Assembly (NCBI GenBank): GCA_027307335.1 | Contig: DAHUXD010000047.1 | Coordinates: 1-64,000 of the forward strand | Direction of reading: 5' to 3' | DNA: 64,000 nt | From: Acidobacteriota bacterium | GTDB taxonomy: Bacteria > Acidobacteriota > Thermoanaerobaculia > UBA5066 > Gp7-AA6 | In this document: piece by piece, positions 1-64,000 of the stretch | Layout of the letters: each line of letters opens with the position of its first letter | Numbering within the stretch: the first letter of the stretch is position 1 | The notes under the pieces: generated by a model | The model's database searches: none | What the model was told of the DNA's origin: nothing | What the model saw: only the letters and a program-made list of their open reading frames with translations | Translations under genes and position numbers: made by a program

Positions 1-303
1 CGCCGCGACCGCCGCCGCCCGGCGTCCCCCGCCCGGCCGGCGCAGCCGCCGCTCCGCCTCGATGTGCGCGACTCCCGTGCGGACCGACGCGAGCACGTCG
101 GCGACCTCGCCGGCGGAAACGGTCTCGTCGGCCCTTTCAGCCCGCCGCGCGAAGACGAGCGAGGCGTCGCGCGCGGCCGCGGCGTCGCGGCACGCCGCGC
201 AGGCGGCGACGTGGTCGCGGAGGATCCGCCGCTGCGGCGCGGGCAGGGCGTCCGAAAGGTAGTCGTCGAACCCGGAGCGCACGATCCCGCAGATCGCGCT
301 CAT
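1..303 (-). CDS. Anti-sigma factor with zinc-finger motif (partial, runs off the window start)
   Basis: The open frame starts with ATG at 303 and continues past base 1, so only about the first 100 residues are visible. Near residues 26-33 it carries H-x3-C-x2-C (HVAACAAC), the zinc-binding motif of ZAS-type anti-sigma factors that hold ECF sigma factors at the membrane. It follows the sigma gene directly, and its ATG overlaps the sigma stop as ATGA, so the two are translationally coupled, as sigma/anti-sigma pairs usually are. The remaining visible sequence is rich in Ala and Arg. A transmembrane segment and sensor domain would lie outside the window. The role is inferred from the motif and the gene order. 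Confidence 0.75.
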   Translation of the reverse strand, partial: MSAICGIVRSGFDDYLSDALPAPQRRILRDHVAACAACRDAAAARDASLVFARRAERADETVSAGEVADVLASVRTGVAHIEAERRLRRPGGGRRAAAVAA

Positions 304-926
304 GCGAGCGTCCTGCCGCGGAGGAACTCCGGGTACAGGCGGGCGATCTCCTTGCGGAGGATGCGCCGCGCGTTGAAGAGGTGGTTGCGCACCGTGGACT
401 CGCCGCAGCCGAGGATCTCGGCGATGTCGCGCGTGTCGCAGTCCTCCATCTCGCGGAGGACGAACGCCGCCTTCTGCTTCTCGGAGAGGCGTCCCGACAC
501 CGCCTCGAAGAGACGGGCCAGGTCCCGGTCTTCCGCCGTGCGGGTCGCGCCGCCGGCCGTGGACTCCTCGCGCTCGCGCACGAGGTGGAGTGTTGCGCCG
601 TGCGCGCGCTCGCGGCTGCGGGAGCTGCGCAGGAAGTCGATCGAGAGGTTCGTCGCGATGCGGTACAGCCAGGTGTTCAGCGAGAAGCGCTCGTCGTAGC
701 GGTGGATCTCCTTCCACACTCGGAGGAAGACCATCTGCGCGACGTCGCGCGCATCTTCGGCGTTGCCCACGATGCGGCGCGCGAGCGACACCACCACGGG
801 CGTCTTGCGCGAGACGAGGACCTCGAAGGAGACCATGTCGCCGCCGCGGGCCCGCAGCGCGAGCTCGCGATCGGGGAGCTCCCCGGCGGACTGCCGCTCC
901 CGGTTCTGGCTATAGACGAGTTCCAT
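300..926 (-). CDS. RNA polymerase sigma factor, ECF subfamily
   Basis: This protein of about 208 residues has sigma-70 region 2 (GNAEDARDVAQMVFLRVW, binds the -10 element and core polymerase) and region 4 (LSEKQKAAFVLREMEDCDTR followed by the IAEILGCGESTVRNHL helix-turn-helix, binds -35). There is no region 1 or 3, so it is an ECF-type alternative sigma factor. I chose ATG at 926; an AGGAGG stretch lies roughly 14-16 bases upstream, which is long. The frame stays open to an ATG at 1040, which would extend into the intergenic promoter region. A TATAAC at 954-959 could be its -10. It is paired with the anti-sigma gene that follows. Confidence 0.88.
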   Translation of the reverse strand: MELVYSQNRERQSAGELPDRELALRARGGDMVSFEVLVSRKTPVVVSLARRIVGNAEDARDVAQMVFLRVWKEIHRYDERFSLNTWLYRIATNLSIDFLRSSRSRERAHGATLHLVREREESTAGGATRTAEDRDLARLFEAVSGRLSEKQKAAFVLREMEDCDTRDIAEILGCGESTVRNHLFNARRILRKEIARLYPEFLRGRTLA

Positions 927-1050
927 GAAGTCCGACAGGTCTCCTCCTAGCGGGTTATACGGATCAGCCCCGCCGGCCGTTGGGGCCCTTTTCGAAGCCC
1001 TAAGCCATTGAATCTTAAATCTTTGGTGCCTCGCGGGCAAGCAAAGCGGG

Positions 1051-1056
1051 GATAAT
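1051..1056 (+). promoter_or_regulatory. Putative -10 element (GATAAT) just before waaA
   Basis: GATAAT lies nine bases before the TTG start of waaA, with no Shine-Dalgarno sequence between them. If used, transcription would begin within a base or two of the start codon, giving a leaderless mRNA for the LPS operon. No clear -35 hexamer is visible. Confidence 0.4.
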
Positions 1057-1065
1057 CGGGCTGCT

Positions 1066-2334
1066 TTGCTCCTCTACCGGGCCGCCGCGGCCGCCGCCCT
1101 CGCCGCCTACGCTCCGTACGCCGCCTTCCGGTCCGTCTCGGGAGGCCGGCGCCTGGGCGACGTGCGCGGCCGTCTGGGCTGGAAGCCGTGGCCCGACCTC
1201 GGCGGCGGGACCTGGATTCACGGCGTCTCGGTCGGCGAGATCGGCGTCGCCCGGACGCTCCTCGGCGCGTTCGAGCGGGTCCGGCCGGGTTCCCGCTTCG
1301 GCGTCTCCGCGACCACCGAGGCCGGCCGCGCCCTCGCCGAACGCATCCTCGCCGGCCGGGCGGACGTGTTCCCGTTCCCGTTCGACCTCGCCGGGGCGGT
1401 CGAGCGGGCGCTGCGCGAGACGCGGGCGGGGCTCATCGTCCTCGTCGAGACGGAGATCTGGCCGCTGTTCCTCGAACGGGCCGAGCGTCGGGGCGTGCCG
1501 GTCGTCCTCGCCAACGGTCGCCTGTCCGAGCGCTCGTTCCGCCGCTACCGTCTGGCCGGACCCTTCGTGCGGCGGACGCTCTCGCGGCTCGCGCTCCTCG
1601 CGATGCAGTCCCGGGATGACGCCGACCGGGCGCTCGCGCTCGGCGCGCCGCCCGAGCGCGTGATCGTGACGGGCAATCTGAAGTTCGACCCGCCCGAGGC
1701 CGGTCCGTTTCCCGACGCGGCGCGGCTGCGGGAGGCCGCGGCGGGGCGCCCGGTCCTCGCCGCCGGCTCGACCGCGGAGGGCGAGGACGAGGTCGTGCTC
1801 GCGGCGTGGCTCACGCTGCCGCAGCGGCCGCTCCTCCTCCTCGCGCCGCGCCGACCCGAGCGCTTCGACCCGGTCGCGCGGCTGTGCGAGTCCCGCGGGC
1901 TGACGGTGCTCCGCCGGTCTCAACCCGCCCCCCTCGCCGCGATTCCCGACGTCTACCTCCTCGACTCGATCGGCGAGCTCGCCCCGGCGTACCGGGAGGC
2001 GTCCCTCGCCTTCATCGGCGGAAGCCTCGTGCCGCACGGAGGACAGAACCCCATCGAGGCGTGGGCCGCGGGCGTGGCGGCGTTCGCGGGGCCGCACATG
2101 GAGAACTTCCGCGACGTCGCGGCGGCCGGCGAGGCGCGCGGCGTCCTCGACCGCGTCTCAGACGGCGCCGCTCTCGCGCGGCGCATCGCCGCGGCCCTCG
2201 CGGACCTCGAGACGACGCGGCGGCTCGGCCGCGAGGCGGCGCACCTCGTCGGCGAGAATCGCGGCGCCGCCGACCGGACCGCGGCCGCGGTCGCGCGCCT
2301 GCTCCCCGAGCCCGCGCGCGGAGCGGCGTCGTGA
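1066..2334 (+). CDS. waaA: 3-deoxy-D-manno-octulosonic acid (Kdo) transferase
   Basis: This 422-residue protein transfers Kdo from CMP-Kdo to the lipid A precursor at the inner face of the cytoplasmic membrane. The N-terminal hydrophobic stretch (residues 2-22) is the usual membrane anchor. The signature HGVSVGEIGVA includes the acceptor-side catalytic Glu, the VETEIWP motif follows, and the C-terminal GT-B half has FIGGSLVPHGGQNPIEAWA for the CMP-Kdo site. Length fits the family. The start is TTG at 1066. The gene heads an LPS operon: its TGA overlaps the GTG start of lpxK. There is no waaA duplicate in the window. Confidence 0.95.
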   Translation: MLLYRAAAAAALAAYAPYAAFRSVSGGRRLGDVRGRLGWKPWPDLGGGTWIHGVSVGEIGVARTLLGAFERVRPGSRFGVSATTEAGRALAERILAGRADVFPFPFDLAGAVERALRETRAGLIVLVETEIWPLFLERAERRGVPVVLANGRLSERSFRRYRLAGPFVRRTLSRLALLAMQSRDDADRALALGAPPERVIVTGNLKFDPPEAGPFPDAARLREAAAGRPVLAAGSTAEGEDEVVLAAWLTLPQRPLLLLAPRRPERFDPVARLCESRGLTVLRRSQPAPLAAIPDVYLLDSIGELAPAYREASLAFIGGSLVPHGGQNPIEAWAAGVAAFAGPHMENFRDVAAAGEARGVLDRVSDGAALARRIAAALADLETTRRLGREAAHLVGENRGAADRTAAAVARLLPEPARGAAS

Positions 2335-3341
2335 TCGGCGCGCTCTACGGCCGCGCCACGAGCCTGCGGGCGCGCTGGTACGCCACCGGCCGGCTGGCGG
2401 CGGAGACGCTGCCGCGGCCCACCATCTCCGTCGGCAACATCACGTTCGGCGGCACGGGCAAGACGCCCTTCGTCGAGTTCCTCGCGCGGCGGCTGCGCTT
2501 CGAGGGCTGGCGCCCCGCGATCCTGTCGCGCGGATACGGCCGCCGGTCGCGCGGCGTGGTCGTGGTCGGCGAGGGCGCCGGCCCCCTGGTATCGGCCGAG
2601 GAGGGCGGCGACGAGCCGGTCGCGCTCGCCCGCGCGGCCGCCCCGGGAGTCTGCGTGGTGGTCGGCGAACGGCGCGGCGCGGCCGCGGCGCGCGCCCTCG
2701 CGCTCGGCGCCGATCTCTTCCTGCTCGACGATGGATTCCAGCACCTCGCGGTCCGCCGCGAGGTCGACCTGCTGCTCCTCGACGCGCGCGACCCCTTCGG
2801 GGGCGGACGGCTGCCGCCGCGCGGCCGCCTCCGCGAGCCGCTCGACGCGATCGCCCGAGCGGACGCCATCGTCTTCACCCGCACGGACCGCGGCCTGCCG
2901 CGCCTCGACGCGCTCGAAACGGTCGCGCGCCTCGCGCCCGGCAAGCCCGTCTTCCGCGCGCGCCTGCGCGCCGCCGCCCTTCACGACGAGTCGGACGCGC
3001 CGATCGCCGCCGGCGCGATCGCCGAGCGGCGCCTGCTCGCGGTCTGCGGCATCGCGAACCCGTCCTCGTTCGCCGCCAGCCTCTCCGAGCTCGGACTCGC
3101 CGCCGAGGAGCGCCTCGAGTTCCGCGACCACCAGCGCTACGGGCCGCGCGAGCTCGCCCGCATCCGCGACGCCGCGGCCCGGACGGGCGCGAGCCTGGTG
3201 GTGACCACGGAGAAGGACGCGGTCAAGCTCGCCGGCCGCGCCGGCCTGCCGCTCGTCGCCGTCCGGCTCTCGGTCGGGATCGAGGAGCCGGGGTTCTTTC
3301 CGTTTCTCGCCGCGCGGCTCCCGCGCCCGTCGCTGCCGTGA
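2331..3341 (+). CDS. lpxK: Tetraacyldisaccharide 4'-kinase
   Basis: LpxK phosphorylates the 4' position of the lipid A disaccharide on the inner membrane. The 336-residue frame begins at GTG 2331, overlapping the waaA stop as GTGA. Diagnostic features are SVGNITFGGTGKTPFVEFLA (Walker A at about residues 44-51), SRGYGR, GDEPVALA and LLDDGFQHLAVRRE with its Asp/Gln/His cluster. The C-terminal part carries VVTTEKDAVKL. Length and motif order match the family. The upstream extension of the same frame into waaA is a shadow and was left out. Confidence 0.95.
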   Translation: MIGALYGRATSLRARWYATGRLAAETLPRPTISVGNITFGGTGKTPFVEFLARRLRFEGWRPAILSRGYGRRSRGVVVVGEGAGPLVSAEEGGDEPVALARAAAPGVCVVVGERRGAAAARALALGADLFLLDDGFQHLAVRREVDLLLLDARDPFGGGRLPPRGRLREPLDAIARADAIVFTRTDRGLPRLDALETVARLAPGKPVFRARLRAAALHDESDAPIAAGAIAERRLLAVCGIANPSSFAASLSELGLAAEERLEFRDHQRYGPRELARIRDAAARTGASLVVTTEKDAVKLAGRAGLPLVAVRLSVGIEEPGFFPFLAARLPRPSLP

Positions 3342-4294
3342 CGGCGGACTCGGCGCCCGGCGCGCCGCCGCGGCGGCCGCGTTCGGCGGTCCGCGATGCG
3401 CTCGAGCTCGCGGCCTTCCGCGGACTGACCGGCGGACTCTCCCTCCTGCCCCGGCGCGCCGCCGCGGGTCTCGGTGGGGCGCTCCTGCGCGCGTACGCGC
3501 GGCTCGCTCCCTCGCGCCGCCGCATCCTCGAAAAGAACCTCCGGGCCGCGTTCCCGGGGACGTCCGACGCCGAGCTCGCCCGGCTCGCGTCGGAATCCGC
3601 GGGATGGCTCGGCATCGCGATCGTCGAGTTCCTCCAGGTGTCGGGGATGTCCGAGGCGGAGATCCGGGACCGCGTGCGGGTCGTGGGCGAGGAGAACCTC
3701 GCGGCGGCTCGCGCCCGGGGCCGCGGCGCGTTTCTCCTCTCCGCGCACTTCGGCAGCTGGGAGCTCGGCGCGATCCGCGCCGGCCTCATCGACGGACCGA
3801 TCGCCCCCGTCGTGCGCCCGCTCGACAATCCTCACCTCGAGCGGGAGCTCGCGCGCCGCCGGACCCGGTTCGGCAACGTGCTGATCGCGAAGCGACGGGC
3901 CGCGCGCGACGTGCTGCGGACGCTCCGGGGCGGCGGCACGGTCGCGATCCTCATCGACCAGAACGTCGTGCGCGAGGAGGCCGTCTTCGTGCCCTTCTTC
4001 GGGAGGCTCGCCGCGACGACGCCGGCGCTCGCCGTCCTCCAGCTCGCCACGGACGCCCCCGTCGTGCCCGCCTTCGTGTGGCCCGAGGGGGACGGCCGCT
4101 ACCGGCTGGAGCTCGGCCCTCCGATCTTCGCGGACGAGTTCCGCGCGGCGGGCGCCGATCGCGACGAGTCGGTGCGCCGGGCGACCGCGCGGTACACGGC
4201 GGTGACCGAGGCGGCGGTCCGCGGCGCGCCCGGCGTTTGGCTGTGGATGCACGACCGCTGGAAGACGCGCCCAGACGGCGAGGCGCCCGCGTGA
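3338..4294 (+). CDS. Lipid A biosynthesis acyltransferase (LpxL/HtrB family)
   Basis: This 318-residue membrane-associated enzyme adds a secondary acyl chain to Kdo2-lipid IVA or a related acceptor. The catalytic H-x4-E box is seen in SAHFGSWELGA, followed by VRPLDNPHLE and the conserved ILIDQNVVREEAVFVPFFG block that binds acyl donor and acceptor. The start is GTG 3338, overlapping lpxK by four bases, and the stop overlaps the next start in the same way. Whether it acts like LpxL or LpxM cannot be told from sequence alone, so no symbol is given. Confidence 0.9.
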   Translation: MTADSAPGAPPRRPRSAVRDALELAAFRGLTGGLSLLPRRAAAGLGGALLRAYARLAPSRRRILEKNLRAAFPGTSDAELARLASESAGWLGIAIVEFLQVSGMSEAEIRDRVRVVGEENLAAARARGRGAFLLSAHFGSWELGAIRAGLIDGPIAPVVRPLDNPHLERELARRRTRFGNVLIAKRRAARDVLRTLRGGGTVAILIDQNVVREEAVFVPFFGRLAATTPALAVLQLATDAPVVPAFVWPEGDGRYRLELGPPIFADEFRAAGADRDESVRRATARYTAVTEAAVRGAPGVWLWMHDRWKTRPDGEAPA

Positions 4295-5298
4295 GGCGCC
4301 TCGTGATCGCCCCCAACTGGATCGGCGACGCGGTCATGTCGCTCCCCTTCCTGCGCGCGCTCGCCCGCTCGGATCCGGGAGGAACGATCGCGGTGCTCGC
4401 GCGGCGCGGACCGGCGGCGATCTACCGCGCCGAGGGCAGCGCGGACGAGCTCCTGCCGCGGTCGGCGTTTCTCGCGGAGGCCCTCGCGGCGCGACGCGGC
4501 CGCTTCGACGAGGCGTGGTTGCTCCCGAACTCGTACCGCGCGGCGCTCCTCGCGCGCGCCTCCGGCGCGCCTCGCCGCATCGGCTACGCGACGGAGAGGC
4601 GCGGATGGCTCCTCACGATCGCGCCGCCGCCGCCGCCCGGGACCGACCACCAGCTGCGCGACTACGACGCGCTCCTCGCCGCCCGCGGCATCGCCCCGGA
4701 CCCCGAGCCGCCGCGGCTGCCCGTGCCCGCCGCGGCACTCGCCCGCGCCCACGAGGCGCTCGAGAAGGCGCGGGTCCGCGCCGGCTTCGCGGCCCTCTGC
4801 CCGGGGAGCGCCTTCGCGCAGAGCAAGCGCTGGCCGCCCGAGCGCTTCGCCGCGCTCGCGGACGCGCTCGCGGAGCGCGGCCTCCCGCCCGCGGTGCTCG
4901 TCGGACCCGGCGAGGCGGAGCTCGGCGCGCGCGTCGCGACGGGCGCGAGGTCGCGGCCCCCGGTGCTCGGGGCCGACGTCGATCCGGTCGAGCTCGCGGC
5001 GATGCTCTCGCTCTCGCGCGTCGCGATCACGAACGACTCGGGTCCGATGCACCTCGCGGGCGCGGTCGGCACGCCGGTCGTCGCGCTCTTCGGCCCCACC
5101 GACCCCGGCCGCACCGGACCGTCCGGGTCGCCGTCGCGCGTCCTCGACCGCTACGTCTTCTGCTCGCCCTGCTTCAAGACGGAGTGCCCGTACGGGCACG
5201 AGTGCCTGCGGGAGATTTCGGTGGACGACGTGGTGCGGGCCGTGGAGGAGCTGGTCGGCTCCGTGGCTCCCTCTCCCTCCGGGAGAGGGTCGGGGTGA
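4291..5298 (+). CDS. waaF: ADP-heptose:LPS heptosyltransferase II
   Basis: This 335-residue GT9-family enzyme adds the second heptose to the LPS inner core. The N-terminus (RRLVIAPNWIGDAVMSLPFL), CPGSAFAQSKRWP, and the C-terminal TNDSGPMHLAGAVGTPVVAL plus FGPTDPGRTGP match WaaF. C-terminal cysteines (CSPCF, CPYGHECL) are also typical. The GTG start at 4291 overlaps the previous stop. The last dozen codons (SVAPSPSGRGSG) and the stop lie inside a hairpin repeat (5269-5301) that recurs at 12778, so the C-terminus has been rewritten by a repeat insertion. Confidence 0.92.
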   Translation: MRRLVIAPNWIGDAVMSLPFLRALARSDPGGTIAVLARRGPAAIYRAEGSADELLPRSAFLAEALAARRGRFDEAWLLPNSYRAALLARASGAPRRIGYATERRGWLLTIAPPPPPGTDHQLRDYDALLAARGIAPDPEPPRLPVPAAALARAHEALEKARVRAGFAALCPGSAFAQSKRWPPERFAALADALAERGLPPAVLVGPGEAELGARVATGARSRPPVLGADVDPVELAAMLSLSRVAITNDSGPMHLAGAVGTPVVALFGPTDPGRTGPSGSPSRVLDRYVFCSPCFKTECPYGHECLREISVDDVVRAVEELVGSVAPSPSGRGSG

Positions 5299-5301
5299 GG
5301 G
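5269..5301. repeat. Dispersed hairpin repeat, copy 1 (inside the waaF 3' end)
   Basis: CCCTCTCCC (5269-5277) and GGGAGAGGG (5281-5289) form a perfect 9-bp stem with a 3-base loop, followed by TCGGGGTGAGGG. The same unit, with loop CGC and CCGGGGTGAGGG, recurs at 12778-12811. The TGA stop of waaF is supplied by the repeat itself. Similar CCCTCTCCC/GGGAGAGGG units are widespread in high-GC genomes. The hairpin may also act as a terminator or an mRNA stabiliser. Confidence 0.8.
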
Positions 5302-5304
5302 GCG

Positions 5305-5886
5305 CTATTTCAGCTCGGTATTCCAGTACGCCACATCCAGAAAGTGCCGCCACGCCGGATGGAGCCGGCTCGAGGCGAACTGTCCGACGGGATGCCAGCG
5401 CGGCTTGCGCGGCACCGCGACGAGCCGCATCGACGCCTCCTGCGGCGTGCGGTTGCCCTTCTTGACGTTGCAGGCGAGGCAGGCGCACACGACGTTCTCC
5501 CACGAGGAGCTCCCGCCGCGCGACAGGGGGATGACGTGGTCGAGCGAGAGCTCCGCCGACGGGAACCGATGGCCGCAGTACTGGCAGCGGTTGCCGTCGC
5601 GCAGGTAGATGTTGTGGCGCGAGAACTTCACCTCCTGCCGCGGCAGGCGGTCGAAGTCCTTCAGCGCGACGACGCGCGGCACGCGGATCGCCATCGAGGG
5701 CGTCAGCACCACCTCGTCCTGGGGCTGCGGCGGGATGTCGCACCAGTTCTCGAACTCGTAGGTCGTGTAGTCGGGAAGGACCGCCTTGACGTGGCCCTTG
5801 TAGAAGAGGGAGAAGGCCTTCCGGACGGAGGTGACCTGGACGGCCTGGAAGACCCGATTCAGTACCAGAACCTGTGAGTCGAGCAT
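5305..5886 (-). CDS. HNH endonuclease family protein
   Basis: This protein of about 193 residues has a C-terminal HNH fold. Two zinc-binding CxxC pairs (CQYCG and CLAC) flank the catalytic core LDHVIPLSRGG and the Asn of WENVVCA. The N-terminal half is of the type found in small stand-alone HNH proteins of many bacteria, whose physiological role is not settled; a phage or mobile-intron origin is possible but not shown here. It converges on waaF and diverges from hldA. I chose ATG 5886 because a TATAAT reading toward this gene covers 5897-5902 and overlaps the alternative ATG at 5898, which adds four residues. Confidence 0.82.
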   Translation of the reverse strand: MLDSQVLVLNRVFQAVQVTSVRKAFSLFYKGHVKAVLPDYTTYEFENWCDIPPQPQDEVVLTPSMAIRVPRVVALKDFDRLPRQEVKFSRHNIYLRDGNRCQYCGHRFPSAELSLDHVIPLSRGGSSSWENVVCACLACNVKKGNRTPQEASMRLVAVPRKPRWHPVGQFASSRLHPAWRHFLDVAYWNTELK

Positions 5887-5896
5887 CGGGGCGCTC

Positions 5897-5904
5897 ATTA
5901 TAAT
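5897..5904. promoter_or_regulatory. Divergent -10 elements between the HNH gene and hldA
   Basis: The palindromic stretch ATTATAAT gives a perfect TATAAT on each strand: 5899-5904 toward hldA (GTG 5913) and 5902-5897 toward the HNH gene (ATG 5886). Each lies 8-10 bases from its start codon with no Shine-Dalgarno sequence, consistent with leaderless or near-leaderless transcripts in both directions. Confidence 0.55.
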
Positions 5905-5912
5905 CCGCGCCC

Positions 5913-6935
5913 GTGGCGTTGCCGGTTTCGAAGGGGCGGCTGCTCGCGCTCGTCGACCGCTTCGCGGGCTGCCGTCTCGCCGTCGCGGGCGACTTCGTCC
6001 TCGACCGCTTCATCTACGGCCACCCGAAGCGCGTCAGCCGCGAGGCGCCCGTCCTGATCCTCCAGTACTGGAAGGAGGAGAACCTGCCGGGCGGCGCCGG
6101 CAACACCGCGGCCAACGTGCGCGCGCTCGGCGGCGTTCCGGTGCCGGTCGGAGCGACCGGCGCGGACGAGGCGGGGCGGGCGCTGCGCGACGCGCTCTCC
6201 CGCGCCGGCATCGCGACCGAGGGGCTCGTCGAGGTGGCCGGCTACCGCACGCCGATGAAGACCCGGCTCCTCGGCGGCGCGCCGCACGGCATCAAGCAGC
6301 AGATCGCCCGGTACGACGTCGACGACGCGCTGCCGCCGGGCGCCGCCGATACTCCGGAGGCCGCCGCCCGCCTCCGCGCCGCCGCGGCCGGAGCGCAGGG
6401 CGCGATCCTGTCCGACTACGGCTACGGCGCGGTGTCGCCCGCCGCGGTGCCGGTGCTGCGCGCGGCGCTGCCGCCCGGCGCGCGCGTGTGCGTCGACTCG
6501 CGGCACCGCCTCGCGGACTACGCCGGCGTCGACGCCGCGACGCCGAACGAGGAGGAGCTCGAGGAGTCCTCCGGCGCGCCGCTCGACGACTCGGACGAGC
6601 GCCTCGACGCGGCGGGCTCGGCCCTCCGCCGCCGGATGCGCTGCGCGACGCTCCTCGTCACGCGCGGCTCGCGCGGCATGGCGCTCTTCGAGGAGGACGG
6701 CGGGCCGCGGCGCATCCCCGTGCACGGCACCGACCAGGTCGCCGACGTCACCGGCGCGGGCGACACGGTTCTCGCGACGTTCTCCCTCGCGCTCGCGTCC
6801 GGCGCCTCGCCGCTCGAGGCGGCGCTGCTCGCCAATTTCGCGGGCGGCGTCGTCGTGATGAAGATGGGGACGGCCGTCGTCCATCCCGAGGAGCTGAAGG
6901 CCGCCGTGGAATCGGATCGCGCGCTCCTTTCGTGA
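5913..6935 (+). CDS. hldA: D-glycero-beta-D-manno-heptose-7-phosphate kinase
   Basis: This 340-residue PfkB/ribokinase-family sugar kinase catalyses the first phosphorylation step of ADP-heptose synthesis for the LPS core. It shows AVAGDFVLDRFIYG, LPGGAGNTAANVRALGG (PfkB signature 1), DSRHRL, the NEEELE motif and VADVTGAGDTVLATFSLAL (signature 2 with the catalytic Asp). In E. coli this domain is fused to the adenylyltransferase as HldE. Here the two functions are separate genes overlapping by four bases, as in HldA/HldC organisms. The GTG start sits eight bases after a TATAAT. Confidence 0.93.
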   Translation: MALPVSKGRLLALVDRFAGCRLAVAGDFVLDRFIYGHPKRVSREAPVLILQYWKEENLPGGAGNTAANVRALGGVPVPVGATGADEAGRALRDALSRAGIATEGLVEVAGYRTPMKTRLLGGAPHGIKQQIARYDVDDALPPGAADTPEAAARLRAAAAGAQGAILSDYGYGAVSPAAVPVLRAALPPGARVCVDSRHRLADYAGVDAATPNEEELEESSGAPLDDSDERLDAAGSALRRRMRCATLLVTRGSRGMALFEEDGGPRRIPVHGTDQVADVTGAGDTVLATFSLALASGASPLEAALLANFAGGVVVMKMGTAVVHPEELKAAVESDRALLS

Positions 6936-7408
6936 GCGCGGACAAGATCCTCTCGCGGGCACGGCTCCTCGAAGCGGCCGCGCGCCAGCGGGAGTCGGGC
7001 CGGACCGTCGTCTTCGCCAACGGCGCCTTCGACCTGTTGCACGTCGGCCACGTGCGCTACCTCGAGGCGGCGCGGCGCGAGGGCGGCTGGCTCGCCGTGG
7101 GCGTCAACTCGGACGGCTCGGTCGCGCGGGCGAAGGGACCGGGCCGCCCGGTCGTGCCGGAGCGCGAGCGCGCGGAGATCGTGGCGGCGCTGGCGGCGGT
7201 CGACGCGGTCGTCGTCTTCGAGGAGGACTCGCCGGCGGCGCTGATCGCGGCGCTCCGGCCGGACGTGCATGCGAAGGGCACCGACTACGCGGCGGACTCC
7301 GTGCCCGAGCGCGACGTGGTCGCCGCCTGCGGCGGCCGGACCGTCATCGTCGGAGACCCGAAGGACCATTCGACGACGGACGTGATCGAGAAGCTCCGCG
7401 GGAAGTGA
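6932..7408 (+). CDS. hldC: D-glycero-beta-D-manno-heptose 1-phosphate adenylyltransferase
   Basis: This 158-residue nucleotidyltransferase (RfaE2 domain) makes ADP-heptose from heptose 1-phosphate and ATP. The nucleotidyltransferase HxGH motif is seen in NGAFDLLHVGHVRYLEAA, followed by VGVNSDGSV, KGPGRPVVPERERAEIVAAL, HAKGTDYA and the terminal GDPKDHSTTDVIEKLRGK. The GTG start at 6932 overlaps the hldA stop. It supplies substrate for waaF and the following waaC, which starts on its stop codon. Confidence 0.93.
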   Translation: MSADKILSRARLLEAAARQRESGRTVVFANGAFDLLHVGHVRYLEAARREGGWLAVGVNSDGSVARAKGPGRPVVPERERAEIVAALAAVDAVVVFEEDSPAALIAALRPDVHAKGTDYAADSVPERDVVAACGGRTVIVGDPKDHSTTDVIEKLRGK

Positions 7409-8379
7409 TGCGGCTCCTCATCGTCCGTCTCTCGTCGATGGGCGACGTCGTCCACGCGCTGCCGCTCGCGCGCAACGCGGCGCTCGCCGGGGCGGAGGTC
7501 GGCTGGGTGGTCGAGCCGGCGTTCGCGGGACTGCTCGAGGGCGACGCCGACGTCGCGCGCGTCTTCCTCGCGGACACTCGAGGCTGGCGGCGCCGTCCGC
7601 TCGCCGCGGCGACGCGCCGGGAGATCGGCCGCCTCGTCTCCGGCATGCGCGCCTTCGCGCCCGACCTCGCGCTCGACCCGCAGGGCCTGTTCAAGTCCGC
7701 CATCGTCGCCAGGCTTGCGGGAGCGCCGGTCGTCGGCTTCGCCTTGAGCGCGCGGCGCGAGCCGCTGTCGGCGACGCTCGCCCACGTTCACGTGCAGCCC
7801 GGCGCCGGCGCGCGCCACGTCGTCGACCGCAATCTCGCGCTGCTCCAAGCGGCCGGAATACCGATCCGCGAGCGCGCCCCGGACGCGCGTCACCTGCTCG
7901 CGCCGCCGCGCCCGGACGCCGACGCGTTTCTCGCGGGGCTCCCGCCGTCGTATGCGGTCCTCCATCCCGGCGCCGCGCGCGCCGAGAAGACGTGGGGCGA
8001 GGAACGATTCGCGCGGCTCGCGCAATCGCTCGCCGCCCGGGGCATCGCCGCCGTCGTCTCGTGGGGACCGGGGGACGCAACGCGCGCAGCCCGCCTCGCC
8101 GCGCTCGCCCCCGAGGCTCGCCGCGCGCCGCTCCTCGATTTCGCCGGGCTCGCCCGCCTGTGCGCCCGCGCACGCGTCTTCGTCGGCGGCGACACCGGAC
8201 CGCTGCACCTCGCCGACGCGGTGGGCGCGCCGACCGTCGCCCTGTTCGGACCGACGGATCCGGAGTCGAACGGACCGTACCGCGACCGCCGCGGCGTCCT
8301 CTCCGGGATGCGCGAGACGTCGGACGAGACGGTGCTCCGGCGGGCGCTCGAGCTGTCCGGACAGCCAGGGATTTCGTGA
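7408..8379 (+). CDS. waaC: Heptosyltransferase I (GT9 family)
   Basis: This 323-residue enzyme adds the first heptose to Kdo. It has the GT9 start RLLIVRLSSMGDVVHALP, the LDPQGLFKSA segment characteristic of heptosyltransferase I, HPGAARAEKTW and the C-terminal GGDTGPLHLADAVGAPTVALFG, where Asp and His bind ADP-heptose. ATG at 7408 overlaps the hldC stop (TGATG); an in-frame GTG at 7405 adds one residue. It is the last gene of the LPS block. Confidence 0.9.
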   Translation: MRLLIVRLSSMGDVVHALPLARNAALAGAEVGWVVEPAFAGLLEGDADVARVFLADTRGWRRRPLAAATRREIGRLVSGMRAFAPDLALDPQGLFKSAIVARLAGAPVVGFALSARREPLSATLAHVHVQPGAGARHVVDRNLALLQAAGIPIRERAPDARHLLAPPRPDADAFLAGLPPSYAVLHPGAARAEKTWGEERFARLAQSLAARGIAAVVSWGPGDATRAARLAALAPEARRAPLLDFAGLARLCARARVFVGGDTGPLHLADAVGAPTVALFGPTDPESNGPYRDRRGVLSGMRETSDETVLRRALELSGQPGIS

Positions 8380-8456
8380 CGTGTCTTCCAGCGGAAAGGC
8401 CCTCGGTGCCCTCGGCCCTTCCCGCCTCTTCCGCGGCGTTCTCTCGCCGCGCGCCT

Positions 8457-8485
8457 TTGACTCTCGGGGCGTAAACCCCTACCAT
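8457..8485 (+). promoter_or_regulatory. Sigma-70-type promoter of pilB
   Basis: TTGACT (8457-8462) is followed by a 17-base spacer and TACCAT (8480-8485), a good -35/-10 pair in the 117-base gap before pilB (ATG 8497). The predicted start leaves a leader of about five bases without a Shine-Dalgarno sequence. Confidence 0.6.
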
Positions 8486-8496
8486 TCAAGGACTCC

Positions 8497-10338
8497 ATGG
8501 CCGTCAAACTCGGAGATCTTCTCCTCAAACAGAAGCTGATCACGCCCGATCAGCTCGAAAAGGCCCTGAAGCTCCAGCGGGAGGAGGGCGGCAAGATCGG
8601 CGAGGCCCTCGTCCGCGTCGGCGCGGTCTCCGAGGGCGACATCACCGAGACGCTGTCGCAGCAGTTCGGCGTGCCGTCGATCGACCTCGCCCACTTCGAG
8701 ATCGACCCGGCCATCATCAAGGTCGTGCCCGGAGAGGTCGCCCGCAAGTACGGCGTCCTGCCGGTGAACAAGACCGGCGCGACGCTGACGATCGCCATGG
8801 GCGACCCCACCAACGTCTTCGCGATGGACGACATCAAGTTCATGACCGGCTACAACGTCGAGCCGGTCGTGGCGTCGGAGATCGCGCTGCGCAAGGCGAT
8901 CGACAAGCACTACGGCACGCCGCGGTCGGTCGTGCTCAAGGAGCGGGCGAAACCGGGTTCGGTCTCGAGCTCCCTGTCGTCCAACGAGAGCCTCGACGAC
9001 GTCATGGCGTCCTCCGCGCTGACGATGGACGACATGGCGTCGGTCGGTCTCGGCGAGCTCAACATGGACGAGATCACCGGGATCGACGCCGGCGCGGACG
9101 TGGACGTCGTCAAGGGCGAAGAGGGCCAGGAGATCGACCTCACGGATCTGACGAAGTCGAGCGAGTCCGCGCCCATCATCAAGGTGTCGAACCTCATCCT
9201 GATCGAGGCGCTGAAGGCGGGCGCGTCGGACATCCACATCGAGCCCTACGAGAAGGAGTTCCGGGTCCGCTTCCGCGTGGACGGGATCCTCCACAACATC
9301 ATGGCGCTCCCGATGCGCACCCGGGACCCGCTCATCTCCCGCATGAAGATCATGGCGAAGCTCGACATCTCGGAGAAGCGCCTCCCGCAGGACGGCCGGA
9401 TCAAGATCCGCCTGCGCGTCGAGGAGCGCTCGCGCGACCTCGACCTGCGCGTCTCGAGCGTCCCGACGCACTTCGGCGAGAAGGTCGTCATGCGGCTGCT
9501 CGACAAGTCGAAGCTGCAGCTCGACATGACGCAGCTCGGCTTCGATCAGGAGCCGCTGCGCCGCTTCAAGGATGCGATCGACCGGCCCTACGGCATCGTC
9601 CTCGTGACCGGTCCGACGGGCTCGGGCAAGACCAACACGCTCTACTCCGCGATCGCGGCCTTGAACGACCCGACCGTCAACATCATGACGGCCGAGGACC
9701 CCATCGAGTTCAACCTCGCGGGCATCAACCAGGTCCAGATGAAGGAGCAGATCGGCCTGACGTTCGCGTCGGCGCTGCGCTCCTTCCTGCGGCAGGATCC
9801 GGACATCATCCTCGTCGGCGAGATCCGCGACTTCGAGACGGCCGAGATCGCCGTCAAGGCCGCGCTGACCGGCCACCTGGTCCTCTCGACGCTGCACACG
9901 AACGACGCCCCGTCGACCATCAACCGCCTCATGAACATGGGGATCGAGCCCTTCCTGGTGGCGACCTCGGTCAACTGCATCTGCGCCCAGCGGCTCGTGC
10001 GCCGCATCTGCACCCAGTGCACCGAGGAAGTCGAGACGCCGCCGCAGATGCTCATGCAGGTCGGCTTCGCCCCCGACGAGGTCAAGTCGCTCAAGATCAA
10101 GCGCGGGCGAGGCTGCGAGCGGTGCAACAACACCGGCTACAAGGGCCGGCTCGGCCTCTTCGAGGTGCTCGCGTTCACGGACGAGATCCGGGACATGATC
10201 CTGTCGGGCGCCTCCTCGATCGAGCTGAAGCGCAAGGCGATCGAGGAGGGCATGGTCAGCCTGCGGATGGCGGGTCTTCAGAAGATCAAGGACGGGTCCA
10301 CGACCCTCGACGAAGTGCTTCGGGAGACTGTCCTTTAG
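8497..10338 (+). CDS. pilB: Type IV pilus extension ATPase PilB
   Basis: This 613-residue secretion ATPase (GspE/PilB family) powers pilin polymerisation at the inner-membrane platform. The N-terminal MshEN-type domain spans about residues 1-150. The ATPase core shows GPTGSGKTNTLYSA (Walker A), the Asp box TAEDPIEF, Walker B DIILVGEIRD and the His box GHLVLSTLHTN. The zinc-binding tetracysteine of extension ATPases is present (CTQC and CERC, about residues 507-546). That zinc site and the N-terminal domain separate it from the neighbouring PilT. Confidence 0.95.
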   Translation: MAVKLGDLLLKQKLITPDQLEKALKLQREEGGKIGEALVRVGAVSEGDITETLSQQFGVPSIDLAHFEIDPAIIKVVPGEVARKYGVLPVNKTGATLTIAMGDPTNVFAMDDIKFMTGYNVEPVVASEIALRKAIDKHYGTPRSVVLKERAKPGSVSSSLSSNESLDDVMASSALTMDDMASVGLGELNMDEITGIDAGADVDVVKGEEGQEIDLTDLTKSSESAPIIKVSNLILIEALKAGASDIHIEPYEKEFRVRFRVDGILHNIMALPMRTRDPLISRMKIMAKLDISEKRLPQDGRIKIRLRVEERSRDLDLRVSSVPTHFGEKVVMRLLDKSKLQLDMTQLGFDQEPLRRFKDAIDRPYGIVLVTGPTGSGKTNTLYSAIAALNDPTVNIMTAEDPIEFNLAGINQVQMKEQIGLTFASALRSFLRQDPDIILVGEIRDFETAEIAVKAALTGHLVLSTLHTNDAPSTINRLMNMGIEPFLVATSVNCICAQRLVRRICTQCTEEVETPPQMLMQVGFAPDEVKSLKIKRGRGCERCNNTGYKGRLGLFEVLAFTDEIRDMILSGASSIELKRKAIEEGMVSLRMAGLQKIKDGSTTLDEVLRETVL

Positions 10339-10421
10339 GCCAGCCCCTGGCCGCTCGCCGTCTTTCTTTCCCCTCGGCGTCGGCGTAAACTACTGCCACA
10401 CAACAATCGGGGGACCACTGT

Positions 10422-11540
10422 ATGGCGACTGACGCCACGTTGCATGGCCTGCTCAAGCAGATGGTCGAAATGGGGGGTTCCGACCTCCATTTGACCACCC
10501 AGTCTCCGCCCATGGTCCGCCTCGACGGAAAGCTCATCCCGCTGCCGTATCCGCCGCTGACGGTCCCCGAAACGAAGCAACTCGCCTATTCGGTGCTCAC
10601 CGACGCGCAGAAGCACCGCTTCGAGGAAAATCTCGAGCTCGACCTCTCCTTCGGCGTGAAGGGGATGGCGCGCTTCCGCGCCAACAACTTCCTGCAGCGC
10701 GGCGCCGTCGCCGGCGTCTACCGGCAGATCCCGTACGAGATCCTGGGCTTCAAGGAGCTGGGCCTGCCGCCGGTGGTCGAGCTCCTCTGCGACAAGCCCC
10801 GCGGCCTGATTCTCGTCACCGGTCCGACGGGTTCCGGAAAGACGACGACCCAGGCGGCGATGATCGACAAGATCAACCGCGAGAAGCAGCTCCACATCGT
10901 CACGATCGAGGACCCGATCGAGTTCCTCCATCAGCACAAGAAGTGCCTCGTCAACCAGCGCGAGCTCCATGCCGACACGCACTCGTTCTCGAACGCGCTG
11001 CGCGCGGTCCTCCGCGAGGACCCCGACGTCGTGCTCATCGGCGAGATGCGCGACCTCGAGACGATCGAGGCCGCGCTGCGCATCGCCGAGACGGGCCACC
11101 TGACGCTCGCGACCCTGCACACGAACTCGGCGACGACGTCGATCAACCGCATCATCGACGTCTTCCCGGCCCACCAGCAGAGCCAGATCCGCACGCAGCT
11201 CTCGTTCGTGCTCGAAGGCATCATGTGCCAGACGCTCATCGAACGCGCGAGCGGCAAGGGCCGGGTCATGGCGCTCGAGGTGCTGGTCCCGAATGCCGCC
11301 ATCCGGAACCTCATCCGCGAGGACAAGATCCACCAGATCTACTCCACGATGCAGTCCGGCCAGTCGAAGTTCGGCATGCAGACCTTCAACCAGGCGCTCG
11401 CGACGCTCTACCTGAAGAAGCAGATTTCGCTCGAGGCGGCGCTCTCGCGCTCGTCCATGCCGGACGAGCTGCAGGAGCTCATCAACCGGGGCGTCGGCGT
11501 GAACGTTCCGACCACGACGGCGACGGCCGGCAAGAGGTAA
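10422..11540 (+). CDS. pilT: Type IV pilus retraction ATPase PilT
   Basis: This 372-residue hexameric ATPase drives pilus retraction and twitching. It has the short N-terminal PAS-like domain, GPTGSGKTTTQAAMID (Walker A), TIEDPIEFLH (Asp box), DVVLIGEMRD (Walker B), and AIRNLIRE, the PilT-specific AIRNLIRE box near residue 289. The zinc tetracysteine of PilB is absent. It lies 83 bases after pilB and three bases before pilC. A possible -10 (TAAACT, 10385-10390) sits in the gap. Confidence 0.95.
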   Translation: MATDATLHGLLKQMVEMGGSDLHLTTQSPPMVRLDGKLIPLPYPPLTVPETKQLAYSVLTDAQKHRFEENLELDLSFGVKGMARFRANNFLQRGAVAGVYRQIPYEILGFKELGLPPVVELLCDKPRGLILVTGPTGSGKTTTQAAMIDKINREKQLHIVTIEDPIEFLHQHKKCLVNQRELHADTHSFSNALRAVLREDPDVVLIGEMRDLETIEAALRIAETGHLTLATLHTNSATTSINRIIDVFPAHQQSQIRTQLSFVLEGIMCQTLIERASGKGRVMALEVLVPNAAIRNLIREDKIHQIYSTMQSGQSKFGMQTFNQALATLYLKKQISLEAALSRSSMPDELQELINRGVGVNVPTTTATAGKR

Positions 11541-11543
11541 ACG

Positions 11544-12746
11544 ATGCCCAATTACGTCTGGAAGGGAAGAAACCGGACGGGGCTCGTCCAGGAGGGCGTG
11601 CTCGTCGCGGACACCAAGGAAGTCGCGCTGGCGACGCTGCGGCGCCAGAACATCGTCGTCACCGGCATCCGCGAGCGGGGCAAGGAGATCTCGCTCACGA
11701 AGATGGGCTTCAGGGTCCCCGCCAAGGTGCTCGCCGTCTTCACGCGCCAGTTCTCGGTCATGATCGACGCCGGCCTGCCGCTCGTGCAGTGCCTCGAGAT
11801 TCTCGCGAACCAGCAGGAGCACAAGAACTTCGCGAAGATCCTGCTGCAGGTCCGCCAGGACGTCGAGGCGGGCTCCACGCTCGCCGACGCGATGCGCCGC
11901 CACCCGAAGGCCTTCGACGACCTCTACGTGAACATGGTCGCCGCCGGCGAGGCGGGCGGTATTCTCGACACGATCCTCCAGCGTCTCTCGACCTACATCG
12001 AGAAGGCCGTGAAGCTGCGTTCCCAGGTCCGCGCCGCTCTCATCTACCCGGTCGCGGTCATCTGCATCGCGGCGATTGTCGTCGCGGTCATCCTGCTGAA
12101 GGTCATCCCGACGTTCGCCGCCCTGTTCACGTCTCTCGGCGCCGAGCTCCCGTTCCCGACCCGCGTCGTCATCGCGGCTTCGAACTTCCTCGCCCGCTAC
12201 TTCATCTTCTTCGTCATCGGCATCGGCGCGTTCATCTTCTTCTTCCGCCGCTATTACCAGACGTACCGCGGGCGGCGCGTCATCGACGGCGCGCTGCTCA
12301 AGGCGCCGATCCTCGGCATGATCCTGCGCAAGATCGCGGTCGCGCGGTTCTGCCGCACGCTGGCGACGCTCACGTCGTCGGGCGTCCCGATCCTCGAGAG
12401 CCTCGACATCACGGCTCGGACGGCCGGCAACGCGATCGTCGAGGACGCGATCGTCGCGACCCGCAAGAGCGTCGAGAACGGCAAGACCCTGATCGAGCCG
12501 CTCCGGGACTCCGAGGTCTTCCCGAACATGGTCGTGCAGATGATCGGCGTCGGCGAGCAGACGGGCGCCCTCGACGCGATGCTCAACAAGATCGCCGAGT
12601 TCTACGAGGATGAGGTGGACGTCGCGGTCGCGGGACTGGTCAAGCTGCTCGAGCCGGTGATGATCTTCATCCTCGGTGTGATCATCGGCGGCATCGTCAT
12701 CGCGATGTACCTGCCGATGTTCACGCTGATCAACAAGATCGGCTAG
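11544..12746 (+). CDS. pilC: Type IV pilus inner-membrane platform protein PilC
   Basis: This 400-residue GspF/PilC-family polytopic protein is the platform on which PilB and PilT act. Two homologous GspF domains are visible (from about residue 68, VFTRQFSVMIDAGLPLVQCLEIL, and about residue 270, FCRTLATLTSSGVPILESL), each followed by hydrophobic helices; the C-terminus is a long membrane helix ending YLPMFTLINKIG. It starts three bases after pilT. A GC-rich hairpin just after its stop probably ends the pilBTC transcript. Confidence 0.95.
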   Translation: MPNYVWKGRNRTGLVQEGVLVADTKEVALATLRRQNIVVTGIRERGKEISLTKMGFRVPAKVLAVFTRQFSVMIDAGLPLVQCLEILANQQEHKNFAKILLQVRQDVEAGSTLADAMRRHPKAFDDLYVNMVAAGEAGGILDTILQRLSTYIEKAVKLRSQVRAALIYPVAVICIAAIVVAVILLKVIPTFAALFTSLGAELPFPTRVVIAASNFLARYFIFFVIGIGAFIFFFRRYYQTYRGRRVIDGALLKAPILGMILRKIAVARFCRTLATLTSSGVPILESLDITARTAGNAIVEDAIVATRKSVENGKTLIEPLRDSEVFPNMVVQMIGVGEQTGALDAMLNKIAEFYEDEVDVAVAGLVKLLEPVMIFILGVIIGGIVIAMYLPMFTLINKIG

Positions 12747-12750
12747 CCGC

Positions 12751-12768
12751 GGCGGCCGCAAGGCCGCC
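12751..12768 (+). terminator. Hairpin after pilC
   Basis: GGCGGCC (12751-12757) and GGCCGCC (12762-12768) form a perfect 7-bp stem around a GCAA tetraloop, four bases after the pilC stop. There is no clear U tract, so termination is inferred from position and stem strength. A dispersed repeat hairpin follows ten bases later. Confidence 0.45.
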
Positions 12769-12777
12769 GGGGCACCT

Positions 12778-12811
12778 CCCTCTCCCCGCGGGAGAGGGCC
12801 GGGGTGAGGGG
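12778..12811. repeat. Dispersed hairpin repeat, copy 2 (pilC-pilS gap)
   Basis: CCCTCTCCC (12778-12786), loop CGC and GGGAGAGGG (12790-12798), followed by CCGGGGTGAGGG. This is the same unit as 5269-5301 at the waaF 3' end, in the same orientation. Confidence 0.8.
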
Positions 12812-12866
12812 CGGCGGAGGCTCTTGGTCATCGACGAACACCGCCGGCGCGCGTAATCTCTTGACC

Positions 12867-14537
12867 GTGGACGAATCTCCGCTCCGGCGCTCCCTCTTCT
12901 GGCTGACGGCGGTCCGGATCGTCGTCCTCTTCCTGATCCTCCTCTCGGCGATCCTCGTCCAGGCCGGCTCGGGCGCCGAGGCCTCCCTCTCGTATCTCTA
13001 CGGGATCTGCGCGGCCGCGGTCGTCCTCTCGTTCTTCGACTGGACGCTCGGGCGCCTCCTGCCCACCCGCGCCGAGGCTTACCTCCAGATCCTCGGCGAC
13101 CTCGGCCTCGTCTGCGTGCTCGTCTATTCCTCCGGCGGCCCGAGCTCGGTCTTCACGTTCCTGTACCTCGTCGTCATCGGCGCGGCGGCCTTCCTCCTCT
13201 TCCGCACGGGCGCCCTCGTCATTGCGTCCGTCGCGGCCCTCCTCCACGGCCTGATGATCGAGCTGACCGCCTACGACGTCCTGCCGCGGCCCGCGCTCGC
13301 CGCGGCCCCGCGATGGGGCGCCGAGCGCATCGGCTACAACCTCGCGATCACCGTGACCGGCTTCTACGGCGTGGCGTTCATGGTCTCGTACCTCTCCGAG
13401 AAGCTGCGCACGGCGCGCGAGGAGCTCGGCGAGCGCCAGAAGGCGCTCTCGCGCATCCAGACCCTCTATGCGAGCGTCATCGCGTCGATGTCCTCGGGCC
13501 TCGTCACGACCGACGCCGACGAACGCGTCACGTTCCTCAACCAGGCGGGCGGCGACATCCTGGGCATCGTCCCGTCGCGCGCGGTCGGCCGGCGGCTGAA
13601 CGAGATCGGCCTGCCGCTGCCGAGCGACTGGAAGGAGATCCGGCAGCGGAGCCGCGGCCGGGAGAGCTTCCGCGCCGAGATCGACCTCGAGCGCGGCGGG
13701 GCCCGGCGCGTCCTGGGCTACTCGGTCCGGGCGCTGAAGGACCCCGACGGCCAGGACGCCGCGCTCGTCGTGTTCCAGGACCTGACCGAGGTCAAGAAGC
13801 TCGAGCGCCAGGCGCGCTTCAACGAGCAGCTCGCCGCGGTCGGCGAGCTCGCCGCCGGCATCGCGCACGAGATCCGAAACCCCCTCGCGTCGATCTCGGG
13901 GTCCGTCCAGGTCCTCTCGCACGAACTCTCGGTCGGTTCGGCCGAGAGGCGCCTGATGGAGATCATCGTCTCCGAGTCGAACCGGCTCTCGAAGATTCTC
14001 GAGGAGTTCCTGCGGTTCGTCCGGCCGCAGGAGCGGCGCGTCGCGGTCTTCGACGTCGCCGGCAACATCCAGGAGGTGCTCGACCTCTTCCGCCTCTCCG
14101 ACGAGGTCTCGGACGCGCACGCGATCGTCGCGGATGTCGAGCCGGCCGCATCGCCGCTCGCGGCCGACCGCGATCAGATCCGCCAGATCATCTACAACGT
14201 CGCCAAGAACGCGGTGCGCGCGATGCCGGAGGGGGGCACCCTCACGGTGGAGGGGCGCGAGGACGGCGCCTGGTATAGCATCAAGTTCCGGGACACCGGC
14301 CGAGGAATGAGCGACGAGGAGCTGGCCCGGGTCTTCACGCCCTTCTCCACGGCCTTCGACGGGGGGACCGGGCTCGGCATGGCGATCGTCCGGCGCATCG
14401 TCGAGGACCACGGGGGCGCGATCGACGTCGAATCGACGCCGGGAGAGGGGACGACGGTGACCATCCTGCTGCCGCGCGACAACGCCGCCCGGGTGACCCC
14501 CGACCGCGCCGCGGCCGCGCCGGAGGCCGTGTCGTGA
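12867..14537 (+). CDS. pilS: Sensor histidine kinase PilS
   Basis: This kinase of about 556 residues is placed with PilR and pilus genes. Six or so hydrophobic segments fill the first 170 residues. A PAS-like region follows (SSGLVTTDADERVTFLNQAG), then HisKA with the phosphoacceptor His in AAGIAHEIRNPLASI, and HATPase_c with the N box (IIYNVAKNAVRAMPEGG), DTGRGMS and GTGLGMAIV. In model pili PilS/PilR controls sigma-54-dependent pilin transcription; no pilA is in this window. I prefer GTG 12867, preceded by TAATCT at 12854-12859. The frame extends to 12804, but that part lies in the repeat. Confidence 0.88.
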   Translation: MDESPLRRSLFWLTAVRIVVLFLILLSAILVQAGSGAEASLSYLYGICAAAVVLSFFDWTLGRLLPTRAEAYLQILGDLGLVCVLVYSSGGPSSVFTFLYLVVIGAAAFLLFRTGALVIASVAALLHGLMIELTAYDVLPRPALAAAPRWGAERIGYNLAITVTGFYGVAFMVSYLSEKLRTAREELGERQKALSRIQTLYASVIASMSSGLVTTDADERVTFLNQAGGDILGIVPSRAVGRRLNEIGLPLPSDWKEIRQRSRGRESFRAEIDLERGGARRVLGYSVRALKDPDGQDAALVVFQDLTEVKKLERQARFNEQLAAVGELAAGIAHEIRNPLASISGSVQVLSHELSVGSAERRLMEIIVSESNRLSKILEEFLRFVRPQERRVAVFDVAGNIQEVLDLFRLSDEVSDAHAIVADVEPAASPLAADRDQIRQIIYNVAKNAVRAMPEGGTLTVEGREDGAWYSIKFRDTGRGMSDEELARVFTPFSTAFDGGTGLGMAIVRRIVEDHGGAIDVESTPGEGTTVTILLPRDNAARVTPDRAAAAPEAVS

Positions 14538-15973
14538 GCGCCGGGCCGCGCCTCCTCATCGTCGACGACGAGAAGTCCCTGAGGGACATGCTCGCGCTCC
14601 TCTTCCACAAGCAGGGGTTCGAGGTCTCGACGGCGGCGAACTTCAAGGAGGGCGTCGCCGCGGCGGTCCGCAGCGGGCCCGACGTCATCCTCTGCGACAT
14701 CAAGATGCCCGATGGCAACGGCCTCGACCTGCTGCAGCGGGTGCGCGACGAGAGGCTGCCGACGCCCGTCATCATGATCACGGCGCACACGTCGACCGAG
14801 GACGCCGTCGAGGCGATGAAGCGCGGCGCCATCGACTACATCGCGAAGCCGTTCAACAACGATGAGCTCGTCCTCGTGGTCCGGCGCGCGCTCGGCGAGA
14901 AGCGGCTGCAGGACGAGAACCTCTACCTGCGCCAGGAGCTCGCCGGCAAGTACACCTTCAACAACATCATCGGCCGCGGCAGCCGCATGCAGGAGATCTT
15001 CCGGACGATCGAGCGCATCGGCAAGGTCTCGTCGACCGTCCTCCTGACGGGCGAGAGCGGCACCGGCAAGGAGCTCATCGCCCGCGCGATCCACTTCTCC
15101 TCGATCCGCAAGGACAAGAAGTTCGTCTCCATCAACTGCGGCGCGCTCCCCGAGACGCTCCTCGAGTCGGAGCTCTTCGGCCACGAGCGTGGAGCGTTCA
15201 CGGGCGCGGTGCGCGAGAAGCGCGGCCTGTTCCAGGAGGCCGACGGCGGCACGCTCTTCCTCGACGAGATCTCCGAGACCACGCCGACCATGCAGGTCAA
15301 GCTCCTCCGGGCGATCCAGGAGAAGCTGATCCGGAAGGTCGGCGGCAACGAGGAGACGTCGGTCGACGTGCGGATCATCGCCGCCACGAATCGGGACCTG
15401 ACGGACCTCGTCGGCGAGGGCCGGTTCCGCGAGGACCTCTACTATCGGATCAACGTCATCCCGATCGCGCTGCCGCCGCTGCGGTCCCGGGCCGAGGACA
15501 TCGCCCCGCTGACCGCGCACTTCATCGCCGCGATCTGCAAGGAGCAGAAGATCCCCGAGAAGAAGATTTCGATCGAGGCGATGCGTCTCCTCGAGGCGTA
15601 CCCCTGGCCGGGCAACGTTCGGGAGCTCGAGAACACGCTCGAGCGCACCGTGGCGCTCGAGCCGGGCCCGGTGATCCACCCGTCGAGCCTCCCGGAGGCG
15701 ATCCTCCTCGGCGTGCGCACCCGCGTCCCGGACTTCGAGAGCCTCCCGGAGGAAGGCATCAACCTCGAGGCGTACCTCGAGACCGTCGGCAAGCGCCTGA
15801 TGCGCGAGGCGCTCGACCGCAGCGGCGGCGTCCAGACGAAGGCCGCGGAGCTCCTCCACATGTCGTTCCGGTCCTTCCGCTACTACGCGAAGAAGTACGC
15901 GCTCGTGCACCGCGACGAGATGTACGAGGGCGAGGACGAGGGCCCGGCCGAGGCGAAAGAGACGCCCGCGTGA
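14534..15973 (+). CDS. pilR: Sigma-54-dependent response regulator PilR
   Basis: This 479-residue NtrC-family activator has a receiver domain (residues 1-125, phosphoacceptor Asp in VILCDIKMPD). The sigma-54 AAA+ domain has GESGTGKELIARAIH (Walker A), the polymerase-contacting loop GAFTGA intact in HERGAFTGAV, Walker B in GGTLFLDEI and WPGNVRELEN. The C-terminal Fis-type helix-turn-helix (GGVQTKAAELLHMSFRSFRYY) is present. The GTG start overlaps the pilS stop. Unlike the regulator at 29970-31184, it keeps all three domains. Confidence 0.92.
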   Translation: MSAGPRLLIVDDEKSLRDMLALLFHKQGFEVSTAANFKEGVAAAVRSGPDVILCDIKMPDGNGLDLLQRVRDERLPTPVIMITAHTSTEDAVEAMKRGAIDYIAKPFNNDELVLVVRRALGEKRLQDENLYLRQELAGKYTFNNIIGRGSRMQEIFRTIERIGKVSSTVLLTGESGTGKELIARAIHFSSIRKDKKFVSINCGALPETLLESELFGHERGAFTGAVREKRGLFQEADGGTLFLDEISETTPTMQVKLLRAIQEKLIRKVGGNEETSVDVRIIAATNRDLTDLVGEGRFREDLYYRINVIPIALPPLRSRAEDIAPLTAHFIAAICKEQKIPEKKISIEAMRLLEAYPWPGNVRELENTLERTVALEPGPVIHPSSLPEAILLGVRTRVPDFESLPEEGINLEAYLETVGKRLMREALDRSGGVQTKAAELLHMSFRSFRYYAKKYALVHRDEMYEGEDEGPAEAKETPA

Positions 15974-16497
15974 CGCGCGCGCTCGCCAGCCTCGGGGCCT
16001 TCGTCGCGCTGGCGGTCGCGGCACTGGCCGCGCTGGCGGTGGCCTGCGGCGCCTCCCCGAAGAACGCGCCCGGCCCCGGCGCCACGCCGACCGCGGCAGC
16101 CCCCGCCGCCTCCGCGGGGAGCGGCCCGCGAGCGGTCATGCCGTCGGGCGCCGTCTACAAACTCGAGCTCGCGCTCACGCCCGAGGACCAGGCCCAGGGC
16201 CTGATGTACCGCGAGAGCCTTCCGCCGAACACCGGAATGCTCTTCGTCTTCCCGACGAGCGAGCCCCATCACTTCTGGATGAAGAACACGATGATCCCGC
16301 TCGACATGATCTGGATGGACGAGTCGGGCAGGGTCGCATTCGTCTCGGCGAACACGCCGCCCTGCAAGGCGGATCCGTGCGCGACCTACGGTCCCGACGG
16401 TCCGGCGCGCCAGGTCCTCGAGATCGCCGGCGGCATGGCCGCGAAGGAGAAGATCATCGTCGGCTCGACGCTGAAGCTCCAGGACCTGCCGCCGTAG
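15970..16497 (+). CDS. DUF192-family exported (lipo)protein
   Basis: This 175-residue protein has an N-terminal signal segment ending LAVACGAS, a likely lipobox, then an Ala/Pro linker, and a DUF192 domain from about residue 55. The domain shows the usual LALTPEDQAQGLMYRESLP, GMLFVFP, HHFWMKNTMIPLDMIWMD and the Cys-x4-Cys pair CKADPC. The biochemical function of the family is unknown. Its GTG start overlaps the pilR stop by four bases, so it is probably cotranscribed with pilSR. Its 3' end overlaps the convergent gene at 16454 by 44 bases. Confidence 0.85.
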   Translation: MTRALASLGAFVALAVAALAALAVACGASPKNAPGPGATPTAAAPAASAGSGPRAVMPSGAVYKLELALTPEDQAQGLMYRESLPPNTGMLFVFPTSEPHHFWMKNTMIPLDMIWMDESGRVAFVSANTPPCKADPCATYGPDGPARQVLEIAGGMAAKEKIIVGSTLKLQDLPP

Positions 16498-18658
16498 CGC
16501 CCGCCCCCTCGTCCCTCCGGATCCAGTACTCGACGACTCCCTGGCGGAAGAAGGGTTGAAACCGGTCGCGCAGGTACGCCGCGACGAGCGGCGCCCGCCG
16601 TTCGTTGGGCACGCCGTCGATCGCCGTGGTCCAGAGTCCGGACACGAGCGCGACGCGGACGCGGGGGTTCGACTCGATCGCCGCGATGACCTCGCGCTGC
16701 GCCCGCTCCGACTCGTAGAAAGGCACCTCGTAGTAGCGAATCGGGCAGTCGCGGTCGAAGAGAAAGTACAGGCCCGGGGCTCCGACGAAGTCGAACCAGG
16801 TGTCGTCGGGCCGGAGATTCGCTCGACGCATCATCTCGGCCGTCGACGCGACGAGAGCGGCGTCCGTCGGGCCGAATACGGCTCCCCGCGCCCGCGGCGG
16901 CGCCTCGAGCGGCCGAAAGTCCGCCGGCTCTCGGGGCGTCTGCGCGATGCTTCCGGCGAGGAGCAGCGAGAGGAACGCCGGCTTCCGCGCGAGGGCCAGC
17001 ACGCCGAGCGCGGCCGCCGGGCCGAGGCGGAGCGGGCTCGTCCAGGCCCGCCATCCGCCGGACCAGCGGACGAAGAGCAGGAGCCCGACGGGGACGACGA
17101 GCAGCGGGTAGCCGACGTGCCAGCGTTCGAGCACCGACGGCATCGCCGCGACGGCCCACGCCGCGACCGGCAGGGCCGCCCGCGCCCGCGGGCCGACGCG
17201 CGGCGCGCGCGGCAGGTAGGCGCCGAGGAGGACGACGGAGAGCGCGACGAAGGCGTACAGGATGACCGTGTCGTCCGTCGCGCTCGCCCACAGCGCCGCC
17301 GCGTCGTGGGGCCGCACGAGCCTCGGAAATCCCAGCGCATACACCGGGAGGAGCGCGGGGATGAAGACGAACGTCGCGTGCAGGAATCCGCCCAGCACGC
17401 CGAGGAGGCCGAGGGCGAGGGCGATCACCGCGGCCGAGGCGAGCGCACCGAGGAGCACGCGGCGCAGGTGCTCCAGGCGTCGGCCGCGCGCCACCCAGAG
17501 CGCCACCGCGACGGCGGCACCGGTGTACGTCGCGTACTCGACCGCGACGCAGAGCCCGATCGGCAGGGCGGCGCCGCAGACGAACCAGGCGCTCCGTTTC
17601 TTCGAACGAGCGGCGTACAGCGCCAGGGCGAGGGTCCACAGGGACGCCATGGGCCGGAAGTGGACGTACTGGGGAAAGAACAGGAAGGAGAGGAGGAGAC
17701 CGCAGAACCCGAAGGCCGGACTGCCCGTGGCGCCGACCCCCAGGGCATAGAACGCCGGGTTGAACAGGAGGCCCAGCGCCTTCTCGCCGCGGGAAACGCC
17801 GAGATAGTCGTCGCCGAAGATGCGGAGCTCGGCGGCCGCGAGGAGGCCGTCGCTGACGAGGCCATGGCCGGGCACGATGTCCCGGTAGGGCCTCTCGCCC
17901 CGCAGGTATTCCGAGGCCGGCATAAGCGCGTGCCCGTCCTCGAAGAGGTCCGCGTTGCGCGGAGCGCGCATCATCGCCGCGGCGGCGACGGCGGTCACGC
18001 AGCCGGGGAGCAGAACCGCGACGACGAGGCCGCGGCAGAGGCGGGCCGTCGCGGGGAGGAGGCTCGCGGCGGCGCGGGCGATCGGCGGCAGCGCATAGAC
18101 CGCGGCGCCGGCGGCGATCCAGAAGGAGGTCTGCCGCGGACCGAGGAGAGCGGCCGGGAGGACCACGGCCGAGGCGCCGAGATATGCGGCGCCCTGCTCG
18201 GGCCGGCCGCGGCCGAGGACCGCCGCGAGGGCGAGGCTCGCCGCCGCGAGGACCGCATAGAGCGTCCACGGGGCGATCTCGCGCCACAGCGCCGGGCCGC
18301 TCAGGAACGCCCACGCGCCGAGCGCGTGCGCGAGAACGGCGGGCACGAGGATCCGCCGACGGGGACGGCAGAGCGGCAAGACGCGCCGGCTCGCCGGTTC
18401 CCGGCCGCCGAGACCGGCGGGAAAACGCGGGGGAAACAGCGCGCGGGCGGCGGCCCCGCCGAGAAGCGGCAGGAGCACGACGAGGCCGAGGCGCAGCATG
18501 CCGCCTCGCGGATCGAATCCCTCGGCGGCCGCGCGGCCGGGCAGCTGGCCGGGCACGGCCCGCCACGGCAGGAGCGGAGCGATGAGAAAGGCGAGGGCGA
18601 GGCCGAGCGAGGCGCCGGCGACCGCGGCGAGGGCTCCCCGGTACTTTTCGCTCCTCAC
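16454..18658 (-). CDS. Large polytopic membrane protein of unknown function
   Basis: This 734-residue protein has about a dozen or more hydrophobic segments through residue 565, then a soluble C-terminal domain of about 150 residues (WFDFVGAPGLYFLFDRDCP and nearby). The layout, with an early Asp/Glu-containing loop (EDGHALMPASEYLRGERPYR) and many helices followed by a soluble tail, resembles GT-C glycosyltransferases or their relatives, but I see no decisive motif and assign no function. GTG 18658 is the start. Its last 44 bases overlap the DUF192 gene tail to tail. Confidence 0.7.
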   Translation of the reverse strand: MRSEKYRGALAAVAGASLGLALAFLIAPLLPWRAVPGQLPGRAAAEGFDPRGGMLRLGLVVLLPLLGGAAARALFPPRFPAGLGGREPASRRVLPLCRPRRRILVPAVLAHALGAWAFLSGPALWREIAPWTLYAVLAAASLALAAVLGRGRPEQGAAYLGASAVVLPAALLGPRQTSFWIAAGAAVYALPPIARAAASLLPATARLCRGLVVAVLLPGCVTAVAAAAMMRAPRNADLFEDGHALMPASEYLRGERPYRDIVPGHGLVSDGLLAAAELRIFGDDYLGVSRGEKALGLLFNPAFYALGVGATGSPAFGFCGLLLSFLFFPQYVHFRPMASLWTLALALYAARSKKRSAWFVCGAALPIGLCVAVEYATYTGAAVAVALWVARGRRLEHLRRVLLGALASAAVIALALGLLGVLGGFLHATFVFIPALLPVYALGFPRLVRPHDAAALWASATDDTVILYAFVALSVVLLGAYLPRAPRVGPRARAALPVAAWAVAAMPSVLERWHVGYPLLVVPVGLLLFVRWSGGWRAWTSPLRLGPAAALGVLALARKPAFLSLLLAGSIAQTPREPADFRPLEAPPRARGAVFGPTDAALVASTAEMMRRANLRPDDTWFDFVGAPGLYFLFDRDCPIRYYEVPFYESERAQREVIAAIESNPRVRVALVSGLWTTAIDGVPNERRAPLVAAYLRDRFQPFFRQGVVEYWIRRDEGAGATAAGPGASASSRR

Positions 18659-18716
18659 AACCTGCCCGTTCTACGTGCGCCGACGGCTCGTCGTCGCGCG
18701 TCACCGACCTCGCGCG

Positions 18717-20462
18717 CTATGGTTCGAAGAGGAAGAGTCCGTCCCCCATCGTGGCGACGTAGACGCGGCCGCCCGCGGACGCCGCCGCCGAGGCGAGGGT
18801 GAGCGAGGCGCGCGGGCTCGTGAACGCGCGGCGGTTGCGTCCCTCCTGCCACCAGAGGGTGCCGTCCACGTCCTGGAGATTCGACCAGCCGCCGGTCGGC
18901 TTGCCCGTGCTCTGGATGAAGATCCCTCCGCCGAGCGCGGCCTTCTTGCGCGTGGACCACGCCCGGCCGTCCCAGTACGACAGCGTCGTCCCGGAGCGCA
19001 GCTCGAGGAGCGGCCCGCCGTTGGCGTCCGCGAGGAGCTCGGCGGCGCCGACCTTGCGCAGGCCGCCCGGGACCGCCTCGAAGCGGTCGCCGTCCGCGGT
19101 CGTGAAGACGCCTTCGTCCGTCACGACGACCGGCGCGTCGAACGGGCCGCCCCACACTCCCATCGGCGCGCCGGGCGGAGGCGCCTCGGGCGCCGACCAG
19201 CGCGCGCCGCCGTCCTTCGAGACGCGGACGCCGGTGGCGCTCGCCACGAGGAGCACGGTGCGGCCCGTCGGTCCGCGGAACGCGGCGAGCGAGGCCGTCG
19301 CGGGCAGCGCGTCGCGGGAGACCTTGCGCACGTCCCGTCCGGTCGTTTCCCAGACGCCGGACTCCTCGCCCGCGAACGCGCGGAAGAAGTACACGCGGCC
19401 CGGGTCGTTGGGGTCCGCGACGAGCTCGGGGACCCGCGCCTCGGTGAGGCCGCGCGAGCCCGGCTCGAGGGTGCGCCCGCCGTCGTCCGACGTGAACACG
19501 CCCTCCCCCTCGGTGCCGACGTAGAGGCGCCCCGTCTTCCGGTCCACCTCGAGCGCGGTGACGACGAGCGACTCGCGGGACACGCGCGTCCACGTCGCGC
19601 CACCGTCGCCGGAGCGGTGCAGGCCGCCGACCGTGGCCGCGTAGATCACGCCCGGCCGCGTGGGATCGCGGCGGACCGCGTGCGAGCGGCGGTTGGTGAA
19701 GCCGCTCGTGTACCGGGTCCAGCGGTCGCCGCCGTCCTTCGAGTGATAGACCCAGCCGCACGTCGACACCCAGACGTCGTTCGCGTCGGCCCCGTCGAAG
19801 TCCCACGCATAGACGGTCGCGTCGAGGACCATGCCGTCGGCGATCCGGCGCCACGACGCGCCGCCGTCGCGCGTGCGGAACGCCTGACGCCACGTGCCGG
19901 CGTAGAGGACGTTCGCGTCCGCGGGGTCGAAGGCGAGCGACTCGACCTGGTGGAGCCCGTCGACGCCCTCGCCGGTGCGCGACCAGGTGCGGCCGCCGTC
20001 TCCGGAGAGGCGCACGCCGTCGTCGCCGCCGATCGCGATCGCGCGCGGCTTCGAGGGCCCGAGCGCGAGCGCGCGCGTGGGAACCGAGCGCCGCTCCTCG
20101 AGAAGCACGGCCCACGTCGCGCCGCGGTCGTCGCTCCGCGCGAGGAGGCCGCCGCCGAGGTCGCCAACGAGCGTCGCCCAGAGGCGGCCCGGCGTGTCGG
20201 GATCGGCGACGAGGCCGCTGACGTAGTAGCCCGGAAACGCGGGGCCGGGGCGCGCGGGCGCCCAGCTCCGGCCGGAATCCGACGAGACGTAGAAGTTGCC
20301 GCGCGAGGTGCCGATGTAGACGACGCCGGCGGCGAAGGGATCGAGCGCGAAGACGCGCACCTCGGCGCCCCAGAGCGGGAGGCGCCACCATGCGGCGCCT
20401 CTCGCGGACGCGGCGAGAGCGACGAAAACCGCCGCGACGGCGATCCGCCGCCAGAGCCGCAT
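18717..20462 (-). CDS. Exported Asp-box (BNR) repeat beta-propeller protein
   Basis: This protein of about 581 residues has a signal peptide (RRIAVAAVFVALAASARGAA) and then many Asp-box repeats (S-x-D-x-G-x-T-W type: SSDSGRSWAP, SDDRGATWAV, SGDGGRTWSR, TRDGGASWRR, SKDGGDRWTR, SGDGGATWTR, TSDDGGRTLE, SKDGGARWSA). Such repeats build beta-propellers in sialidases, photosystem assembly factors and Vps10-like proteins. No sialidase catalytic set is evident, so the role is open. ATG 20462 follows a GGGGTGAG stretch; a GTG at 20477 is possible. The much longer in-frame extension upstream is antisense to galU and was rejected. Confidence 0.82.
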   Translation of the reverse strand: MRLWRRIAVAAVFVALAASARGAAWWRLPLWGAEVRVFALDPFAAGVVYIGTSRGNFYVSSDSGRSWAPARPGPAFPGYYVSGLVADPDTPGRLWATLVGDLGGGLLARSDDRGATWAVLLEERRSVPTRALALGPSKPRAIAIGGDDGVRLSGDGGRTWSRTGEGVDGLHQVESLAFDPADANVLYAGTWRQAFRTRDGGASWRRIADGMVLDATVYAWDFDGADANDVWVSTCGWVYHSKDGGDRWTRYTSGFTNRRSHAVRRDPTRPGVIYAATVGGLHRSGDGGATWTRVSRESLVVTALEVDRKTGRLYVGTEGEGVFTSDDGGRTLEPGSRGLTEARVPELVADPNDPGRVYFFRAFAGEESGVWETTGRDVRKVSRDALPATASLAAFRGPTGRTVLLVASATGVRVSKDGGARWSAPEAPPPGAPMGVWGGPFDAPVVVTDEGVFTTADGDRFEAVPGGLRKVGAAELLADANGGPLLELRSGTTLSYWDGRAWSTRKKAALGGGIFIQSTGKPTGGWSNLQDVDGTLWWQEGRNRRAFTSPRASLTLASAAASAGGRVYVATMGDGLFLFEP

Positions 20463-20503
20463 TCCGTGAACGCTCACCCCGTCATTGTACGGGCAGCACG
20501 GGC

Positions 20504-20528
20504 CCGAGGGCGTGCCCTCGGCTACACT
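20504..20528 (+). promoter_or_regulatory. galU promoter: inverted repeat abutting a -10 element
   Basis: CCGAGGGC (20504-20511) and GCCCTCGG (20514-20521) form a perfect 8-bp inverted repeat with a 2-base centre, directly followed by TACACT (20523-20528), nine bases before the galU ATG. The repeat covers the -35 to -10 spacer and could be an operator. There is no Shine-Dalgarno sequence, so the mRNA may be leaderless. Confidence 0.4.
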
Positions 20529-20537
20529 CTTGCCCGC

Positions 20538-21404
20538 ATGAACAAGATCCGCGTCGGCGTCTTCCCGGCCGCGGGGCTCGGGACGCGATTCCTGCCGGCC
20601 ACGAAGGCCCAGCCCAAGGAGATGCTGCCGCTCGTCGACCGGCCGCTCATCCAGTACGTCGTCGAGGAGGCGCGCGACGCCGGCCTCGCGCGCATCGTCA
20701 TCGTCACCGGCCGCGGCAAGAACGCGATCGAGGACCACTTCGACACGTCCTTCGAGCTCGAGAAGATGCTCGAGGAGAAGGGGAAGAACGGCCTGCTCGA
20801 GCAGGTCCGCGAGGTCGCCGAGATCATGCCGGTCTCGTACGTCCGCCAGAAGCAGGCGCTCGGGCTCGGACACGCCGTCCTCCAGGCGAAGGACCTCGTC
20901 GGCAACGAGCCGTTCGCCGTTCTCCTCGGCGACGACATCGTCGACGCGGAGGAGCCCTGCATCGGCCAGATGATGCGGCTCTACGAGCGGCGCGGGAACC
21001 CCGTGATCGCGCTCCAGGAGGTGCCGAGGGCGGAGACGCGGCAGTATGGGATCGTGGCCGGCGAACGCGTCGAGGAGCGCGTCGTGAAGATCACCGACAT
21101 GGTCGAGAAGCCCGCGCCCGAGAAGGCGCCCTCGAACCTCGCGATCATCGGCCGGTACCTCCTCCCGCCGGAGATCTTCACGATCCTCGAGGAGACGAAG
21201 CCCGAGGTCGGCGGCGAGATCCAGCTGACGAGCGCGCTGAAGACGCTGCTGTCCCGCCGGCCGATCGACGGGTACCTCTTCGAGGGGCGCCGCTACGACG
21301 CCGGCGACAAGCTCGGATTCCTGAAGGCGACCGTCGAGTTCGCGTTGAAACGGAAGGACCTGGGGGGACCGTTCCGGGAGTACCTGAAGGGCCTCAAGCT
21401 CTAG
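20538..21404 (+). CDS. galU: UTP--glucose-1-phosphate uridylyltransferase
   Basis: This 288-residue enzyme makes UDP-glucose for LPS, exopolysaccharide and nucleotide-sugar pathways. It shows the nucleotide-binding start VFPAAGLGTRFLPATKAQPKEMLPL, the QYVVEEA segment, FAVLLGDDIVD (metal-binding Asp), the VEKP motif and GEIQLTSAL. Length and motif order are typical. The ATG at 20538 was chosen because the frame upstream is antisense to the Asp-box gene. Its TAG overlaps the TAG of the convergent FmdB gene in the palindrome CTAG. Confidence 0.95.
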   Translation: MNKIRVGVFPAAGLGTRFLPATKAQPKEMLPLVDRPLIQYVVEEARDAGLARIVIVTGRGKNAIEDHFDTSFELEKMLEEKGKNGLLEQVREVAEIMPVSYVRQKQALGLGHAVLQAKDLVGNEPFAVLLGDDIVDAEEPCIGQMMRLYERRGNPVIALQEVPRAETRQYGIVAGERVEERVVKITDMVEKPAPEKAPSNLAIIGRYLLPPEIFTILEETKPEVGGEIQLTSALKTLLSRRPIDGYLFEGRRYDAGDKLGFLKATVEFALKRKDLGGPFREYLKGLKL

Positions 21405-21721
21405 TCGCTCGAAGCCTTTTTCTTCTCCTTCTTCTCCGACTTCTTCTCGACCTTCTCCGACTTGCCGGCCGACTCGGACTTCTCCGACTTCGACTCGCCC
21501 GAGGACTCCGACTCCTTCTTGCCGGCGCCGCCCTCCTTCGACGCCCGGGCGTAGTCGGTGACGTACCACCCGCTCCCCTTGAACTGGATCGCGGGCGCGG
21601 AGAATGCCTTCTTCAACCGTCCGCCGCAGTGCGGGCACACCTTCAATGGCGCGTCCCCCATGCGCTGGATGACCTCGGTCTTCTTCGCGCACTTGCCGCA
21701 GACGTACTCGTAGATCGGCAT
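21401..21721 (-). CDS. FmdB-family zinc ribbon protein
   Basis: This 106-residue protein has an N-terminal FmdB/CxxC_CxxC_SSSS zinc ribbon (MPIYEYVCGKC, then CPHCGG, two CxxC pairs within residues 8-34). A short conserved FKGSGWYVTDY segment follows, then a low-complexity Lys/Glu/Ser tail (about residues 62-106). The family is thought to bind zinc and was named from formamide-related regulators; its exact role is unknown. It converges on galU with a four-base overlap. Confidence 0.85.
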   Translation of the reverse strand: MPIYEYVCGKCAKKTEVIQRMGDAPLKVCPHCGGRLKKAFSAPAIQFKGSGWYVTDYARASKEGGAGKKESESSGESKSEKSESAGKSEKVEKKSEKKEKKKASSD

Positions 21722-21748
21722 GGCGAAATCCTACCAGCGCGCCGACTT

Positions 21749-21754
21749 TACAAT
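21749..21754 (+). promoter_or_regulatory. Putative -10 (TACAAT) of moeA
   Basis: TACAAT ends six bases before the moeA GTG start (21761), with no Shine-Dalgarno sequence. This is another case of a -10 element placed right before a start codon. Confidence 0.4.
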
Positions 21755-21760
21755 GGCCGA

Positions 21761-22963
21761 GTGATCCGCGTCGCCGAAGCGCTCGAGATCGTCCGCCGCG
21801 CCTGCACGGCGGGTCCGATCGAGCGGGTCCCGCTCTCGGAGGCGCTCGGCCGCGTCGCCGCCGGGGACGTCGCGAGCGACGTGGACTGGCCGCCGTTCGA
21901 CACGTCCGCGATGGACGGGTACGCCGTGCGCGTGGCGGAGGCCCTTCGCGGAGCGCTCCGGGAGCGCGCGGGGCTCGTCGCGGCCGGCGACCCGCCGCCG
22001 CCGGCGCTCGCTTCCGGCGAGGCGGTGCGCGTCATGACCGGCGCGCCGCTGCCGGCGGGAACCGGGGCGGTCGTGCCGGTCGAGGTCGCGCGCCGCGACG
22101 CGGGGACGGTGCGGGCGGAGCAGGCGCCCGCGCCCGGCGAGCACATCCGCCGCCGGGGCGAGAGCGTCCGCGCCGGCGCGATTCTCGTGCCGATCGGTCG
22201 CCGCCTCGCCGCGTCCGACATCTCGCTCGCGGCCCTCGCCGGGGCCGACCCGATTCCCTGTCACGCGCGCCCCCGCGTCGCGGTCGCCGTCACGGGCAGC
22301 GAGCTCGTGCCGGCCGACCAGGCGCCCGGCCCCGGCCAGCTCCGCGACTCGAACGGCCCGATGCTCGCCGCGCTCGTTCGGGCGCGCGGCGGGGCTCCGG
22401 AGGTCCGGCGCGCGGTTGCGGACACGCCCGAGGCGGTCGCGCGCCTCTTCGAGGAGGCGGGCGGAGACGCCGACCTGCTCGTCACGAGCGGCGGCGTCTC
22501 GGCCGGGGACCTCGACCTGCTGCCGGCCGGGGCGGAACGCGCGGGGTTCGAGATGCTGTTCCACGGCGTCGCGATGCGTCCGGGGAAACCGGTCGCGTTC
22601 GCGCGCCGCGGCCGCGCCCTGTGGCTCGGCCTCCCGGGCAACCCCGTCTCGAGCGCGGTCTGCTTCCAGCTCTTCGGCGCGATGGCCCTCGACGCGCTCT
22701 CGGGCCTGCCCGATCCCGGCCCGCGCTTCGTGGAGGCGCGTCTCGCGTGCGCGGTCTCCGTCCGCGGCCGGCGCGAGACCTTCCGGGACGCCGTGCTTTC
22801 CGCGGAGGGCGGCGCCCTCCGCGTGCGGCCGCTCGAGACGCTCGGCAGCCACGACCTCGCGGCGCACGGTCTCGCCAACGCTGCGATCCGGATTCCCGCC
22901 GACACGGAGCGGCTCGCCGAGGGCGCGCTCGTCGAGTGCCTGGCGCTGCGGCCGCTCCCGTGA
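21761..22963 (+). CDS. moeA: Molybdopterin molybdenumtransferase MoeA
   Basis: This 400-residue enzyme inserts molybdate into adenylylated molybdopterin in Moco synthesis. Seen are RVPLSEALGRV, the substrate loop PPFDTSAMDGYAVR, VRVMTGAPLPAGTGAVVPVE, the SLAALAG segment, TGSELVP, DSNGPMLAAL, TSGGVSAGD and RPGKPVAFA with GLPGNPVSS. Domain order matches MoeA (III, I, II, IV). The start is GTG 21761; the frame upstream of that is a shadow of galU. Molybdoenzymes may include the xanthine dehydrogenase-family protein at the window end. Confidence 0.95.
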   Translation: MIRVAEALEIVRRACTAGPIERVPLSEALGRVAAGDVASDVDWPPFDTSAMDGYAVRVAEALRGALRERAGLVAAGDPPPPALASGEAVRVMTGAPLPAGTGAVVPVEVARRDAGTVRAEQAPAPGEHIRRRGESVRAGAILVPIGRRLAASDISLAALAGADPIPCHARPRVAVAVTGSELVPADQAPGPGQLRDSNGPMLAALVRARGGAPEVRRAVADTPEAVARLFEEAGGDADLLVTSGGVSAGDLDLLPAGAERAGFEMLFHGVAMRPGKPVAFARRGRALWLGLPGNPVSSAVCFQLFGAMALDALSGLPDPGPRFVEARLACAVSVRGRRETFRDAVLSAEGGALRVRPLETLGSHDLAAHGLANAAIRIPADTERLAEGALVECLALRPLP

Positions 22964-23739
22964 CCGCCCGCGGGAAGTCGCCGCACGAGGTCCGCCATCA
23001 TCGGGCGCACGCCGCGGACGGCGTCTCGATTGCCTACACCCTCTGGCGGCGCCCCGCGCGCGAGCTCCTCGTTCTCGCCCCGGGTTTCTGGCGCGTCCGC
23101 CTCGCGAAGGAGAACCTCTTCCTCGTGCACCACTTCCTGCGCCGCGGCTACGACGTCGTCACGCTCGACTTCCGCGGCCACGGCGACAGCGGCGGCGGCT
23201 ACGCGTTCGGGGTGTCCGAGGTCCACGACTTCCGGGCCGTGATCGACGAGCTCGTCGGGCCGCGGCGGCTCTACGAACGCTTCGCCGTCGTCGGCCTCTC
23301 GATGGGCGGCTCGATCGCCGCGCAGGCCCTCGCGCGGCGGCCTCTTCTCCCGTGCCGCGCGCTCGCGATGATCTCCTCCCCCGCCGACCTGCGCTCGCTG
23401 CGGCCGAAGCCGTGGAGGATCGGCGCCCTGAAGCAGGTGCGGCTGCGCCACGCCCTGCGCCCGCCGAAGGTCGCGGCACACGCCCTCGAGGCGCGTCACC
23501 TCTCGGCAGCTCGTGCCGTGGCCACGCTCACCTTCCCCAAGCTCATCGTGACGTCGAAGGGCGACTGGCTCGTCGATCCCTCGCACGGCCGGGCCCTGGC
23601 GGAGGCGGCCGCGGACCCCGTCGAGCACGTCCACCTCGACCTGCCGGGATCGCTCCACGCCGACGGGCTCGTCCAGGCGGTCCCCGGGCGGCTTCTCCGG
23701 GTGCTCGACCGCTGGTTCGGGGAGCACGCGCCCCCCTGA
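22960..23739 (+). CDS. Alpha/beta-fold hydrolase
   Basis: This 259-residue alpha/beta hydrolase starts at GTG 22960, overlapping the moeA stop. It shows the oxyanion-side LAPGFW, VVTLDFRGHGDSGGGY, the nucleophile elbow GLSMGG (Ser in G-x-S-x-G), a late Asp in TSKGDWLVDPS and a C-terminal His in SLHADG. No signal peptide is seen, so it is probably cytoplasmic. The substrate cannot be named; family members include esterases and lipases. Confidence 0.85.
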   Translation: MTARGKSPHEVRHHRAHAADGVSIAYTLWRRPARELLVLAPGFWRVRLAKENLFLVHHFLRRGYDVVTLDFRGHGDSGGGYAFGVSEVHDFRAVIDELVGPRRLYERFAVVGLSMGGSIAAQALARRPLLPCRALAMISSPADLRSLRPKPWRIGALKQVRLRHALRPPKVAAHALEARHLSAARAVATLTFPKLIVTSKGDWLVDPSHGRALAEAAADPVEHVHLDLPGSLHADGLVQAVPGRLLRVLDRWFGEHAPP

Positions 23740-23786
23740 GCGCGGGGCGCTTAGATTCTCGTTAGACCCCGGATTCGGCAAGGGCC

Positions 23787-24503
23787 GTGCATGAGAATCG
23801 GCGCGTGAGCCTTCTCGTGCCCGCGCGCCGGCCCAGTCGAGAGATGCTCGACGACCCCGAGCTGCCGGCGGCGCAGATGTGCGAGTCGCTTGAGGACCTC
23901 GAGCTCGTGCGCCGCCGCTGGGGCGCCGCGCGCGCGCTGGTGCGCTACCTCTCGCCGCGCGTGCGCAGGCTGAGCCGGCGGGCCCGGATCCTCGACGTCG
24001 GCGCCGGCTCGGGCGCGCCCGCGGAAAACCTGCGCCGCGCGCTCGCCGCCTGTGGAGCGGCCGCGAAGATCACGGCGCTCGATCTGCAGTGGCGCCACCT
24101 CCTCGCGGGCCGGCGGCGGCTCTGCCGGCGAGGTCCTCCGGCCGTCGGGGGCGACGCCTTCCGGCTCCCGTTCCGCGACGGCACGTTCGACTTCGCGGTC
24201 TCGAGCCTCTTCCTGCACCACTTCTCGCCCGCGGAGAACCGCGCGCTCCTGCGCGAGTTCCTGCGGGTCGCCCGGGAGGGATTCGCGATCCTCGACCTGA
24301 GACGCCATCTCGTGCCGGCGCTCGCGCTCGAGTTCGCGGGACGGGTCCTCTTTCGCACCCACGTCTCGATCCGCGACGGCGTCGCCTCGATCCGGCAGGC
24401 CTACACGCTCGACGAGGCCGCCGCGCTCGCGCGCTCCGCATCGCCGACCGGGCGCGCCGACCCGGTCTTCCCGTTCGGGCTCCTGCTGACCGGAGAACGG
24501 TGA
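23787..24503 (+). CDS. Class I SAM-dependent methyltransferase
   Basis: This 238-residue methyltransferase has SAM motif I (ILDVGAGSGAPAENL, about residues 68-82), an acidic end of strand 2 (ALDLQWRH), the post-motif DAFRLPFRDGTFDFAVSS and LHHFSP. It starts with GTG 23787 (GTG 23805 is an alternative) and overlaps the following flavoprotein by four bases. Methyltransferases of this type next to a geranylgeranyl-reductase-like flavoprotein often occur in small lipid or polyketide loci, but no synthase is present here, so the substrate is unknown. Confidence 0.82.
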   Translation: MHENRRVSLLVPARRPSREMLDDPELPAAQMCESLEDLELVRRRWGAARALVRYLSPRVRRLSRRARILDVGAGSGAPAENLRRALAACGAAAKITALDLQWRHLLAGRRRLCRRGPPAVGGDAFRLPFRDGTFDFAVSSLFLHHFSPAENRALLREFLRVAREGFAILDLRRHLVPALALEFAGRVLFRTHVSIRDGVASIRQAYTLDEAAALARSASPTGRADPVFPFGLLLTGER

Positions 24504-25633
24504 GAGGCGAGCGCGAGATCGTCGTCATCGGCGGAGGCCCGTCGGGCTCGGCGGCCGCCTCCGTCCTCGCCCGCTCCGGCCGCGACGTCCTCGTGCTCGA
24601 GAAGGACCGGTTCCCGAGGCGCAAGGTCTGCGGCGAATTCCTCGCGGGCCGCGCGCGCGGCAGCCTCGCCCGCCTCGACGCTCTCACCGCCGTCGCGGCC
24701 GAGGCCGAGCCGATCGATCGGGCGTCCCTCCATCTCCCGCGCGGCCGCTCGGTTTCCTTCGCGCTCCCGTCCGCCGCGTTCGGCATATCGCGCGCGCGGC
24801 TCGACGAGGTCCTCGCCGCCGCCGCAACCTCCGCCGGCGCCGAGGTGGCGTTCGGCATGCGGGTGATCGGCCTGGAGGAGACGCGCAGCGGAAGCGTCCG
24901 GGTGGGCGTCGCGGGCGCGGGCGGCCGCGAGGAGACGATCCCCGCGCGGGCGGTCGTCGGGGCGTGGGGCCGCTGGAACGCGCTCGACCGCACCCTCGAT
25001 CGGCGATTCCTCCGGAACGGCGGGCGGTTCTTCGGCTGGAGCGGCGACTACGACGCGCCCGGGGACCTCCTCCGCGGCGAGGCGCGTCTCTACCTCTTCC
25101 CCGGCGGCTACGCCGGCCTCTCGCGCGTCGAGGGAGGAGCGGTGCACCTCGCCGGCGTGATCGCCGAGCGCGCGCAGCGCCGCCTCCCGGCGGGCTGGAC
25201 CGCCGTCGTCGCGCACGCCCGCGGCTCGAACCCGGCTCTCGACCGCGACATGGCGCTCCTGCGGCCGCGCGCCGGGGACGGCGGGTTCCTCGGAACCGGA
25301 CCCGTGTTCTTCACGCGCAAGCCGTCGTCCGAGGGCCGCCTGCTCATGGCGGGCGACGCCGCCGGCGTCATCGACCCGTACCTCGGCGAGGGGCTCGCCG
25401 TGGCGCTCGAGTCCGGCATCCTCGCGGGAGAGATCCTCGCGAGCGCGTTCGCGGGCAAGTTCGCGATGGGCGAAGCCACGGCACGCTATTCCCGCGCGTG
25501 GAACGCGCGCTTCTCGGACCGCGTGCGCCGCGGCGCCGCCGGCCGCGCGCTGATGCTCCACCCGGGCGCGGCGCGCGTCGCGGCCGCGCTGGCGGGCGAG
25601 CGGCTCGTGCGCCTGGCGATGGGATCAGCCTGA
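24500..25633 (+). CDS. FAD-dependent oxidoreductase (geranylgeranyl reductase-like)
   Basis: This 377-residue flavoprotein has the N-terminal dinucleotide fold VVIGGGPSGSAAASVLARSG, the conserved RRKVCGEFLAG substrate-loop motif, and the second FAD motif RLLMAGDAAGVIDPYLGEGL. That is the layout of the GGR/FixC/PHBH-like superfamily. The GTG start at 24500 overlaps the methyltransferase stop. It probably acts with the methyltransferase and hydrolase upstream on a shared lipid-like substrate (inference). Its 3' end overlaps the convergent LolA-like gene by nine bases. Confidence 0.85.
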   Translation: MRGEREIVVIGGGPSGSAAASVLARSGRDVLVLEKDRFPRRKVCGEFLAGRARGSLARLDALTAVAAEAEPIDRASLHLPRGRSVSFALPSAAFGISRARLDEVLAAAATSAGAEVAFGMRVIGLEETRSGSVRVGVAGAGGREETIPARAVVGAWGRWNALDRTLDRRFLRNGGRFFGWSGDYDAPGDLLRGEARLYLFPGGYAGLSRVEGGAVHLAGVIAERAQRRLPAGWTAVVAHARGSNPALDRDMALLRPRAGDGGFLGTGPVFFTRKPSSEGRLLMAGDAAGVIDPYLGEGLAVALESGILAGEILASAFAGKFAMGEATARYSRAWNARFSDRVRRGAAGRALMLHPGAARVAAALAGERLVRLAMGSA

Positions 25634-26392
25634 GAAGCCGCGCGCGCCGTCCGGCGTGAAGAGCGAGTCGTCGAGGCGCGCGTTCTGGATGTCGAGGTAC
25701 TCGAGGCGCGTCATCGTGTTCGCCTTCGGGCCGAGCAGGTCGCGGATCTCCATCTCGGTGACGGCGGTCCTGCCGCCGAACTTCCCGAACCGGGTGAAGA
25801 GCACCTGCCGCGCCTCCTTGCCGGACGGGAGGTAGAAGAGGAGCTTCCGGGGCAGTGGCTCCCCCTCCGCGTCGAGCCAGAGCGTCACCTTCGGGTAGGG
25901 GGCCCGGGGCGAGCGCGCCGTCAGATCGAGGACGCGGCAGACGCGGTCGCCGACCTTCTCGGTGCCCGGCCGGACGGCCGCCGTGAAGTCCTCGGCGAAG
26001 CGCATGCGGGCCACGTCGCCGAACGAGGCACCGCCCATCAGCCGCTGGTTCGGCGTGATCGGGACGGGGTTCTCCGCTCCCGGCACGAGCAGCCACATCT
26101 TCTCGCCGACCGTCAGGGCCTTCCGGCCGTCGTTCTTGCCGCCGCGAAACACGATCAGCGCGCGGTCGCGCCCCTTCACGTAGATGTCGAAGTCGGCGCT
26201 GCCGAGGTTCTTCTCGCCCTCCCAATTGGTCGCGCGCGCCGTGATCTTCGCCTCGCTGAAGGAGGTGCGGGCCTCGTCGACGGCGCGCAGCCAGCCCTCG
26301 ACCTCCGACGCCGACGGCTCGGCGGCCGAGAGAACGGCCGCGAGAACCGTCGCGAGCGCGCTGCCGAGCACCGCGCCCAGGATCCTAGACAT
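25625..26392 (-). CDS. LolA-like outer-membrane lipoprotein-sorting protein
   Basis: This 255-residue exported protein has a signal peptide (SRILGAVLGSALATVLAAVLSA) and a LolA/LppX-like fold suggested by the amphipathic beta-strand pattern and segments such as DFDIYVKGRDRALIVF, KMWLLVPG, RVLDLTARS, KVTLWLDAEG and RTAVTEMEIRD. Such proteins carry lipids or lipoproteins across the periplasm. It is encoded after a MacB/LolE-like permease and a LolD-like ATPase, with an eight-base overlap, which supports a shared export system. The cargo is unknown. Confidence 0.8.
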   Translation of the reverse strand: MSRILGAVLGSALATVLAAVLSAAEPSASEVEGWLRAVDEARTSFSEAKITARATNWEGEKNLGSADFDIYVKGRDRALIVFRGGKNDGRKALTVGEKMWLLVPGAENPVPITPNQRLMGGASFGDVARMRFAEDFTAAVRPGTEKVGDRVCRVLDLTARSPRAPYPKVTLWLDAEGEPLPRKLLFYLPSGKEARQVLFTRFGKFGGRTAVTEMEIRDLLGPKANTMTRLEYLDIQNARLDDSLFTPDGARGFSG

Positions 26393-27608
26393 GCGCGAGC
26401 GCCTCCACGATCGGCAGGCGGGCCGCGCGGCGCGCCGGGAAGTAGGAGGCGATGGCCATCGTCAGCACCATCGCGAGGATGCCCGCGCCGTACGCGAGCG
26501 GATACAGCTTGACGTTGATCGGCATGCCGTGCGTCGCGCCCGGCGGCGGCGGCAGCATGATGCCCGACGCGTTGAGCGCGGCGCGCACGACGAGGGCGAG
26601 GACCGTGCCGGCGACGCAGCCCGCGAGCGCGATGACGACCCCCTCCGCGAGGAACATCGTCCGGATGCCCGACGGGCGTGTCCCGATGGCCCGCAGCGTC
26701 CCGATCTCCCGCGTGCGCTCGGTGACCGCCATCGTCATGACGATCGCGGCGGAGAGGATCACGATCACGACGAGCACGGCGCCGACGAAGCCGAAGATGC
26801 CGATGTAGAGCAGCTTCACCTGCTCGTAGAACGTCGCGAGCTCGCGCCAGTGGCGCACGACGATCGGGTATCCGCCCGCCGCCATCGCCTTCGCGAGCCG
26901 CTCCGCCGCGCGGTCCTCGTTCGCCCCCGGCTTCAGGAACACGACGAGCTTCGAGACGGTGTCGCCGCTCTGGAGGAGGCGCGACACGAGGCCGACGCCC
27001 GCCGCGACGTACCGGTCGTTCAGCTCCTTGATGCGCACGTCCGCGAGGCCGGTCACGATGCCGTCGAGCGCGTTGAGCGACCCGTCCGGCGTCGTCGCCA
27101 TCATCGTCACGCGGTCGCCCGGCTTCACGTTCAGAGCCGCAGCAAGGCCCGTGCCGAGCACGACGCCGTCCCCGCCGTCGCCGGAGAGGTACTTGCCCGA
27201 GACGATGAGCTCCGGCACGAGCGTCGCCGCGGCCTCGGGCCCGGGATCGACGCCGACGCCGAGAAACGGCACCGACTTCGCGCCGGTCGTCATCAGACCG
27301 ACGAAGTCGATGCGCGGCAGCACGGCGGCGACATCCGGGTCCGCGCCGGCGAGCGCCCGGGCGCGGCGCGCGTCCGGCAGACCGTACTCGAGCGTCGCTT
27401 CCTCCGCCTTGCCCACGGCGCGGCGGTCCACGATCTGCAGGTCGCCGACGCTCTTGATCGTGCCCTCCCGCAGGCCCTCGAACGACTGCGCGATGAAACC
27501 GCCCGCGAGCGCGAAGGCGGCGAACCCGAACGTGACGACCGCGATCATCAGGAAGCTGCGGCGCTTCTGCCGCACCAGGTTGCGCCAGGCCAGCGCGAAC
27601 GAGCTCAT
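26385..27608 (-). CDS. ABC transporter permease (MacB/LolE-FtsX family)
   Basis: This 407-residue permease has one N-terminal membrane helix (residues 18-38), a periplasmic MacB_PCD-type domain of about 220 residues and three C-terminal helices with the FtsX signature (TMAVTERTREIGTLRAIGTRPSG). It is followed by the LolA-like gene and preceded by the ATPase gene, which it overlaps by four bases. The family couples ATP hydrolysis in the cytoplasm to mechanical movement in the periplasm. It may extract lipoproteins or export small molecules. Confidence 0.88.
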   Translation of the reverse strand: MSSFALAWRNLVRQKRRSFLMIAVVTFGFAAFALAGGFIAQSFEGLREGTIKSVGDLQIVDRRAVGKAEEATLEYGLPDARRARALAGADPDVAAVLPRIDFVGLMTTGAKSVPFLGVGVDPGPEAAATLVPELIVSGKYLSGDGGDGVVLGTGLAAALNVKPGDRVTMMATTPDGSLNALDGIVTGLADVRIKELNDRYVAAGVGLVSRLLQSGDTVSKLVVFLKPGANEDRAAERLAKAMAAGGYPIVVRHWRELATFYEQVKLLYIGIFGFVGAVLVVIVILSAAIVMTMAVTERTREIGTLRAIGTRPSGIRTMFLAEGVVIALAGCVAGTVLALVVRAALNASGIMLPPPPGATHGMPINVKLYPLAYGAGILAMVLTMAIASYFPARRAARLPIVEALAHV

Positions 27609-28306
27609 GACGCGGCGTCCGACGCGATCGCGCCGTCGTGCAGGGTCACGACGCGCCGCGCGCGCGAGACGACGAGCGCGTCGTGCGTGGCGAAGAGGAA
27701 CGCGACGCCGCGCTCGGCATTGAGGCGCCGCATGAGGTCGAGGATCTCCTCGGCCGTGTGGCTGTCGAGGTTGGCGGTGGGCTCGTCGGCGAAGACGATG
27801 GAGGGCGCGTTCGCGAGCGCGCGCGCGATCGCGACGCGCTGGCGCTGGCCGCCCGAGAGGAGGTCGGGGCGGACCGCGAGCTTGACCGAGAGGCCGACCG
27901 CGGCGAGCAGCTCCCGCGCCCGCTCCTGCCGCCGCGCGGCGGAGGCGCCCGCGAGCGCCATCGGATAGGCGACGTTCTCCTCCGCCGAGAGGACGGGGAT
28001 CAGGTTGAACGTCTGAAACACGAACCCGAACCGGTCGCGCCGCAGGTCCGAGCGCTCCTCCTCCGTCAGCGCCTCGCCGTCGCGGCCCTCGACGCGCACG
28101 GTCCCCTCGTCGGGGCGATCGAGCAGGCCCAGGAGGTTCAAGAGCGTCGTCTTCCCCGAGCCGCTCGGGCCGCGCAGCGCCACGAACTCGCCCGGCGCGA
28201 TCGAGAGGGACACGTCCCGGACGGCCGGGACGACCGACTCGCCCAGTCGGTACGAGCGCGAGAGGCCCCGGGCCTCGACGAGGGGTCCTCCGGTCGCCGC
28301 GGTCAC
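27605..28306 (-). CDS. ABC transporter ATP-binding protein (LolD/MacB type)
   Basis: This 233-residue ATPase has Walker A GPSGSGKTTLLNLLG, the Q-loop FVFQTFNLIPVLSAEENV, the signature LLSGGQRQRVAIARAL, Walker B IVFADEPTANLD and the H-loop FATHD. All catalytic motifs are intact. The order ATPase-permease-LolA-like on the minus strand, with four- and eight-base overlaps, marks one operon. The region upstream (28307-28480) is filled with dispersed repeats. Confidence 0.92.
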   Translation of the reverse strand: MTAATGGPLVEARGLSRSYRLGESVVPAVRDVSLSIAPGEFVALRGPSGSGKTTLLNLLGLLDRPDEGTVRVEGRDGEALTEEERSDLRRDRFGFVFQTFNLIPVLSAEENVAYPMALAGASAARRQERARELLAAVGLSVKLAVRPDLLSGGQRQRVAIARALANAPSIVFADEPTANLDSHTAEEILDLMRRLNAERGVAFLFATHDALVVSRARRVVTLHDGAIASDAAS

Positions 28307-28326
28307 GCGGCGGAGTTTACCCGCCC

Positions 28327-28460
28327 GCGGCGGGGAAACGCCGCGTCGAAGCCCGGGCCGAGCGCAGCGAGGGCCGGCCTTCGAAGGAAAGGGCGGCGGG
28401 AAAGCGCCGCGTCGGAGCCCGGGCCGAGCACAGCGAGGCCGGCGGTCCTCCGGCGCCCGG
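28327..28460. repeat. Dispersed intergenic repeat, copies 1 and 2 in tandem
   Basis: Two direct copies (about 28327-28384 and 28391-28460) share the core GGCGGGGAAACGCCGCGTCG then AAGCCCGGGCCGAGCGCAGCGAGG, with a few differences. Each contains self-complementary parts (GGCG/CGCC; GAAGCCCGG against CCGGCCTTC). Related copies lie at 29849-29908 and, inverted, at 35328-35378, so this is a repeat family restricted to intergenic DNA of this neighbourhood. Confidence 0.75.
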
Positions 28461-28514
28461 GCTCCCCGGCGGCGCCGGCATAGAATTCGCTTGCGATTAC
28501 GACGGAGGTCACCG

Positions 28515-29147
28515 ATGTCCAGTTACAACCTTCCGGATCTGCGCTACGACTACGGCGCGCTCGAGCCCCACATCTCCGGCAAGATCATGGAGCTCCACCA
28601 CGACAAGCACCACGCCAACTACGTCAAGGGCGCCAACCAGGCGCTCGAACGGCTGGGCGAGGCGCGCGACAAGGAGGACTTCACCCGGATCGGCGCGCTC
28701 GAGAAGGCGCTCGCCTTCAACCTGTCCGGGCACGTCCTCCACTCGCTCTTCTGGCAGAACCTCAAGCCGAAGGGCGGCGGAAGGCCGGAGGGCGAGCTCG
28801 GGAGCGCGATTGCCCAGTTCTTCGGCAGTTTCGAGAAGATGAAGCGGCAGATGGTCGAATCGGCATCGACGATCATGGGCTCGGGCTGGAGCGCGCTCGT
28901 TTGGGAGCCGCTCGCCGGACGCCTCCTCACGACGCAGATCTACGACCACCAGTCCAACCTCTCCCAGGCCGGCGTGCCGCTCCTCGTCCTCGACGCGTGG
29001 GAGCACGCGTACTACCTTCAGTATCAGACGCGGAAGACCGACTTCTTCGAGGCGGTCTGGAACGTGTGGAACTGGGAGGACGTCTCGGACAGGTTCGCCG
29101 CGGTGCGCTCCCTCGACGTCGCCCTCGCCGGCGCGGCCACGGCGTGA
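28515..29147 (+). CDS. Superoxide dismutase, Fe/Mn family
   Basis: This 210-residue enzyme dismutates superoxide. The metal ligands are all visible: His in MELHHDKHH, His in NLSGHVLHS, and Asp and His in LDAWEHAYYLQY. The N-terminal hairpin (LHHDKHHANYVKG) and the WNVWNWEDVSDRF end are typical. Fe versus Mn use cannot be decided by eye. There is no signal peptide, so it is cytoplasmic. GGAGGT at 28504-28509 fixes ATG 28515. TAGAAT at 28481-28486 may be its -10; the same stretch also resembles a weak GG-N10-GC pattern. Confidence 0.93.
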   Translation: MSSYNLPDLRYDYGALEPHISGKIMELHHDKHHANYVKGANQALERLGEARDKEDFTRIGALEKALAFNLSGHVLHSLFWQNLKPKGGGRPEGELGSAIAQFFGSFEKMKRQMVESASTIMGSGWSALVWEPLAGRLLTTQIYDHQSNLSQAGVPLLVLDAWEHAYYLQYQTRKTDFFEAVWNVWNWEDVSDRFAAVRSLDVALAGAATA

Positions 29148-29152
29148 GGCGA

Positions 29153-29185
29153 CCGGGGCCGGCGCCGGCGCGGCGCCGGTCCCGG
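29153..29185. terminator. Bidirectional hairpin between sod and the small lipoprotein gene
   Basis: A long GC-rich stem, CCGGGGCCGGCGCC (29153-29166) against GGCGCCGGTCCCGG (29172-29185) with one or two imperfect pairs, lies six bases after the superoxide dismutase stop and 14 bases from the convergent stop at 29199. It could stop transcription from both sides. Confidence 0.5.
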
Positions 29186-29198
29186 GCTTCTCAGCGGA

Positions 29199-29408
29199 TC
29201 AACGGGGCGCGGCGGTCGGCGTCACGTCCATCGTGGTCGTCGTGGTGGAGGTCTGCGTGGATGGCTCGGGGGTGCCGGACGCCGTCGCCGCATCGCTCGT
29301 CGTCTTCGTCTCCGTCGTCGTGGACGCGGTCTCCCTCTTCTGACATCCGAGAGACAGCGCGGCCGCGGCCGCGATCAGGAATCCCACCCGGGTGAGCGTC
29401 GTCTTCAT
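29199..29408 (-). CDS. Small Thr-rich lipoprotein
   Basis: This 69-residue protein has a signal peptide with a lipobox (residues 8-22, ending LSLGCQ), followed by a low-complexity tail of Thr, Ser, Ala, Glu and Lys (TETKTTSDAATASGTPEPS). No domain is recognised; it resembles small envelope stress lipoproteins only in layout. ATG 29408 is preceded by GAGGAGGAGAGG. A near-consensus sigma-54 promoter (29455-29470) would give a leader of about 35 bases, so it is a probable target of the sigma-54 activator encoded nearby. Confidence 0.75.
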   Translation of the reverse strand: MKTTLTRVGFLIAAAAALSLGCQKRETASTTTETKTTSDAATASGTPEPSTQTSTTTTTMDVTPTAAPR

Positions 29409-29454
29409 CGCCTCTCCTCCTCTGTGAGCCCGCCGCGGGCTCCGGCGAACGATG

Positions 29455-29470
29455 TGCAACCCCCGTGCCC
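29455..29470 (-). promoter_or_regulatory. Sigma-54 promoter of the small lipoprotein gene
   Basis: On the minus strand GGGCACGGGGGTTGCA matches the -24/-12 consensus TGGCACG-N4-TTGCA at all but the first base, with GG-N10-GC spacing. The predicted start (about 29444) lies 36 bases before ATG 29408. Confidence 0.7.
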
Positions 29471-29626
29471 GCCGCCGTTTACTCGTTCATTCCTCAGCTG
29501 ATAGCCCGTGGCGCCGGCCTTTCCGTCGAGCACCGGTTCATCCTGAAACCAGAAAGCCTCGGAACAAGAGGGCTCCGCCGGCGGCCTCACGCTGCCGGAG
29601 GAGCCTCGTTTTCATTGCGAACGAAG

Positions 29627-29776
29627 TCAGACGACCCGGCGCCCTTGCACCAGATTGATGATCAGGACGATGACGGCGAGGACGAGAAGGATGTGGATGA
29701 AACCCGAGAGCGTGTAGCCGGAGACGAGCCCGAGCAGCCAGAGTACGAGCAGAACGACGAAGATGGTCCAAAGCAT
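29627..29776 (-). CDS. Lmo0937-type two-helix small membrane protein
   Basis: This 49-residue protein reads MLWTIFVVLLVLWLLGLVSG, then YTLSGFIHILLVLAVIVLII and the tail NLVQGRRVV: two membrane helices joined by a short YTLSG turn. It matches the lmo0937/DUF5670 family of tiny membrane proteins, which often sit among stress genes; function unknown. GGGGAG lies eight bases before ATG 29776. An upstream TGGCACG-N4-TCGCT element (29822-29837) suggests sigma-54 control. Confidence 0.78.
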   Translation of the reverse strand: MLWTIFVVLLVLWLLGLVSGYTLSGFIHILLVLAVIVLIINLVQGRRVV

Positions 29777-29821
29777 TGCTGCTCCCCTTTCCGGGGCCGT
29801 GCGGGCCCCGCCGCGGAGTAG

Positions 29822-29837
29822 AGCGAATCTCGTGCCA
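29822..29837 (-). promoter_or_regulatory. Sigma-54 promoter of the small membrane protein gene
   Basis: Minus-strand TGGCACGAGATTCGCT has a perfect -24 half (TGGCACG) and exact GG-N10-GC spacing; the -12 half is TCGC rather than TTGC. The predicted start is near 29811, 35 bases before ATG 29776. Confidence 0.6.
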
Positions 29838-29848
29838 GACGCGGCGCC

Positions 29849-29908
29849 CGCGGCGAGGGAACGCCGCGTCGAAGCTCGGCCCGAGCAGCGCGAGGGGCGA
29901 GCTTCGAG
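29849..29908. repeat. Dispersed intergenic repeat, copy 3
   Basis: GGCGAGGGAACGCCGCGTCG followed by AAGCTCGGCCCGAGCAGCGCGAGGGGCGAGCTTCGA. It aligns with the copies at 28327-28460 and the inverted copy at 35328-35378. A further GCGGCGCGGGAACGCCGCGA piece follows at 29917-29936. Confidence 0.7.
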
Positions 29909-29969
29909 AAAGAAACGCGGCGCGGGAACGCCGCGAGAAAGAAAGCCTGGGCGAAGACGCCGCCGCGTG

Positions 29970-31184
29970 TCAGCGCTTGCGGCTGCGCTTCGGCTCGGCC
30001 GCCGGCCTCGGCCGCGCCACCTGCGGGAGCAACTCCTCCACGACCTCCGGACGGATCGTGTCCCCTTCGGTCATCACGTAGGCGCGATGCACCACGTTGC
30101 GGAGCTCGCGTACGTTGCCCGGCCAGGAGTAGCTCTCGAGTATCTTCAGTGACGCCGGGTCCCAGGTCGTCACGCCGTTCTTCTCCTGCTCCTCGATCTG
30201 GCGGCGGAAGTGCTCGGCGAGGAGCGCGATGTCCTCGCGCCGCTCCGCGAGCGTCGGCAGCGCGATCGGAAAGACGTTCAGGCGGTAGTAGAGGTCCTCG
30301 CGCAGCTTGCCCTGCTTGATCGCGTCGGCCGGGTCGCGGTTCGTCGCCGAGACGAGCCGCACGTCCACTCGCAGGTCCTGCGTGCCGCCGACGCGGCGCA
30401 GCGTCTTGGCCTCGAGAACCCGCAGCAGCTTCACCTGGAGCTCGGAGCCCATCTCGGTGATCTCGTCGAGCAGCAGCGTGCCGCCGCTCGCCTCCTCGAA
30501 GTACCCGACGCGCCTCTTGTCGGCGCCCGTGAACGAGCCTCGCTCGTGGCCGAACAGCTCGCTCTCGATGAGCGTCGGCGAGATCGCGCCGCAGTTGAAG
30601 GCCACGAAGGGCGCGGCGGCGCGGCGCGAGAGCCGGTGGATCGTCCGGGCGGCGACCTCCTTGCCCGTGCCGCTCTGGCCGGTGATGAGGACGGGCGCGT
30701 TCGACCGCGCGACGCGTCGGATCGCCTCGAAGGCCTTGAGCATGACCGGCGACTTGCCGATCAGCTCGCCGAGTCTCCCGGTCTCCTGCAGCGCGTCGCG
30801 CAGCGTGTCGACCTCGGACTCGAGCGTGCGCCGCGCGGAGAGGCGCTGGAACACCACTTCCAGCTGCGGGCCCCGAAGCGGCTTGAGCAGGTAATCCGAG
30901 ACGCCCGCACGGAGCGCCTCGATCGCGCTGTCGAGGGAGGCCTGGCCCGTCAGGACGATGCCGTCGCGGTCGGGCCTGGCCTCGCGCGCCGAACGGAAGA
31001 ACTCGATGCCATCGCCGTCGGGCAGATGGACGTCGACGATGAGGACCTCCGGGTCGAACTGGTCGAGGGCGCGCCCGGCCTCCCCCACCGTGCCGACCGC
31101 TTTCGGCTCGCTCCCGAACTCGCGCACCGCGCTCTCGAGGCCCTTGCGGATCGCGACGTCGTCTTCGACGATCAGGACCTTCAC
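29970..31184 (-). CDS. Sigma-54-interacting response regulator lacking a DNA-binding domain
   Basis: This 404-residue NtrC-family protein has a receiver domain (residues 1-120: VEDD acidic pair, phosphoacceptor Asp in VLIVDVHLPDGD, Lys in LLKPL). The AAA+ domain follows: GQSGTGKEVAARTIH, the polymerase-contacting loop as GSFTGA (Ala replaced by Ser), GGTLLLDEI, the SATNRD sensor and WPGNVRELRN. After the AAA+ lid it ends with a basic tail (RPRPAAEPKRSRKR) and no Fis-like helix-turn-helix. It may act from solution or through partners. The gene four bases upstream encodes a His-phosphoacceptor-like domain. Confidence 0.9.
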   Translation of the reverse strand: MKVLIVEDDVAIRKGLESAVREFGSEPKAVGTVGEAGRALDQFDPEVLIVDVHLPDGDGIEFFRSAREARPDRDGIVLTGQASLDSAIEALRAGVSDYLLKPLRGPQLEVVFQRLSARRTLESEVDTLRDALQETGRLGELIGKSPVMLKAFEAIRRVARSNAPVLITGQSGTGKEVAARTIHRLSRRAAAPFVAFNCGAISPTLIESELFGHERGSFTGADKRRVGYFEEASGGTLLLDEITEMGSELQVKLLRVLEAKTLRRVGGTQDLRVDVRLVSATNRDPADAIKQGKLREDLYYRLNVFPIALPTLAERREDIALLAEHFRRQIEEQEKNGVTTWDPASLKILESYSWPGNVRELRNVVHRAYVMTEGDTIRPEVVEELLPQVARPRPAAEPKRSRKR

Positions 31185-31188
31185 CCGG

Positions 31189-31398
31189 TCACCCGACGAG
31201 CTCGGAGCGGCCCCGTTCGAAGAGCTGGAACGCGCGCTCGAGCTGCTGGCGCACCATCGTCAGGGCCTCGGAGGCGTCCTCGCCGCGCTCGATCAGCCGC
31301 GTGGCGCGCTCGAGGTGGAGCGACGCTCCCGACAGCGGCGTCGCGAGATCGTGAAAGAAGCGGCGCAGATCGGCGGGATCGTTCGCGGATGGATTCAC
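31189..31398 (-). CDS. Stand-alone histidine-kinase DHp-like domain (69 residues)
   Basis: The short protein contains RRFFHDLATPLSGASLHLER, which matches the H box of HisKA dimerisation domains (H-[DE]-L-x-x-P-L), followed by a second helix with VRQQLERAFQLFERG. No ATP-binding domain follows. GTG 31398 is chosen because GGGG lies eight bases upstream; GTG 31407 is an alternative. It lies four bases before the sigma-54 regulator gene, so it may be a phosphotransfer or scaffold partner, or a remnant of a full kinase. Confidence 0.65.
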   Translation of the reverse strand: MNPSANDPADLRRFFHDLATPLSGASLHLERATRLIERGEDASEALTMVRQQLERAFQLFERGRSELVG

Positions 31399-31545
31399 GT
31401 TGCGCACCCCAAGTTCTTGGCTCGCCGCCTCGACGGAAACATCGTATGCCAGAAACCCTGAAACGCCGGAGACCCCGCGGGACTCGAGAAAGACCCGACG
31501 GCCGTCGCCGGCCGCCGGGCCCCGCCCGAATTTCGAGATTCGAGG

Positions 31546-32259
31546 CTACATGCCGCCGTGCGCGGGCTGGACCGTCGTGACCTTGTTGCCGTCGGTCGCC
31601 CTGGTGTACGTCACCTTGACGCGCTCGCCGACCGCCACGTTGCCCTCGACCCCGACCGCGTGGTCGAGATCGAAGGTGTACTCCTTGTTGCCCGGTCCGG
31701 TCACTTCGATCTTCTTGCCCGCCTCGTACTTCTTCACCGTACCCACGACGACCTCACTCGACGACTTCGTGTCCGGGCCCGGGCCCGTGTGCTTCACCGT
31801 CGACTCCGAGTGCATGCGCGGGAGGCCGTTCGCCGCCTGCGTCTCGTCGCTGGTCGCGGCCATCTTGTGGGAGTGCTTCGACATGGGCTGCTTGCCGGTG
31901 TCGCTCGTCGCCGTTCCGCCCGTGGAGAGCACCGTCACGTGCTCCTTGCCGTCGGCGTCCTTCGTGTAGCCGACCTTCGCCCTCTGGCCGACCGCGATCG
32001 ACCCCTTCACGTGGGCGTCCTTGTCGAGGTCGAACGAGTAATTCTTCCCGCCCGGGCCTTCGATCTTGATCGACTTGCCGGCGTCGTACGTCTTGACGGT
32101 GCCGGTGACCCACTCGGTCTTCGTCTTCGTGTTGGGCCCCGCGCCCGTGTGCTTGGTCGTCGTCTCGGTGTGCGTCGCCGGTTCCTGGGCCGGAGCCGCG
32201 CTCGCCGCGAGGAGCAAGCTAAACGCAGCCACCGCGATGCCGGGAATCCGATTTCTCAT
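31546..32259 (-). CDS. Secreted protein with two tandem OB-like repeats
   Basis: This 237-residue exported protein has a signal peptide (IPGIAVAAFSLLLAASAAPAQ). Two related repeats follow, about residues 47-110 and 165-230: VTGTVKTYDAGKSIKIEGPG, then YSFDLDKDAHV..VGQRAKVGYT in the first and VVGTVKKYEAGKKIEVTGPG, then YTFDLDHAVGV..VGERVKVTYT in the second. Each repeat is preceded by a KHTGAGPNTKTK- or KHTGPGPDTKSS-like linker. The layout resembles DUF5666-type beta-barrel domains; function unknown. GGAGGT precedes ATG 32259. A sigma-54 element lies at 32302-32317. Confidence 0.8.
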   Translation of the reverse strand: MRNRIPGIAVAAFSLLLAASAAPAQEPATHTETTTKHTGAGPNTKTKTEWVTGTVKTYDAGKSIKIEGPGGKNYSFDLDKDAHVKGSIAVGQRAKVGYTKDADGKEHVTVLSTGGTATSDTGKQPMSKHSHKMAATSDETQAANGLPRMHSESTVKHTGPGPDTKSSSEVVVGTVKKYEAGKKIEVTGPGNKEYTFDLDHAVGVEGNVAVGERVKVTYTRATDGNKVTTVQPAHGGM

Positions 32260-32261
32260 TT

Positions 32262-32706
32262 CTAACCTCCTATAGCCCGTGAGGGGACCAATACAGTGGG
32301 CTTCAAGAAGCGTGCCATCCGCGGCCGCGGCGCCAGCAGGCTCGCCGTCAAGAACCTCGACGCGCGGCGGAGCACGGCCGGACTCCGCAGGATCCGGTGA
32401 TGGCCCAGGCCGCGCGTCTCGACGAAGCGGGCCCCGGGCCATGCGGCCGCGAGCGCTCGACCGTCCGCGATCGGCACGCGGGTGTCGTCGCGATCGTGGA
32501 GGATGAGGGTCGGGACACCGGGCGGACGCTCGACGAGGCGGTACGCCTCGAGGGTCGCGGCGTAGCGCCGCTCGAGCCGGCGGTGCATGACCTCCGCGGC
32601 CGCCTCGCTCAAGCCGAGCCATCGGGCGAAGCGCAGCGTGTAGGCGCCGGGATCCGCCGGCGGCGCGATCAGCACCGCAGCGCGCGCGGGCGGCGTCCCG
32701 AGATGG
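32262..32706 (-). pseudogene. C-terminal remnant of an alpha/beta hydrolase
   Basis: The frame encodes RAAVLIAPPADPGAYTLRFA, VERPPGVPTLILHDRDDTRV with the acid Asp, and ARFVETRGLGHHRILRSP with the catalytic His, i.e. the C-terminal half of an alpha/beta hydrolase. The N-terminal half with the nucleophile Ser elbow is missing; sequence upstream of about 32706 in this frame is Arg-rich and not hydrolase-like. Its 3' end carries the sigma-54 promoter of the next gene, and the DNA above it holds the promoter of the divergent PNPOx gene, so promoter-bearing DNA seems to have replaced the gene ends. Confidence 0.55.
32302..32317 (-). promoter_or_regulatory. Sigma-54-like promoter of the secreted repeat protein
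   Basis: Minus-strand TGGCACGCTTCTTGAA has a perfect -24 half and correct spacing; the -12 half is TTGA instead of TTGC. The predicted start, about 32291, leaves a leader of about 32 bases with a GGAGGT ribosome site before ATG 32259. The same TTGAA variant occurs at 33440 and 35291. Confidence 0.55.
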
Positions 32707-32823
32707 ACGGCCTCGCGGTGTGGCGCGCGCTTCTGTCCGCCGTCTCGACGGTGTCGGAGCGGGCGTCCGGGGTCTGCGCGGAAGACCAAGAGCCCGTCCG
32801 ACGTCGTGCGCTGAGCCGGAGGC

Positions 32824-32839
32824 TGGCATGCCGCCTGCA
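32824..32839 (+). promoter_or_regulatory. Sigma-54-like promoter of the PNPOx-like gene
   Basis: TGGCATGCCGCCTGCA keeps GG-N10-GC spacing and differs from TGGCACG-N4-TTGCA at two positions. The predicted start near 32850 lies 25 bases before ATG 32875, leaving room for the GGAGG ribosome site. Confidence 0.5.
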
Positions 32840-32874
32840 GCTTCCGGCTTCGAATCGATGAAGGAGGTTCGGGT

Positions 32875-33411
32875 ATGAGGCGAAGTGACGCAGACGCCCG
32901 GATCGCCGACGAGATTCCGGCCGCCGAGCGCATCTCGATGGCATCCAACGCGAGGGCGCGCGTGCGCTTCTACGACGAGCGCCTCAATCGCCTCTACGAG
33001 CTCATCGAGGACATCGAGATCACGATGATGACCACGCGGCGCGCCGACGGGAGCCTCGTCTCGAGGCCCATGGCGACGCAGCGGCGCTCCGCGGGGGCGC
33101 ATCTGTGGTTCGTGGCGCGCGAGGACTCGCGCAAGGTCGAAGAGATCTCCCACGATCCGAACGTCAACCTGGCGTACTACAGGGACCGGACGCGTGAATG
33201 GATCTCGGTTTCGGGGGCCGCGCGGATCTGCCGCGACCGCTCGAAGATCCGCGAGCTCTACGAACCGAACTGGAAGGCCTGGTTTCCGGACGAGGGCGGC
33301 CTCCGCGACGGCGGCCCCGAGGATCCGCGCATGATCCTCATCGGTGTCGAGGCGCGCTCCGCGCAGTTTACGAAGGTCGATCGCGCCGCCACGATGGTGA
33401 TCGGCGGCTGA
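32875..33411 (+). CDS. Pyridoxamine 5'-phosphate oxidase-like general stress protein
   Basis: This 178-residue split-barrel flavin-binding protein is similar in layout to general stress protein 26. Seen are LYELIEDIEITMMTTRRADG, SRPMATQRRS, LWFVAREDSRKVEEI and VNLAYYRDRTREWISVSG, the usual strand pattern of FMN-binding PNPOx-like domains. AAGGAGG precedes ATG 32875. These proteins bind flavins or related cofactors; the physiological reaction is unknown. Its sigma-54-like promoter and stress-type neighbours support a stress role. Confidence 0.85.
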   Translation: MRRSDADARIADEIPAAERISMASNARARVRFYDERLNRLYELIEDIEITMMTTRRADGSLVSRPMATQRRSAGAHLWFVAREDSRKVEEISHDPNVNLAYYRDRTREWISVSGAARICRDRSKIRELYEPNWKAWFPDEGGLRDGGPEDPRMILIGVEARSAQFTKVDRAATMVIGG

Positions 33412-33439
33412 GCGCCGCGGCGCTTCGTCGAGACGGTCG

Positions 33440-33455
33440 CGGCACGATTCTTGAA
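33440..33455 (+). promoter_or_regulatory. Orphan sigma-54-like element
   Basis: CGGCACGATTCTTGAA has GGCACG at -24, 4-base spacing and TTGAA at -12, the same variant as at 32302 and 35291. It points rightward into a 190-base gap without a plus-strand gene, where an imperfect hairpin (ATCCCTCGGA .. TCCCTCGGGAT, 33511-33542) lies downstream. It could start a small RNA or be a leftover promoter. Confidence 0.4.
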
Positions 33456-33558
33456 CTTTCGGTCGTGGTCGTCGCGGTGCTTTCCCCGTCAAGGAACACG
33501 AGGACTCGAAAGGGATCCCTCGGACCTTCGTCCCTCGGGATGACAGTGAGTCCCCGAC

Positions 33559-33642
33559 CTAATTCACCACCGAGCGCACGACCTTGAGGATCTGCGCGCC
33601 GGTGCAGGGTTTGCGGACGGAGGCCTGGACGGCCGGCCCGCC
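33559..33642 (-). pseudogene. Remnant of a response-regulator receiver C-terminus
   Basis: Immediately after the ligD-pol stop, the same frame continues for 27 codons with SVRKPCTGAQILKVVRSVVN before a TAG. The conserved Lys-Pro and following helix are those at the end of CheY-like receiver domains (typical K-P-x-x-x-x-x-L-x-x-x-V-x-x-x-L). There is no start and no rest of a domain, so this is a gene relic. Confidence 0.45.
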
Positions 33643-34548
33643 TTACAGCCTCTTCACCGCCGTCATCGCCCGCGTGAGGGACTGCCGCGCGCTCCAGAAG
33701 GTCTTCCACGGGTCGGCCTTCGAGAGGTCCTTCGCGTAGCTGCCCAGGTTGAACCGCGTCGGGTCGAGGCCCTTCTTCACGTCCTTCCAGGCGAGCGGCT
33801 TCGAGTAGGGCGCCTTCGGCCGGCGGCGCACGGAGTACGGCGCCACGACCGTCTGCGCGAAGCCGTTGCGGAAAGGGTCGACGTACACGCGCCCCTTGCG
33901 GGCCGCGATCCGGGACTCGACCGTGATCAGCTTCGGAAACGCCTGGGCAAGCCGCGCGCCGAGCGATTCCGCGAACGCGAGCACCTCGTCGGCGTCGGGG
34001 CCGCGGCGGATCGGGACGAACACGTGCAGGCCCTTGCCGCCGGAGGTCTTCGGGAACGACTCGAGCTCGAGCGCGTCGAGCGCCTCGCGGACCTTGAGCG
34101 CCACCTCGACCGCGTCGTCGAACCGGTCGGTCGAGGGGTCGAGGTCGAAGCACACCCAGTCCGGCTGCCGCGGCGTCGACGCCCGCGCGCCCCACACGTG
34201 GATCGCGATGCACCCGAGGTTCGCGAGCGCGAGCTGAGTCTCGAGCTTCCCGCCGACGACGTAGTTCGTGACTTTCTTCGCGTGCTGGATCGGCTGAGTC
34301 GGCGTGTCCTCCGGCAGGCCCTGCGGCGCCTCCTTTTGGAAGAAACACCCGCCGCGCATCCCGTCCGGGCATCGCTCGAGCGACAGCAGCCGGTCGTCGA
34401 CGAAGGGGCGGAGCCGCTCCCAGACGGCGGCGTAGTACGCGACGAGGTCGCCCTTCGTGTAGCCGTCGTCGGGCCAGTAGTACTTGTCGGGATGCGTGAT
34501 CCGGACGCCCTCGATCTCGCGAGCACTCGATGCGGCCCGGGCGCTCAC
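33643..34548 (-). CDS. LigD polymerase/primase-domain protein (non-homologous end joining)
   Basis: This 301-residue protein corresponds to the POL domain of LigD, an archaeo-eukaryotic-primase-type enzyme that fills or extends ends during double-strand break repair. It has THPDKYYWPDDGYTKGDLVAYY, GGCFFQKEAP, the metal-binding WVCFDLDPS, SGGKGLHVFVPI and VYVDPFRNGFAQTVVAPYSVR with its catalytic Asp. GTG 34548 overlaps the stop of the PE-domain gene (GTGA). The ATP-dependent ligase domain that usually completes LigD is absent, and no Ku gene is in the window. Confidence 0.9.
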   Translation of the reverse strand: MSARAASSAREIEGVRITHPDKYYWPDDGYTKGDLVAYYAAVWERLRPFVDDRLLSLERCPDGMRGGCFFQKEAPQGLPEDTPTQPIQHAKKVTNYVVGGKLETQLALANLGCIAIHVWGARASTPRQPDWVCFDLDPSTDRFDDAVEVALKVREALDALELESFPKTSGGKGLHVFVPIRRGPDADEVLAFAESLGARLAQAFPKLITVESRIAARKGRVYVDPFRNGFAQTVVAPYSVRRRPKAPYSKPLAWKDVKKGLDPTRFNLGSYAKDLSKADPWKTFWSARQSLTRAMTAVKRL

Positions 34549-35249
34549 GACGCGCTCCGGTTCGAGTGCCAGACGGACTTCTTGCGCGACTTCTTCGCGG
34601 GCTTGACGAGCGAAGGATCGGCGACCATCTTCCGCAGGAGCGCGGGCGGGTCGCCGTCGGCCGCCTTCTCCATGTTGCCGCCCTCGTCCCGCGCGATCTC
34701 GACCAGCAGCCGGTCCGACACGACGGAACGCGGAGCCTCGTCCGCGATGTCGCGCGGGCCGGCGAACTCGTCGCGGTGCTTGATGAGGAGCCACGGCGTC
34801 TTGCCGCCGGAGTCGCGCCGCGACATCCGCACGAGGACCCACTCGCCGTGGAGCTTCTCGCCGTCGAGGCGGAGCTTCAGGTCGCCCTTCCTCAGCGCCG
34901 CATCGACGTCCTCCGACACGGGCGTCCACGTGCCGCGGTCCCAGATCATCACGGTGCCGCCCCCGTACTCCCCCGCCGGGATCACGCCCTCGAACTTGTT
35001 GTATTCGATCGGATGGTCCTCGACCTGCATGGCCATGCGCTTGTCCTTCGGGTCGAAGGACGGTCCCTTCGGCACCGCCCAGGACAGCATCACGCCCTTC
35101 CACTCGAGGCGGAAGTCGTAGTGGAGCGCGGTCGCGCGGTGCTTCTGCACGACGAAGGCGAGCTTCTTCGTTCTCCGGCGGGGAGCCTTCCCCCGCGGCT
35201 CGGGCGTCACCCCGAAGCGACGCTTGCGTCGATACTGATCGAGCGGCAT
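34545..35249 (-). CDS. LigD 3'-phosphoesterase-domain protein
   Basis: This 234-residue protein corresponds to the PE domain of LigD, which removes 3' phosphates and ribonucleotides from DNA ends. Seen are FVVQKHRATALHYDFRLEW (active-site His, Asp and Arg), LSWAVPKGPS, the conserved HPIEYNKFEGVIPAGEYGGG block, and GEWVLVRM. After about residue 190 an additional basic tail (KPAKKSRKKSVWHSNRS) is present. It is the first gene of a two-gene unit with the polymerase domain. A sigma-54-like element at 35291-35306 precedes it. Confidence 0.9.
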   Translation of the reverse strand: MPLDQYRRKRRFGVTPEPRGKAPRRRTKKLAFVVQKHRATALHYDFRLEWKGVMLSWAVPKGPSFDPKDKRMAMQVEDHPIEYNKFEGVIPAGEYGGGTVMIWDRGTWTPVSEDVDAALRKGDLKLRLDGEKLHGEWVLVRMSRRDSGGKTPWLLIKHRDEFAGPRDIADEAPRSVVSDRLLVEIARDEGGNMEKAADGDPPALLRKMVADPSLVKPAKKSRKKSVWHSNRSAS

Positions 35250-35283
35250 GCGAGTTTCCGGCCGATTATGGCCGGTCCGGAGG

Positions 35284-35306
35284 ACGCTTCTTCAAGAAGC
35301 GTGCCT
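35284..35306 (-). promoter_or_regulatory. Sigma-54-like promoter of the ligD genes, overlapped by a 19-bp palindrome
   Basis: Minus-strand AGGCACGCTTCTTGAA (35291-35306) has GGCACG and TTGAA at sigma-54 spacing, with a predicted start near 35280, 31 bases before ATG 35249. The perfect palindrome ACGCTTCTTCAAGAAGCGT (35284-35302) covers its -12 half and could be a protein-binding site. Confidence 0.5.
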
Positions 35307-35327
35307 CGAGGCGTCCTTCTCGGCAGG

Positions 35328-35378
35328 AATCCGGGCTTCGCCCGGCCGGGACCCCGACGCGGCGTTCCCCCGCCGAGG
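35328..35378. repeat. Dispersed intergenic repeat, copy 4 (inverted)
   Basis: Read on the minus strand this is CGGCGGGGGAACGCCGCGTC then GGGGTCCCGGCCGGGCGAAGCCCGG, matching the core of the copies at 28327-28460 and 29849-29908. It ends two bases before the NRAMP stop codon. Confidence 0.65.
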
Positions 35379-35379
35379 G

Positions 35380-36726
35380 TCAGAAGACGAACATGCCGAC
35401 GGCGGCGACGACCATCAGCGCGCACGTCGCCGCCAGGACGACGCGGAGGACCGTCGAGATCGGGGCGTTCCGCATGATTTTCCGGTCGGTGGCCACCGCG
35501 TAGATGCCCGCGAGCAGCACCGGGGCGAGCAGGCCGTTGATCACGGCGCTCCAGTACATCGCGGAGACCGCGCTGATCTTCGCGAGGTCGGCGGCGACGC
35601 CGAGCACCGTGGACCCGATCACGACCAGATAGAACGCGCGAGCCCCCCGGAACCTCCGGTCCAGGCCCTGGCGCCATCCGAACGTCTCCGCGAACGCGTA
35701 GGCGGCCGAGCCGGACAGGGTGGGGATCGCGAGCAGGCCGACGCCGATGAGACCGACCGCGTAGAGCAGCTCCGCGAATCGCCCGGCCAGAGGCTCGAGC
35801 GCGCGCGCGATCTCGAGCGAGCTCGTGGGATGAGTGATGCCGTGCCGGTGGAGCGTGAACGCCGTCGTGACGATCACGAAGAACATCACGAAGTTCGAGA
35901 AGAAGGTCCCCACGCCGACATCGAGCCACCGGCGCGCGAGATCGCGCCGCGTCGTGCCGCGCCGCTCCTCCACGCGGGTGTGTCCCGCCGTCTTCTCTTC
36001 CTCCACCTCCAGGGACGCCTGCCAGAAGAAGAGATAGGGGCTGATCGTGGTCCCGAGGATCGCGACGAGCGTGCTCCAGGCCTCCGATCCCCGCGGCAGA
36101 CTCGGAAGGACGGCGTCTCTCAGGACGGGCCCCCAGCCGGAGACGACCCGCAAGGCCACCGCCACGTAGGCGAAGAGCGCCACGGCCAGCCACTTGAGCC
36201 CGCGGCTGATCTGCGCGTAGCGAAGGCGGACGGTGGCCCACGTGATCGCCCCCGCGAAGAGAACGACGAACAGGAAACGAGGCAGCCCGACGAGCAGCGA
36301 CGCCGCATCCGCCATGCCGGCGAGGTCGGCGGCGATGTTGATCGTGTTGGCGAGGAACAGCGCCGCGGCGGCGACCGCGAGCGCCGGCCGCGACAGCTTC
36401 TTCTTCAGCGCCGTGCCCAGTCCTTCGCCCGTCACCATGCCGACGCGCGCGCACGTCATCTGCACGACCGCCATCAGAGGCCACGTCAGTCCCGCGCTCC
36501 AGAGAAGACGGGTGCCGAGGGAGGCGCCGGCGATCGAGTAGGTCGCGATCCCGGAGGGATCGTCGTCCGCGGCGCCCGTGATCAACCCCGGCCCGAGGAT
36601 GCCGAACCACGCGGAGAGGCGCGCGCCGAGCGTTCGGCCCCGGCCGTTGCCCGGCCGAGAAGTGCGCCTCGGGGCGCGGCCGGGATCCTCGCGCACGGAG
36701 CCCCGTCGTCGTGGAGGTGCGGGCAT
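35380..36726 (-). CDS. NRAMP-family divalent metal transporter
   Basis: This transporter of about 448 residues has eleven or so membrane helices and imports Mn2+ or Fe2+ with protons. Helix 1 carries the DPSG metal-binding motif (ADDDPSGIATYSIAG) and helix 6 the MTCARVGMVTG-like and GTTISPYLFFWQAS segments. The first 40 residues are Arg/Pro-rich and cytoplasmic. ATG 36726 is used; GTG 36696 is equally possible, and would fit better with a sigma-54-like element at 36740-36755. Metal supply would suit the nearby superoxide dismutase (inference). Confidence 0.88.
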   Translation of the reverse strand: MPAPPRRRGSVREDPGRAPRRTSRPGNGRGRTLGARLSAWFGILGPGLITGAADDDPSGIATYSIAGASLGTRLLWSAGLTWPLMAVVQMTCARVGMVTGEGLGTALKKKLSRPALAVAAAALFLANTINIAADLAGMADAASLLVGLPRFLFVVLFAGAITWATVRLRYAQISRGLKWLAVALFAYVAVALRVVSGWGPVLRDAVLPSLPRGSEAWSTLVAILGTTISPYLFFWQASLEVEEEKTAGHTRVEERRGTTRRDLARRWLDVGVGTFFSNFVMFFVIVTTAFTLHRHGITHPTSSLEIARALEPLAGRFAELLYAVGLIGVGLLAIPTLSGSAAYAFAETFGWRQGLDRRFRGARAFYLVVIGSTVLGVAADLAKISAVSAMYWSAVINGLLAPVLLAGIYAVATDRKIMRNAPISTVLRVVLAATCALMVVAAVGMFVF

Positions 36727-36739
36727 CGCGTTGCCGGTC

Positions 36740-36755
36740 TGCAAGGCCGGTGCCG
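36740..36755 (-). promoter_or_regulatory. Sigma-54-like element upstream of the NRAMP gene
   Basis: Minus-strand CGGCACCGGCCTTGCA keeps GG-N10-GC and an intact TTGCA; two mismatches in the -24 half. The predicted start (about 36729) is at ATG 36726, which argues for the internal GTG 36696 as the real start if the promoter is used. Confidence 0.4.
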
Positions 36756-36798
36756 GGCGAAAGCCCTCGAGCGTCAGGTGTTTCGATCCGTCCCCCTG

Positions 36799-36814
36799 CG
36801 GCATGGCGCTTGCA
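36799..36814 (+). promoter_or_regulatory. Sigma-54-like element upstream of the PAS kinase gene
   Basis: CGGCATGGCGCTTGCA keeps GG-N10-GC and a perfect TTGCA; two mismatches in the -24 half. The predicted start (about 36825) lies 13 bases before GTG 36838, which has AGAGGAGA as ribosome site. Confidence 0.45.
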
Positions 36815-36837
36815 GGTCCAGCGGCGAGAGGAGACCA

Positions 36838-38079
36838 GTGTCCCATAACCCCGAAGCGGAGGATGCCGAGGCCCCTTCCTCCACAGTCTCGGTGCGCTCG
36901 ATCGCCGGGCCGGCGGCCCCTGAAGCGAAGGCGAGCCCCGTCGCCGTCCCGAGATCGATCGACATCGGCCCTTCGGAGGACGAGATCAACGCGCGCCGCT
37001 ACGAGGCGATCGTCGAATCCTCCGACGACGCGATCATCTCGAAGGCGCTCGACGGAACCATCACGTCCTGGAACCCCGCCGCCGAGCGGCTCTTCGGCTA
37101 CACGGCGGACGAGATGATCGGAAAGCCGATCTCGGTCCTCATGCCCGAAGAGCGGCACGACGACATGGAGGCGATCCTCGGCCGGATCCGCCGCGGCGAA
37201 CGGGTGGCCCATTACGAGACGGTGCGCGTCTCGAAGACCGGCCGAAAGATCCCCGTGTCGCTCTCGGTCTCGCCGGTCCGGGACGCCAGCGGTCGCGTCG
37301 TGGGCGCCGCGAAAATTGCTCGCGACATCAGCGAGCGCCGCAGGTCCGAGGCCGACCGGGAACGGCTGCTGCACGAGGCGCAGCAGGGAATGCAGCTGCG
37401 CGACATCTTCCTTTCGGTCGCCGGACACGAGCTGCGGACGCCGCTCAATGCCCTGCGCCTCCAGCTCTACAACCTCGGGCAGGCGGTCGACGCTCCGGCG
37501 CACCGCGCCGCCGTCGAGCGGGCCGAGGCGCAGGTGGACCGACTGGGTCTCCTGACGGACCGGCTGCTCGACGTCGCGCGGATGGCCGCCGGCGGGTTCA
37601 CCCTCGACCCGAAGCCGACGGACCTCTCCCTGCTGGCCCACGACGCGGCCGCCCGCCTTCGGGAGGAGGCGGTGCGCGCCAGCGCACGCATCGTCGTCTC
37701 GGCTCCCGAACCGGTGATCGGAAGGTGGGACCCCACGGCGATCGACCAGGTCATCACGAACCTGCTCTCGAACGCGATCAAATTCGGGAGCGGCCGGCCG
37801 GTCGCGGTCGCCGTCCGCGGATCGGGCGACTTCGCACGCGTCGAGGTGAGGGACCAGGGCCCGGGCGTTCCCGAGGCCGACCGGCAGCGGATCTTCGAGC
37901 GGTTCGAACGGGGCGTTTCCGAGCGCTCGTACGGCGGGTTCGGGCTCGGCCTCTGGATCGCGCACCAGATCGTCGCCGCCCACGCCGGGCGCATCGGAGT
38001 CGAGTCGTCGGCGGGCGCGGGCGCCGTCTTCTATTTCGAGCTGCCACTCGCCGGACCTCCGGAAGGCGAGGGGGGATGA
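36838..38079 (+). CDS. PAS-domain sensor histidine kinase
   Basis: This 413-residue cytoplasmic kinase has no membrane segment. A Pro/Ala-rich start is followed by one PAS domain (residues 55-170: DDAIISKALDGTITSWNPAA, ERLFGYTADEMIGKPISVLM), HisKA with VAGHELRTPLNALRLQ (phosphoacceptor His near 201), and HATPase_c with the N box (QVITNLLSNAIKFG), DQGPGVP and GGFGLGLWIA. The PAS signature NPAAERLFGY is of the type found in oxygen- or redox-sensing FixL-like proteins, but no haem ligand can be assigned. It overlaps the receiver gene that follows. Confidence 0.9.
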   Translation: MSHNPEAEDAEAPSSTVSVRSIAGPAAPEAKASPVAVPRSIDIGPSEDEINARRYEAIVESSDDAIISKALDGTITSWNPAAERLFGYTADEMIGKPISVLMPEERHDDMEAILGRIRRGERVAHYETVRVSKTGRKIPVSLSVSPVRDASGRVVGAAKIARDISERRRSEADRERLLHEAQQGMQLRDIFLSVAGHELRTPLNALRLQLYNLGQAVDAPAHRAAVERAEAQVDRLGLLTDRLLDVARMAAGGFTLDPKPTDLSLLAHDAAARLREEAVRASARIVVSAPEPVIGRWDPTAIDQVITNLLSNAIKFGSGRPVAVAVRGSGDFARVEVRDQGPGVPEADRQRIFERFERGVSERSYGGFGLGLWIAHQIVAAHAGRIGVESSAGAGAVFYFELPLAGPPEGEGG

Positions 38080-38471
38080 TGCGGGTCCTGCTGGTGGACG
38101 ACGACTCCTCTTCGACCGAGGCGCTCTGCGAATTGCTGAAGCTCGCGGGACACGACGTCGTCTGCGCCGACAACGGGCGGCAGGCGCTCGAGAAGCTTCA
38201 CGAGAACCACCGGGAGCGAGACTACTGCGTGATCCTCCTCGATCTGATGATGCCGGTGATGAACGGCTACGAGTTCCGCGAGGAGCAGCTGAAAGACCCC
38301 ACGATTGCGTCGATTCCCGTCATCGTGGTCACCGCCGACGGCCGCGCTCGCGAGAAGGCGACGCAGCTCAAGAGCGACCGGTACTTCCAGAAGCCGCTCG
38401 TGCCCGGCGAGCTCCTGCGCGCGATTCGCGAGTTCTGTCCGCTGCCTCCGCCCGAAGCCCGTCGCGCCTGA
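38076..38471 (+). CDS. Single-domain response regulator (CheY-like)
   Basis: This 131-residue receiver domain has the acidic pair LVDDDSS, phosphoacceptor Asp in VILLDLMMPVMNG, conserved Thr in VVTADG and Lys in YFQKPL. There is no output domain. ATG 38076 overlaps the kinase stop (ATGATG). It is probably the partner of the PAS kinase; signals may pass on to another protein such as the HTH-less sigma-54 regulator (speculative). Confidence 0.88.
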   Translation: MMRVLLVDDDSSSTEALCELLKLAGHDVVCADNGRQALEKLHENHRERDYCVILLDLMMPVMNGYEFREEQLKDPTIASIPVIVVTADGRAREKATQLKSDRYFQKPLVPGELLRAIREFCPLPPPEARRA

Positions 38472-38559
38472 GAGTTCTTTTCGCCGAGCGGCCTTCGGTT
38501 CGCTCCAAGAGGCGCCCGCGGACCGTTACCGGCCCGCGGGCCTCTCGATTGGCCGGGCC

Positions 38560-40146
38560 TCAGAATGCGCTCGTGTCCGCCTGGCTCGCCGTTTGACCGG
38601 CCGCGTTCGTGTACGTCCGGGTCGCGCCCGTGAGCGTGTCGGTCACCGTCACCGTGTAGGCCTCGCTGGTCAGCGAACCCACGAACACCCAGAACTTGCC
38701 GTTCAACCCGCGAGCGTCGAGGACCTTGACGACGACGTCGACGTCCTGCGGCGAGAAGAACCAGAAGGCCTTCGTGTCCCCCGACATCGGGGTCAGGCTC
38801 GCGTCGTGCGCCTGGCCGCCGCCGTCCGTCCAGCGGACCGTCGTCAGGAACCGGGCCGGCGACGCCGGCGTCACCTGCGCCGGCGGCGCGGGCGCGAACA
38901 GATCGGTCATGGCCGGCACGTTCGCGTCGCACGCATGGTTGAGGCACGGCAGCCCGAAGCCTCCCTCGAGCGTCCGCAGCAGCGAGTAGTGCGTGTAGAA
39001 GACGGCGCTCTGCACGCCGCTCACGCCGTAGTTCGTGTCGACGGTCAGCAGCACCTGGTTCGTGTTGGGCGTCGCGCTGTAGTCGTTCTCGTCCCACACG
39101 AGCACGATCGCGTTGCGGCCCCAGCCCCACGCCGGCGAGGCGTGGATCGCGCGGACGATCGACTCGATCGTCTTGTCGCCCTGGTAGATGAGCGCTGGAT
39201 TGAGTCCGGTCTGGGTTCCCGTCGAGGACGGATCGAAGTCGCACAGCGGCCCGGCGTTGCCGCGGCCGTGCTGGTCGTTGCACTGGTTGGGCGCGATGAA
39301 GGAGAAGGACGGGACCTGACCGGTCGCGAGGTCGTCCCAGAGGCCGCGCGCGCCGTCGAAGCCGACAGAGTTCGCGAGGCCGTTGCCGCTCGTGCCGCCC
39401 TCCTGCACGCTCTTGAAGTAGACGAACGGGTTGTGCTTGACGGCGTAGAGGTTGACGAGCGACTGGGACTCGTTCGGCAGGGCGCTCTGGATCGGATTCA
39501 CGTCCGAGTAGAAGCCGTCGCTGTTGTTCACGCGGTCGGCGCCGGTGGGAGGCAGACTCTCCTGGTAGCTCTTCCACGAGAGGCCGTGCTCGAAGAGCTG
39601 GTCGGCGATCGTCTTTCCGACGACGCCGTTCGCCGCCGGAATCGACAGGACGCCGTCGATCTCGGTCACGGACGTGACGCCGGGCGGCGCGGTCTCGTTG
39701 GAGGTGTCGAAGACCGGCGTCGCGGCCTCGGTGCCGGTGCCGGCGATCGGACAGGCGTTCCCGCTCGACGAGTTGTCGTACGCCGTCGCGCCGGCCACGA
39801 TGTTCGGCGTGCAGCCCCCGTTGTGCCAGTCGGGGCTGTTGTCGTTGAGGATCCCGAAGTTCGAACCGCCGACGACCTCGAGGTAGTTCGTCAAGCTGGG
39901 ATGCGCGATCGCGAAGTAATTGGTGGAAGTGTTCACCATCTTCATGTAGCTGTTGGTGAACGGCGAGCTCGGATTGCCGACGATCTGCTGGTAGGCGTGG
40001 TTCTCCATCATGATGATCCACACGTGATCGAGCTGCGGCACCCCGCTCGGGACGCCGCCCTCCTGGGCGAGGAGCGGCGCCGCGGCGAGCGCGCCCAGAG
40101 CGAGCGTCGAGACGGTTCGAAGCATGGACGGACGGGGACGATTCAT
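38560..40146 (-). CDS. Exported phosphoesterase (acid phosphatase / phospholipase C superfamily)
   Basis: This 528-residue secreted protein has a signal peptide (LRTVSTLALGALAAAPLLAQ). The phosphoesterase domain shows VWIIMMENHAYQQIVG (metal-binding Glu-Asn), AHPSLTNYLEVVGG with the Ser/Thr nucleophile region, WKSYQESLP, PSFSFIAPNQCNDQHGRG and the metal-binding VLVWDENDYS. A C-terminal beta-rich domain (about residues 430-528, VRWTDGGGQAHDASL) is appended. AGGAGG before ATG 40146 fixes the start. It probably releases phosphate or cleaves phospholipids outside the inner membrane. Confidence 0.87.
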   Translation of the reverse strand: MNRPRPSMLRTVSTLALGALAAAPLLAQEGGVPSGVPQLDHVWIIMMENHAYQQIVGNPSSPFTNSYMKMVNTSTNYFAIAHPSLTNYLEVVGGSNFGILNDNSPDWHNGGCTPNIVAGATAYDNSSSGNACPIAGTGTEAATPVFDTSNETAPPGVTSVTEIDGVLSIPAANGVVGKTIADQLFEHGLSWKSYQESLPPTGADRVNNSDGFYSDVNPIQSALPNESQSLVNLYAVKHNPFVYFKSVQEGGTSGNGLANSVGFDGARGLWDDLATGQVPSFSFIAPNQCNDQHGRGNAGPLCDFDPSSTGTQTGLNPALIYQGDKTIESIVRAIHASPAWGWGRNAIVLVWDENDYSATPNTNQVLLTVDTNYGVSGVQSAVFYTHYSLLRTLEGGFGLPCLNHACDANVPAMTDLFAPAPPAQVTPASPARFLTTVRWTDGGGQAHDASLTPMSGDTKAFWFFSPQDVDVVVKVLDARGLNGKFWVFVGSLTSEAYTVTVTDTLTGATRTYTNAAGQTASQADTSAF

Positions 40147-40329
40147 GCCTTCCTCCTTCGGGCGCGTCCCGGAAGGGGACGCGAGACGGGGCGAAATTAG
40201 GAGGACGGCGTTCATGCCGCGCCAACCTCGCGGCAATCCGGCGTGAAGAGTCGGGGCGCCCGCTTCGCCGCCCGTGAAGCCCGCGCTCGCGCGGCGTTAA
40301 CGCGCCTTCAACGGCCGTTTAGGCGGACA

Positions 40330-40357
40330 CGTGCCGAGCGGCGGACCGCCCGGCACG
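40330..40357. terminator. Hairpin downstream of the gene at 40371
   Basis: CGTGCCGAGCGG pairs with CCGCCCGGCACG around a short CGGA-type loop, 14 bases beyond the minus-strand stop at 40371. There is no U tract in either direction, so terminator function is inferred. The remaining gap to 40146 shows nothing else recognisable. Confidence 0.45.
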
Positions 40358-40370
40358 CGTCGAGACGGAA

Positions 40371-40880
40371 TCAATGCCCGGGGTTGCTCACCTCGGTCGA
40401 GTCGCCCGTCTGGTGGTCGTCGATCTGGAAACGCAGGAACTCGTGAATCGCGGCGAGCGCGTCTCCGTCGGAGGTCGTGGCGACGACCTCGCCTCCGTTC
40501 GCGATCTCCGAGTACGTCCAGGCGATGACCTTCTTCTTCTCCTTCATGACGGGCACTCCCGGAGGAACCCGGTCGTGAACGAGCATCGGAGCTTCGTAGT
40601 CCCCGTCGGCGAACATCATCGCGATGTGTTGCAGGTGGCCCCGAATCGCGTCCCGGCTCGCCGTGTCGCCGTCGGAATTCGCCGTGACCTCGATGATGCC
40701 GCCGGTCGTGGTCAACAGGAAATGATGGGTCGTCTTGTCGTGATCGAAGCCCATGACGTGATCACCGCGCGCGTTCACCGCGTCATGGTGGGCCGGACAC
40801 GAAGCCGAGGATTGAGCGAACAGGGGCGCCGTCAGCATCGCCGAGAGTGCAGACGCCCCGATGATCGAGAGCTTGTCCAT
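40371..40880 (-). CDS. Conserved exported protein of unknown function
   Basis: This 169-residue protein has a signal peptide (DKLSIIGASALSAMLTAPLFAQ) and the segments VMGFDHDKTTHHFLLTTTGG, IIEVTANSDGDTASRDAIRG and HLQHIAMMFADGDYEAPMLV. I associate these with a conserved family sometimes misnamed as aspartate carbamoyltransferase; no such activity is supported. The many His residues could bind metal. AGGAGG six bases before ATG 40880 decides the start over ATG 40895, which lies inside that ribosome site. It follows the Cys-rich gene at 41236-40937. Confidence 0.75.
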   Translation of the reverse strand: MDKLSIIGASALSAMLTAPLFAQSSASCPAHHDAVNARGDHVMGFDHDKTTHHFLLTTTGGIIEVTANSDGDTASRDAIRGHLQHIAMMFADGDYEAPMLVHDRVPPGVPVMKEKKKVIAWTYSEIANGGEVVATTSDGDALAAIHEFLRFQIDDHQTGDSTEVSNPGH

Positions 40881-40936
40881 GACGTTCCTCCTCATTTCGG
40901 ACGGAGTGGGGCTCTAGGTGCAGGAGAAGCGCGGGA

Positions 40937-41236
40937 TCAATTCCGCATGGGTCGTCGGAACTCGTGCGCGGGCCGTCTCCGAACCCCGACGAGCGCCCGC
41001 CATCGTCCCAAGTCCCGAGCCTCCCATCCGGACGGGCCGACCGCCTCGGCGACGGCGAGGGTCACGGCGGGTGCGACGGTCGAAGCCGTCTCCACCGCCG
41101 GGCCGCAGACCATGACCGGACAACGATCGCAGGCGGCCGGACAGCACGGCGGAGGCACGTTTCCTGCGGCCGACACGGCGAATGCCAGAAAGCCGGCCAG
41201 AGAAACCAGGGCGAGAACGCGGCATCGCGGTCTCAT
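40937..41236 (-). CDS. Small exported Cys-rich protein
   Basis: This 99-residue protein has a signal peptide (VLALVSLAGFLAFAVSAAG) and then PPPCCPAACDRCPVMVCGPA, with five cysteines within 13 residues, followed by a hydrophobic stretch and an Arg-rich tail. The cysteine cluster suggests metal binding or disulfides; no family is recognised. A GGGAAAG ribosome site precedes ATG 41236. It may form an operon with the His-rich exported protein at 40371-40880. Confidence 0.55.
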   Translation of the reverse strand: MRPRCRVLALVSLAGFLAFAVSAAGNVPPPCCPAACDRCPVMVCGPAVETASTVAPAVTLAVAEAVGPSGWEARDLGRWRALVGVRRRPAHEFRRPMRN

Positions 41237-41331
41237 CTTTCCCGGGTCAACCGGCGGCCGAAGGTTCTATTCCCTCGAAGGACGGATCGGCCGAGAAAAG
41301 TCGTGTCCGAGCTCACGGGCACCAGGGAGTT

Positions 41332-41402
41332 TGGCGGAAGCGATGTGGGGTCGAGCCTTCCACCGATCCCGCGTTTGCCGAGGAAATCGAAGACTTTGTC
41401 CG
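41332..41402. repeat. tRNA-Sec 3'-end remnant plus flank (distal att-like site)
   Basis: TGGCGGAAGCGATGTGGGGT and CGAGCC (41332-41357) match the last 26 bases of the tRNA-Sec gene at 49935 in the same orientation, apart from one inserted base, one missing base and one substitution. The following 45 bases (to GAAGACTTTGTCC) match those after the copy at 43578. It marks the outer edge of the ars island. Confidence 0.65.
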
Positions 41403-41404
41403 AC

Positions 41405-41893
41405 CTACTTCGTTCCAATCTCCCTGGTCGCCTTCTCGAGCCGGAGCCGGTCGAGCGACTCGATCGGAAGCGCTGTCAGGAGCCCGAGCCGCCGGTAGAT
41501 CTCGACAGCCACCTTCTTGACGGTCTGCCGCTTCACGTCGTCGCCGCCTTCCACCGCATCCGGGTCCTCGAAGCCCCAATGCGCGACGATCGGTTGACCC
41601 GGCCACACGGGACACGATTCGCGCGCCTTGTCGCAGACCGTGATGACGAAGTCGAACCGGACGCCGCGAAATTCCTCCCACGACTTGCTGCGGGCGTCGC
41701 TCGCGTCGATGTGGTACCCGTCCCGCAGAGTTTCCAGGACGTGGGGATTGATGCGCCCCTTCGGTTTCGCCCCGGCGCTGAAGACCTCGAAGCGGACGGG
41801 GTCGAGGCGCCGCAGAAAGTACTCGGCGAGGATGCTGCGCGCCGAATTCCCGGTGCAGAGAAAGAGAATCCTGAATCGCCTCCTCGGCTCCAT
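41405..41893 (-). CDS. arsC: Arsenate reductase (low-molecular-weight phosphatase type)
   Basis: This 162-residue thioredoxin-type ArsC reduces arsenate to arsenite for export. The catalytic C-x5-R loop is seen in ILFLCTGNSARS, followed by SAGAKPKGRINPHVLETL, the Asp-containing FDFVITVCDKARESCPVWPG with redox cysteines, and HWGFEDPDA. ATG 41893 follows AAGGG; ATG 41911 would overlap the acr3 stop. It is the last gene of the ars operon. A decayed copy of its N-terminal third lies at 43706-43774. Confidence 0.92.
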   Translation of the reverse strand: MEPRRRFRILFLCTGNSARSILAEYFLRRLDPVRFEVFSAGAKPKGRINPHVLETLRDGYHIDASDARSKSWEEFRGVRFDFVITVCDKARESCPVWPGQPIVAHWGFEDPDAVEGGDDVKRQTVKKVAVEIYRRLGLLTALPIESLDRLRLEKATREIGTK

Positions 41894-41907
41894 TCCCTTG
41901 CCCCCCT

Positions 41908-42987
<1,080 letters not shown>

Positions 42988-43003
42988 GCGGCGTCCCGGC
43001 GGA

Positions 43004-43152
43004 TCAGCGTGCGCCGCATGCCGGCCGCGCCTCTCGAGTCGTGGCCTCGATGTCCTCGATGACCGTGTCGACCTCCCATCGGTTGCCGTCGGGTCCGTGA
43101 GCCAGAACTTGTCCTGAAGCGCGTCGCACGTGGATGGCGGGCATCGGGTCTC
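43004..43152 (-). pseudogene. Remnant of an ArsI/CadI-type glyoxalase-fold gene
   Basis: Only the C-terminal end survives. In one frame it reads CDALQDKFWLTDP and, one base out of frame, DGNRWEVDTVIEDIEA; together they match the end of ArsI/CadI vicinal-oxygen-chelate proteins (typical CYALQDKFWVTDPDGNxWEV). A single missing base between TDP and DGN separates the frames. An AAAGGAGA ribosome site and ATG (43144) precede the fragment directly, so the first hundred or so codons have been deleted. It sits between arsR and acr3, where such genes often lie. Confidence 0.65.
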
Positions 43153-43196
43153 CTTTCGACTGTTCGAAAACTATCGATTCATACGCCGAAATTTTT

Positions 43197-43505
43197 TCAG
43201 ACCGCTCTGGCAACCGCATTCGTGAGTCCCGCGATCGCCGCCTCGTTCCGCGAGTAGTAGATCCAGCGGCCGCGCTTCTCGGCGCGGACGAGGCCGGCGC
43301 GCCGAAGCAGGCCCATGTGGTGGGACACCGCGGCCTGGGAGAGTCCCACCGCTTCCTCGATGTCGCAGGCGCAGAGGCCGGGCTCGTTTCTCGAAATCAG
43401 GTCGCAGCACGAGCGCCCCCGCGACTTGAGCAGCTCGAGGATCTTCAGGCGCGTCGGATCGGCGAGCGCCTTCAGGGCCTCGACGAGCTCCACGGCCTCT
43501 TTCAT
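43197..43505 (-). CDS. arsR: ArsR-family arsenical-responsive repressor
   Basis: This 102-residue winged-helix repressor binds the ars promoter and releases it on binding As(III). It shows KALADPTRLKILELLKSRGR, the metalloid-binding cysteine box LCACDIEEA (with SCCDLI before it) and the recognition helix LSQAAVSHHMGLLRRAGLV, then the wing KRGRWIYYSRN. ATG 43505 is the start. It heads the ars operon and lies just downstream of a good sigma-70 promoter, where it probably represses itself. Confidence 0.92.
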   Translation of the reverse strand: MKEAVELVEALKALADPTRLKILELLKSRGRSCCDLISRNEPGLCACDIEEAVGLSQAAVSHHMGLLRRAGLVRAEKRGRWIYYSRNEAAIAGLTNAVARAV

Positions 43506-43514
43506 AGATCGAGA

Positions 43515-43543
43515 ACAATAGAACTGTACCAAGTGCCCGTCAA
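43515..43543 (-). promoter_or_regulatory. Sigma-70 promoter of the ars operon
   Basis: On the minus strand TTGACG (43543-43538), a 17-base spacer and TATTGT (43520-43515) precede arsR. The start would fall about ten bases before ATG 43505. The spacer and surrounding bases are the likely ArsR operator. Confidence 0.65.
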
Positions 43544-43577
43544 GCCGTTCCTTCGGGTCGGATCGGCGGCGGAAAGG

Positions 43578-43650
43578 TGGCGGAAGCGTTTGGGAGTCGA
43601 ACCTATTCCGATTTTGCGATTTGCCGAGGGAATTCGAGGACTTTGTCCAG
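43578..43650. repeat. tRNA-Sec 3'-end remnant plus flank (inner att-like site)
   Basis: The 26 bases 43578-43603 (TGGCGGAAGCGTTTGGGAGT, then CGAACC) differ at one position from the 3' end of the tRNA-Sec gene at 49935-49960, same orientation. The next 47 bases resemble those after the remnant at 41332. This is the expected direct repeat at the far end of an element inserted at selC. Confidence 0.75.
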
Positions 43651-43705
43651 CGTGGGCGCGCCTTCTGTCAGCGATCCGCCACCCGGGGCCAGCGGTCCTG
43701 GCGTA

Positions 43706-43774
43706 AGGACGTACGGATTGATCCGCCCCTTCGGTTTCGCACCAGTGGCTGCGCTTCGAAGCGACGCTTCAAGT
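43706..43774 (-). pseudogene. arsC fragment (second, decayed copy)
   Basis: AGGACGTACGGATTGATCCG followed by CCCCTTCGGTTTCGC aligns with arsC 41737-41770 and encodes TGAKPKGRINPYVL, as against AGAKPKGRINPHVL in the intact gene. Downstream homology to arsC fades after about 70 bases. It lies beyond the 43578 att-like repeat, just as intact arsC lies beyond the 41332 repeat, so it is the leftover of a second ars cassette. Confidence 0.65.
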
Positions 43775-43792
43775 GCACGTCGCGGTGTCGGT

Positions 43793-45406
43793 TCAGCGAA
43801 CCAGTTCGATCTCGCTCGGCCGCCATGCCTTCGTGAAGAACGGCTCGAGAGGACCGTAGAGGCGCAGGAGCGTAAACCATCCCTTGCCCGGCATCGTCTG
43901 GATCCAGTTGCCCCGCTTCACGCCGTCCGGCTGCTTCGGGCCAAAGTAGACCGTGGTTGAACCATCCGCGTTCGCCTCGGCGGCCGGCGACGGATAGCTC
44001 TGGCTTCCGGCGCGCGGATACTTCTGCGGCGTGTCCAGCATCGAGCGGGTCATGTTGTCGTAGACCGTGAAGGACCAGAAGTTGACGGCCGGGATGCCCT
44101 TCGGCAGCGTCACCTTGTAGGTCTTCGCCCCGTCGAAGTATTGCTTGCTCGCGTCGACCATGGCGAAAAGGTATTGCGAACCGATGTCCGTCAGACGCAT
44201 GGCCATCCCGGGAGTGATCCCGGTGACCCCATAGAAGAAGCTCGTTCGCGCGTCCAGCGTCCGGTATCCCGTAGGCGGGAAGGGTTTGGCTCCTTCGGCT
44301 GTGATCATCGGAATCGGAGTCTCGAACTGGTACCCGGTCTCGAACAGATAGTTGAACCAGGCCGAACCCGGGTAGTAGTACCAGCTCGGATCGCGGGGAT
44401 TCATGAACAATGTGCGCGACGCGGCGTTCGCAACCGCGAGTGCCCCGGTCATGATCTTTTTCATCCGCGCGTCGGGCGTGAAGGGCTTGCCCTTGACGAT
44501 ACCGACGGCGGCCACCGACCCCATGAGCTCGGGATCGAGCGAGGTGGCCGGCTCCTGCTGCACGATCTCGTTCAGCATCTCGAAAAAGCTCCAGTCGTTG
44601 GGCGGAATCGTGTTCACCACCTTGCCGCTGCCCTCGTGGAACACGGTCTGCGGCGGCGATGTGATCCTGCCGAGGCGGGCCTTGCCAGCGAGAAATTCGG
44701 CGACCGGCGTGCCGACACCGCCGGCTTCGTAAGGATAGACCTTGATGCCCTTCCGGATTGCCTCGGCGCCCGGCTTCGGATCGTTCTTGTTCTCGAGGAA
44801 CGCGCGGCCGAACCACAGGACGAAGTTGGTGCTTGCATGGGCGACGAAGAACCCTCCTTCGGGGAGGTTGCCGTCGTAGCCCGGAGGCACGATGACGTAT
44901 TTCCCGCCGAGACCGCGATCAGGCCCGGGTGGACCGATGTCGATCACCCAGCGAAACCAATGGTCGTCGATGGTGCCGAGAAACCCCGGGGGCACCTCGA
45001 GCACCATGGGCCCTTTCGTGAGGTCGAGGACGCCCGCACCGTAAATGGTGTCGGCGTTGGCGGTCAGGAACAGCGACTTGGCGTCCATCAGCTCGGAGAA
45101 AACGATGACCTCGTTGTCTTTGACTCCGATGCTCTGCAAGCCCCTGCGGATGGCGTGAATGCTCACACCGGACAGGGTGTTCATGAACGTGTCGTAGGCG
45201 TGGGTGAAGTCGATCTGTTCGTAGAGCCGGTCGGCCGTGGCCTTGCTGGGCGCGCCGTCCTTGAACTCGAGCCGACCGATGGGGCTCTCGACACGGTCGG
45301 GCGTAACGAGCGAGGGCGGGGTCTGGGCCGTTGCCGGCGAGCGCGCTGCGATGAGAGCCAGGGCCGCAGTTGCAGTTGGAGTTAGGAATGCTGGAAGCCG
45401 CTTCAT
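43793..45406 (-). CDS. DUF1254/DUF1214-family exported protein
   Basis: This 537-residue protein has a signal peptide (AFLTPTATAALALIAARSPATA) and the two-part DUF1254 (about residues 60-190, e.g. NADTIYGAGVLDLTKGPMVL and HWFRWVIDIGPPGPD) and DUF1214 (about 400-510, e.g. FWSFTVYDNMTRSMLDTPQK and PDGVKRGNWIQTMPGKGWF) architecture. These proteins are abundant in environmental bacteria and of unknown function. GGGAGGAG precedes ATG 45406. Base composition is visibly less GC-rich than the LPS and pilus blocks, consistent with the island setting. Confidence 0.85.
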   Translation of the reverse strand: MKRLPAFLTPTATAALALIAARSPATAQTPPSLVTPDRVESPIGRLEFKDGAPSKATADRLYEQIDFTHAYDTFMNTLSGVSIHAIRRGLQSIGVKDNEVIVFSELMDAKSLFLTANADTIYGAGVLDLTKGPMVLEVPPGFLGTIDDHWFRWVIDIGPPGPDRGLGGKYVIVPPGYDGNLPEGGFFVAHASTNFVLWFGRAFLENKNDPKPGAEAIRKGIKVYPYEAGGVGTPVAEFLAGKARLGRITSPPQTVFHEGSGKVVNTIPPNDWSFFEMLNEIVQQEPATSLDPELMGSVAAVGIVKGKPFTPDARMKKIMTGALAVANAASRTLFMNPRDPSWYYYPGSAWFNYLFETGYQFETPIPMITAEGAKPFPPTGYRTLDARTSFFYGVTGITPGMAMRLTDIGSQYLFAMVDASKQYFDGAKTYKVTLPKGIPAVNFWSFTVYDNMTRSMLDTPQKYPRAGSQSYPSPAAEANADGSTTVYFGPKQPDGVKRGNWIQTMPGKGWFTLLRLYGPLEPFFTKAWRPSEIELVR

Positions 45407-45541
45407 CGACTCCTCCCTGTCTGACAGCGTTCTAAGCGAGTCCCAAGACGAATCGAACCTCACTTGCCCCGGCGGGCGGTGGCAGGACACGAGGTCCGAT
45501 CGACCACGCCCCTTTGACAGCTACATCCGACCGCGCACTGC

Positions 45542-47047
45542 TCATTTCTTCTTATAGCCCGTGAAGTCCTCACCCGGCTTGATGTTTGGATACTCCTGCA
45601 CGCTCTTATCGTAGGCACCCATGATCTCGAGCATCGCGCCGTATACCCACCCCATGGTCAGGGTGCTGCTCCAGAGGTTGTAGTCTTCGTGTGGATCGCT
45701 GGACAGATCGAAGAACATCGGCAATTGCGCCGTGATGTAACCGTGGTTGATGGCCTCCTCGGCGGGGCCGGATACGTATCGCAATATCATCTTGTAGTAG
45801 CGCCACTTGACCGACAGCAGCGTGCCATCGGTGCCGAAGAACATGTAGCTTTCGCGGCCGGTCGTGTCGCTCTTGCCCAGCATGAAAGCGGACGCATCGA
45901 TGCCATCGATGGGCCGGTCCTTGGGTACCAGCTTCGATGCCCCGGCCAGCCCGGCAAGGGTCGGCAGCCAGTCGACCGCTCCGAGCATCTGGTCGGTGAC
46001 CATGCCGGCGGGAACCTTGCCCGGCCAGCGCACGATGGCGGCCACGCGCATGCTGCCTTCGAATGGCGTGTCGAAGAAGTTGCCGCGCCACGGTCCATTC
46101 GACCCACCGCCTTGCCCGGCACCGCCAGCTAGTCCATCGGTGGCGTTATCGCTGCTGAAAATCACGATGGTGTTGTCGTCGATACCGGCTTCCTTGATCG
46201 CATCCAGGACCTGTCCCACCCGATAGTCCATTTCGGCGATACAGTCGGAGTACATTCCTCCACGCAGCGGGGATTTGCCCACGAACTCCGGATTGCACAC
46301 TGACGGCGGGTGCATTTCCGAATAGCCGAGGTAGACGAAGAACGGCTTCTTCGCCGCCGCATTTCGCTTGATGAACTCGACGGTCTTCGGAATGAGATAT
46401 TGCCCGTCGACGATCGGCCGGACCTTCATGTCCAGGTCCATCGCGACCTTGGACGGCTGGCCCTTTTTGCCCTCCAGAATGTGCGGAGGCGTGTCCAGCA
46501 GGTAGGGCACCTTTTCCTTGGCCAGAATCCCCTTCACTAGGTCGTTGTACAGGGCGTATTGCGTAAATCCTGCCTCGTCCCAGCTGTCCGGGATGCCCCA
46601 CCACTCGTCGAAGCCCTGATCGTTGGGCAATCTGCCCTGCGTGTTGCCCAGATGCCATTTGCCGTACAGCGCCGTCGCGTAGCCGGCGTCGGAGAGCAGC
46701 TTCGCGATGGTGTATTCCCATGGGCATAAGCCAAACTTCTCTCCCAGTCTCGGGACAAGCGACCAGGTGCCAGTCCGGACGGGATGGCGCCCCGTCATGA
46801 TGGCCGTGCGCGACTGCGTGCACTGCACCTCGACGTTGTAGTTGTTGAAGCGTATGCCCTCACTCGCCAGCCTGTCGATGCGCGGAGTGGGCGTGGTGCC
46901 GCCGTAGACGCTGAAGTCTCCCCACCCGGTGTTGTCCACCAGAAAGAAGACGATGTTGGGTTTCTGCTGCTGCGCCGTCGCGGGCGCGGCCATGGCCATC
47001 AGGAGACAGAGCGACCCCAGAAAACCGTGCGAGATCTTCCTGCGCAT
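45542..47047 (-). CDS. Exported arylsulfatase-family protein with unusual CTQSR active site
   Basis: This 501-residue sulfatase-fold protein has a signal peptide (LGSLCLLMAMAAPATAQ). Family motifs are VFFLVDNTGWGDFSVYGG (canonical has Asp-Asp where this has Asp-Asn), QCTQSRTAIMTGRHPVRTG, LYGKWHLGN, and IVIFSSDNAT. The Cys to be converted to formylglycine is present, but the usual C-x-P-x-R is C-T-Q-S-R. GGAGGAGA precedes ATG 47047. It lies between the DUF1254 gene and an outer-membrane channel, possibly one transcription unit. A sulfatase with altered maturation, or a related hydrolase, are both possible. Confidence 0.85.
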   Translation of the reverse strand: MRRKISHGFLGSLCLLMAMAAPATAQQQKPNIVFFLVDNTGWGDFSVYGGTTPTPRIDRLASEGIRFNNYNVEVQCTQSRTAIMTGRHPVRTGTWSLVPRLGEKFGLCPWEYTIAKLLSDAGYATALYGKWHLGNTQGRLPNDQGFDEWWGIPDSWDEAGFTQYALYNDLVKGILAKEKVPYLLDTPPHILEGKKGQPSKVAMDLDMKVRPIVDGQYLIPKTVEFIKRNAAAKKPFFVYLGYSEMHPPSVCNPEFVGKSPLRGGMYSDCIAEMDYRVGQVLDAIKEAGIDDNTIVIFSSDNATDGLAGGAGQGGGSNGPWRGNFFDTPFEGSMRVAAIVRWPGKVPAGMVTDQMLGAVDWLPTLAGLAGASKLVPKDRPIDGIDASAFMLGKSDTTGRESYMFFGTDGTLLSVKWRYYKMILRYVSGPAEEAINHGYITAQLPMFFDLSSDPHEDYNLWSSTLTMGWVYGAMLEIMGAYDKSVQEYPNIKPGEDFTGYKKK

Positions 47048-47064
47048 CGTCGATTCTCCTCCGT

Positions 47065-48039
47065 CTAGAAATTCAACGGCATCACGAACTGGACGTAGAG
47101 CCCCTGTCCCTGAGTCGAGAACTTGCCTCCGTACTGCCAGAAGTAACGGATGGTCAGCGCGCCCTGAAGGGTCGTGAACTCCGGACCGACGCCGTAGATC
47201 GTCGTCTTGTTCAGGCGGGCGAGGAGCGGCGCGTCGGCGCCGGTCGTCGACGTCACCTGCCATTGTCCATAGCCGGCGATCCCCGCCCAGCCGCTGAAGA
47301 GACTGCTCTTCGCCCCGTAGTTGCGGCCCAGGCCGCCCATGAAGGTGAGCGGATTGCCCGTGGTCCAGTCGAGCCCTTCTTTCTTGCTGTTGATGTCGTA
47401 GAACAGGGCGGCCGATCCGTGCCAGTTCCTGTCCTTGTCGAAGAACGCCGTCAGGCGGGCGGAGATCTCGTTGCACCACATGCCGAGCGAGGTGTTGTCG
47501 GGAGCCCCCGGCGTGTAACGGCCGGTCGGCGGATACATGGCGTAGGCGAACGTGACGTCGGCGCCCCCGGGAGCGAGCGGTAGCGGATTCTGGATGTGCC
47601 ACCCGAGCGAGAACGGAACGATCCACAGCTGCGAGAATGCGAGGCCGGTCGAGACGCCCTGATCGTTCAGGCGGGGGAATTCGGCCCGCGTGTTGGCCCA
47701 CGGAGCGGCGAACAGCACGTTGTAGTCGCCTCCCAGTATCTTGAGATTCGAGACCCACAGCACCAGAGGCCCGAAGACCTCCTCCGTGAGTTTCGGTCCG
47801 TGGAGCGTGTTGCCGTTGGACGTCTTGAGTTCCGAGGCCCAATCGATCGAACCGAACATTCCCGCGTAGAGGCCGGGGGGAGGAGTGGTCCCCGCCATCA
47901 TTCCGTACTCCCCCTTGAGGATCAGTTGCTGCGCTTGCACTCGCGCCGCGAAGATCGCGACGAGCAGTCCGAAGAACGCGATCTTTGGAATCGATGACGC
48001 AACGAGAAAGGAAGTGTGAGGAAGAAGCCGTTTCCGCAT
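47065..48039 (-). CDS. Outer-membrane transporter-like beta-barrel (phenol-degradation MetA type)
   Basis: This 324-residue protein has a signal peptide (IPKIAFFGLLVAIFAARVQAQ) and alternating amphipathic strands, ending in Phe (YVQFVMPLNF), as outer-membrane barrels do. Segments PTGRYTPGAPDNTSLGMWCN and YDINSKKEGLDWTTGN resemble the family annotated as transporters of the MetA pathway of phenol degradation. GAGGTG precedes ATG 48039. It is upstream of the sulfatase with a 17-base gap and probably provides uptake of an aromatic or hydrophobic compound (inference). Confidence 0.78.
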   Translation of the reverse strand: MRKRLLPHTSFLVASSIPKIAFFGLLVAIFAARVQAQQLILKGEYGMMAGTTPPPGLYAGMFGSIDWASELKTSNGNTLHGPKLTEEVFGPLVLWVSNLKILGGDYNVLFAAPWANTRAEFPRLNDQGVSTGLAFSQLWIVPFSLGWHIQNPLPLAPGGADVTFAYAMYPPTGRYTPGAPDNTSLGMWCNEISARLTAFFDKDRNWHGSAALFYDINSKKEGLDWTTGNPLTFMGGLGRNYGAKSSLFSGWAGIAGYGQWQVTSTTGADAPLLARLNKTTIYGVGPEFTTLQGALTIRYFWQYGGKFSTQGQGLYVQFVMPLNF

Positions 48040-48239
48040 CGGTACACCTCTTCGAGGCGGATCGCGTCCCGTGAACACTAACCTCTTTTGGCCCCGTTAG
48101 CCTATCTGCGCGATCTAAACTATCGGTAAATGTGAGAGTCCGTTCAGGGACACGATCGATCGCCGATCGCGCGGCCTTCGTCCGGACCCCCACGATAGGC
48201 TTTCGCAGCGATGAGGTTCGGTTCGCGACGTTCGGGCGG

Positions 48240-48299
48240 ATGCTTCGTCTCGCGGGCGCGGCGGCCCTCTTCCTCGCGATGCTCCCGGGCTGCTCCTAA
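48240..48299 (+). pseudogene. Truncated lipoprotein signal peptide
   Basis: A 19-codon frame encodes MLRLAGAAALFLAMLPGCS, an apparently complete lipoprotein signal with lipobox LPGC, immediately followed by TAA. Either a gene lost its body or this is a chance frame. It lies in the 296-base gap upstream of the channel gene; the rest of that gap shows no other gene. Confidence 0.3.
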
Positions 48300-48335
48300 T
48301 CTGAAGTAGCGGCGCGAGAAGAGCGAGCAGAGGGC

Positions 48336-49022
48336 GTGAGACGGCCGACGGCATTCTCTCAGGTCTGGTGGGAGAAGTGGGGCCTCACCGCCATGCTCGT
48401 GCTCCTCGTGCTCGAGATCTTCGTCGCCCTGCCCCTCGAAACGCTGAACCTCGTCAGCCCCACGCTCGTCGGCGCCGTTACGACGCTTCTGCTCCTCTCG
48501 GGGGTGTTCGCGATGGCTCGTCGCGGGCTGACGACCGTCCTGGTGGGCCTCATCGCCGTGGCCTCCCTCGTGGCGCGCTGGATCATGCTGGTCCATCCGG
48601 GCCGGACCGTGGACATCTGGGATCTCGCTCTCGCGACGCTGGCCATCGGGGTGTTCACCGTCTTCGTTCTGCAGCAGGTCTTCCGAGCGGGGCCGATCAC
48701 GGGTGACCGGATCCGCGGGTCGATCCTCGCGTATATCCTCATCGGGCTCGTCTGGTGCCTCGCGTACCAGCTGCTCAACACCCTGGTCCCGGATGCCTTC
48801 CACTTCCCGACGGCGCAGGGGCCCATGTACGGCAGGCTCAATCCTCATCTCGTGTACTTCAGCTTCGTCACGCTCACGACCGTGGGCTACGGCGACATCA
48901 CGCCGGTCTACCCGGTCGCGCGGACGCTCGCCACGGCCGAAGGTCTCATCGGGCAGCTTTACCCGGCCATCCTCATCGCGCGACTCGTGTCGCTGCAGAT
49001 TGCGTCGGGCCGCGAGAGCTGA
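48336..49022 (+). CDS. Two-helix-pore potassium channel family protein
   Basis: This 228-residue membrane protein has about six hydrophobic segments. The last two flank the K+ selectivity filter FVTLTTVGYGDITPVYPVAR (TVGYGD near residue 184), as in Ion_trans_2 channels. There is no cytoplasmic ligand-binding domain after the pore. GTG 48336 is preceded by GAGCAGAGGG. It is transcribed opposite to both neighbours in the island. Confidence 0.88.
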   Translation: MRRPTAFSQVWWEKWGLTAMLVLLVLEIFVALPLETLNLVSPTLVGAVTTLLLLSGVFAMARRGLTTVLVGLIAVASLVARWIMLVHPGRTVDIWDLALATLAIGVFTVFVLQQVFRAGPITGDRIRGSILAYILIGLVWCLAYQLLNTLVPDAFHFPTAQGPMYGRLNPHLVYFSFVTLTTVGYGDITPVYPVARTLATAEGLIGQLYPAILIARLVSLQIASGRES

Positions 49023-49060
49023 GTCGTCGGTTTACGCGTCGGGGAGAAGGCGAAGCTCGA

Positions 49061-49384
49061 CTATCTGGTTTCCTTGTACACGCGATCCGCAATCGCGACT
49101 GCGGTGCTCGCCGTCGGCCAGCCTGCGTAGAACGCGAGGTGTGTGATGACTTCGCCGACTTCTTCGCGGGTCACGCCGTTCCCAAGCGCTTTCTTCAAAT
49201 GGAACGGAAGTTCGTTCGTGCGATAGAGCGAAATCAGGCACGCGATGGTGACGAGGCTGCGGTCGCGCGGCGAGAGTCCCGGCCTCTCCCACATGTCGCC
49301 GAACAGAACTTTGTCGGTGTATTCCGCGAGAGCGGGTGCGATGTCGCGGAAGATTTGAGGGGCGTTATGTGGTTTGTCGGGCAT
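49061..49384 (-). CDS. Carboxymuconolactone decarboxylase (CMD)-family protein
   Basis: This 107-residue protein of the AhpD/CMD fold has MWERPGLSPRDRSLVTIACL, ELPFHLKKALGNGVTREEVG and EVITHLAFYAGWPTASTA. The conserved ACLISLYR Cys and the downstream His are placed as in CMD proteins. Family members are decarboxylases, peroxidases or of unknown activity. It is encoded just after a cupin gene (five-base gap), a recurrent pairing. The frame continues upstream only as a shadow of that cupin gene. Confidence 0.88.
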   Translation of the reverse strand: MPDKPHNAPQIFRDIAPALAEYTDKVLFGDMWERPGLSPRDRSLVTIACLISLYRTNELPFHLKKALGNGVTREEVGEVITHLAFYAGWPTASTAVAIADRVYKETR

Positions 49385-49389
49385 GAGTG

Positions 49390-49806
49390 TCAGTCCTTCT
49401 TTGTGTTCACGGGCGTGACGTATTGCTCGTCGGTGACCTTCTCCAGCCAATCGACGTTCTTGCCGTTCTTGAATTCCTGAATGGCGATGTGGGTTACCGC
49501 CGTCTTGTCGGTCGCGCCGTGCCAGTGCTTCCTGTCCGGCGGGCAGGTCACGACATCGCCGGGGCGCATTTCGACTTTCTCCTCGCCCCAGCACTGGGTC
49601 CACCCCAGTCCCGCCGTGACGATCAGGGTCTGGCCGCAGGGGTGCGTGTGCCAGTTCGACCGGGCACCCGGCTCGAAGGTCACGGATGCGCCGCTGAACG
49701 CCGCGGGCCCCGGTGACTGGAACAGCGGATCGACCCGGACCTTGCCGGTGAAGTAGTCGGCCGGTCCGGCTTGGGACGGCTGTGAGCCGTTTCGCTTAAT
49801 TTCCAT
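49390..49806 (-). CDS. Cupin-domain protein
   Basis: This 138-residue single-cupin protein has motif 1 in [20 protein letters not shown] (His, His and a Gln near the metal site) and motif 2 in [20 protein letters not shown]. The downstream segment AVTHIAIQE completes the barrel. It is cytoplasmic, with no signal peptide. It probably works with the CMD-family protein that follows, perhaps on a ring-cleavage product (inference). AAAAGGGAAA precedes ATG 49806. Confidence 0.88.
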
Positions 49807-49934
49807 GGACTTTCCCTTTTCTTGCCGCGCTCGGGTAAGAAAGGTATGCCAGGCGGAGCCGTGAAGTCTAAGACGCTCCGCTCAAACGAAGCACCGCTGC
49901 AACTTCCATTTGCGGCGGCACGAGGCCAGGGTGT

Positions 49935-50034
49935 TGGCGGAAGCGTGTGGGAGTCGAACCCACCCGTCCCGGCACGAGGCCGCGACGCCGACGGATTTGA
50001 AGTCCGCGAGGGTCACCGGACCCCGTGCGCTTCC
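49935..50034 (-). tRNA. selC: tRNA-Sec (anticodon UCA)
   Basis: The minus-strand gene runs from GGAAGCGC (50034) to CGCTTCCGCCA (49935), about 100 bases with encoded CCA. The anticodon arm CGGACTTCAAATCCG gives UCA; the long variable arm (GCGTCGCGGCCTCGTGCCGGGAC region) and T arm GTGGGTTCGACTCCCAC are as in bacterial selenocysteine tRNAs. Position 8 of the extended acceptor is a C-A mismatch. CATAAT at 50041-50046 is a good -10. No selA, selB or recognisable selenoprotein is in the window. Its 3' end is copied at 43578 and 41332. Confidence 0.92.
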
Positions 50035-50215
50035 GGGCGGATTATGCCTCGGGTCGGCCACGGAGGAGCTACCGGCGTGTTGGCGACCCGCGCGAGCCCG
50101 TTCATCGGGAGCCTCGCCGCGGAGCGCCTGAGCGACGACGTCGATTTCAGGATCCCGTCGATCGTCCGGGGGGCCGCGCGGAAGGTCAGCCGAGTCCTCT
50201 CGCCCTCCTCGGCGA

Positions 50216-51175
50216 CTACCTGGGCGGTCGCGCCTTCCGCCGACTCGCGCGTCGACGCCTTCGGCTCCTCGTTACGGCCTTCGTGGTGTCGGCTGCCTCG
50301 AACAGGTGCCGAATGCCGAGTTCCAACAGATCGACAGCCCTCTCCAGGGCGCCGAGCTGTCCGACCCGCACCATCGCGACGGACAGGCGCAAGTCGAATG
50401 ATGGCGGGCGCAGCACTTCAACCGTGTCGCGACAGTTCTCCCTGGCAATAAAGCGGGCTGGCAGCAACCCGATTCCATATCCGGACTGAATGAGAGCCAG
50501 CTGCAAATGGATGTTGTAGTGGATTTCAGCCGCAACCGTGAGGGTGAAGCCGGCACGTTCCATCTGATCGATGAGGCTTGCCCGGAGCAAGCACCCAGAA
50601 GGGTTGAGCACCCAGGGTGCTCTGCTCAAACTTTCCCAGTCATCGTCGATGTTGCCCGCGGCACCCTGAACGATCTCCATGTGGTCGCCGGCAATGACGT
50701 GCGTCAGAAGAGGTGAAGGCGCGGTCTTACCTTCGGGCAGGAACACGACAGCAACGTCGAGTTCACCGGCGAGCAGCCGGCTGAACAATTCACCGGTCAG
50801 TGCGCTCAACAGCCGCAGCCGGACCTCGGGGTATTTTTCAGTCAGCGCGCGAAAAGGTTTGATCAGCGTTCCCTCGGCCAGCGCATGCGCGAGCCCGATG
50901 CGCAGGAGGCCGTGAGGTTCGGCGTCGGGCGACGCCACAGATCTCAGCGTCTCCGTCCGCTGCAACAGGTCTCGCGCCTGTTCGAGCACTCTGGAGCCCA
51001 GCGAGTTCAGGCGCGGCGGCTTTACAGAGCGGTCGAGCAACTCGGCACCCAATGCGGCCTCCAGCCTTTGCAGTTGGCGGGTTACGGCGGAGGGTGTGCG
51101 GTGCAGACGATCGGCTGCACCGGCGATGGACCCGGCCTGGGCAAACTCCACGAGCGCGTGTAAATCGTCGAGCAC
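50216..51175 (-). CDS. LysR-family transcriptional regulator
   Basis: This regulator of about 319 residues has an N-terminal winged helix-turn-helix (residues 5-60: HALVEFAQAGSIAGAADRLH, TPSAVTRQLQRLEAALGAEL) and a substrate-binding domain (from about 85: GLLRIGLAHALAEGTLIKPF, DVAVVFLPEG). The last 25 residues are a basic tail (RSRRRRRASRRKARPPR). GTG 51175 is chosen because AGGAGG lies six bases upstream; TTG 51193 is the longer option. It is divergent from ridA, with repeats between them that could be its operator. Confidence 0.9.
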   Translation of the reverse strand: MLDDLHALVEFAQAGSIAGAADRLHRTPSAVTRQLQRLEAALGAELLDRSVKPPRLNSLGSRVLEQARDLLQRTETLRSVASPDAEPHGLLRIGLAHALAEGTLIKPFRALTEKYPEVRLRLLSALTGELFSRLLAGELDVAVVFLPEGKTAPSPLLTHVIAGDHMEIVQGAAGNIDDDWESLSRAPWVLNPSGCLLRASLIDQMERAGFTLTVAAEIHYNIHLQLALIQSGYGIGLLPARFIARENCRDTVEVLRPPSFDLRLSVAMVRVGQLGALERAVDLLELGIRHLFEAADTTKAVTRSRRRRRASRRKARPPR

Positions 51176-51203
51176 GGGATCCTCCTGAAGCAACTCCTAC
51201 CCA

Positions 51204-51253
51204 AGCAATATCAGAATCGTGCGCCACCAGCAATATCATTATGAGAATAATGA
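51204..51253. promoter_or_regulatory. Operator-like repeats between the LysR gene and ridA
   Basis: AGCAATATCA occurs twice (51204-51213 and 51229-51238), 25 bases apart. A perfect 7-bp inverted repeat TCATTAT-GAGA-ATAATGA (51236-51253) overlaps the second copy. The AT-rich palindrome and direct repeats between divergent genes are as expected for LysR binding sites. Confidence 0.5.
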
Positions 51254-51317
51254 ACTTGTGGAATTGTCGGTACTCCGCTACAAGCGGTCGGTAGAGCCAG
51301 TGGAGGTAGGAGTTGCC

Positions 51318-51698
51318 ATGAGCAAGACAGCAATTACGTCGCCTGAAATCGCGGCGCCGGTCGGCCCTTTTTCCCAGGCAGTCAAGATCGATGGGTTCCT
51401 CTTCTTCAGCGGACAGGTCGCCCAAGACCCGGCCACCGGCAAGGTGGTCGAGGGGGGCATCGTGCCCGAGACGGAACGCGTCTTCCAAAACCTATCGGCG
51501 GTTCTGAAGGCGGCCGGCAAGAGTTTTGACGATGTCGTGCGCGCCGGTGTGTTTCTCACGAACATGACTGACTTCGCCGCGATGAATGGCATCTACGCGA
51601 AATATTTCAGTCAGCCCTTTCCCGCCCGCACGACGATCGCGGCTGCCGCGCTACCGCTCGGGGCCTGCGTCGAGATCGATCTCGTTGTCAAGGTCTGA
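51318..51698 (+). CDS. ridA: RidA/YjgF-family deaminase
   Basis: This 126-residue trimeric protein hydrolyses reactive enamine/imine intermediates. Signature segments: APVGPFSQAVKIDGFLFFSG, VVRAGVFLTNMTDFAAMNGI, FPARTTIAAAALPLGACVEID with the conserved Arg and Glu/Cys region. GGAGGT and AGGAG precede ATG 51318, so the frame upstream of it is not used. It is divergent from the LysR gene and 28 bases ahead of the permease gene. Confidence 0.92.
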   Translation: MSKTAITSPEIAAPVGPFSQAVKIDGFLFFSGQVAQDPATGKVVEGGIVPETERVFQNLSAVLKAAGKSFDDVVRAGVFLTNMTDFAAMNGIYAKYFSQPFPARTTIAAAALPLGACVEIDLVVKV

Positions 51699-51726
51699 GG
51701 CGGCGCATCCGAGAGGAGTGCTCTTC

Positions 51727-54231
51727 ATGGGGACATTGTTTCAGGACGTTCGCTACGGCTTGCGCATGCTGGCCAGGAAGCCCACGTTCACGATCGTCGC
51801 TGTCCTGACGCTGGCTCTGGGCGTGGGAGCCAACACGGCGATTTTCAGCATCGTGAACGCCGTGTTGCTCCGTTCTCTTCCGTTCCCCGACCCCGACCGT
51901 CTTGTCAGGATCTCCTTCAACAACCCGGGTGTGGGATTGCGGAACGTTCGGTTTTCAGTGCCGGAATTCGACGATCTGAGAACGCGGGCGGATGTGTTCG
52001 AAGACGTGAGTGTCATCGTTTTCGGCCCCACAAACCTGACCGGTGCCCAACAGCCCGAACACCTGGAGATGATGGAGGTTTCGCCCAGCTACTTTTCCAT
52101 GCTCGGCGCTACCCCGGAACTCGGACGCTTGTTTGGTCACCAGGACTTCGCGCTCGGTTTCGCGCCCGCGGTCGTCATCAGCGATGCCTTGTGGCGCCGA
52201 TCTTATGGGGCCGATCCTCGCGTCCTCGGCCGCAGCCTCCGCCTCGATAACGATCTGTACACCATCGTCGGCGTCCTCTCTCCCGGATTTCGCAACCCCG
52301 GACTGACCATTCCAGCCGTGGAGGTGTGGCTTACCTGCGGATTCAGTGGCGATCCGTTCCCGGCGCCAGCGCGTGGCTTGCGGATACTCCCAGGGGCAAT
52401 CGGTCGTCTCAAGCCGGGCCTCACCCTGGCGCAGGCCCAGGCGCGGCTCGATGCCCTGACCGCCAATTTGCGTCGCGACTTTGCGAACGATTACCCCCCG
52501 CAAGCCAGATGGACGGTTGAGATCGTGCCGTTGCAGCAATCGTTGGTCGGGAAGGTTCGGCCGATGCTCGTCGTGTTGATGGCTGCCGTAATCTTGATCG
52601 TTTTCGTGGTGTCCCTGAACATCGGCAGTCTGCTGCTGGCGCGCGCCTCGGGACGACAGCAAGAGATGGCACTGCGAGCGGCAATCGGAGCGAGCGGCGG
52701 CAGAATGATCCGGCAGATGCTCACCGAATCGCTGTTGCTGGCGTTCCTCGGGGGAATCGCTGGGCTGATGACGGCGGTGATCACGCTGAAAGCCGTCCTG
52801 CGATTCGTGCCGGCAACTCTTCCGCGACTGGGCGAAGTCAACATTGATTGGCGGGTTCTGGGATTTGCGTTGCTGATTTCGCTCGCGACGGGTCTACTGT
52901 TTGGGCTGGCTCCCGCGCTTCATTCCTCGAAGGCGGGACTTGCGGGTACGATGCGCGATGGCTCGCGCGGCTCGAGTTACGGCGCGAAGGCCGGGCGCAT
53001 GCGCGACGTGCTGATGGTGTCGCAGCTGGCCCTTGCGGTCGTGCTGATGATCGGCGCGGGGCTCCTGTTGGAAACGCTGCGCGATTTGTTGCGGCAGAAT
53101 CCGGGCTTCAACGCATCGCAAGTGGTGACGGCGAATATCTATCTGCCGAACCCGAATGATCCGGCGCTCGATCCGTATCACACCTTCGCGCAGCAGATTC
53201 CCTTCAATCGCGAACTGCTGCGGCGCGCGAACGCGATTCCCGGCGTGAAGTTGGCGGCGATCACGTCCAACTTGCCGGCCGCCGACACGATCAACGGCGA
53301 TTCGGCGGCCTACGGCACCACCAATCACAATTCGCTGGCTATCGAAGACCGGCCCACGGACTCCTCGGAAGACTTGAGCGCGGAGGTCATCCGCATCAGC
53401 CCGAATTATTTTCGGGTGCTACAAACACCACTGGTGGAGGGGCGCTTCTTCACCGAGGACGACGAGAACGGCAAGCTGCCCGTGGTGATCATCGATGAGG
53501 CGACGGCAAGGCGCTACTGGTGGCCGGATCGTGATCCCGTGGGCCGGCGGCTGCGTATCCGGTTGCGTTTCGGGCAGAATCCCGTGAATCAATGGAGCAC
53601 CGTGGTGGGCGTGGTGAAAAACGTCAGGCACGACGGGCTCGACGTCGATGGCGTGCCGCACCTCTATGTTCCGCTGAATCAATTTATCGGGCGGTCGTTG
53701 AGCCTGGCTCTGCGAACGTCGCTGCCCGCGAGCACGTTGGAGCCGCAGATTCGCGGCGCGATTCAGAGCATCGATCCGGGGCTGCCGGTGTTCAACGTCA
53801 CCTCGATGGATGAGGTACTGGATGCATCGCTGGCATCGCGCAGGTTTTCCGCAAAGTTGGTGGCGGGATTTGCGGCGGGGGCGCTCTTGCTGGCCTCGAT
53901 CGGAATCTACGGCTTGCTGGCCTATATGGTTGGGCAAAGATCCCGGGAGATCGGTCTGCGCATGGCCCTGGGCGCCCAGCGGGACGACATTCTGAAACTG
54001 TTTTTACGCAAGGGCGTCATTCTTGCCGGCGTGGGGATCGTTGTCGGAGTGGTCGTTTCCGCATCGACTGCGTCCATGATGGCGAGTTTGCTCTATGAGG
54101 TGCGCCCCCATGATCCGGCTGTGTTTCTGATCGTACCGCTGCTGTTGTTCGCGGTCGCCGTTCTGGCCAGCTACCTTCCGGCCCGGCGCGCGACGAAAGT
54201 AGACCCGATGATTGTCCTTCGCGAGGCATGA
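51727..54231 (+). CDS. MacB-like ABC permease of the acidobacterial two-block (ADOP) type
   Basis: This 834-residue permease has two repeats of membrane helices and periplasmic domain. The start is DVRYGLRMLARKPTFTIVAV followed by LTLALGVGANTAIFSIVNAVLLR, which is diagnostic of the large family of ABC permeases amplified in Acidobacteriota. FtsX-type blocks lie near residues 285-400 (ASGRQQEMALRAAIGASGGR) and 710-834 (SREIGLRMALGAQRDDILKL). There is no ATPase gene beside it. Codon use is less GC-rich than in the LPS block. GAGGAG precedes ATG 51727. Confidence 0.9.
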   Translation: MGTLFQDVRYGLRMLARKPTFTIVAVLTLALGVGANTAIFSIVNAVLLRSLPFPDPDRLVRISFNNPGVGLRNVRFSVPEFDDLRTRADVFEDVSVIVFGPTNLTGAQQPEHLEMMEVSPSYFSMLGATPELGRLFGHQDFALGFAPAVVISDALWRRSYGADPRVLGRSLRLDNDLYTIVGVLSPGFRNPGLTIPAVEVWLTCGFSGDPFPAPARGLRILPGAIGRLKPGLTLAQAQARLDALTANLRRDFANDYPPQARWTVEIVPLQQSLVGKVRPMLVVLMAAVILIVFVVSLNIGSLLLARASGRQQEMALRAAIGASGGRMIRQMLTESLLLAFLGGIAGLMTAVITLKAVLRFVPATLPRLGEVNIDWRVLGFALLISLATGLLFGLAPALHSSKAGLAGTMRDGSRGSSYGAKAGRMRDVLMVSQLALAVVLMIGAGLLLETLRDLLRQNPGFNASQVVTANIYLPNPNDPALDPYHTFAQQIPFNRELLRRANAIPGVKLAAITSNLPAADTINGDSAAYGTTNHNSLAIEDRPTDSSEDLSAEVIRISPNYFRVLQTPLVEGRFFTEDDENGKLPVVIIDEATARRYWWPDRDPVGRRLRIRLRFGQNPVNQWSTVVGVVKNVRHDGLDVDGVPHLYVPLNQFIGRSLSLALRTSLPASTLEPQIRGAIQSIDPGLPVFNVTSMDEVLDASLASRRFSAKLVAGFAAGALLLASIGIYGLLAYMVGQRSREIGLRMALGAQRDDILKLFLRKGVILAGVGIVVGVVVSASTASMMASLLYEVRPHDPAVFLIVPLLLFAVAVLASYLPARRATKVDPMIVLREA

Positions 54232-54310
54232 CTTCACCGGTCTACGGCAGGTTCATCAATGGCGTTCCGGGGATCCAGGCGGCCCGGCTTCAATCAGACG
54301 TGGTGGTGAT

Positions 54311-54337
54311 TGGTGGAGCTGACCGGGATCGAACCGG
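54311..54337 (-). repeat. Truncated copy of the tRNA-Ala 3' end
   Basis: TGGTGGAGCTGACCGGGATC plus GAACCGG is identical over 27 bases to the 3' end of the tRNA-Ala gene (54484-54510), same orientation, 173 bases away. The rest of the tRNA is replaced by unrelated GC-rich DNA. This is the pattern left by site-specific insertion or by deletion between tandem tRNA genes. Confidence 0.8.
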
Positions 54338-54377
54338 CCGCGCCTCGCTTCGCTCGGGCGCTCGGCGGCGAAGCAGG

Positions 54378-54400
54378 CGGGGGGCGCACGGCGCCCCCCG
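54378..54400. repeat. Strong GC hairpin next to the tRNA-Ala remnant
   Basis: CGGGGGGCGC (54378-54387), ACG loop and GCGCCCCCCG (54391-54400) make a perfect 10-bp stem between the truncated and the intact tRNA-Ala. It could be part of the inserted element or a terminator for the tRNA. Confidence 0.5.
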
Positions 54401-54483
54401 AACCCCCCGAGATCGGTCGCCGCTTCGATCCTGACGAGCTCGGTCCTCAGGAGGGTCGTGGCTCGAAGGAATGCCGTGGCTGT

Positions 54484-54560
54484 TGGTGGAGCTGACCGGG
54501 ATCGAACCGGCGACCTCCTGAATGCCATTCAGGCGCTCTCCCAAACTGAGCTACAGCCCC
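54484..54560 (-). tRNA. tRNA-Ala (anticodon GGC)
   Basis: The minus-strand gene starts GGGGCTGTAGCTCAG (54560) and ends CAGCTCCACCA (54484), with CCA encoded. The anticodon stem-loop CCTGA-ATGGCAT-TCAGG gives GGC, alanine. D arm AGCTCAGTTTGGGAGAGCG and T arm GCCGGTTCGATCCCGGT are canonical. A -10-like TATCCT lies 20 bases upstream. Confidence 0.93.
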
Positions 54561-54619
54561 ACGCGGAAGAGGGCGCGAAGGATAGCACGGCGCCTCGGGG
54601 CGGCCCAAGCGCTCCGCCG

Positions 54620-55024
54620 TCAGTGCTTCGGGAGAGACCTCAGGTACAGGACGACCTGCTCGACCTGCTCCTTCGACAGCGTGCGGCCCCAGGGAGGCAT
54701 CATCGCCGACAGCCCGACTCCCGCTCCGCCGCGCTGGATCGCGTCCGCCAGGTCGGCGTCGGTCTTCTTCTTCTGGAACGCCGGGTCCGAAAGATCTCGA
54801 GGTTTCGGATCGAGGTTGAAGGCGTTGAAGCCGTCGCCGGCGCCGGTTTCGCCGTGGCACGTCTGGCAGTAGTGCTGGAACGTCGCGCGCCCGAGGCGCA
54901 GCTCGTAGGACATCGGCTTCGGCGGAGGCGCCGGCGCGGCGGCGGCCTTCCCCGCCGGCTTGCCCGAGCAGGCTCCGAGCAGGAGCGTGCCGGCGAGGAC
55001 GACACCGAGGCGCATCGTCTTCAT
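54620..55024 (-). CDS. Lipoprotein mono-haem cytochrome c
   Basis: This 134-residue protein has a lipobox signal (LAGTLLLGAC, acylated Cys at about 19), a Pro/Ala linker and one class I cytochrome c domain with CQTCH (about residue 53) and a likely axial Met in AMMPPWG. The end (EQVEQVVLYLRSLPKH) is the usual C-terminal helix. It overlaps the multihaem cytochrome gene by four bases (ATGA) and is the last gene of the Rieske/b operon. It could pass electrons from that complex to terminal acceptors. Confidence 0.9.
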   Translation of the reverse strand: MKTMRLGVVLAGTLLLGACSGKPAGKAAAAPAPPPKPMSYELRLGRATFQHYCQTCHGETGAGDGFNAFNLDPKPRDLSDPAFQKKKTDADLADAIQRGGAGVGLSAMMPPWGRTLSKEQVEQVVLYLRSLPKH

Positions 55025-57027
55025 TTCCCTCCCTTCGCCGCGGCAGGCGGCTGGTGCAGCGTCGCGAGGTACGCGGTCAGCCGCAGCGCGTCGCGGTCCG
55101 TCAGGCCGTAGTCCGGGCAGCGCACGTCGGCGCGCCAGCGCTGCGGTCCCTTGAGCCAGGCGAACGTCCAGCCGGGGCGCAGGCGCGTGCCGCTGTCGGT
55201 CAGCGGCGGACCGTAGTAGCCGCCGGCCGACCCGAGGATGTGGCACGAACGGCACCCGAGCGCGGTGTAGAGCCTCTCGCCCTCGGCGGGATCGACGTCG
55301 GACGCGGGCCGTCCCTGGAACGGATCCTCCGGCACGCGGGGATCGACGAAGAGCGTCTCGATCGCATCGGCGAGCTCGGTCGCCTCCTCGCGCGGCATGT
55401 GGAAGATCGGCATGCGCTCGGTCAGGATCGGTCGGATGCTGTAGGAGAGAACCAGGTAATCGACGAGCCAGCTCCGCTGTACCTTGCTTCCCTCGAACGT
55501 CAGCGGCGCCGTCGAGATGTCTCCTCCCCGGTCGCCGATCTGGTGGCACGAGAGGCAGCGGTACCGATCGACGAGATGCCCCACGCGGCCGGCGGGAATC
55601 GCAATCGGGGACGCCGTGGGGAGCACGCGGTACGACTCGGGAACGGGCTGGCTGCCGAAGGCGAGCAGCGCGGTGACGACCGCCTGCGTCTCCTCCGGGT
55701 TGAATCCGTACGCCGGCATCTTCAGGCCCTTGGCGAAGGACCGCGGCGAGTCGACCTTCGCCGCCAGCCACGCCGTCAGCGTCCGCGGCAGGTCGGTGCG
55801 GCGGCCGAAGTCGAGGAACGCGGCCTTCTTGTCGCCGATCCCGTCGAGATCGGGCCCGAACTTCTCGGCCGTGCGGCCGCCCGGCGAGCCGTGGCACGAG
55901 AAGCAGCCGTACTTGCGGAACGTCTTCTCGCCGGCCTCCGCGAGCGTGCGGTTGACGCGCAGCGGCTCGAGGATGTCCTTGGGCGCGTCGAAGTCGCGGA
56001 ACTCGTCCTCCATATAGGCGACGACGTCGCGCGAGTCCGCCTCGCTGAAGTGGTACTGAGGCATCGGCGTGAGCGGATTGAAAGCATGGGGGTCGCGGAC
56101 GTACGCGAGGAGCCAGCCGCGCGTGGCCGCCGACGCGACCTTCGAGAGCTCGGGCGCCGAGCCCTGACCCTTGCCCTCCACGGTGTGGCACGAGATGCAC
56201 CGCGACTCCGAGAACAGCTTCTTGCCGTTGGCGGCGTCGCCCGCCGGCTCGTCGCCGGCCGCGCGCACCGCGCGGGCGAGGTCCTCGGGGACGTCCTGGC
56301 CGAGCACGTAGTTCGCGAGCTCCTCGATCTCCCGCTCGCCCAGCTGGAAGTTCGGCATCGTGGAGTTGGGGTCCACGTCGCGCGGCTTGGTCAGCCACCG
56401 GCGCAGCCACACCGCACCCGTCTTCACGGGCTCGGACGAGAGCGGCGGCGCGCCCGACCGGTACGCCTCCCTCCCCCGCGCTCCATGGCATGCGAAGCAG
56501 CCGTAGCGGTCCATGACGGCGCGCCCGCGGGACAGGAGCGGGGCGGCGGGAACGGTCGCCGTCGAGTGGCAACGGCCGCACCCGGCCTCGATGTACGCAA
56601 CGGGAAGCAGCGGAGGGCCGGCGTCCTTCGCCGTCCCGTGCGCCTGCGACTCGGTGGTCGCCGGGCCCTCCCCCGCGTGACAGGACGTGCAGCCGTAGCG
56701 GTCGATCCGCACCGGCGTGTGCGGCGTCCACGGGTGGGCGGCGAACGGCGGCGGGGCTCCCTTCATGACGGCGTCGGCCACGCCGAGGTGACAGGTCGTG
56801 CATCGGTCCACGCGGTTGTCGAGCTGCGGGAGCCAGATCTGATGGATGGCGACGGGACGTTTCTCGAAATCACGCGCCTGCTGCGCGCTGCGGGCGCGGG
56901 ACGCGGCGAGGACGGCGAAGCGCCGCTGGTAGGCGCGATACGAGCGGAGGGCGTTCTTCGCCGGCGAGATCGCCAGCACCACCAGGAACGCCACGCTCGT
57001 CAGGGCAAACAGTCGGCGGATCGGCAC
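55021..57027 (-). CDS. Eight-haem cytochrome c subunit
   Basis: This 668-residue periplasmic protein has an N-terminal signal anchor (FALTSVAFLVVLAIS). Eight CxxCH motifs occur near residues 76, 113, 150, 177, 277, 375, 491 and 592. The first four are closely spaced, like a small multihaem module; the last four sit in cytochrome-c-like domains with downstream Met-Pro motifs (PMPQYHF, KMPAYGF). The layout looks like a fusion of a tetrahaem part to several mono-haem domains. It lies directly after the cytochrome b C-terminal subunit gene, so it likely replaces cytochrome c1/f as electron acceptor of the complex. Confidence 0.9.
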   Translation of the reverse strand: MPIRRLFALTSVAFLVVLAISPAKNALRSYRAYQRRFAVLAASRARSAQQARDFEKRPVAIHQIWLPQLDNRVDRCTTCHLGVADAVMKGAPPPFAAHPWTPHTPVRIDRYGCTSCHAGEGPATTESQAHGTAKDAGPPLLPVAYIEAGCGRCHSTATVPAAPLLSRGRAVMDRYGCFACHGARGREAYRSGAPPLSSEPVKTGAVWLRRWLTKPRDVDPNSTMPNFQLGEREIEELANYVLGQDVPEDLARAVRAAGDEPAGDAANGKKLFSESRCISCHTVEGKGQGSAPELSKVASAATRGWLLAYVRDPHAFNPLTPMPQYHFSEADSRDVVAYMEDEFRDFDAPKDILEPLRVNRTLAEAGEKTFRKYGCFSCHGSPGGRTAEKFGPDLDGIGDKKAAFLDFGRRTDLPRTLTAWLAAKVDSPRSFAKGLKMPAYGFNPEETQAVVTALLAFGSQPVPESYRVLPTASPIAIPAGRVGHLVDRYRCLSCHQIGDRGGDISTAPLTFEGSKVQRSWLVDYLVLSYSIRPILTERMPIFHMPREEATELADAIETLFVDPRVPEDPFQGRPASDVDPAEGERLYTALGCRSCHILGSAGGYYGPPLTDSGTRLRPGWTFAWLKGPQRWRADVRCPDYGLTDRDALRLTAYLATLHQPPAAAKGGK

Positions 57028-57040
57028 GGTGCGGCTCCCT

Positions 57041-57751
57041 TCAGAAGGCCACGGCCCGGGTCCACGGCCAGACGAAGGACCAGCCGGGACCCCGGAAGAA
57101 CGTTCCGATGACGGTCAGGATCGTCGCGACGATCGCGAACCACACCATGATCCACTCCGGCAGCGTTACTTTCGTCAGGGCGCGGCGGACCCGGCCCGCG
57201 CCCGCGCCGCCGCGCGCGGCGAACATCGCGAGCAGGACACCCGCCGTGGGCACCGCGATCGGCCAGCAGCGGAAGGCCGCGAACAGGGCGACGACCGCGC
57301 CGCCCGCGGCGGCGAGGGTGAGCGGCCGCTGCGGCCCGGCGCCCTCCCACAGCGGCCCCGCGGTCTGGTTGATGCGGGCGTAGGGAATCACGACGAGCGC
57401 GATCACCACGAGCGCCGGCATCAGCACGCCGGCGACGACCGGCGGGAAGTAGTGGAGCAGCTCCTGGAGCCCGAGGAAGTACCAGGGCGCCTTCGCCGGG
57501 TTCGGCGTCTCGAGCGGATTCGCGATTCCCTCGAGGGGCGCGTCGAAGAGGATCGCCGCGAGCGCGAGGCCGATCACGACGAGCTGGAACAGGATGACCT
57601 CGCGCAGGATCAGGTTGGGAAACGTCATCACGTACTTCTCGTCGGTCGTGCGCACGGCCGGGCGGCGGTCGGGCCGCACGAGCGCGATGCGGCGCGGCGT
57701 CGCGACGGGATCGACGCCCTCGACGAGCTCGATCGGCGGGAGCGTGCTCAT
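57041..57751 (-). CDS. Cytochrome b C-terminal (subunit IV-like) protein
   Basis: This 236-residue protein with about four to five membrane helices corresponds to the C-terminal half of cytochrome b (subunit IV of b6f). The Qo-site region reads [20 protein letters not shown], with APWY where bc1/b6f have [24 protein letters not shown] starts the first helix. The end carries [28 protein letters not shown] precedes ATG 57751, which overlaps the cytochrome b N-terminal gene. The N-terminal 40 residues are soluble. Confidence 0.9.
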
Positions 57752-58512
57752 CGGACCTCCTCCTTTCCGCGCGGCGCCTCGGGCGGCCCCTGCACGCCGC
57801 CGTCCTTGCGGACGCGCCAGATGTGGACCGACAACATCAGGAGCAGCGCGACCGGCAGGACCACGCAGTGGAGCACGTAGAAGCGCAGGAGCGCGTTCTC
57901 GGAGACGATGTTGCCGCCGAGCAGGAGGAACCGCGCCTTCTCGCCCACGAGCGGGGCCTCCTTGGCCATGTTCGTCCCGACCGACACGCCCCAGAACGCG
58001 AGCTGGTCCCACGGCAGGAGATAGCCCGTGTAGGACAGGAGCAGCGTCACGCAGAGCAGGACGACGCCGACGACCCAGTTGAACTGGCGCGGCGGCCGGT
58101 ACGCGCGGTGGAAAAACACGCGCATCATGTGGAGGAACGTGGCGAACACCATCAGGTGAGCCGCCCAGCGGTGCATGTTCCGGAGGAAGAGCCCGTTGTC
58201 CACGACGAACTCGAGCTCCTTCATGTCCCGGTAGGCCTGAGGCACCGAGGGGTGGTAATAGAACATCAGGAGCACGCCGGTCGCGACGAGGATCAGCGCG
58301 CAGGCGAGGGCGATCCCTCCGAGCCAGTACGTGTGCGTGAAGCGGAGCGTCTTCTCGCGCACCTTGACCGGGTGCACGTGGAGGAAGAGGTTCTCGAAGA
58401 CGACGAGCGACCGGTTGCGGTTCGTCGACGCGGTGCCGTGGCGCACCACAGAACGCCAGGCGTCCGTGTCGCGAAGGCGGCGGAAGACGGAGTCGAGCGA
58501 GAGCGTCGTCAT
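57748..58512 (-). CDS. Cytochrome b6-like subunit (cytochrome b N-terminal domain)
   Basis: This 254-residue protein has four membrane helices and carries the two b haems. Helix B has H-x13-H ([15 protein letters not shown]). Helix D has H-x14-H ([16 protein letters not shown]), the b6-type spacing rather than H-x13-H of bc1 cytochrome b. In helix [19 protein letters not shown] aligns with the b6 segment whose Cys (before LGG) binds haem c_n; here it is Trp, so that haem is not expected. ATG 58512 overlaps the Rieske stop. Confidence 0.93.
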
Positions 58513-59003
58513 GCCTTGAACACCTTTCCGTGGGCGACGGTGATCGACGTGTCCACGACGAGAAGCCCCGATGGATCGAGCCCGACGTCGAGCCACGGCA
58601 GCGGACGCGGCGCCGGCCCCTCGACGACGTTGCCCTCGAGGTCGAACCGGCTCCCGTGGCACGGGCAGGCGATCACGCCCTGGTCCGAGAGGAAGCGGGT
58701 GATGCAGCCGAGGTGCGTGCACACGGCCGACAGGGCGTACACGCCGCCCGGGCACCCCACGACGTAGGCCTTCTGCTCCTTGTTGAACCGCACGGTCCCG
58801 TCCGGGTAGTCGGCCGGGCTGCCGGCGCGGAACGTCGTCGAGGGCTCGAAGAGGACCTTCGGTTTCATGAAGTCGAGCGTGACGAGTCCCGATCCCACCG
58901 CGGCGGCGGCGCAGGCGCCGACGCCGAGGCGCGTCAGGAAGTCGCGGCGTTCGGGGTTCGCGGGCGGCGCGTCGGACACGGGTCCGTTCTCTGGGTCAGG
59001 CAA
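58509..59003 (-). CDS. Rieske [2Fe-2S] protein
   Basis: This 164-residue protein has a Tat-type signal with the twin Arg in [11 protein letters not shown] followed by a membrane anchor ([12 protein letters not shown]). The Rieske cluster ligands are C-T-H-L-G-C and C-P-C-H-G-S ([22 protein letters not shown]). TTG 59003 is the start: GGAGG lies six bases upstream, within the end of the oxidoreductase gene, and GTG 58979 has no ribosome site. It moves electrons from the Qo site to the cytochrome c subunits. Confidence 0.92.
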
Positions 59004-60825
59004 TGGCGTCCTCCACGGTCTGAAAGCTCTGCATGGTGATGGTTCCGGCGGGGCAGCGGGCGGCGCACAGGCCGCACCGGATGCAGATCTCCTCGTTCTT
59101 GATCAGGATCGAGCCCTCGCGGCGGCCGTCGATCAGGATCGGCGCGAGCTCGCGGGCCGCCTCGGGCATCGCGCTCACCGTCGCGGCCGGCACGATCTCG
59201 ATGCAGTCCTCGGGACAGATGTCCTGGCAGCCGCCGCACAGGATGCACTCCGTGCCGAGCTCCGGATCCTGCGCGAACGCCGTGTTCGTCCAGCAGCGCA
59301 GGCACCGGCTCCCCTCCCGGCGCGCCTGGATCTCCGGGAAGCACTCCTCGACCTCGGCGATGCCGATGCGCCGCTCGATCGGGCGCGTCGGCGGCTTCTG
59401 CCGGGGAATGCCCTCGAAGTCCCACGTGCGCTCGTAGCGCGGGTGCACGTCGATCTCGACCGTTCCCTCGAATTCCGGGCGCGGACGGCCGCGCAGCAGC
59501 TCGTCGATCGACTTCGCGGCGCGCTTGCCGTCGGCGACGGCGTTGATCGCGATCCGCGGACCGAAGGCGGCGTCGCCGCCGGCGTAGATCCCCTTCGCCG
59601 ACGTCGCCAGCGTCACCGGATCGATCACGATGCGGCCGCCGCGGGTCTCGACGCCGTCCTCGGGCCGCAGGAAGGAAAAGTCGCCGGTCTGCCCGATCGA
59701 GACGATGACGGTGTCCGCGGGCACGATCGCCTCCGAGCCCTCGATGAACAGCGGCGAGAAGCGGCCCTGCTCGTCGAAGACGCGCGAGACGGACCGGAAC
59801 TCGACGCCCGTGACCCGGCCGTCCTCGCCGACCAGGCGCTTCGGGCCCACGCCGTGGCGGAAGCGGATGCCCTCCTTCAGCGCCTCCTCGATCTCGTCGG
59901 CGGCGGCGGGCATCTCGCGCTCCGACTCCAGGCTGCACACCGTGACCTCGCGGGCGCCGAACCGGATCGCGCTGCGCGCCACGTCGAGGGCCTGGACGAC
60001 CGACAGGTTCCGCTGGAGGTTCTCCTGCTCGCCGCCTCGCGCCGCGACTCGCGCCACGTCGAGCGCGACGTTGCCGCCGCCGATCACGAGGACCTGGCGG
60101 CCCATCTCGACCTTGTAGCCGAGGTTGACGTTCAACAGATAGTCGATGCCCCGCAGCACCCCGTCGAGATCCATCCCCTCGACCGTGAGGTCCCGGCTCC
60201 GCATCGCGCCGACGCCGAGGAAGACGGCGGCATAGCCCCGGTCCCTCAGGTCCGACAGCGTGAACTCGTGGCCGAGGCGGGCGTTCGTCGTCAGCTCCAC
60301 GCCGAGCGAGAGGATGGCGTTGATCTCGAGCTGGATGAGCGCGCGCGGCAGGCGGTACTCGGGCACGCCGAGGCGCAGCATCCCGCCCGCCACCGGCGCG
60401 CCCTCGAAGATCGTCACCGGGTAGCCGAGCAGCGCGAGGTCGTGCGCGCACGCGAGCCCCGCGGGCCCCGACCCGATCACCGCGACCTTCTCGGGATGCC
60501 GGTCCGCCCGGCGCCCGTAGATCTCGGCGAGCACCGACAGGTCGATCATGCTCTCGACCCCGAACCGCTCGGTGACGAACCGCTTCAGCGCGCGAATCGA
60601 GATCGGCGCGTCGAGGTCGCCCCGGCGGCACGCCGCCTCGCACGGTGCGGCGCAGATCCGGCCGCAGATCGAGGCGAGGGGGTTCGGCCGCCGGGCGACG
60701 GCGTAGGCCTCGCGGTACCGCCCCTGCGCGATCAGCGAGACGTACTTCCCGGCCTCCGTGTGGACGGGACACGCCCACTTGCAGGGGAAGTTGCGCTCGA
60801 GGAACTCGCGGGGAAGACCGGCCAT
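58996..60825 (-). CDS. GltD-like FAD/NAD(P) oxidoreductase with multiple Fe-S clusters
   Basis: This 609-residue soluble enzyme has four parts. The N-terminal cysteine domain of the GltD type (residues 10-75: CKWACP, ICGRICAAPCEAACRRG) binds [4Fe-4S]. The FAD fold follows (KVAVIGSGPAGLACAHDLAL), then the NAD(P)H fold (VLVIGGGNVALDVARVAA) and the second FAD motif (GIYAGGDAAFGP). The C-terminal part has CLRCW, a ferredoxin-like CILCGGCQDICPEDC and CIRCGLCAARCPAGT. No signal peptide is seen, so it faces the cytoplasm. Placed inside a Rieske/b operon, it probably links NAD(P)H to the quinone pool, perhaps by bifurcation (inference). Confidence 0.92.
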   Translation of the reverse strand: MAGLPREFLERNFPCKWACPVHTEAGKYVSLIAQGRYREAYAVARRPNPLASICGRICAAPCEAACRRGDLDAPISIRALKRFVTERFGVESMIDLSVLAEIYGRRADRHPEKVAVIGSGPAGLACAHDLALLGYPVTIFEGAPVAGGMLRLGVPEYRLPRALIQLEINAILSLGVELTTNARLGHEFTLSDLRDRGYAAVFLGVGAMRSRDLTVEGMDLDGVLRGIDYLLNVNLGYKVEMGRQVLVIGGGNVALDVARVAARGGEQENLQRNLSVVQALDVARSAIRFGAREVTVCSLESEREMPAAADEIEEALKEGIRFRHGVGPKRLVGEDGRVTGVEFRSVSRVFDEQGRFSPLFIEGSEAIVPADTVIVSIGQTGDFSFLRPEDGVETRGGRIVIDPVTLATSAKGIYAGGDAAFGPRIAINAVADGKRAAKSIDELLRGRPRPEFEGTVEIDVHPRYERTWDFEGIPRQKPPTRPIERRIGIAEVEECFPEIQARREGSRCLRCWTNTAFAQDPELGTECILCGGCQDICPEDCIEIVPAATVSAMPEAARELAPILIDGRREGSILIKNEEICIRCGLCAARCPAGTITMQSFQTVEDAIA

Positions 60826-60829
60826 GCGC

Positions 60830-61408
60830 CTACTTCGCGATCTCGAAGTTCGCCTCGGTCGCGCCGGCGACCGTCGCCGGCTTCTCGGCGGGCTTCAGCT
60901 TGGGATGCCAGACCTTGACCGTGTAGCTCCCGTCGGGGACGTCGGCGATCTTGTAGCTCCCGTCGGCCTTCGCGACGGCGAAGTAGGGCGTCGGCACGGC
61001 GACGACGAATCCCTGCATCTCGGGGTGGACCTTGCAGAGGAGCTCGGCGATGCACTCCTTCGTGAACGTGTAGCTCTTGGTCTGGCCCTGCGGCCACGTG
61101 CCCAGATTGAACTTGTCGGCGCAGACCGCCGGGGTGTAGACGTTGTGCAGCACCGCGTCCGAGTTCAGGAAGTCCACCGTCGTGCCGACGAGGACCGGCA
61201 GCACGTGCGGAACGAAGACCATGTTCTTCTGGTCCATGGTGACGTGGTCCTTGGGAGCCGGGAACGTCTTGCCCGCGATCGCGCCCACGTAGACGACCGC
61301 CTCCGAGCAGTCCTTCGCCCCCTTGCAGACGAGCTTGCCGTGAAGATCGCCGGCGGCCGCGGGGAGGGCCATCGCCAGGATCAGCGTTCCGAATGAGACC
61401 TTCTTCAT
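60830..61408 (-). CDS. Exported cupredoxin-like protein with C-terminal beta-sandwich
   Basis: This 192-residue protein has a signal peptide (SFGTLILAMALPAAAG). A cupredoxin-like domain shows a possible type-1 copper set: His in VLHNVY and C-x2-H-x2-M in CKVHPEMQG. C-terminal residues 135-192 (YFAVAKADGSYKIADVPDGS, YTVKVWHPKLKP) match carboxypeptidase-regulatory-like/SdrD-type folds. AAAGGAG precedes ATG 61408. It lies in the respiratory operon between an outer-membrane protein and the oxidoreductase; it could carry electrons across the periplasm. Confidence 0.85.
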   Translation of the reverse strand: MKKVSFGTLILAMALPAAAGDLHGKLVCKGAKDCSEAVVYVGAIAGKTFPAPKDHVTMDQKNMVFVPHVLPVLVGTTVDFLNSDAVLHNVYTPAVCADKFNLGTWPQGQTKSYTFTKECIAELLCKVHPEMQGFVVAVPTPYFAVAKADGSYKIADVPDGSYTVKVWHPKLKPAEKPATVAGATEANFEIAK

Positions 61409-61449
61409 CGTCACTCCTTTGTCGAATGCGTTTCCGTTTTCCATGCGCT

Positions 61450-62805
61450 TCAGAAGATGAATCGCCCGAGCAGGTAGAACGTGTTGTTGTCGCTCGCGTT
61501 GCGGCCCGAGCCGTCGTAGTCGGTCGTGCCGCCGTTGAACTTCGTGTAGCCCGTGAACTGGGCCGAGACCTGGAGGTTCTGCGTCGGCCACCAGGAGAGG
61601 TTGGCGATGAAGCCGTCGCTGTTCGGCGAGCCGGTGGCGCTTCCGCCGATGGCGCCCGGCGGATAGAGGGCCGGATCGGCTGTGCCCCACGTGTCGAACC
61701 ATCCGAGCGTCGCCGACACGCGGTTGCCGAAGTGGTATTCGGCGTTGACGTTGACGGAGCTCAAGTCCTGGTTCAGGACGCTCGCGCCACCCATGGCGAC
61801 CGTTCCGGCGAGATTCGCGCTCTGGTGGATGTAGGTGCCCCGCAGCGACAGCACGTCGTGCCGGGCGATCGTGAGGTCCCATTGCATGTCGCCGGCGATG
61901 TCCGTGTACGTGTCGCCCAGGCCCGAAACGCCGTTCGGCGTCGACTTCATGTACATCCCATAGGTCCCGATCTCGAACTGGCTCTCGGTCCCCGACTGCT
62001 GCCAGGCGAGGCGCCAGTACGGCGCGACGCCGGTCGTGTTGAAGGTGAAGCCCTCCCCCGTGTTCGGCTGGGCGCCGATGTGGGTCGTGCGGTAGGCCAT
62101 CGTCGTCAGGTAGAGATGGTCATTCCACATCGCGTAGGCGCCGCCCCCCGCGACGTCCTGCCCGAGGCTCTGGATCATCGTGGCGGCGGCGGGCGACGGC
62201 GCAACTTCGCTCGAGACCCAGGGATAGCCCCAGGCCGGCGTCGAGTTCCAGAGGTCCTCGACCGTCGGGTTGTTGTTCAGGTCGAGCCCCCACACGAGCT
62301 CCTTGCCGCCAAGTGTCGTGATCCGGGCGTAGCGGATGTCGGTGTTGTCCCAGCTGAAGTGATCGTCGGCGGTCGTGTAGGTCAGCTGCACGAAGCTGCC
62401 GAGGTGATCCGTCCAGCCACCCGCGAGAAACAGCGAGGCGGCCTGCGGGAACTCGACCGTTCCGTTCTGTGTGCCCGGTTGAGCCGTCTTCGTCTGCGTG
62501 AAGCTCGTGTCGAACATCGCCGAGAGCGGCAGCGTCTTCAAGAGGTCGAGGCCGGCGGACCAGGTGCCGGGCTCGGCCTTGACGGCGGGCTCGTCCTTCG
62601 CGCGGTCGACGTAGCCCGTGAGCTTGAAGCGCCGGCCCGCGGGGTTCAGCTCCGGCGGCGTGTAATGGCAGCCGCTGCAGCGCAGCCCGGTCTGCCGCGC
62701 GTAACTGGGAACCGCGACGGCCGGCTCCGAGCCGGCACCGAAAAACAGGAACGCCGCGGTGAGAAACGCAAAGACGATGCAGAGGCCGCGTCTCGAGCTG
62801 TGCAC
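61450..62805 (-). CDS. Outer-membrane beta-barrel with an N-terminal haem-binding motif
   Basis: This 451-residue protein has a signal peptide (CIVFAFLTAAFLFFGAGS), then PSYARQTGLRCSGCHYTPPE with one CxxCH (about residue 43), then a long run of amphipathic strands ending in Phe (NTFYLLGRFIF). This looks like a porin fused to a mono-haem plug, as in outer-membrane electron conduits of some iron- and metal-active bacteria. AGGAGG precedes GTG 62805. It is the first gene of the eight-gene operon. Confidence 0.85.
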   Translation of the reverse strand: MHSSRRGLCIVFAFLTAAFLFFGAGSEPAVAVPSYARQTGLRCSGCHYTPPELNPAGRRFKLTGYVDRAKDEPAVKAEPGTWSAGLDLLKTLPLSAMFDTSFTQTKTAQPGTQNGTVEFPQAASLFLAGGWTDHLGSFVQLTYTTADDHFSWDNTDIRYARITTLGGKELVWGLDLNNNPTVEDLWNSTPAWGYPWVSSEVAPSPAAATMIQSLGQDVAGGGAYAMWNDHLYLTTMAYRTTHIGAQPNTGEGFTFNTTGVAPYWRLAWQQSGTESQFEIGTYGMYMKSTPNGVSGLGDTYTDIAGDMQWDLTIARHDVLSLRGTYIHQSANLAGTVAMGGASVLNQDLSSVNVNAEYHFGNRVSATLGWFDTWGTADPALYPPGAIGGSATGSPNSDGFIANLSWWPTQNLQVSAQFTGYTKFNGGTTDYDGSGRNASDNNTFYLLGRFIF

Positions 62806-62920
62806 GTGAGCCCTCCTTCGCTGTGGGAGAGACTCGCGCTTCGGAGGCGCCGGGAGAATCCCGCGCCCTCACCAAAAGGGATGGGTAAATCGCACCAGGC
62901 CGCCTCGGGCGGGCGGCCGG

Positions 62921-63595
62921 TCAGACGATGCGGTGCTGGAACGCGAAGGCGACGGCCTCGGCCTTCGAGTGAACCTCGAGCTTGTCGAGAATGTTCTGGA
63001 TGTGGTTCCGGGCGGTCAGGATCGAGATGTTCAGACGGCCGCCGATCTCGGGAGCGGACCGGCCGGCGGCGAGCATGCCGAGCACCTCGACCTCGCGGGT
63101 CGTGAGCCGGCGCGCGCGCGCGTCCGGAGACTCGCGGACGGAGACGAGCATCGGCCGCGGCGGAGCGGCCGACGCCTCACCGGGACGCGCCGGAGCCGCC
63201 TCCGACGGAGAGAGCACGTGCGCGAGCACGAAGTGATCGGGGGGCCGGACGGCCAGGTGAAGGACGCTCACGTCCATCGGCACGATCCGGCCGTCCTTCG
63301 CCCGCAGGCGCAGCCCGAAGTGCCGGATCGTCTCGCCGCGCGCGGCCATCGCGGTCACGGGACAGTGCTCCGAACAGTACCGGTTGCCGAAGGCATCGCA
63401 GCCCTCCAGGGCCGTCGCGCAGCCGGCGCCGGAGATCTCGTCCTCGGAGTACCCGAGGAGCCGCTCGCAGCTCGCGTTCCAGAAGATCAGGCGGAGGCGG
63501 CGGTCGGTGGCGAAGACCGGGTCCGGGGAATGCACGAGCGACTCGAAGAGGCTTCGGACCTCTTCCGGCACGCGCTCGACACGGGTCGACGCCAC
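62921..63595 (-). CDS. PAS-LuxR transcriptional regulator with a cysteine cluster
   Basis: This 224-residue regulator has a PAS domain (residues 15-130: DPVFATDRRLRLIFWNASCE, RLLGYSEDEISGAGCATALE) with five cysteines at about 43, 59, 66, 74 and 78 (C-x6-C-x7-C-x3-C in the last four). A C-terminal LuxR/GerE helix-turn-helix follows (RRLTTREVEVLGMLAAGRSA, NISILTARNHIQNILDKLEV). There is no receiver domain. GTG 63595 is the start, after GAGAGGGAAC. It lies just upstream of the respiratory operon in the same direction and may be its redox-sensing regulator. Confidence 0.88.
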   Translation of the reverse strand: MASTRVERVPEEVRSLFESLVHSPDPVFATDRRLRLIFWNASCERLLGYSEDEISGAGCATALEGCDAFGNRYCSEHCPVTAMAARGETIRHFGLRLRAKDGRIVPMDVSVLHLAVRPPDHFVLAHVLSPSEAAPARPGEASAAPPRPMLVSVRESPDARARRLTTREVEVLGMLAAGRSAPEIGGRLNISILTARNHIQNILDKLEVHSKAEAVAFAFQHRIV

Positions 63596-63686
63596 GACGT
63601 TCCCTCTCGTTTCCGGCGGTGGGCCGTTTCGGCGGAGGAGAGTCTCCGCGGCGACGGGTGCCCCAGGGGCAGCATATGCGGCCGAA

Positions 63687-63864
63687 CTAAACCGCCGCTA
63701 AAGAGGCCCCCGGGAGAGGCAAATCGCTCATGTCGCGCATGCCCTCGGTCGCCCGGATCGAGCCGTCCTCGAGGATGACTGCGCCCTCGGCTCCCGGCGT
63801 GGCCTCGAGGAGCGCGGGCCCGTCTCCGTAACGCCCTTGCGGCGACTCGCGGTCAGGAAGCCCC
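63687..63864 (-). other. Short open frame without start, unassigned
   Basis: A minus-strand frame directly after the molybdoenzyme stop encodes segments such as EATPGAEGAVILEDGSIRAT and EGMRDMSDLPLPGASLAAV, then TAG at 63687-63689. The composition looks protein-like and the end resembles a gene terminus, but no start codon with ribosome site is visible before an internal ATG. It may be a gene relic or a short gene with a non-standard start. Confidence 0.25.
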
Positions 63865-63872
63865 AGGGAGGC

Positions 63873-64000
63873 CTAGCCGGCGGCCCGCAGGGGTGCCGCG
63901 GCCGCGAGGGCCTCCTTCACGCGCTCGGGCGTCAGCGGCAGACGCAGGGCCCGGGCTCCGGTCGCGTCGAACACGGCGTTCGCGATGACCGCTCCGGTCG
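63873..64000 (-). CDS. Xanthine dehydrogenase-family molybdopterin-binding subunit (C-terminal end, partial)
   Basis: Forty-two codons before a TAG at 63873-63875 read TGAVIANAVFDATGARALRL then PLTPERVKEALAAAAPLRAAG. This is the typical C-terminus of the large, molybdenum-cofactor-binding subunit of xanthine dehydrogenase-family enzymes (the conserved P-T-G-A-V-x-N-A-V-x-D-A-x-G and L-P-x-T-P-E-R). The gene enters from the right edge of the window. Moco synthesis by the moeA product would serve it. Confidence 0.75.
   Translation of the reverse strand, partial: TGAVIANAVFDATGARALRLPLTPERVKEALAAAAPLRAAG

Follow-up and report, generated by a model that had tools for sequence, protein, structure and literature searches.

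The window, the whole stretch of 64,000 nucleotides that was analysed, carries a minus-strand cluster of eight close-packed genes (62805-54620) in an Acidobacteriota-like genome (Table 1). The genes run in the order porin (OMB), cupredoxin (CUP), oxidoreductase (FNR), Rieske protein (RIE), cytochrome b (CYB), subunit IV (SU4), octahaem cytochrome (C8) and lipoprotein cytochrome (CL), and the first-pass annotation, which had reported eight same-strand genes in this order joined by overlaps or short gaps, proved accurate on each point. Since the same genes were found again in the same order in other genomes, the set goes beyond chance. A gene for a PAS-LuxR (GerE) protein lies 115 bases upstream of the operon; a relative of it adjoins the operon in six of seven loci of the same class (upstream in four, downstream in two) and is found upstream in loci L055-L058 and L065. 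The protein is perhaps the operon's regulator.

Table 1. Genes of the operon and the neighbouring regulator gene, with window positions.
Feature	Position	Strand	Evidence
OMB, Cyc2-like outer-membrane cytochrome-porin	61450..62805	-	Sequence, AlphaFold2 model, Foldseek
CUP, secreted blue-copper protein	60830..61408	-	Pfam Copper-bind; 41-base gap after OMB
FNR, GltD/Nfn-like FAD-NAD(H) oxidoreductase (substrate suggested)	58996..60825	-	Pfam/NCBIfam; 4-base gap after CUP
RIE, Rieske [2Fe-2S] protein	58509..59003	-	Pfam Rieske; 8-base overlap with FNR
CYB, cytochrome b6-like subunit	57748..58512	-	Pfam Cytochrome_B; 4-base overlap with RIE
SU4, subunit-IV-like membrane protein	57041..57751	-	Pfam Cytochrom_B_C; 4-base overlap with CYB
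C8, octahaem cytochrome c	55021..57027	-	8 CxxCH; 13-base gap after SU4
CL, lipoprotein monohaem cytochrome c	54620..55024	-	Pfam Cytochrome_CBB3; 4-base overlap with C8
PAS-LuxR (GerE) regulator gene	62921..63595	-	Pfam PAS 36.7 bits, GerE 56.9 bits

Properties of the encoded proteins

The Rieske gene starts at a TTG, with a GTG start just downstream. Its product has a Pfam Rieske match of 45.2 bits, the cluster motifs CTHLGC...CPCHGSRF and a Tat-like signal, for which the Tat model in the NCBIfam search scored over its cut-off. The best solved relatives are 9rk4 and 9rk3, the structures of Kuste4569 and Kustd1480 of Kuenenia. Potentials of +303 and +335 mV are given for Kuenenia Rieske proteins in the available text of PMC12954380; a serine and a phenylalanine beside the RIE cluster are the same in Kustd1480, a likeness of residues only.

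The adjoining cytochrome b is a four-helix, b6-like protein (Pfam Cytochrome_B, 144.6 bits). Cytochromes of the b6 type have paired haem histidines with spacings of x13 and x14, and the pairs read from the CYB sequence, H114/H128 and H215/H230, show this spacing. Trp63 stands at the position of the haem-cN cysteine (Cys35), where the alignment to b6 is ungapped. By column count, this cysteine is missing from 92 of 93 FNR-linked cytochromes b, and it is also missing from 3 of 17 FNR-less rows. Judged from the residues, the loss would fit a transfer of electrons to FNR on the cytoplasmic side; the pattern amounts to one change on the tree (independent-pairs p 1) and is therefore not independent support. 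His45, which is conserved in the sampled rows (a different alignment shows a gap there in L054), may be a ligand of the additional b haem that has been put forward for the dimer interface in Kuenenia. It could not be aligned with Kuenenia His43/His62, and since it is present in the 17 FNR-less rows too, it is not specific to FNR. SU4 scores 26.3 bits against Cytochrom_B_C (cut-off 20.7) and has four clear segments and a possible fifth in a hydropathy scan, the Kuenenia counterpart having five transmembrane helices; in several other branches a longer b is present and no separate SU4 was found.

C8 bears an N-terminal hydrophobic anchor and occupies the place of cytochrome f or c1, families to which Pfam gave no match among the operon proteins; Cytochrom_C is among the matches that were obtained. 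Eight haem motifs are found in the C8 of the window and of all 36 loci with the full set, and one CxxCH each in OMB and CL. The latter has the lipobox LGAC and a Cytochrome_CBB3 match of 46.5 bits. The copper motif of CUP, C-x2-H-x2-M (CKVHPEM), is kept in all 49 CUP matches among 87 loci. CUP scores 25.0 bits against Copper-bind (cut-off 21.2) and has amicyanin as its best solved match (E 7.6e-5), and its C-terminal stretch resembles a carboxypeptidase-regulatory domain (CarboxypepD_reg 27.5 bits, under the cut-off of 32.3).

FNR, of 609 aa, consists of N-terminal Fer4_20, Pyr_redox_2 and C-terminal 4Fe-4S domains (Pfam), and its PDB relatives are NfnA, the L-type subunit of Nfn and dihydropyrimidine dehydrogenase. 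The best NCBIfam match, NF009410, reaches 433.7 bits, below the curated cut-off of 516. Cysteine residues and Glu300 are conserved across the FNR loci, with [LIMV]-Glu at positions 299-300 in 88 of 88 and Arg-Arg there in 11 of 11 paralogues. An Arg-Arg pair at this position presumably bears on the choice between NAD and NADP, and the glutamate, a single motif, suggests NAD(H) as the substrate. Because Glu300 is also found in two FNR copies away from Rieske genes (L091, L098), it marks the FNR group and not the complex.

OMB (451 aa) gave no Pfam or NCBIfam match. It has one N-terminal haem motif, AVPSYARQT-GLR-CSGCH-YTP-PEL, and a C-terminal phenylalanine, and its AlphaFold2 model, of moderate confidence (pLDDT 61.2, pTM 0.67), has 16 strands. 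The best Foldseek matches of the model are general porins, with OprO at rank 25 and OprP at rank 45; the porin subtype of Geothrix best matches OprP and PorB, then OprO. OMB departs from the Cyc2 motif AXPXFAR[Q/K][T/Y] by a tyrosine for phenylalanine (AVPSYARQT) and is therefore filed as Cyc2-like and not as Cyc2; like Cyc2, it has a single CXXCH, PXL four residues downstream and a length of at least 365 aa. Among the CxxCH porins of other loci the strict motif occurs in 11 of 42, and all 42 have a looser form of it.

Linkage and distribution

The best 80 named loci among the matches listed in an FNR search were compared, together with seven loci of the same class. A Rieske gene lies within 4 kb of FNR in 77 of the 80, which span many phyla; of the other three, the contig ends at FNR in L065, complex-I-like genes stand beside FNR in L091, and L098 has neither. 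The oxidoreductase gene does not show the random placement by which the proposal of the first-pass annotation would have been refuted. FNR, RIE, CYB, SU4 and C8 diverge jointly (r 0.94-0.97 across the window and 38 other loci; 0.95 for FNR with CYB), and this divergence as one block, together with the linkage, argues that FNR is not a chance neighbour. It is near certain that the core comprises an NAD(H) oxidoreductase, a Rieske protein, cytochrome b, subunit IV and an octahaem cytochrome c, as linkage and joint divergence show. The same two lines, and the Rieske matches, support the initial proposal that the quinol complex is an extended one to which an NAD(P) oxidoreductase belongs, as in anammox bacteria.

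Of the 80 best named loci, 30 have all eight genes on the same strand, as do six of the seven same-class loci. Geothrix is among the closest named carriers among the matches listed, and the isolates Geothrix campi and G. terrae have the full operon; a Scalindua locus reads CUP-FNR-RIE-CYB-C8-CL, and the isolate Anaeromyxobacter sp. PSR-1, from another branch, has neither porin nor cupredoxin. The barrel, which had been taken as part of the complex, belongs with it in part. A related porin gene occurs in 37 of the 80 best named loci, 36 of them with a CUP gene close to FNR; in the other sampled branches, however, the porin is lacking, and in places another subtype is found, the two subtypes substituting for each other at the same locus. 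Divergence relative to the core has an r of 0.93-0.94 for one subtype and 0.60-0.64 for the other. Of 19 porin matches found across the window's genome and 60 of its relatives, 11 lie away from the complex.

Proposed function

We consider the operon to encode an extended Rieske/b6-type complex, and hold with somewhat better than even confidence that it is a reversible quinol-based bifurcator, with NAD+ on one side and a high-potential chain in the periplasm on the other. Its assembly, direction and substrate are what we infer. On the cytoplasmic side, the Fe-S clusters of FNR would exchange electrons, in either direction, with the b haems, and on the periplasmic side the Rieske protein and C8 would connect to CL, CUP and the haem plug of the Cyc2-like porin. 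With two quinols, NAD+ would receive one electron pair through the low-potential b branch, and the periplasmic chain would receive the second through the high-potential branch. This chain may end at a terminal oxidase; alternatively, CUP and the porin may link it to a one-electron partner outside the cell, such as a small soluble metal ion. NAD+ reduction would be favoured if the periplasmic chain were kept oxidised, and the reverse if it were kept reduced. Of the interpretation first put forward, the extended quinol complex with an NAD(P) oxidoreductase has held, bifurcation is a serious candidate, and the link to the barrel was recovered in part. As the window's genome has complex I and haem-copper oxidases and no RuBisCO match was obtained in 18 genomes, it is not evident why NADH would have to be made from quinol.

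It could be argued that the operon is an NADH-oxidising conduit, in which electrons from NADH (and quinol) pass through C8, CUP and the porin to extracellular Fe(III) or oxidised organic matter, with no bifurcation and b haems that just pass electrons. Geothrix, one of the closest carriers, is treated as an electron exporter (its lake genomes are listed with 0 oxidative-EET genes in the available text of PMC12285243), and the missing RuBisCO implies that NADH may be plentiful. Nevertheless, a plain conduit would have no need of the Rieske protein or of the two haem His pairs of the b subunit, all of which are kept; 17 of the 18 genomes have complex I; and a one-haem porin is predicted, in what is available of PMC8406198, to work on dissolved ions only. 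Together these points make the conduit unlikely. Less probable again is that the complex serves as the uphill branch of an Fe(II)-like metal oxidation, with electrons entering by the porin and CUP, a cbb3-type operon as the downhill branch, and the complex, using proton-motive force or coupled to NADH, lifting the rest to quinol and NAD+. A second operon in the same genome does encode a porin with the strict Cyc2 motif (AFPAFARKY), a CUP relative, a dihaem c, COX1 and FixO (cbb3-type oxidase), parts that resemble the rus operon of A. ferrooxidans as far as the available text of PMC10654088 describes it. However, a close homologue of the second porin (E < 1e-50) was found in no more than 8 of the 38 genomes with the operon, counting that of the window, and two of the other seven have a COX1 relative near it; the second CUP relative gave no Copper-bind match despite its C-x2-H-x2-M motif; and RuBisCO, the CO2-fixation route searched, is the very match missing from the 18 genomes.

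That FNR is an independent cytoplasmic enzyme, merely co-regulated with an ordinary Rieske/b complex, would agree with the FNR-less Rieske/b cluster on the same contig and with the two of 80 best named copies that lie away from Rieske genes, yet the linkage across many phyla and the joint divergence with CYB, as well as the reported co-migration of all subunits of Kuste4569-4574 (available text of PMC12954380), make it very improbable.

If the complex is a bifurcator, making NADH from quinol would be an option in the respiration of many bacteria and not just of the anammox group, and Cyc2-like porins would serve for more than iron oxidation coupled to an oxidase. We suggest, as a possible though doubtful extension, that the one operon provides a route between an outside redox partner and NAD(H) without complex I (porin, CUP, C8, Rieske/b bifurcator, FNR), and that porin and CUP are a portable outer module for different inner-membrane complexes. 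The window's genome would then have one copy here and another on the cbb3-type oxidase, an arrangement that would parallel, beyond the Proteobacteria, the pair of branches, uphill and downhill, described in Acidithiobacillus. That Rieske/b complexes form NAD(P)H by bifurcation has been put forward as a proposal for anammox bacteria, and since the core is also present in many phyla, with cultured bacteria among its carriers, the proposed function is testable.

Comparison with known systems

The closest known relatives are Kuste4569-4574 and Kustd1480-1485 of Kuenenia stuttgartiensis (R/b-2 and R/b-3), which, as in the window, have a b6-like b and a subunit-IV-like protein. In the available part of their description, a hexa- or octahaem c replaces cytochrome f (the window has an octahaem), an NAD(P) oxidoreductase with Fe-S clusters is present as in our operon, a bifurcating route to NAD(P)H is put forward (PMC12954380), one complex adds an HAO-like octahaem protein, and neither porin nor cupredoxin is mentioned. 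The gene order differs from that of the window as far as the published locus numbers show. These complexes were modelled, in the same text, with haem cN, whereas the window has Trp in place of its cysteine, and the complex is therefore called a variant of the R/b-2 and R/b-3 kind. Nitrospina gracilis shares the Rieske protein, the split b6 and subunit IV and an atypical octahaem c in a bc-like operon noted also in Kuenenia and Methylomirabilis oxyfera, with no NAD(P) oxidoreductase or porin mentioned in the available text (PMC3578206). The Geobacter cluster extHIJKLMNOPQS (ExtO Rieske, ExtP cytochrome b, ExtQ, ExtS) likewise unites a Rieske protein, split b, multihaem c and porin, and what is available of PMC5877670 mentions neither an NAD(P) oxidoreductase nor a haem on the porin ExtI. 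CYB reaches 268.9 of 290 bits against the NCBIfam ExtP model and SU4 53 of 150 against ExtQ, both under the curated cut-offs.

The cytochrome b6f complex of chloroplasts and cyanobacteria has in common the four-helix b6, subunit IV and the Rieske protein; the window complex differs in having an octahaem c and FNR instead, with no cytochrome f match and no Cys35. FNR shares Fer4_20 and the FAD/NAD(P) fold with the flavoproteins of Nfn, GltD and dihydropyrimidine dehydrogenase, but has a C-terminal 4Fe-4S extension, an insert in the NAD(P) domain and a glutamate where the relatives compared have Arg-Arg. OMB shares the single CxxCH, a closely similar upstream motif, PxL and the 16-strand porin with Cyc2 of Mariprofundus and Acidithiobacillus, whereas its partner is a Rieske/b-NAD(H) complex and iron oxidation by OMB is putative. 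The kind of complex is thus already known from Kuenenia, its inner core being best known from anammox bacteria, and what is new is the lack of the haem-cN cysteine, the FNR motif suggesting NAD(H), the pairing with a Cyc2-like porin and a cupredoxin, and the breadth of its distribution.

Results

The eight genes were found in the place, order and strand that the first-pass annotation had given, neighbouring genes overlapping in four cases and being separated by short gaps in three, and the cytochrome that it described as eight-haem (C8) does carry 8 CxxCH motifs. Its subunit assignments also agreed with the family scans, except for the outer-membrane barrel (porin), which had no family match. 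In the oxidoreductase (FNR), Fer4_20 and FAD/NAD(P) modules like those of Nfn, GltD and dihydropyrimidine dehydrogenase are joined to 4Fe-4S domains at the C-terminus. Sixteen of the 17 FNR cysteines inspected were retained in 86 or 87 of 88 aligned sequences, the remainder being gaps or X, and Cys541 was retained in 86 of the 88, with one Leu and one gap. Residues 299-300 of FNR correspond in the alignment to the YRR motif found in relatives of the Nfn type; the arginines of YRR-type motifs bind the extra phosphate of NADPH. At this site Glu comes after a hydrophobic residue in all 88 members of the FNR group, including both copies away from Rieske genes, and 11 of 11 GltD-like paralogues of the same class have Arg-Arg. 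Since Glu replaces Arg-Arg, it is suggested that FNR would prefer NAD(H).

The histidines of the cytochrome b6-like protein (CYB) are spaced as in b6, and its alignment to b6 is ungapped around Cys35, the haem-cN cysteine, where CYB has a Trp (Trp63). The best two solved relatives of the Rieske protein (RIE) were 9rk4 and 9rk3, identified in the available text of PMC12954380 as the Kuenenia proteins Kuste4569 and Kustd1480, and Ser and Phe flank its cluster as in Kustd1480. The copper motif of the cupredoxin (CUP) was retained in 49 of 49 matches. A scan of 54300-64000 gave no promoter-like sites, and the four terminator-like sites in that interval (3.1 expected) were uninformative. In several genomes the operon is adjoined by a PAS-LuxR regulator that might sense redox or metal state; its PAS region includes a cysteine-rich stretch. 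A selenocysteine tRNA gene was also found in the window (ARAGORN; Rfam RF01852, 66.5 bits), and the organism therefore probably makes selenoproteins.

Features located in the window and in the loci compared
Feature	Position	Strand	Content or setting
PAS-LuxR regulator	window, 62921-63595	-	
Selenocysteine tRNA gene	window, 49939-50034	-	
Second Rieske-b-IV-octahaem cluster, FNR-less	L052, 13131-18776 (window's contig, 77.1-82.8 kb)		about 14 kb past the operon's upstream end
Third Rieske/b locus of the genome	L054, 8469-19991 (contig C19)		nearby multihaem cytochromes with 9, 5, 19 and 9 CxxCH
Second porin operon	L222, 5800-12055 (contig C59)	one strand	CUP relative, porin, dihaem cytochrome, COX1, FixO-cytochrome fusion
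Scalindua locus	L116, 8316-15276		cupredoxin, FNR, Rieske, long b, octahaem c, lipoprotein c; no porin match
Methylomirabilota MAG locus	L091, 6113-11025		close FNR relative after presumed complex-I-like genes, not Rieske/b

Close FNR orthologues (75-79%) were present in 7 of 60 relatives; an eighth genome with the operon (G005) has its FNR cut by a contig end, and no orthologue was found in G001 or G002, the two genomes sampled from the same family. The set is present in all seven loci fetched from the same class; it is complete in six and truncated at a contig end in the seventh. Named genomes were scanned with an FNR alignment; confirmed loci were ranked on FNR similarity alone, and the best 80 of 297 were compared. 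The proposal that the oxidoreductase belongs with the Rieske/b genes was borne out by this synteny search, as a Rieske gene lay within 4 kb of FNR in 77 and cytochrome b within 5 kb in 76 of the best 80 of 297 loci; 41 of these 80 had CUP within 1.5 kb and 37 had a relative of the porin within 9 kb. In the three of these best 80 without a nearby Rieske gene, the contig ends at FNR (L065), the neighbours are presumed complex-I-like genes (L091), or neither applies (L098).

All eight genes lie on one strand in 30 of the best 80 of 297 named loci and in six of the seven class loci, with the porin first in 29 of these 36 and last in 7. The porin frame of L064, which belongs to the 30, carries no CxxCH, and in another locus (L061) the porin and cupredoxin genes do not adjoin FNR but are found some kilobases away on its upstream side. 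Genomes that carry the full set among the best 80 of 297 are labelled Acidobacteriota, Eisenbacteria, Ignavibacteriales, Neomarinimicrobiota, Bacteroidetes and Glassbacteria; an FNR-Rieske-b core with no porin match extends further, to Chloroflexota, Actinomycetota, Myxococcota, Binatota, Verrucomicrobia, KSB1, Zixibacteria, Chlorobi, Riflebacteria and Scalindua. Some loci with no porin match carry other haem proteins, and the Scalindua locus retains CUP. Unlike the Kuenenia models, the Scalindua cytochrome b is without the haem-cN cysteine.

Pairwise identities were correlated over the 38 of 86 loci with matches to the porin, CUP, FNR, RIE, CYB, the subunit-IV-like protein (SU4) and C8, plus the window. 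Correlations are 0.94-0.97 among FNR, RIE, CYB, SU4 and C8, 0.86-0.89 between CUP and these core subunits, and 0.35-0.43 between the porin and all others, or 0.44-0.49 with longer porin sequences. The low overall porin value arises because one porin subtype replaces the other. When the subtypes were compared separately, omitting L064 for its porin frame without CxxCH, the porin correlated with FNR, CYB and C8 at 0.93-0.94 in the second subtype (25 loci) and at 0.60-0.64 in the window's subtype (13 sequences), in which FNR and CYB correlate at 0.98. The porin as a wholly unlinked accessory was dropped after these within-subtype values. Common descent may contribute part of each correlation, the figures being computed without a species tree.

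In its N-terminal region the window porin has A-V-P-S-Y-A-R-Q-T, three residues, CSGCH, three residues and P-E-L. The marks of Cyc2, a fused cytochrome-porin, are given in the available text of PMC8406198 as AXPXFAR[Q/K][T/Y], CXXCH, PXL and a 16-strand porin; the window porin differs in having Tyr in place of Phe, and membership in Cyc2 proper is not claimed, nor is membership in the Ext family. Other loci supplied 42 porins with CxxCH, of which 11 carry the strict motif and all 42 a looser form. The model of the window porin (16 sequences; pLDDT 61.2, pTM 0.67) has 16 strands and resembles general porins; that of the Geothrix subtype (pLDDT 63.0, pTM 0.65) has 17 listed strand elements and best matches OprP and PorB, with OprO next, OprO and OprP being also named for Cyc2 (PMC8406198). 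Both subtypes share one operon site, the window's in two class loci (L035 and L038) and the second in the other five of seven. In its own genome and the 60 relatives the window's subtype family has 19 matches, 8 in the operon and 11 elsewhere.

The porin and cupredoxin were also met outside FNR operons. In the second porin operon the CUP relative (30.6% over 134 aa) has no Copper-bind match, and the porin carries the strict motif AFPAFARKY. A close homologue of this porin is present in 8 of 38 operon-bearing genomes, the window's included, and in the other seven it is accompanied by a dihaem cytochrome and a CUP relative. A COX1 relative lies nearby in two of the seven, 24-26% identical to that on C59, and one scores as COX1; a cyc2-cbb3 operon common to carriers was not found in general. 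In the relative G004, which had no FNR match in the search of the 60 relatives, a CRP-like gene and a membrane protein with four haem sites, both named from sequence, lie near a porin and a CUP 71% identical to the window's. Together, the C59 operon, its homologues and the G004 pair suggest that porin and cupredoxin form a portable module.

FNR-less Rieske/b clusters were compared as well. The second cluster on the window's contig retains the haem-cN cysteine, as do 14 of 17 FNR-less cytochrome b rows vs 1 of 93 FNR-linked rows. In this comparison CYB rows of 150 aa or shorter were left out, L175 was set by hand as FNR-present because an FNR tail (73% identical) stands at its contig start, and L181 was given no label on account of its truncated contig. 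The cytochrome b tree requires 2 changes for the FNR label (shuffled mean 16.1) and 1 for the haem-cN cysteine, so that the latter is one event; its loss as independent evidence for FNR coupling was thus ruled out. His45 as an FNR-specific haem ligand was also ruled out, since it occurs in FNR-less complexes too. A CUP relative was clear in 10 of 13 newly fetched FNR-less clusters, with a weak match in one.

Discussion

In a RecA set of 11 rows, the genome groups with one from Thermoanaerobaculia (Acidobacteriota) at a support of 93 (not starred). Identity to Geothrix is 67% for RecA, 76% for FNR and 78% for CYB; as FNR and CYB exceed RecA, horizontal transfer is weakly hinted at by this one marker. 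Of 18 genomes used for metabolism, 16 have the operon, another has it truncated at a contig end and the last carries another branch of the complex; haem-copper oxidase and the complex I 49-kDa subunit were each found in 17, and RuBisCO was matched in none of the 18.

From the gene content, its conservation, the joint divergence of the subunits and their motifs, we infer the assembly of a complex, its electron path and its direction. In the available text of PMC12954380 it is argued that menaquinol could reduce NAD(P)+ if the partner electrons drop to an acceptor of high potential, and measurements on isolated Rieske fragments gave +303 and +335 mV. The retained Rieske/b architecture, the loss of the haem-cN cysteine and a predicted NAD(H) enzyme would be compatible with such bifurcation; operation of the complex in the reverse direction and a plain NADH conduit are possible alternatives. 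As for the porin, the available text of a study of lake genomes gives Geothrix a count of 0 oxidative-EET genes (PMC12285243). Tools that seek Cyc2 may miss these porins, or the role of the porin may be outward.

In the open-licence text available (including PMC12954380, PMC5877670, PMC8406198, PMC10654088, PMC9040806, PMC12285243, PMC9342728, PMC13053071, PMC13253579, PMC3578206, PMC4683180, PMC3174227, PMC7029218 and PMC12442345), no description was found of this operon, and none of a Rieske/b cluster with an NAD(P) oxidoreductase in bacteria other than anammox ones. The same literature yielded no account of the breadth of the FNR-linked core, of an operon with a Cyc2-like porin and cupredoxin, of the FNR motif, or of the outer-membrane module for anammox-type Rieske/b complexes. 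Split-b Rieske operons with an adjacent octahaem cytochrome are known from Nitrospina, Kuenenia and Methylomirabilis (PMC3578206, in the text available), and NAD(P) oxidoreductases in such clusters are known for Kuenenia (PMC12954380). The operon represents a variant, and a widespread one, of the NAD(P)-linked Rieske/b complexes of anammox type.
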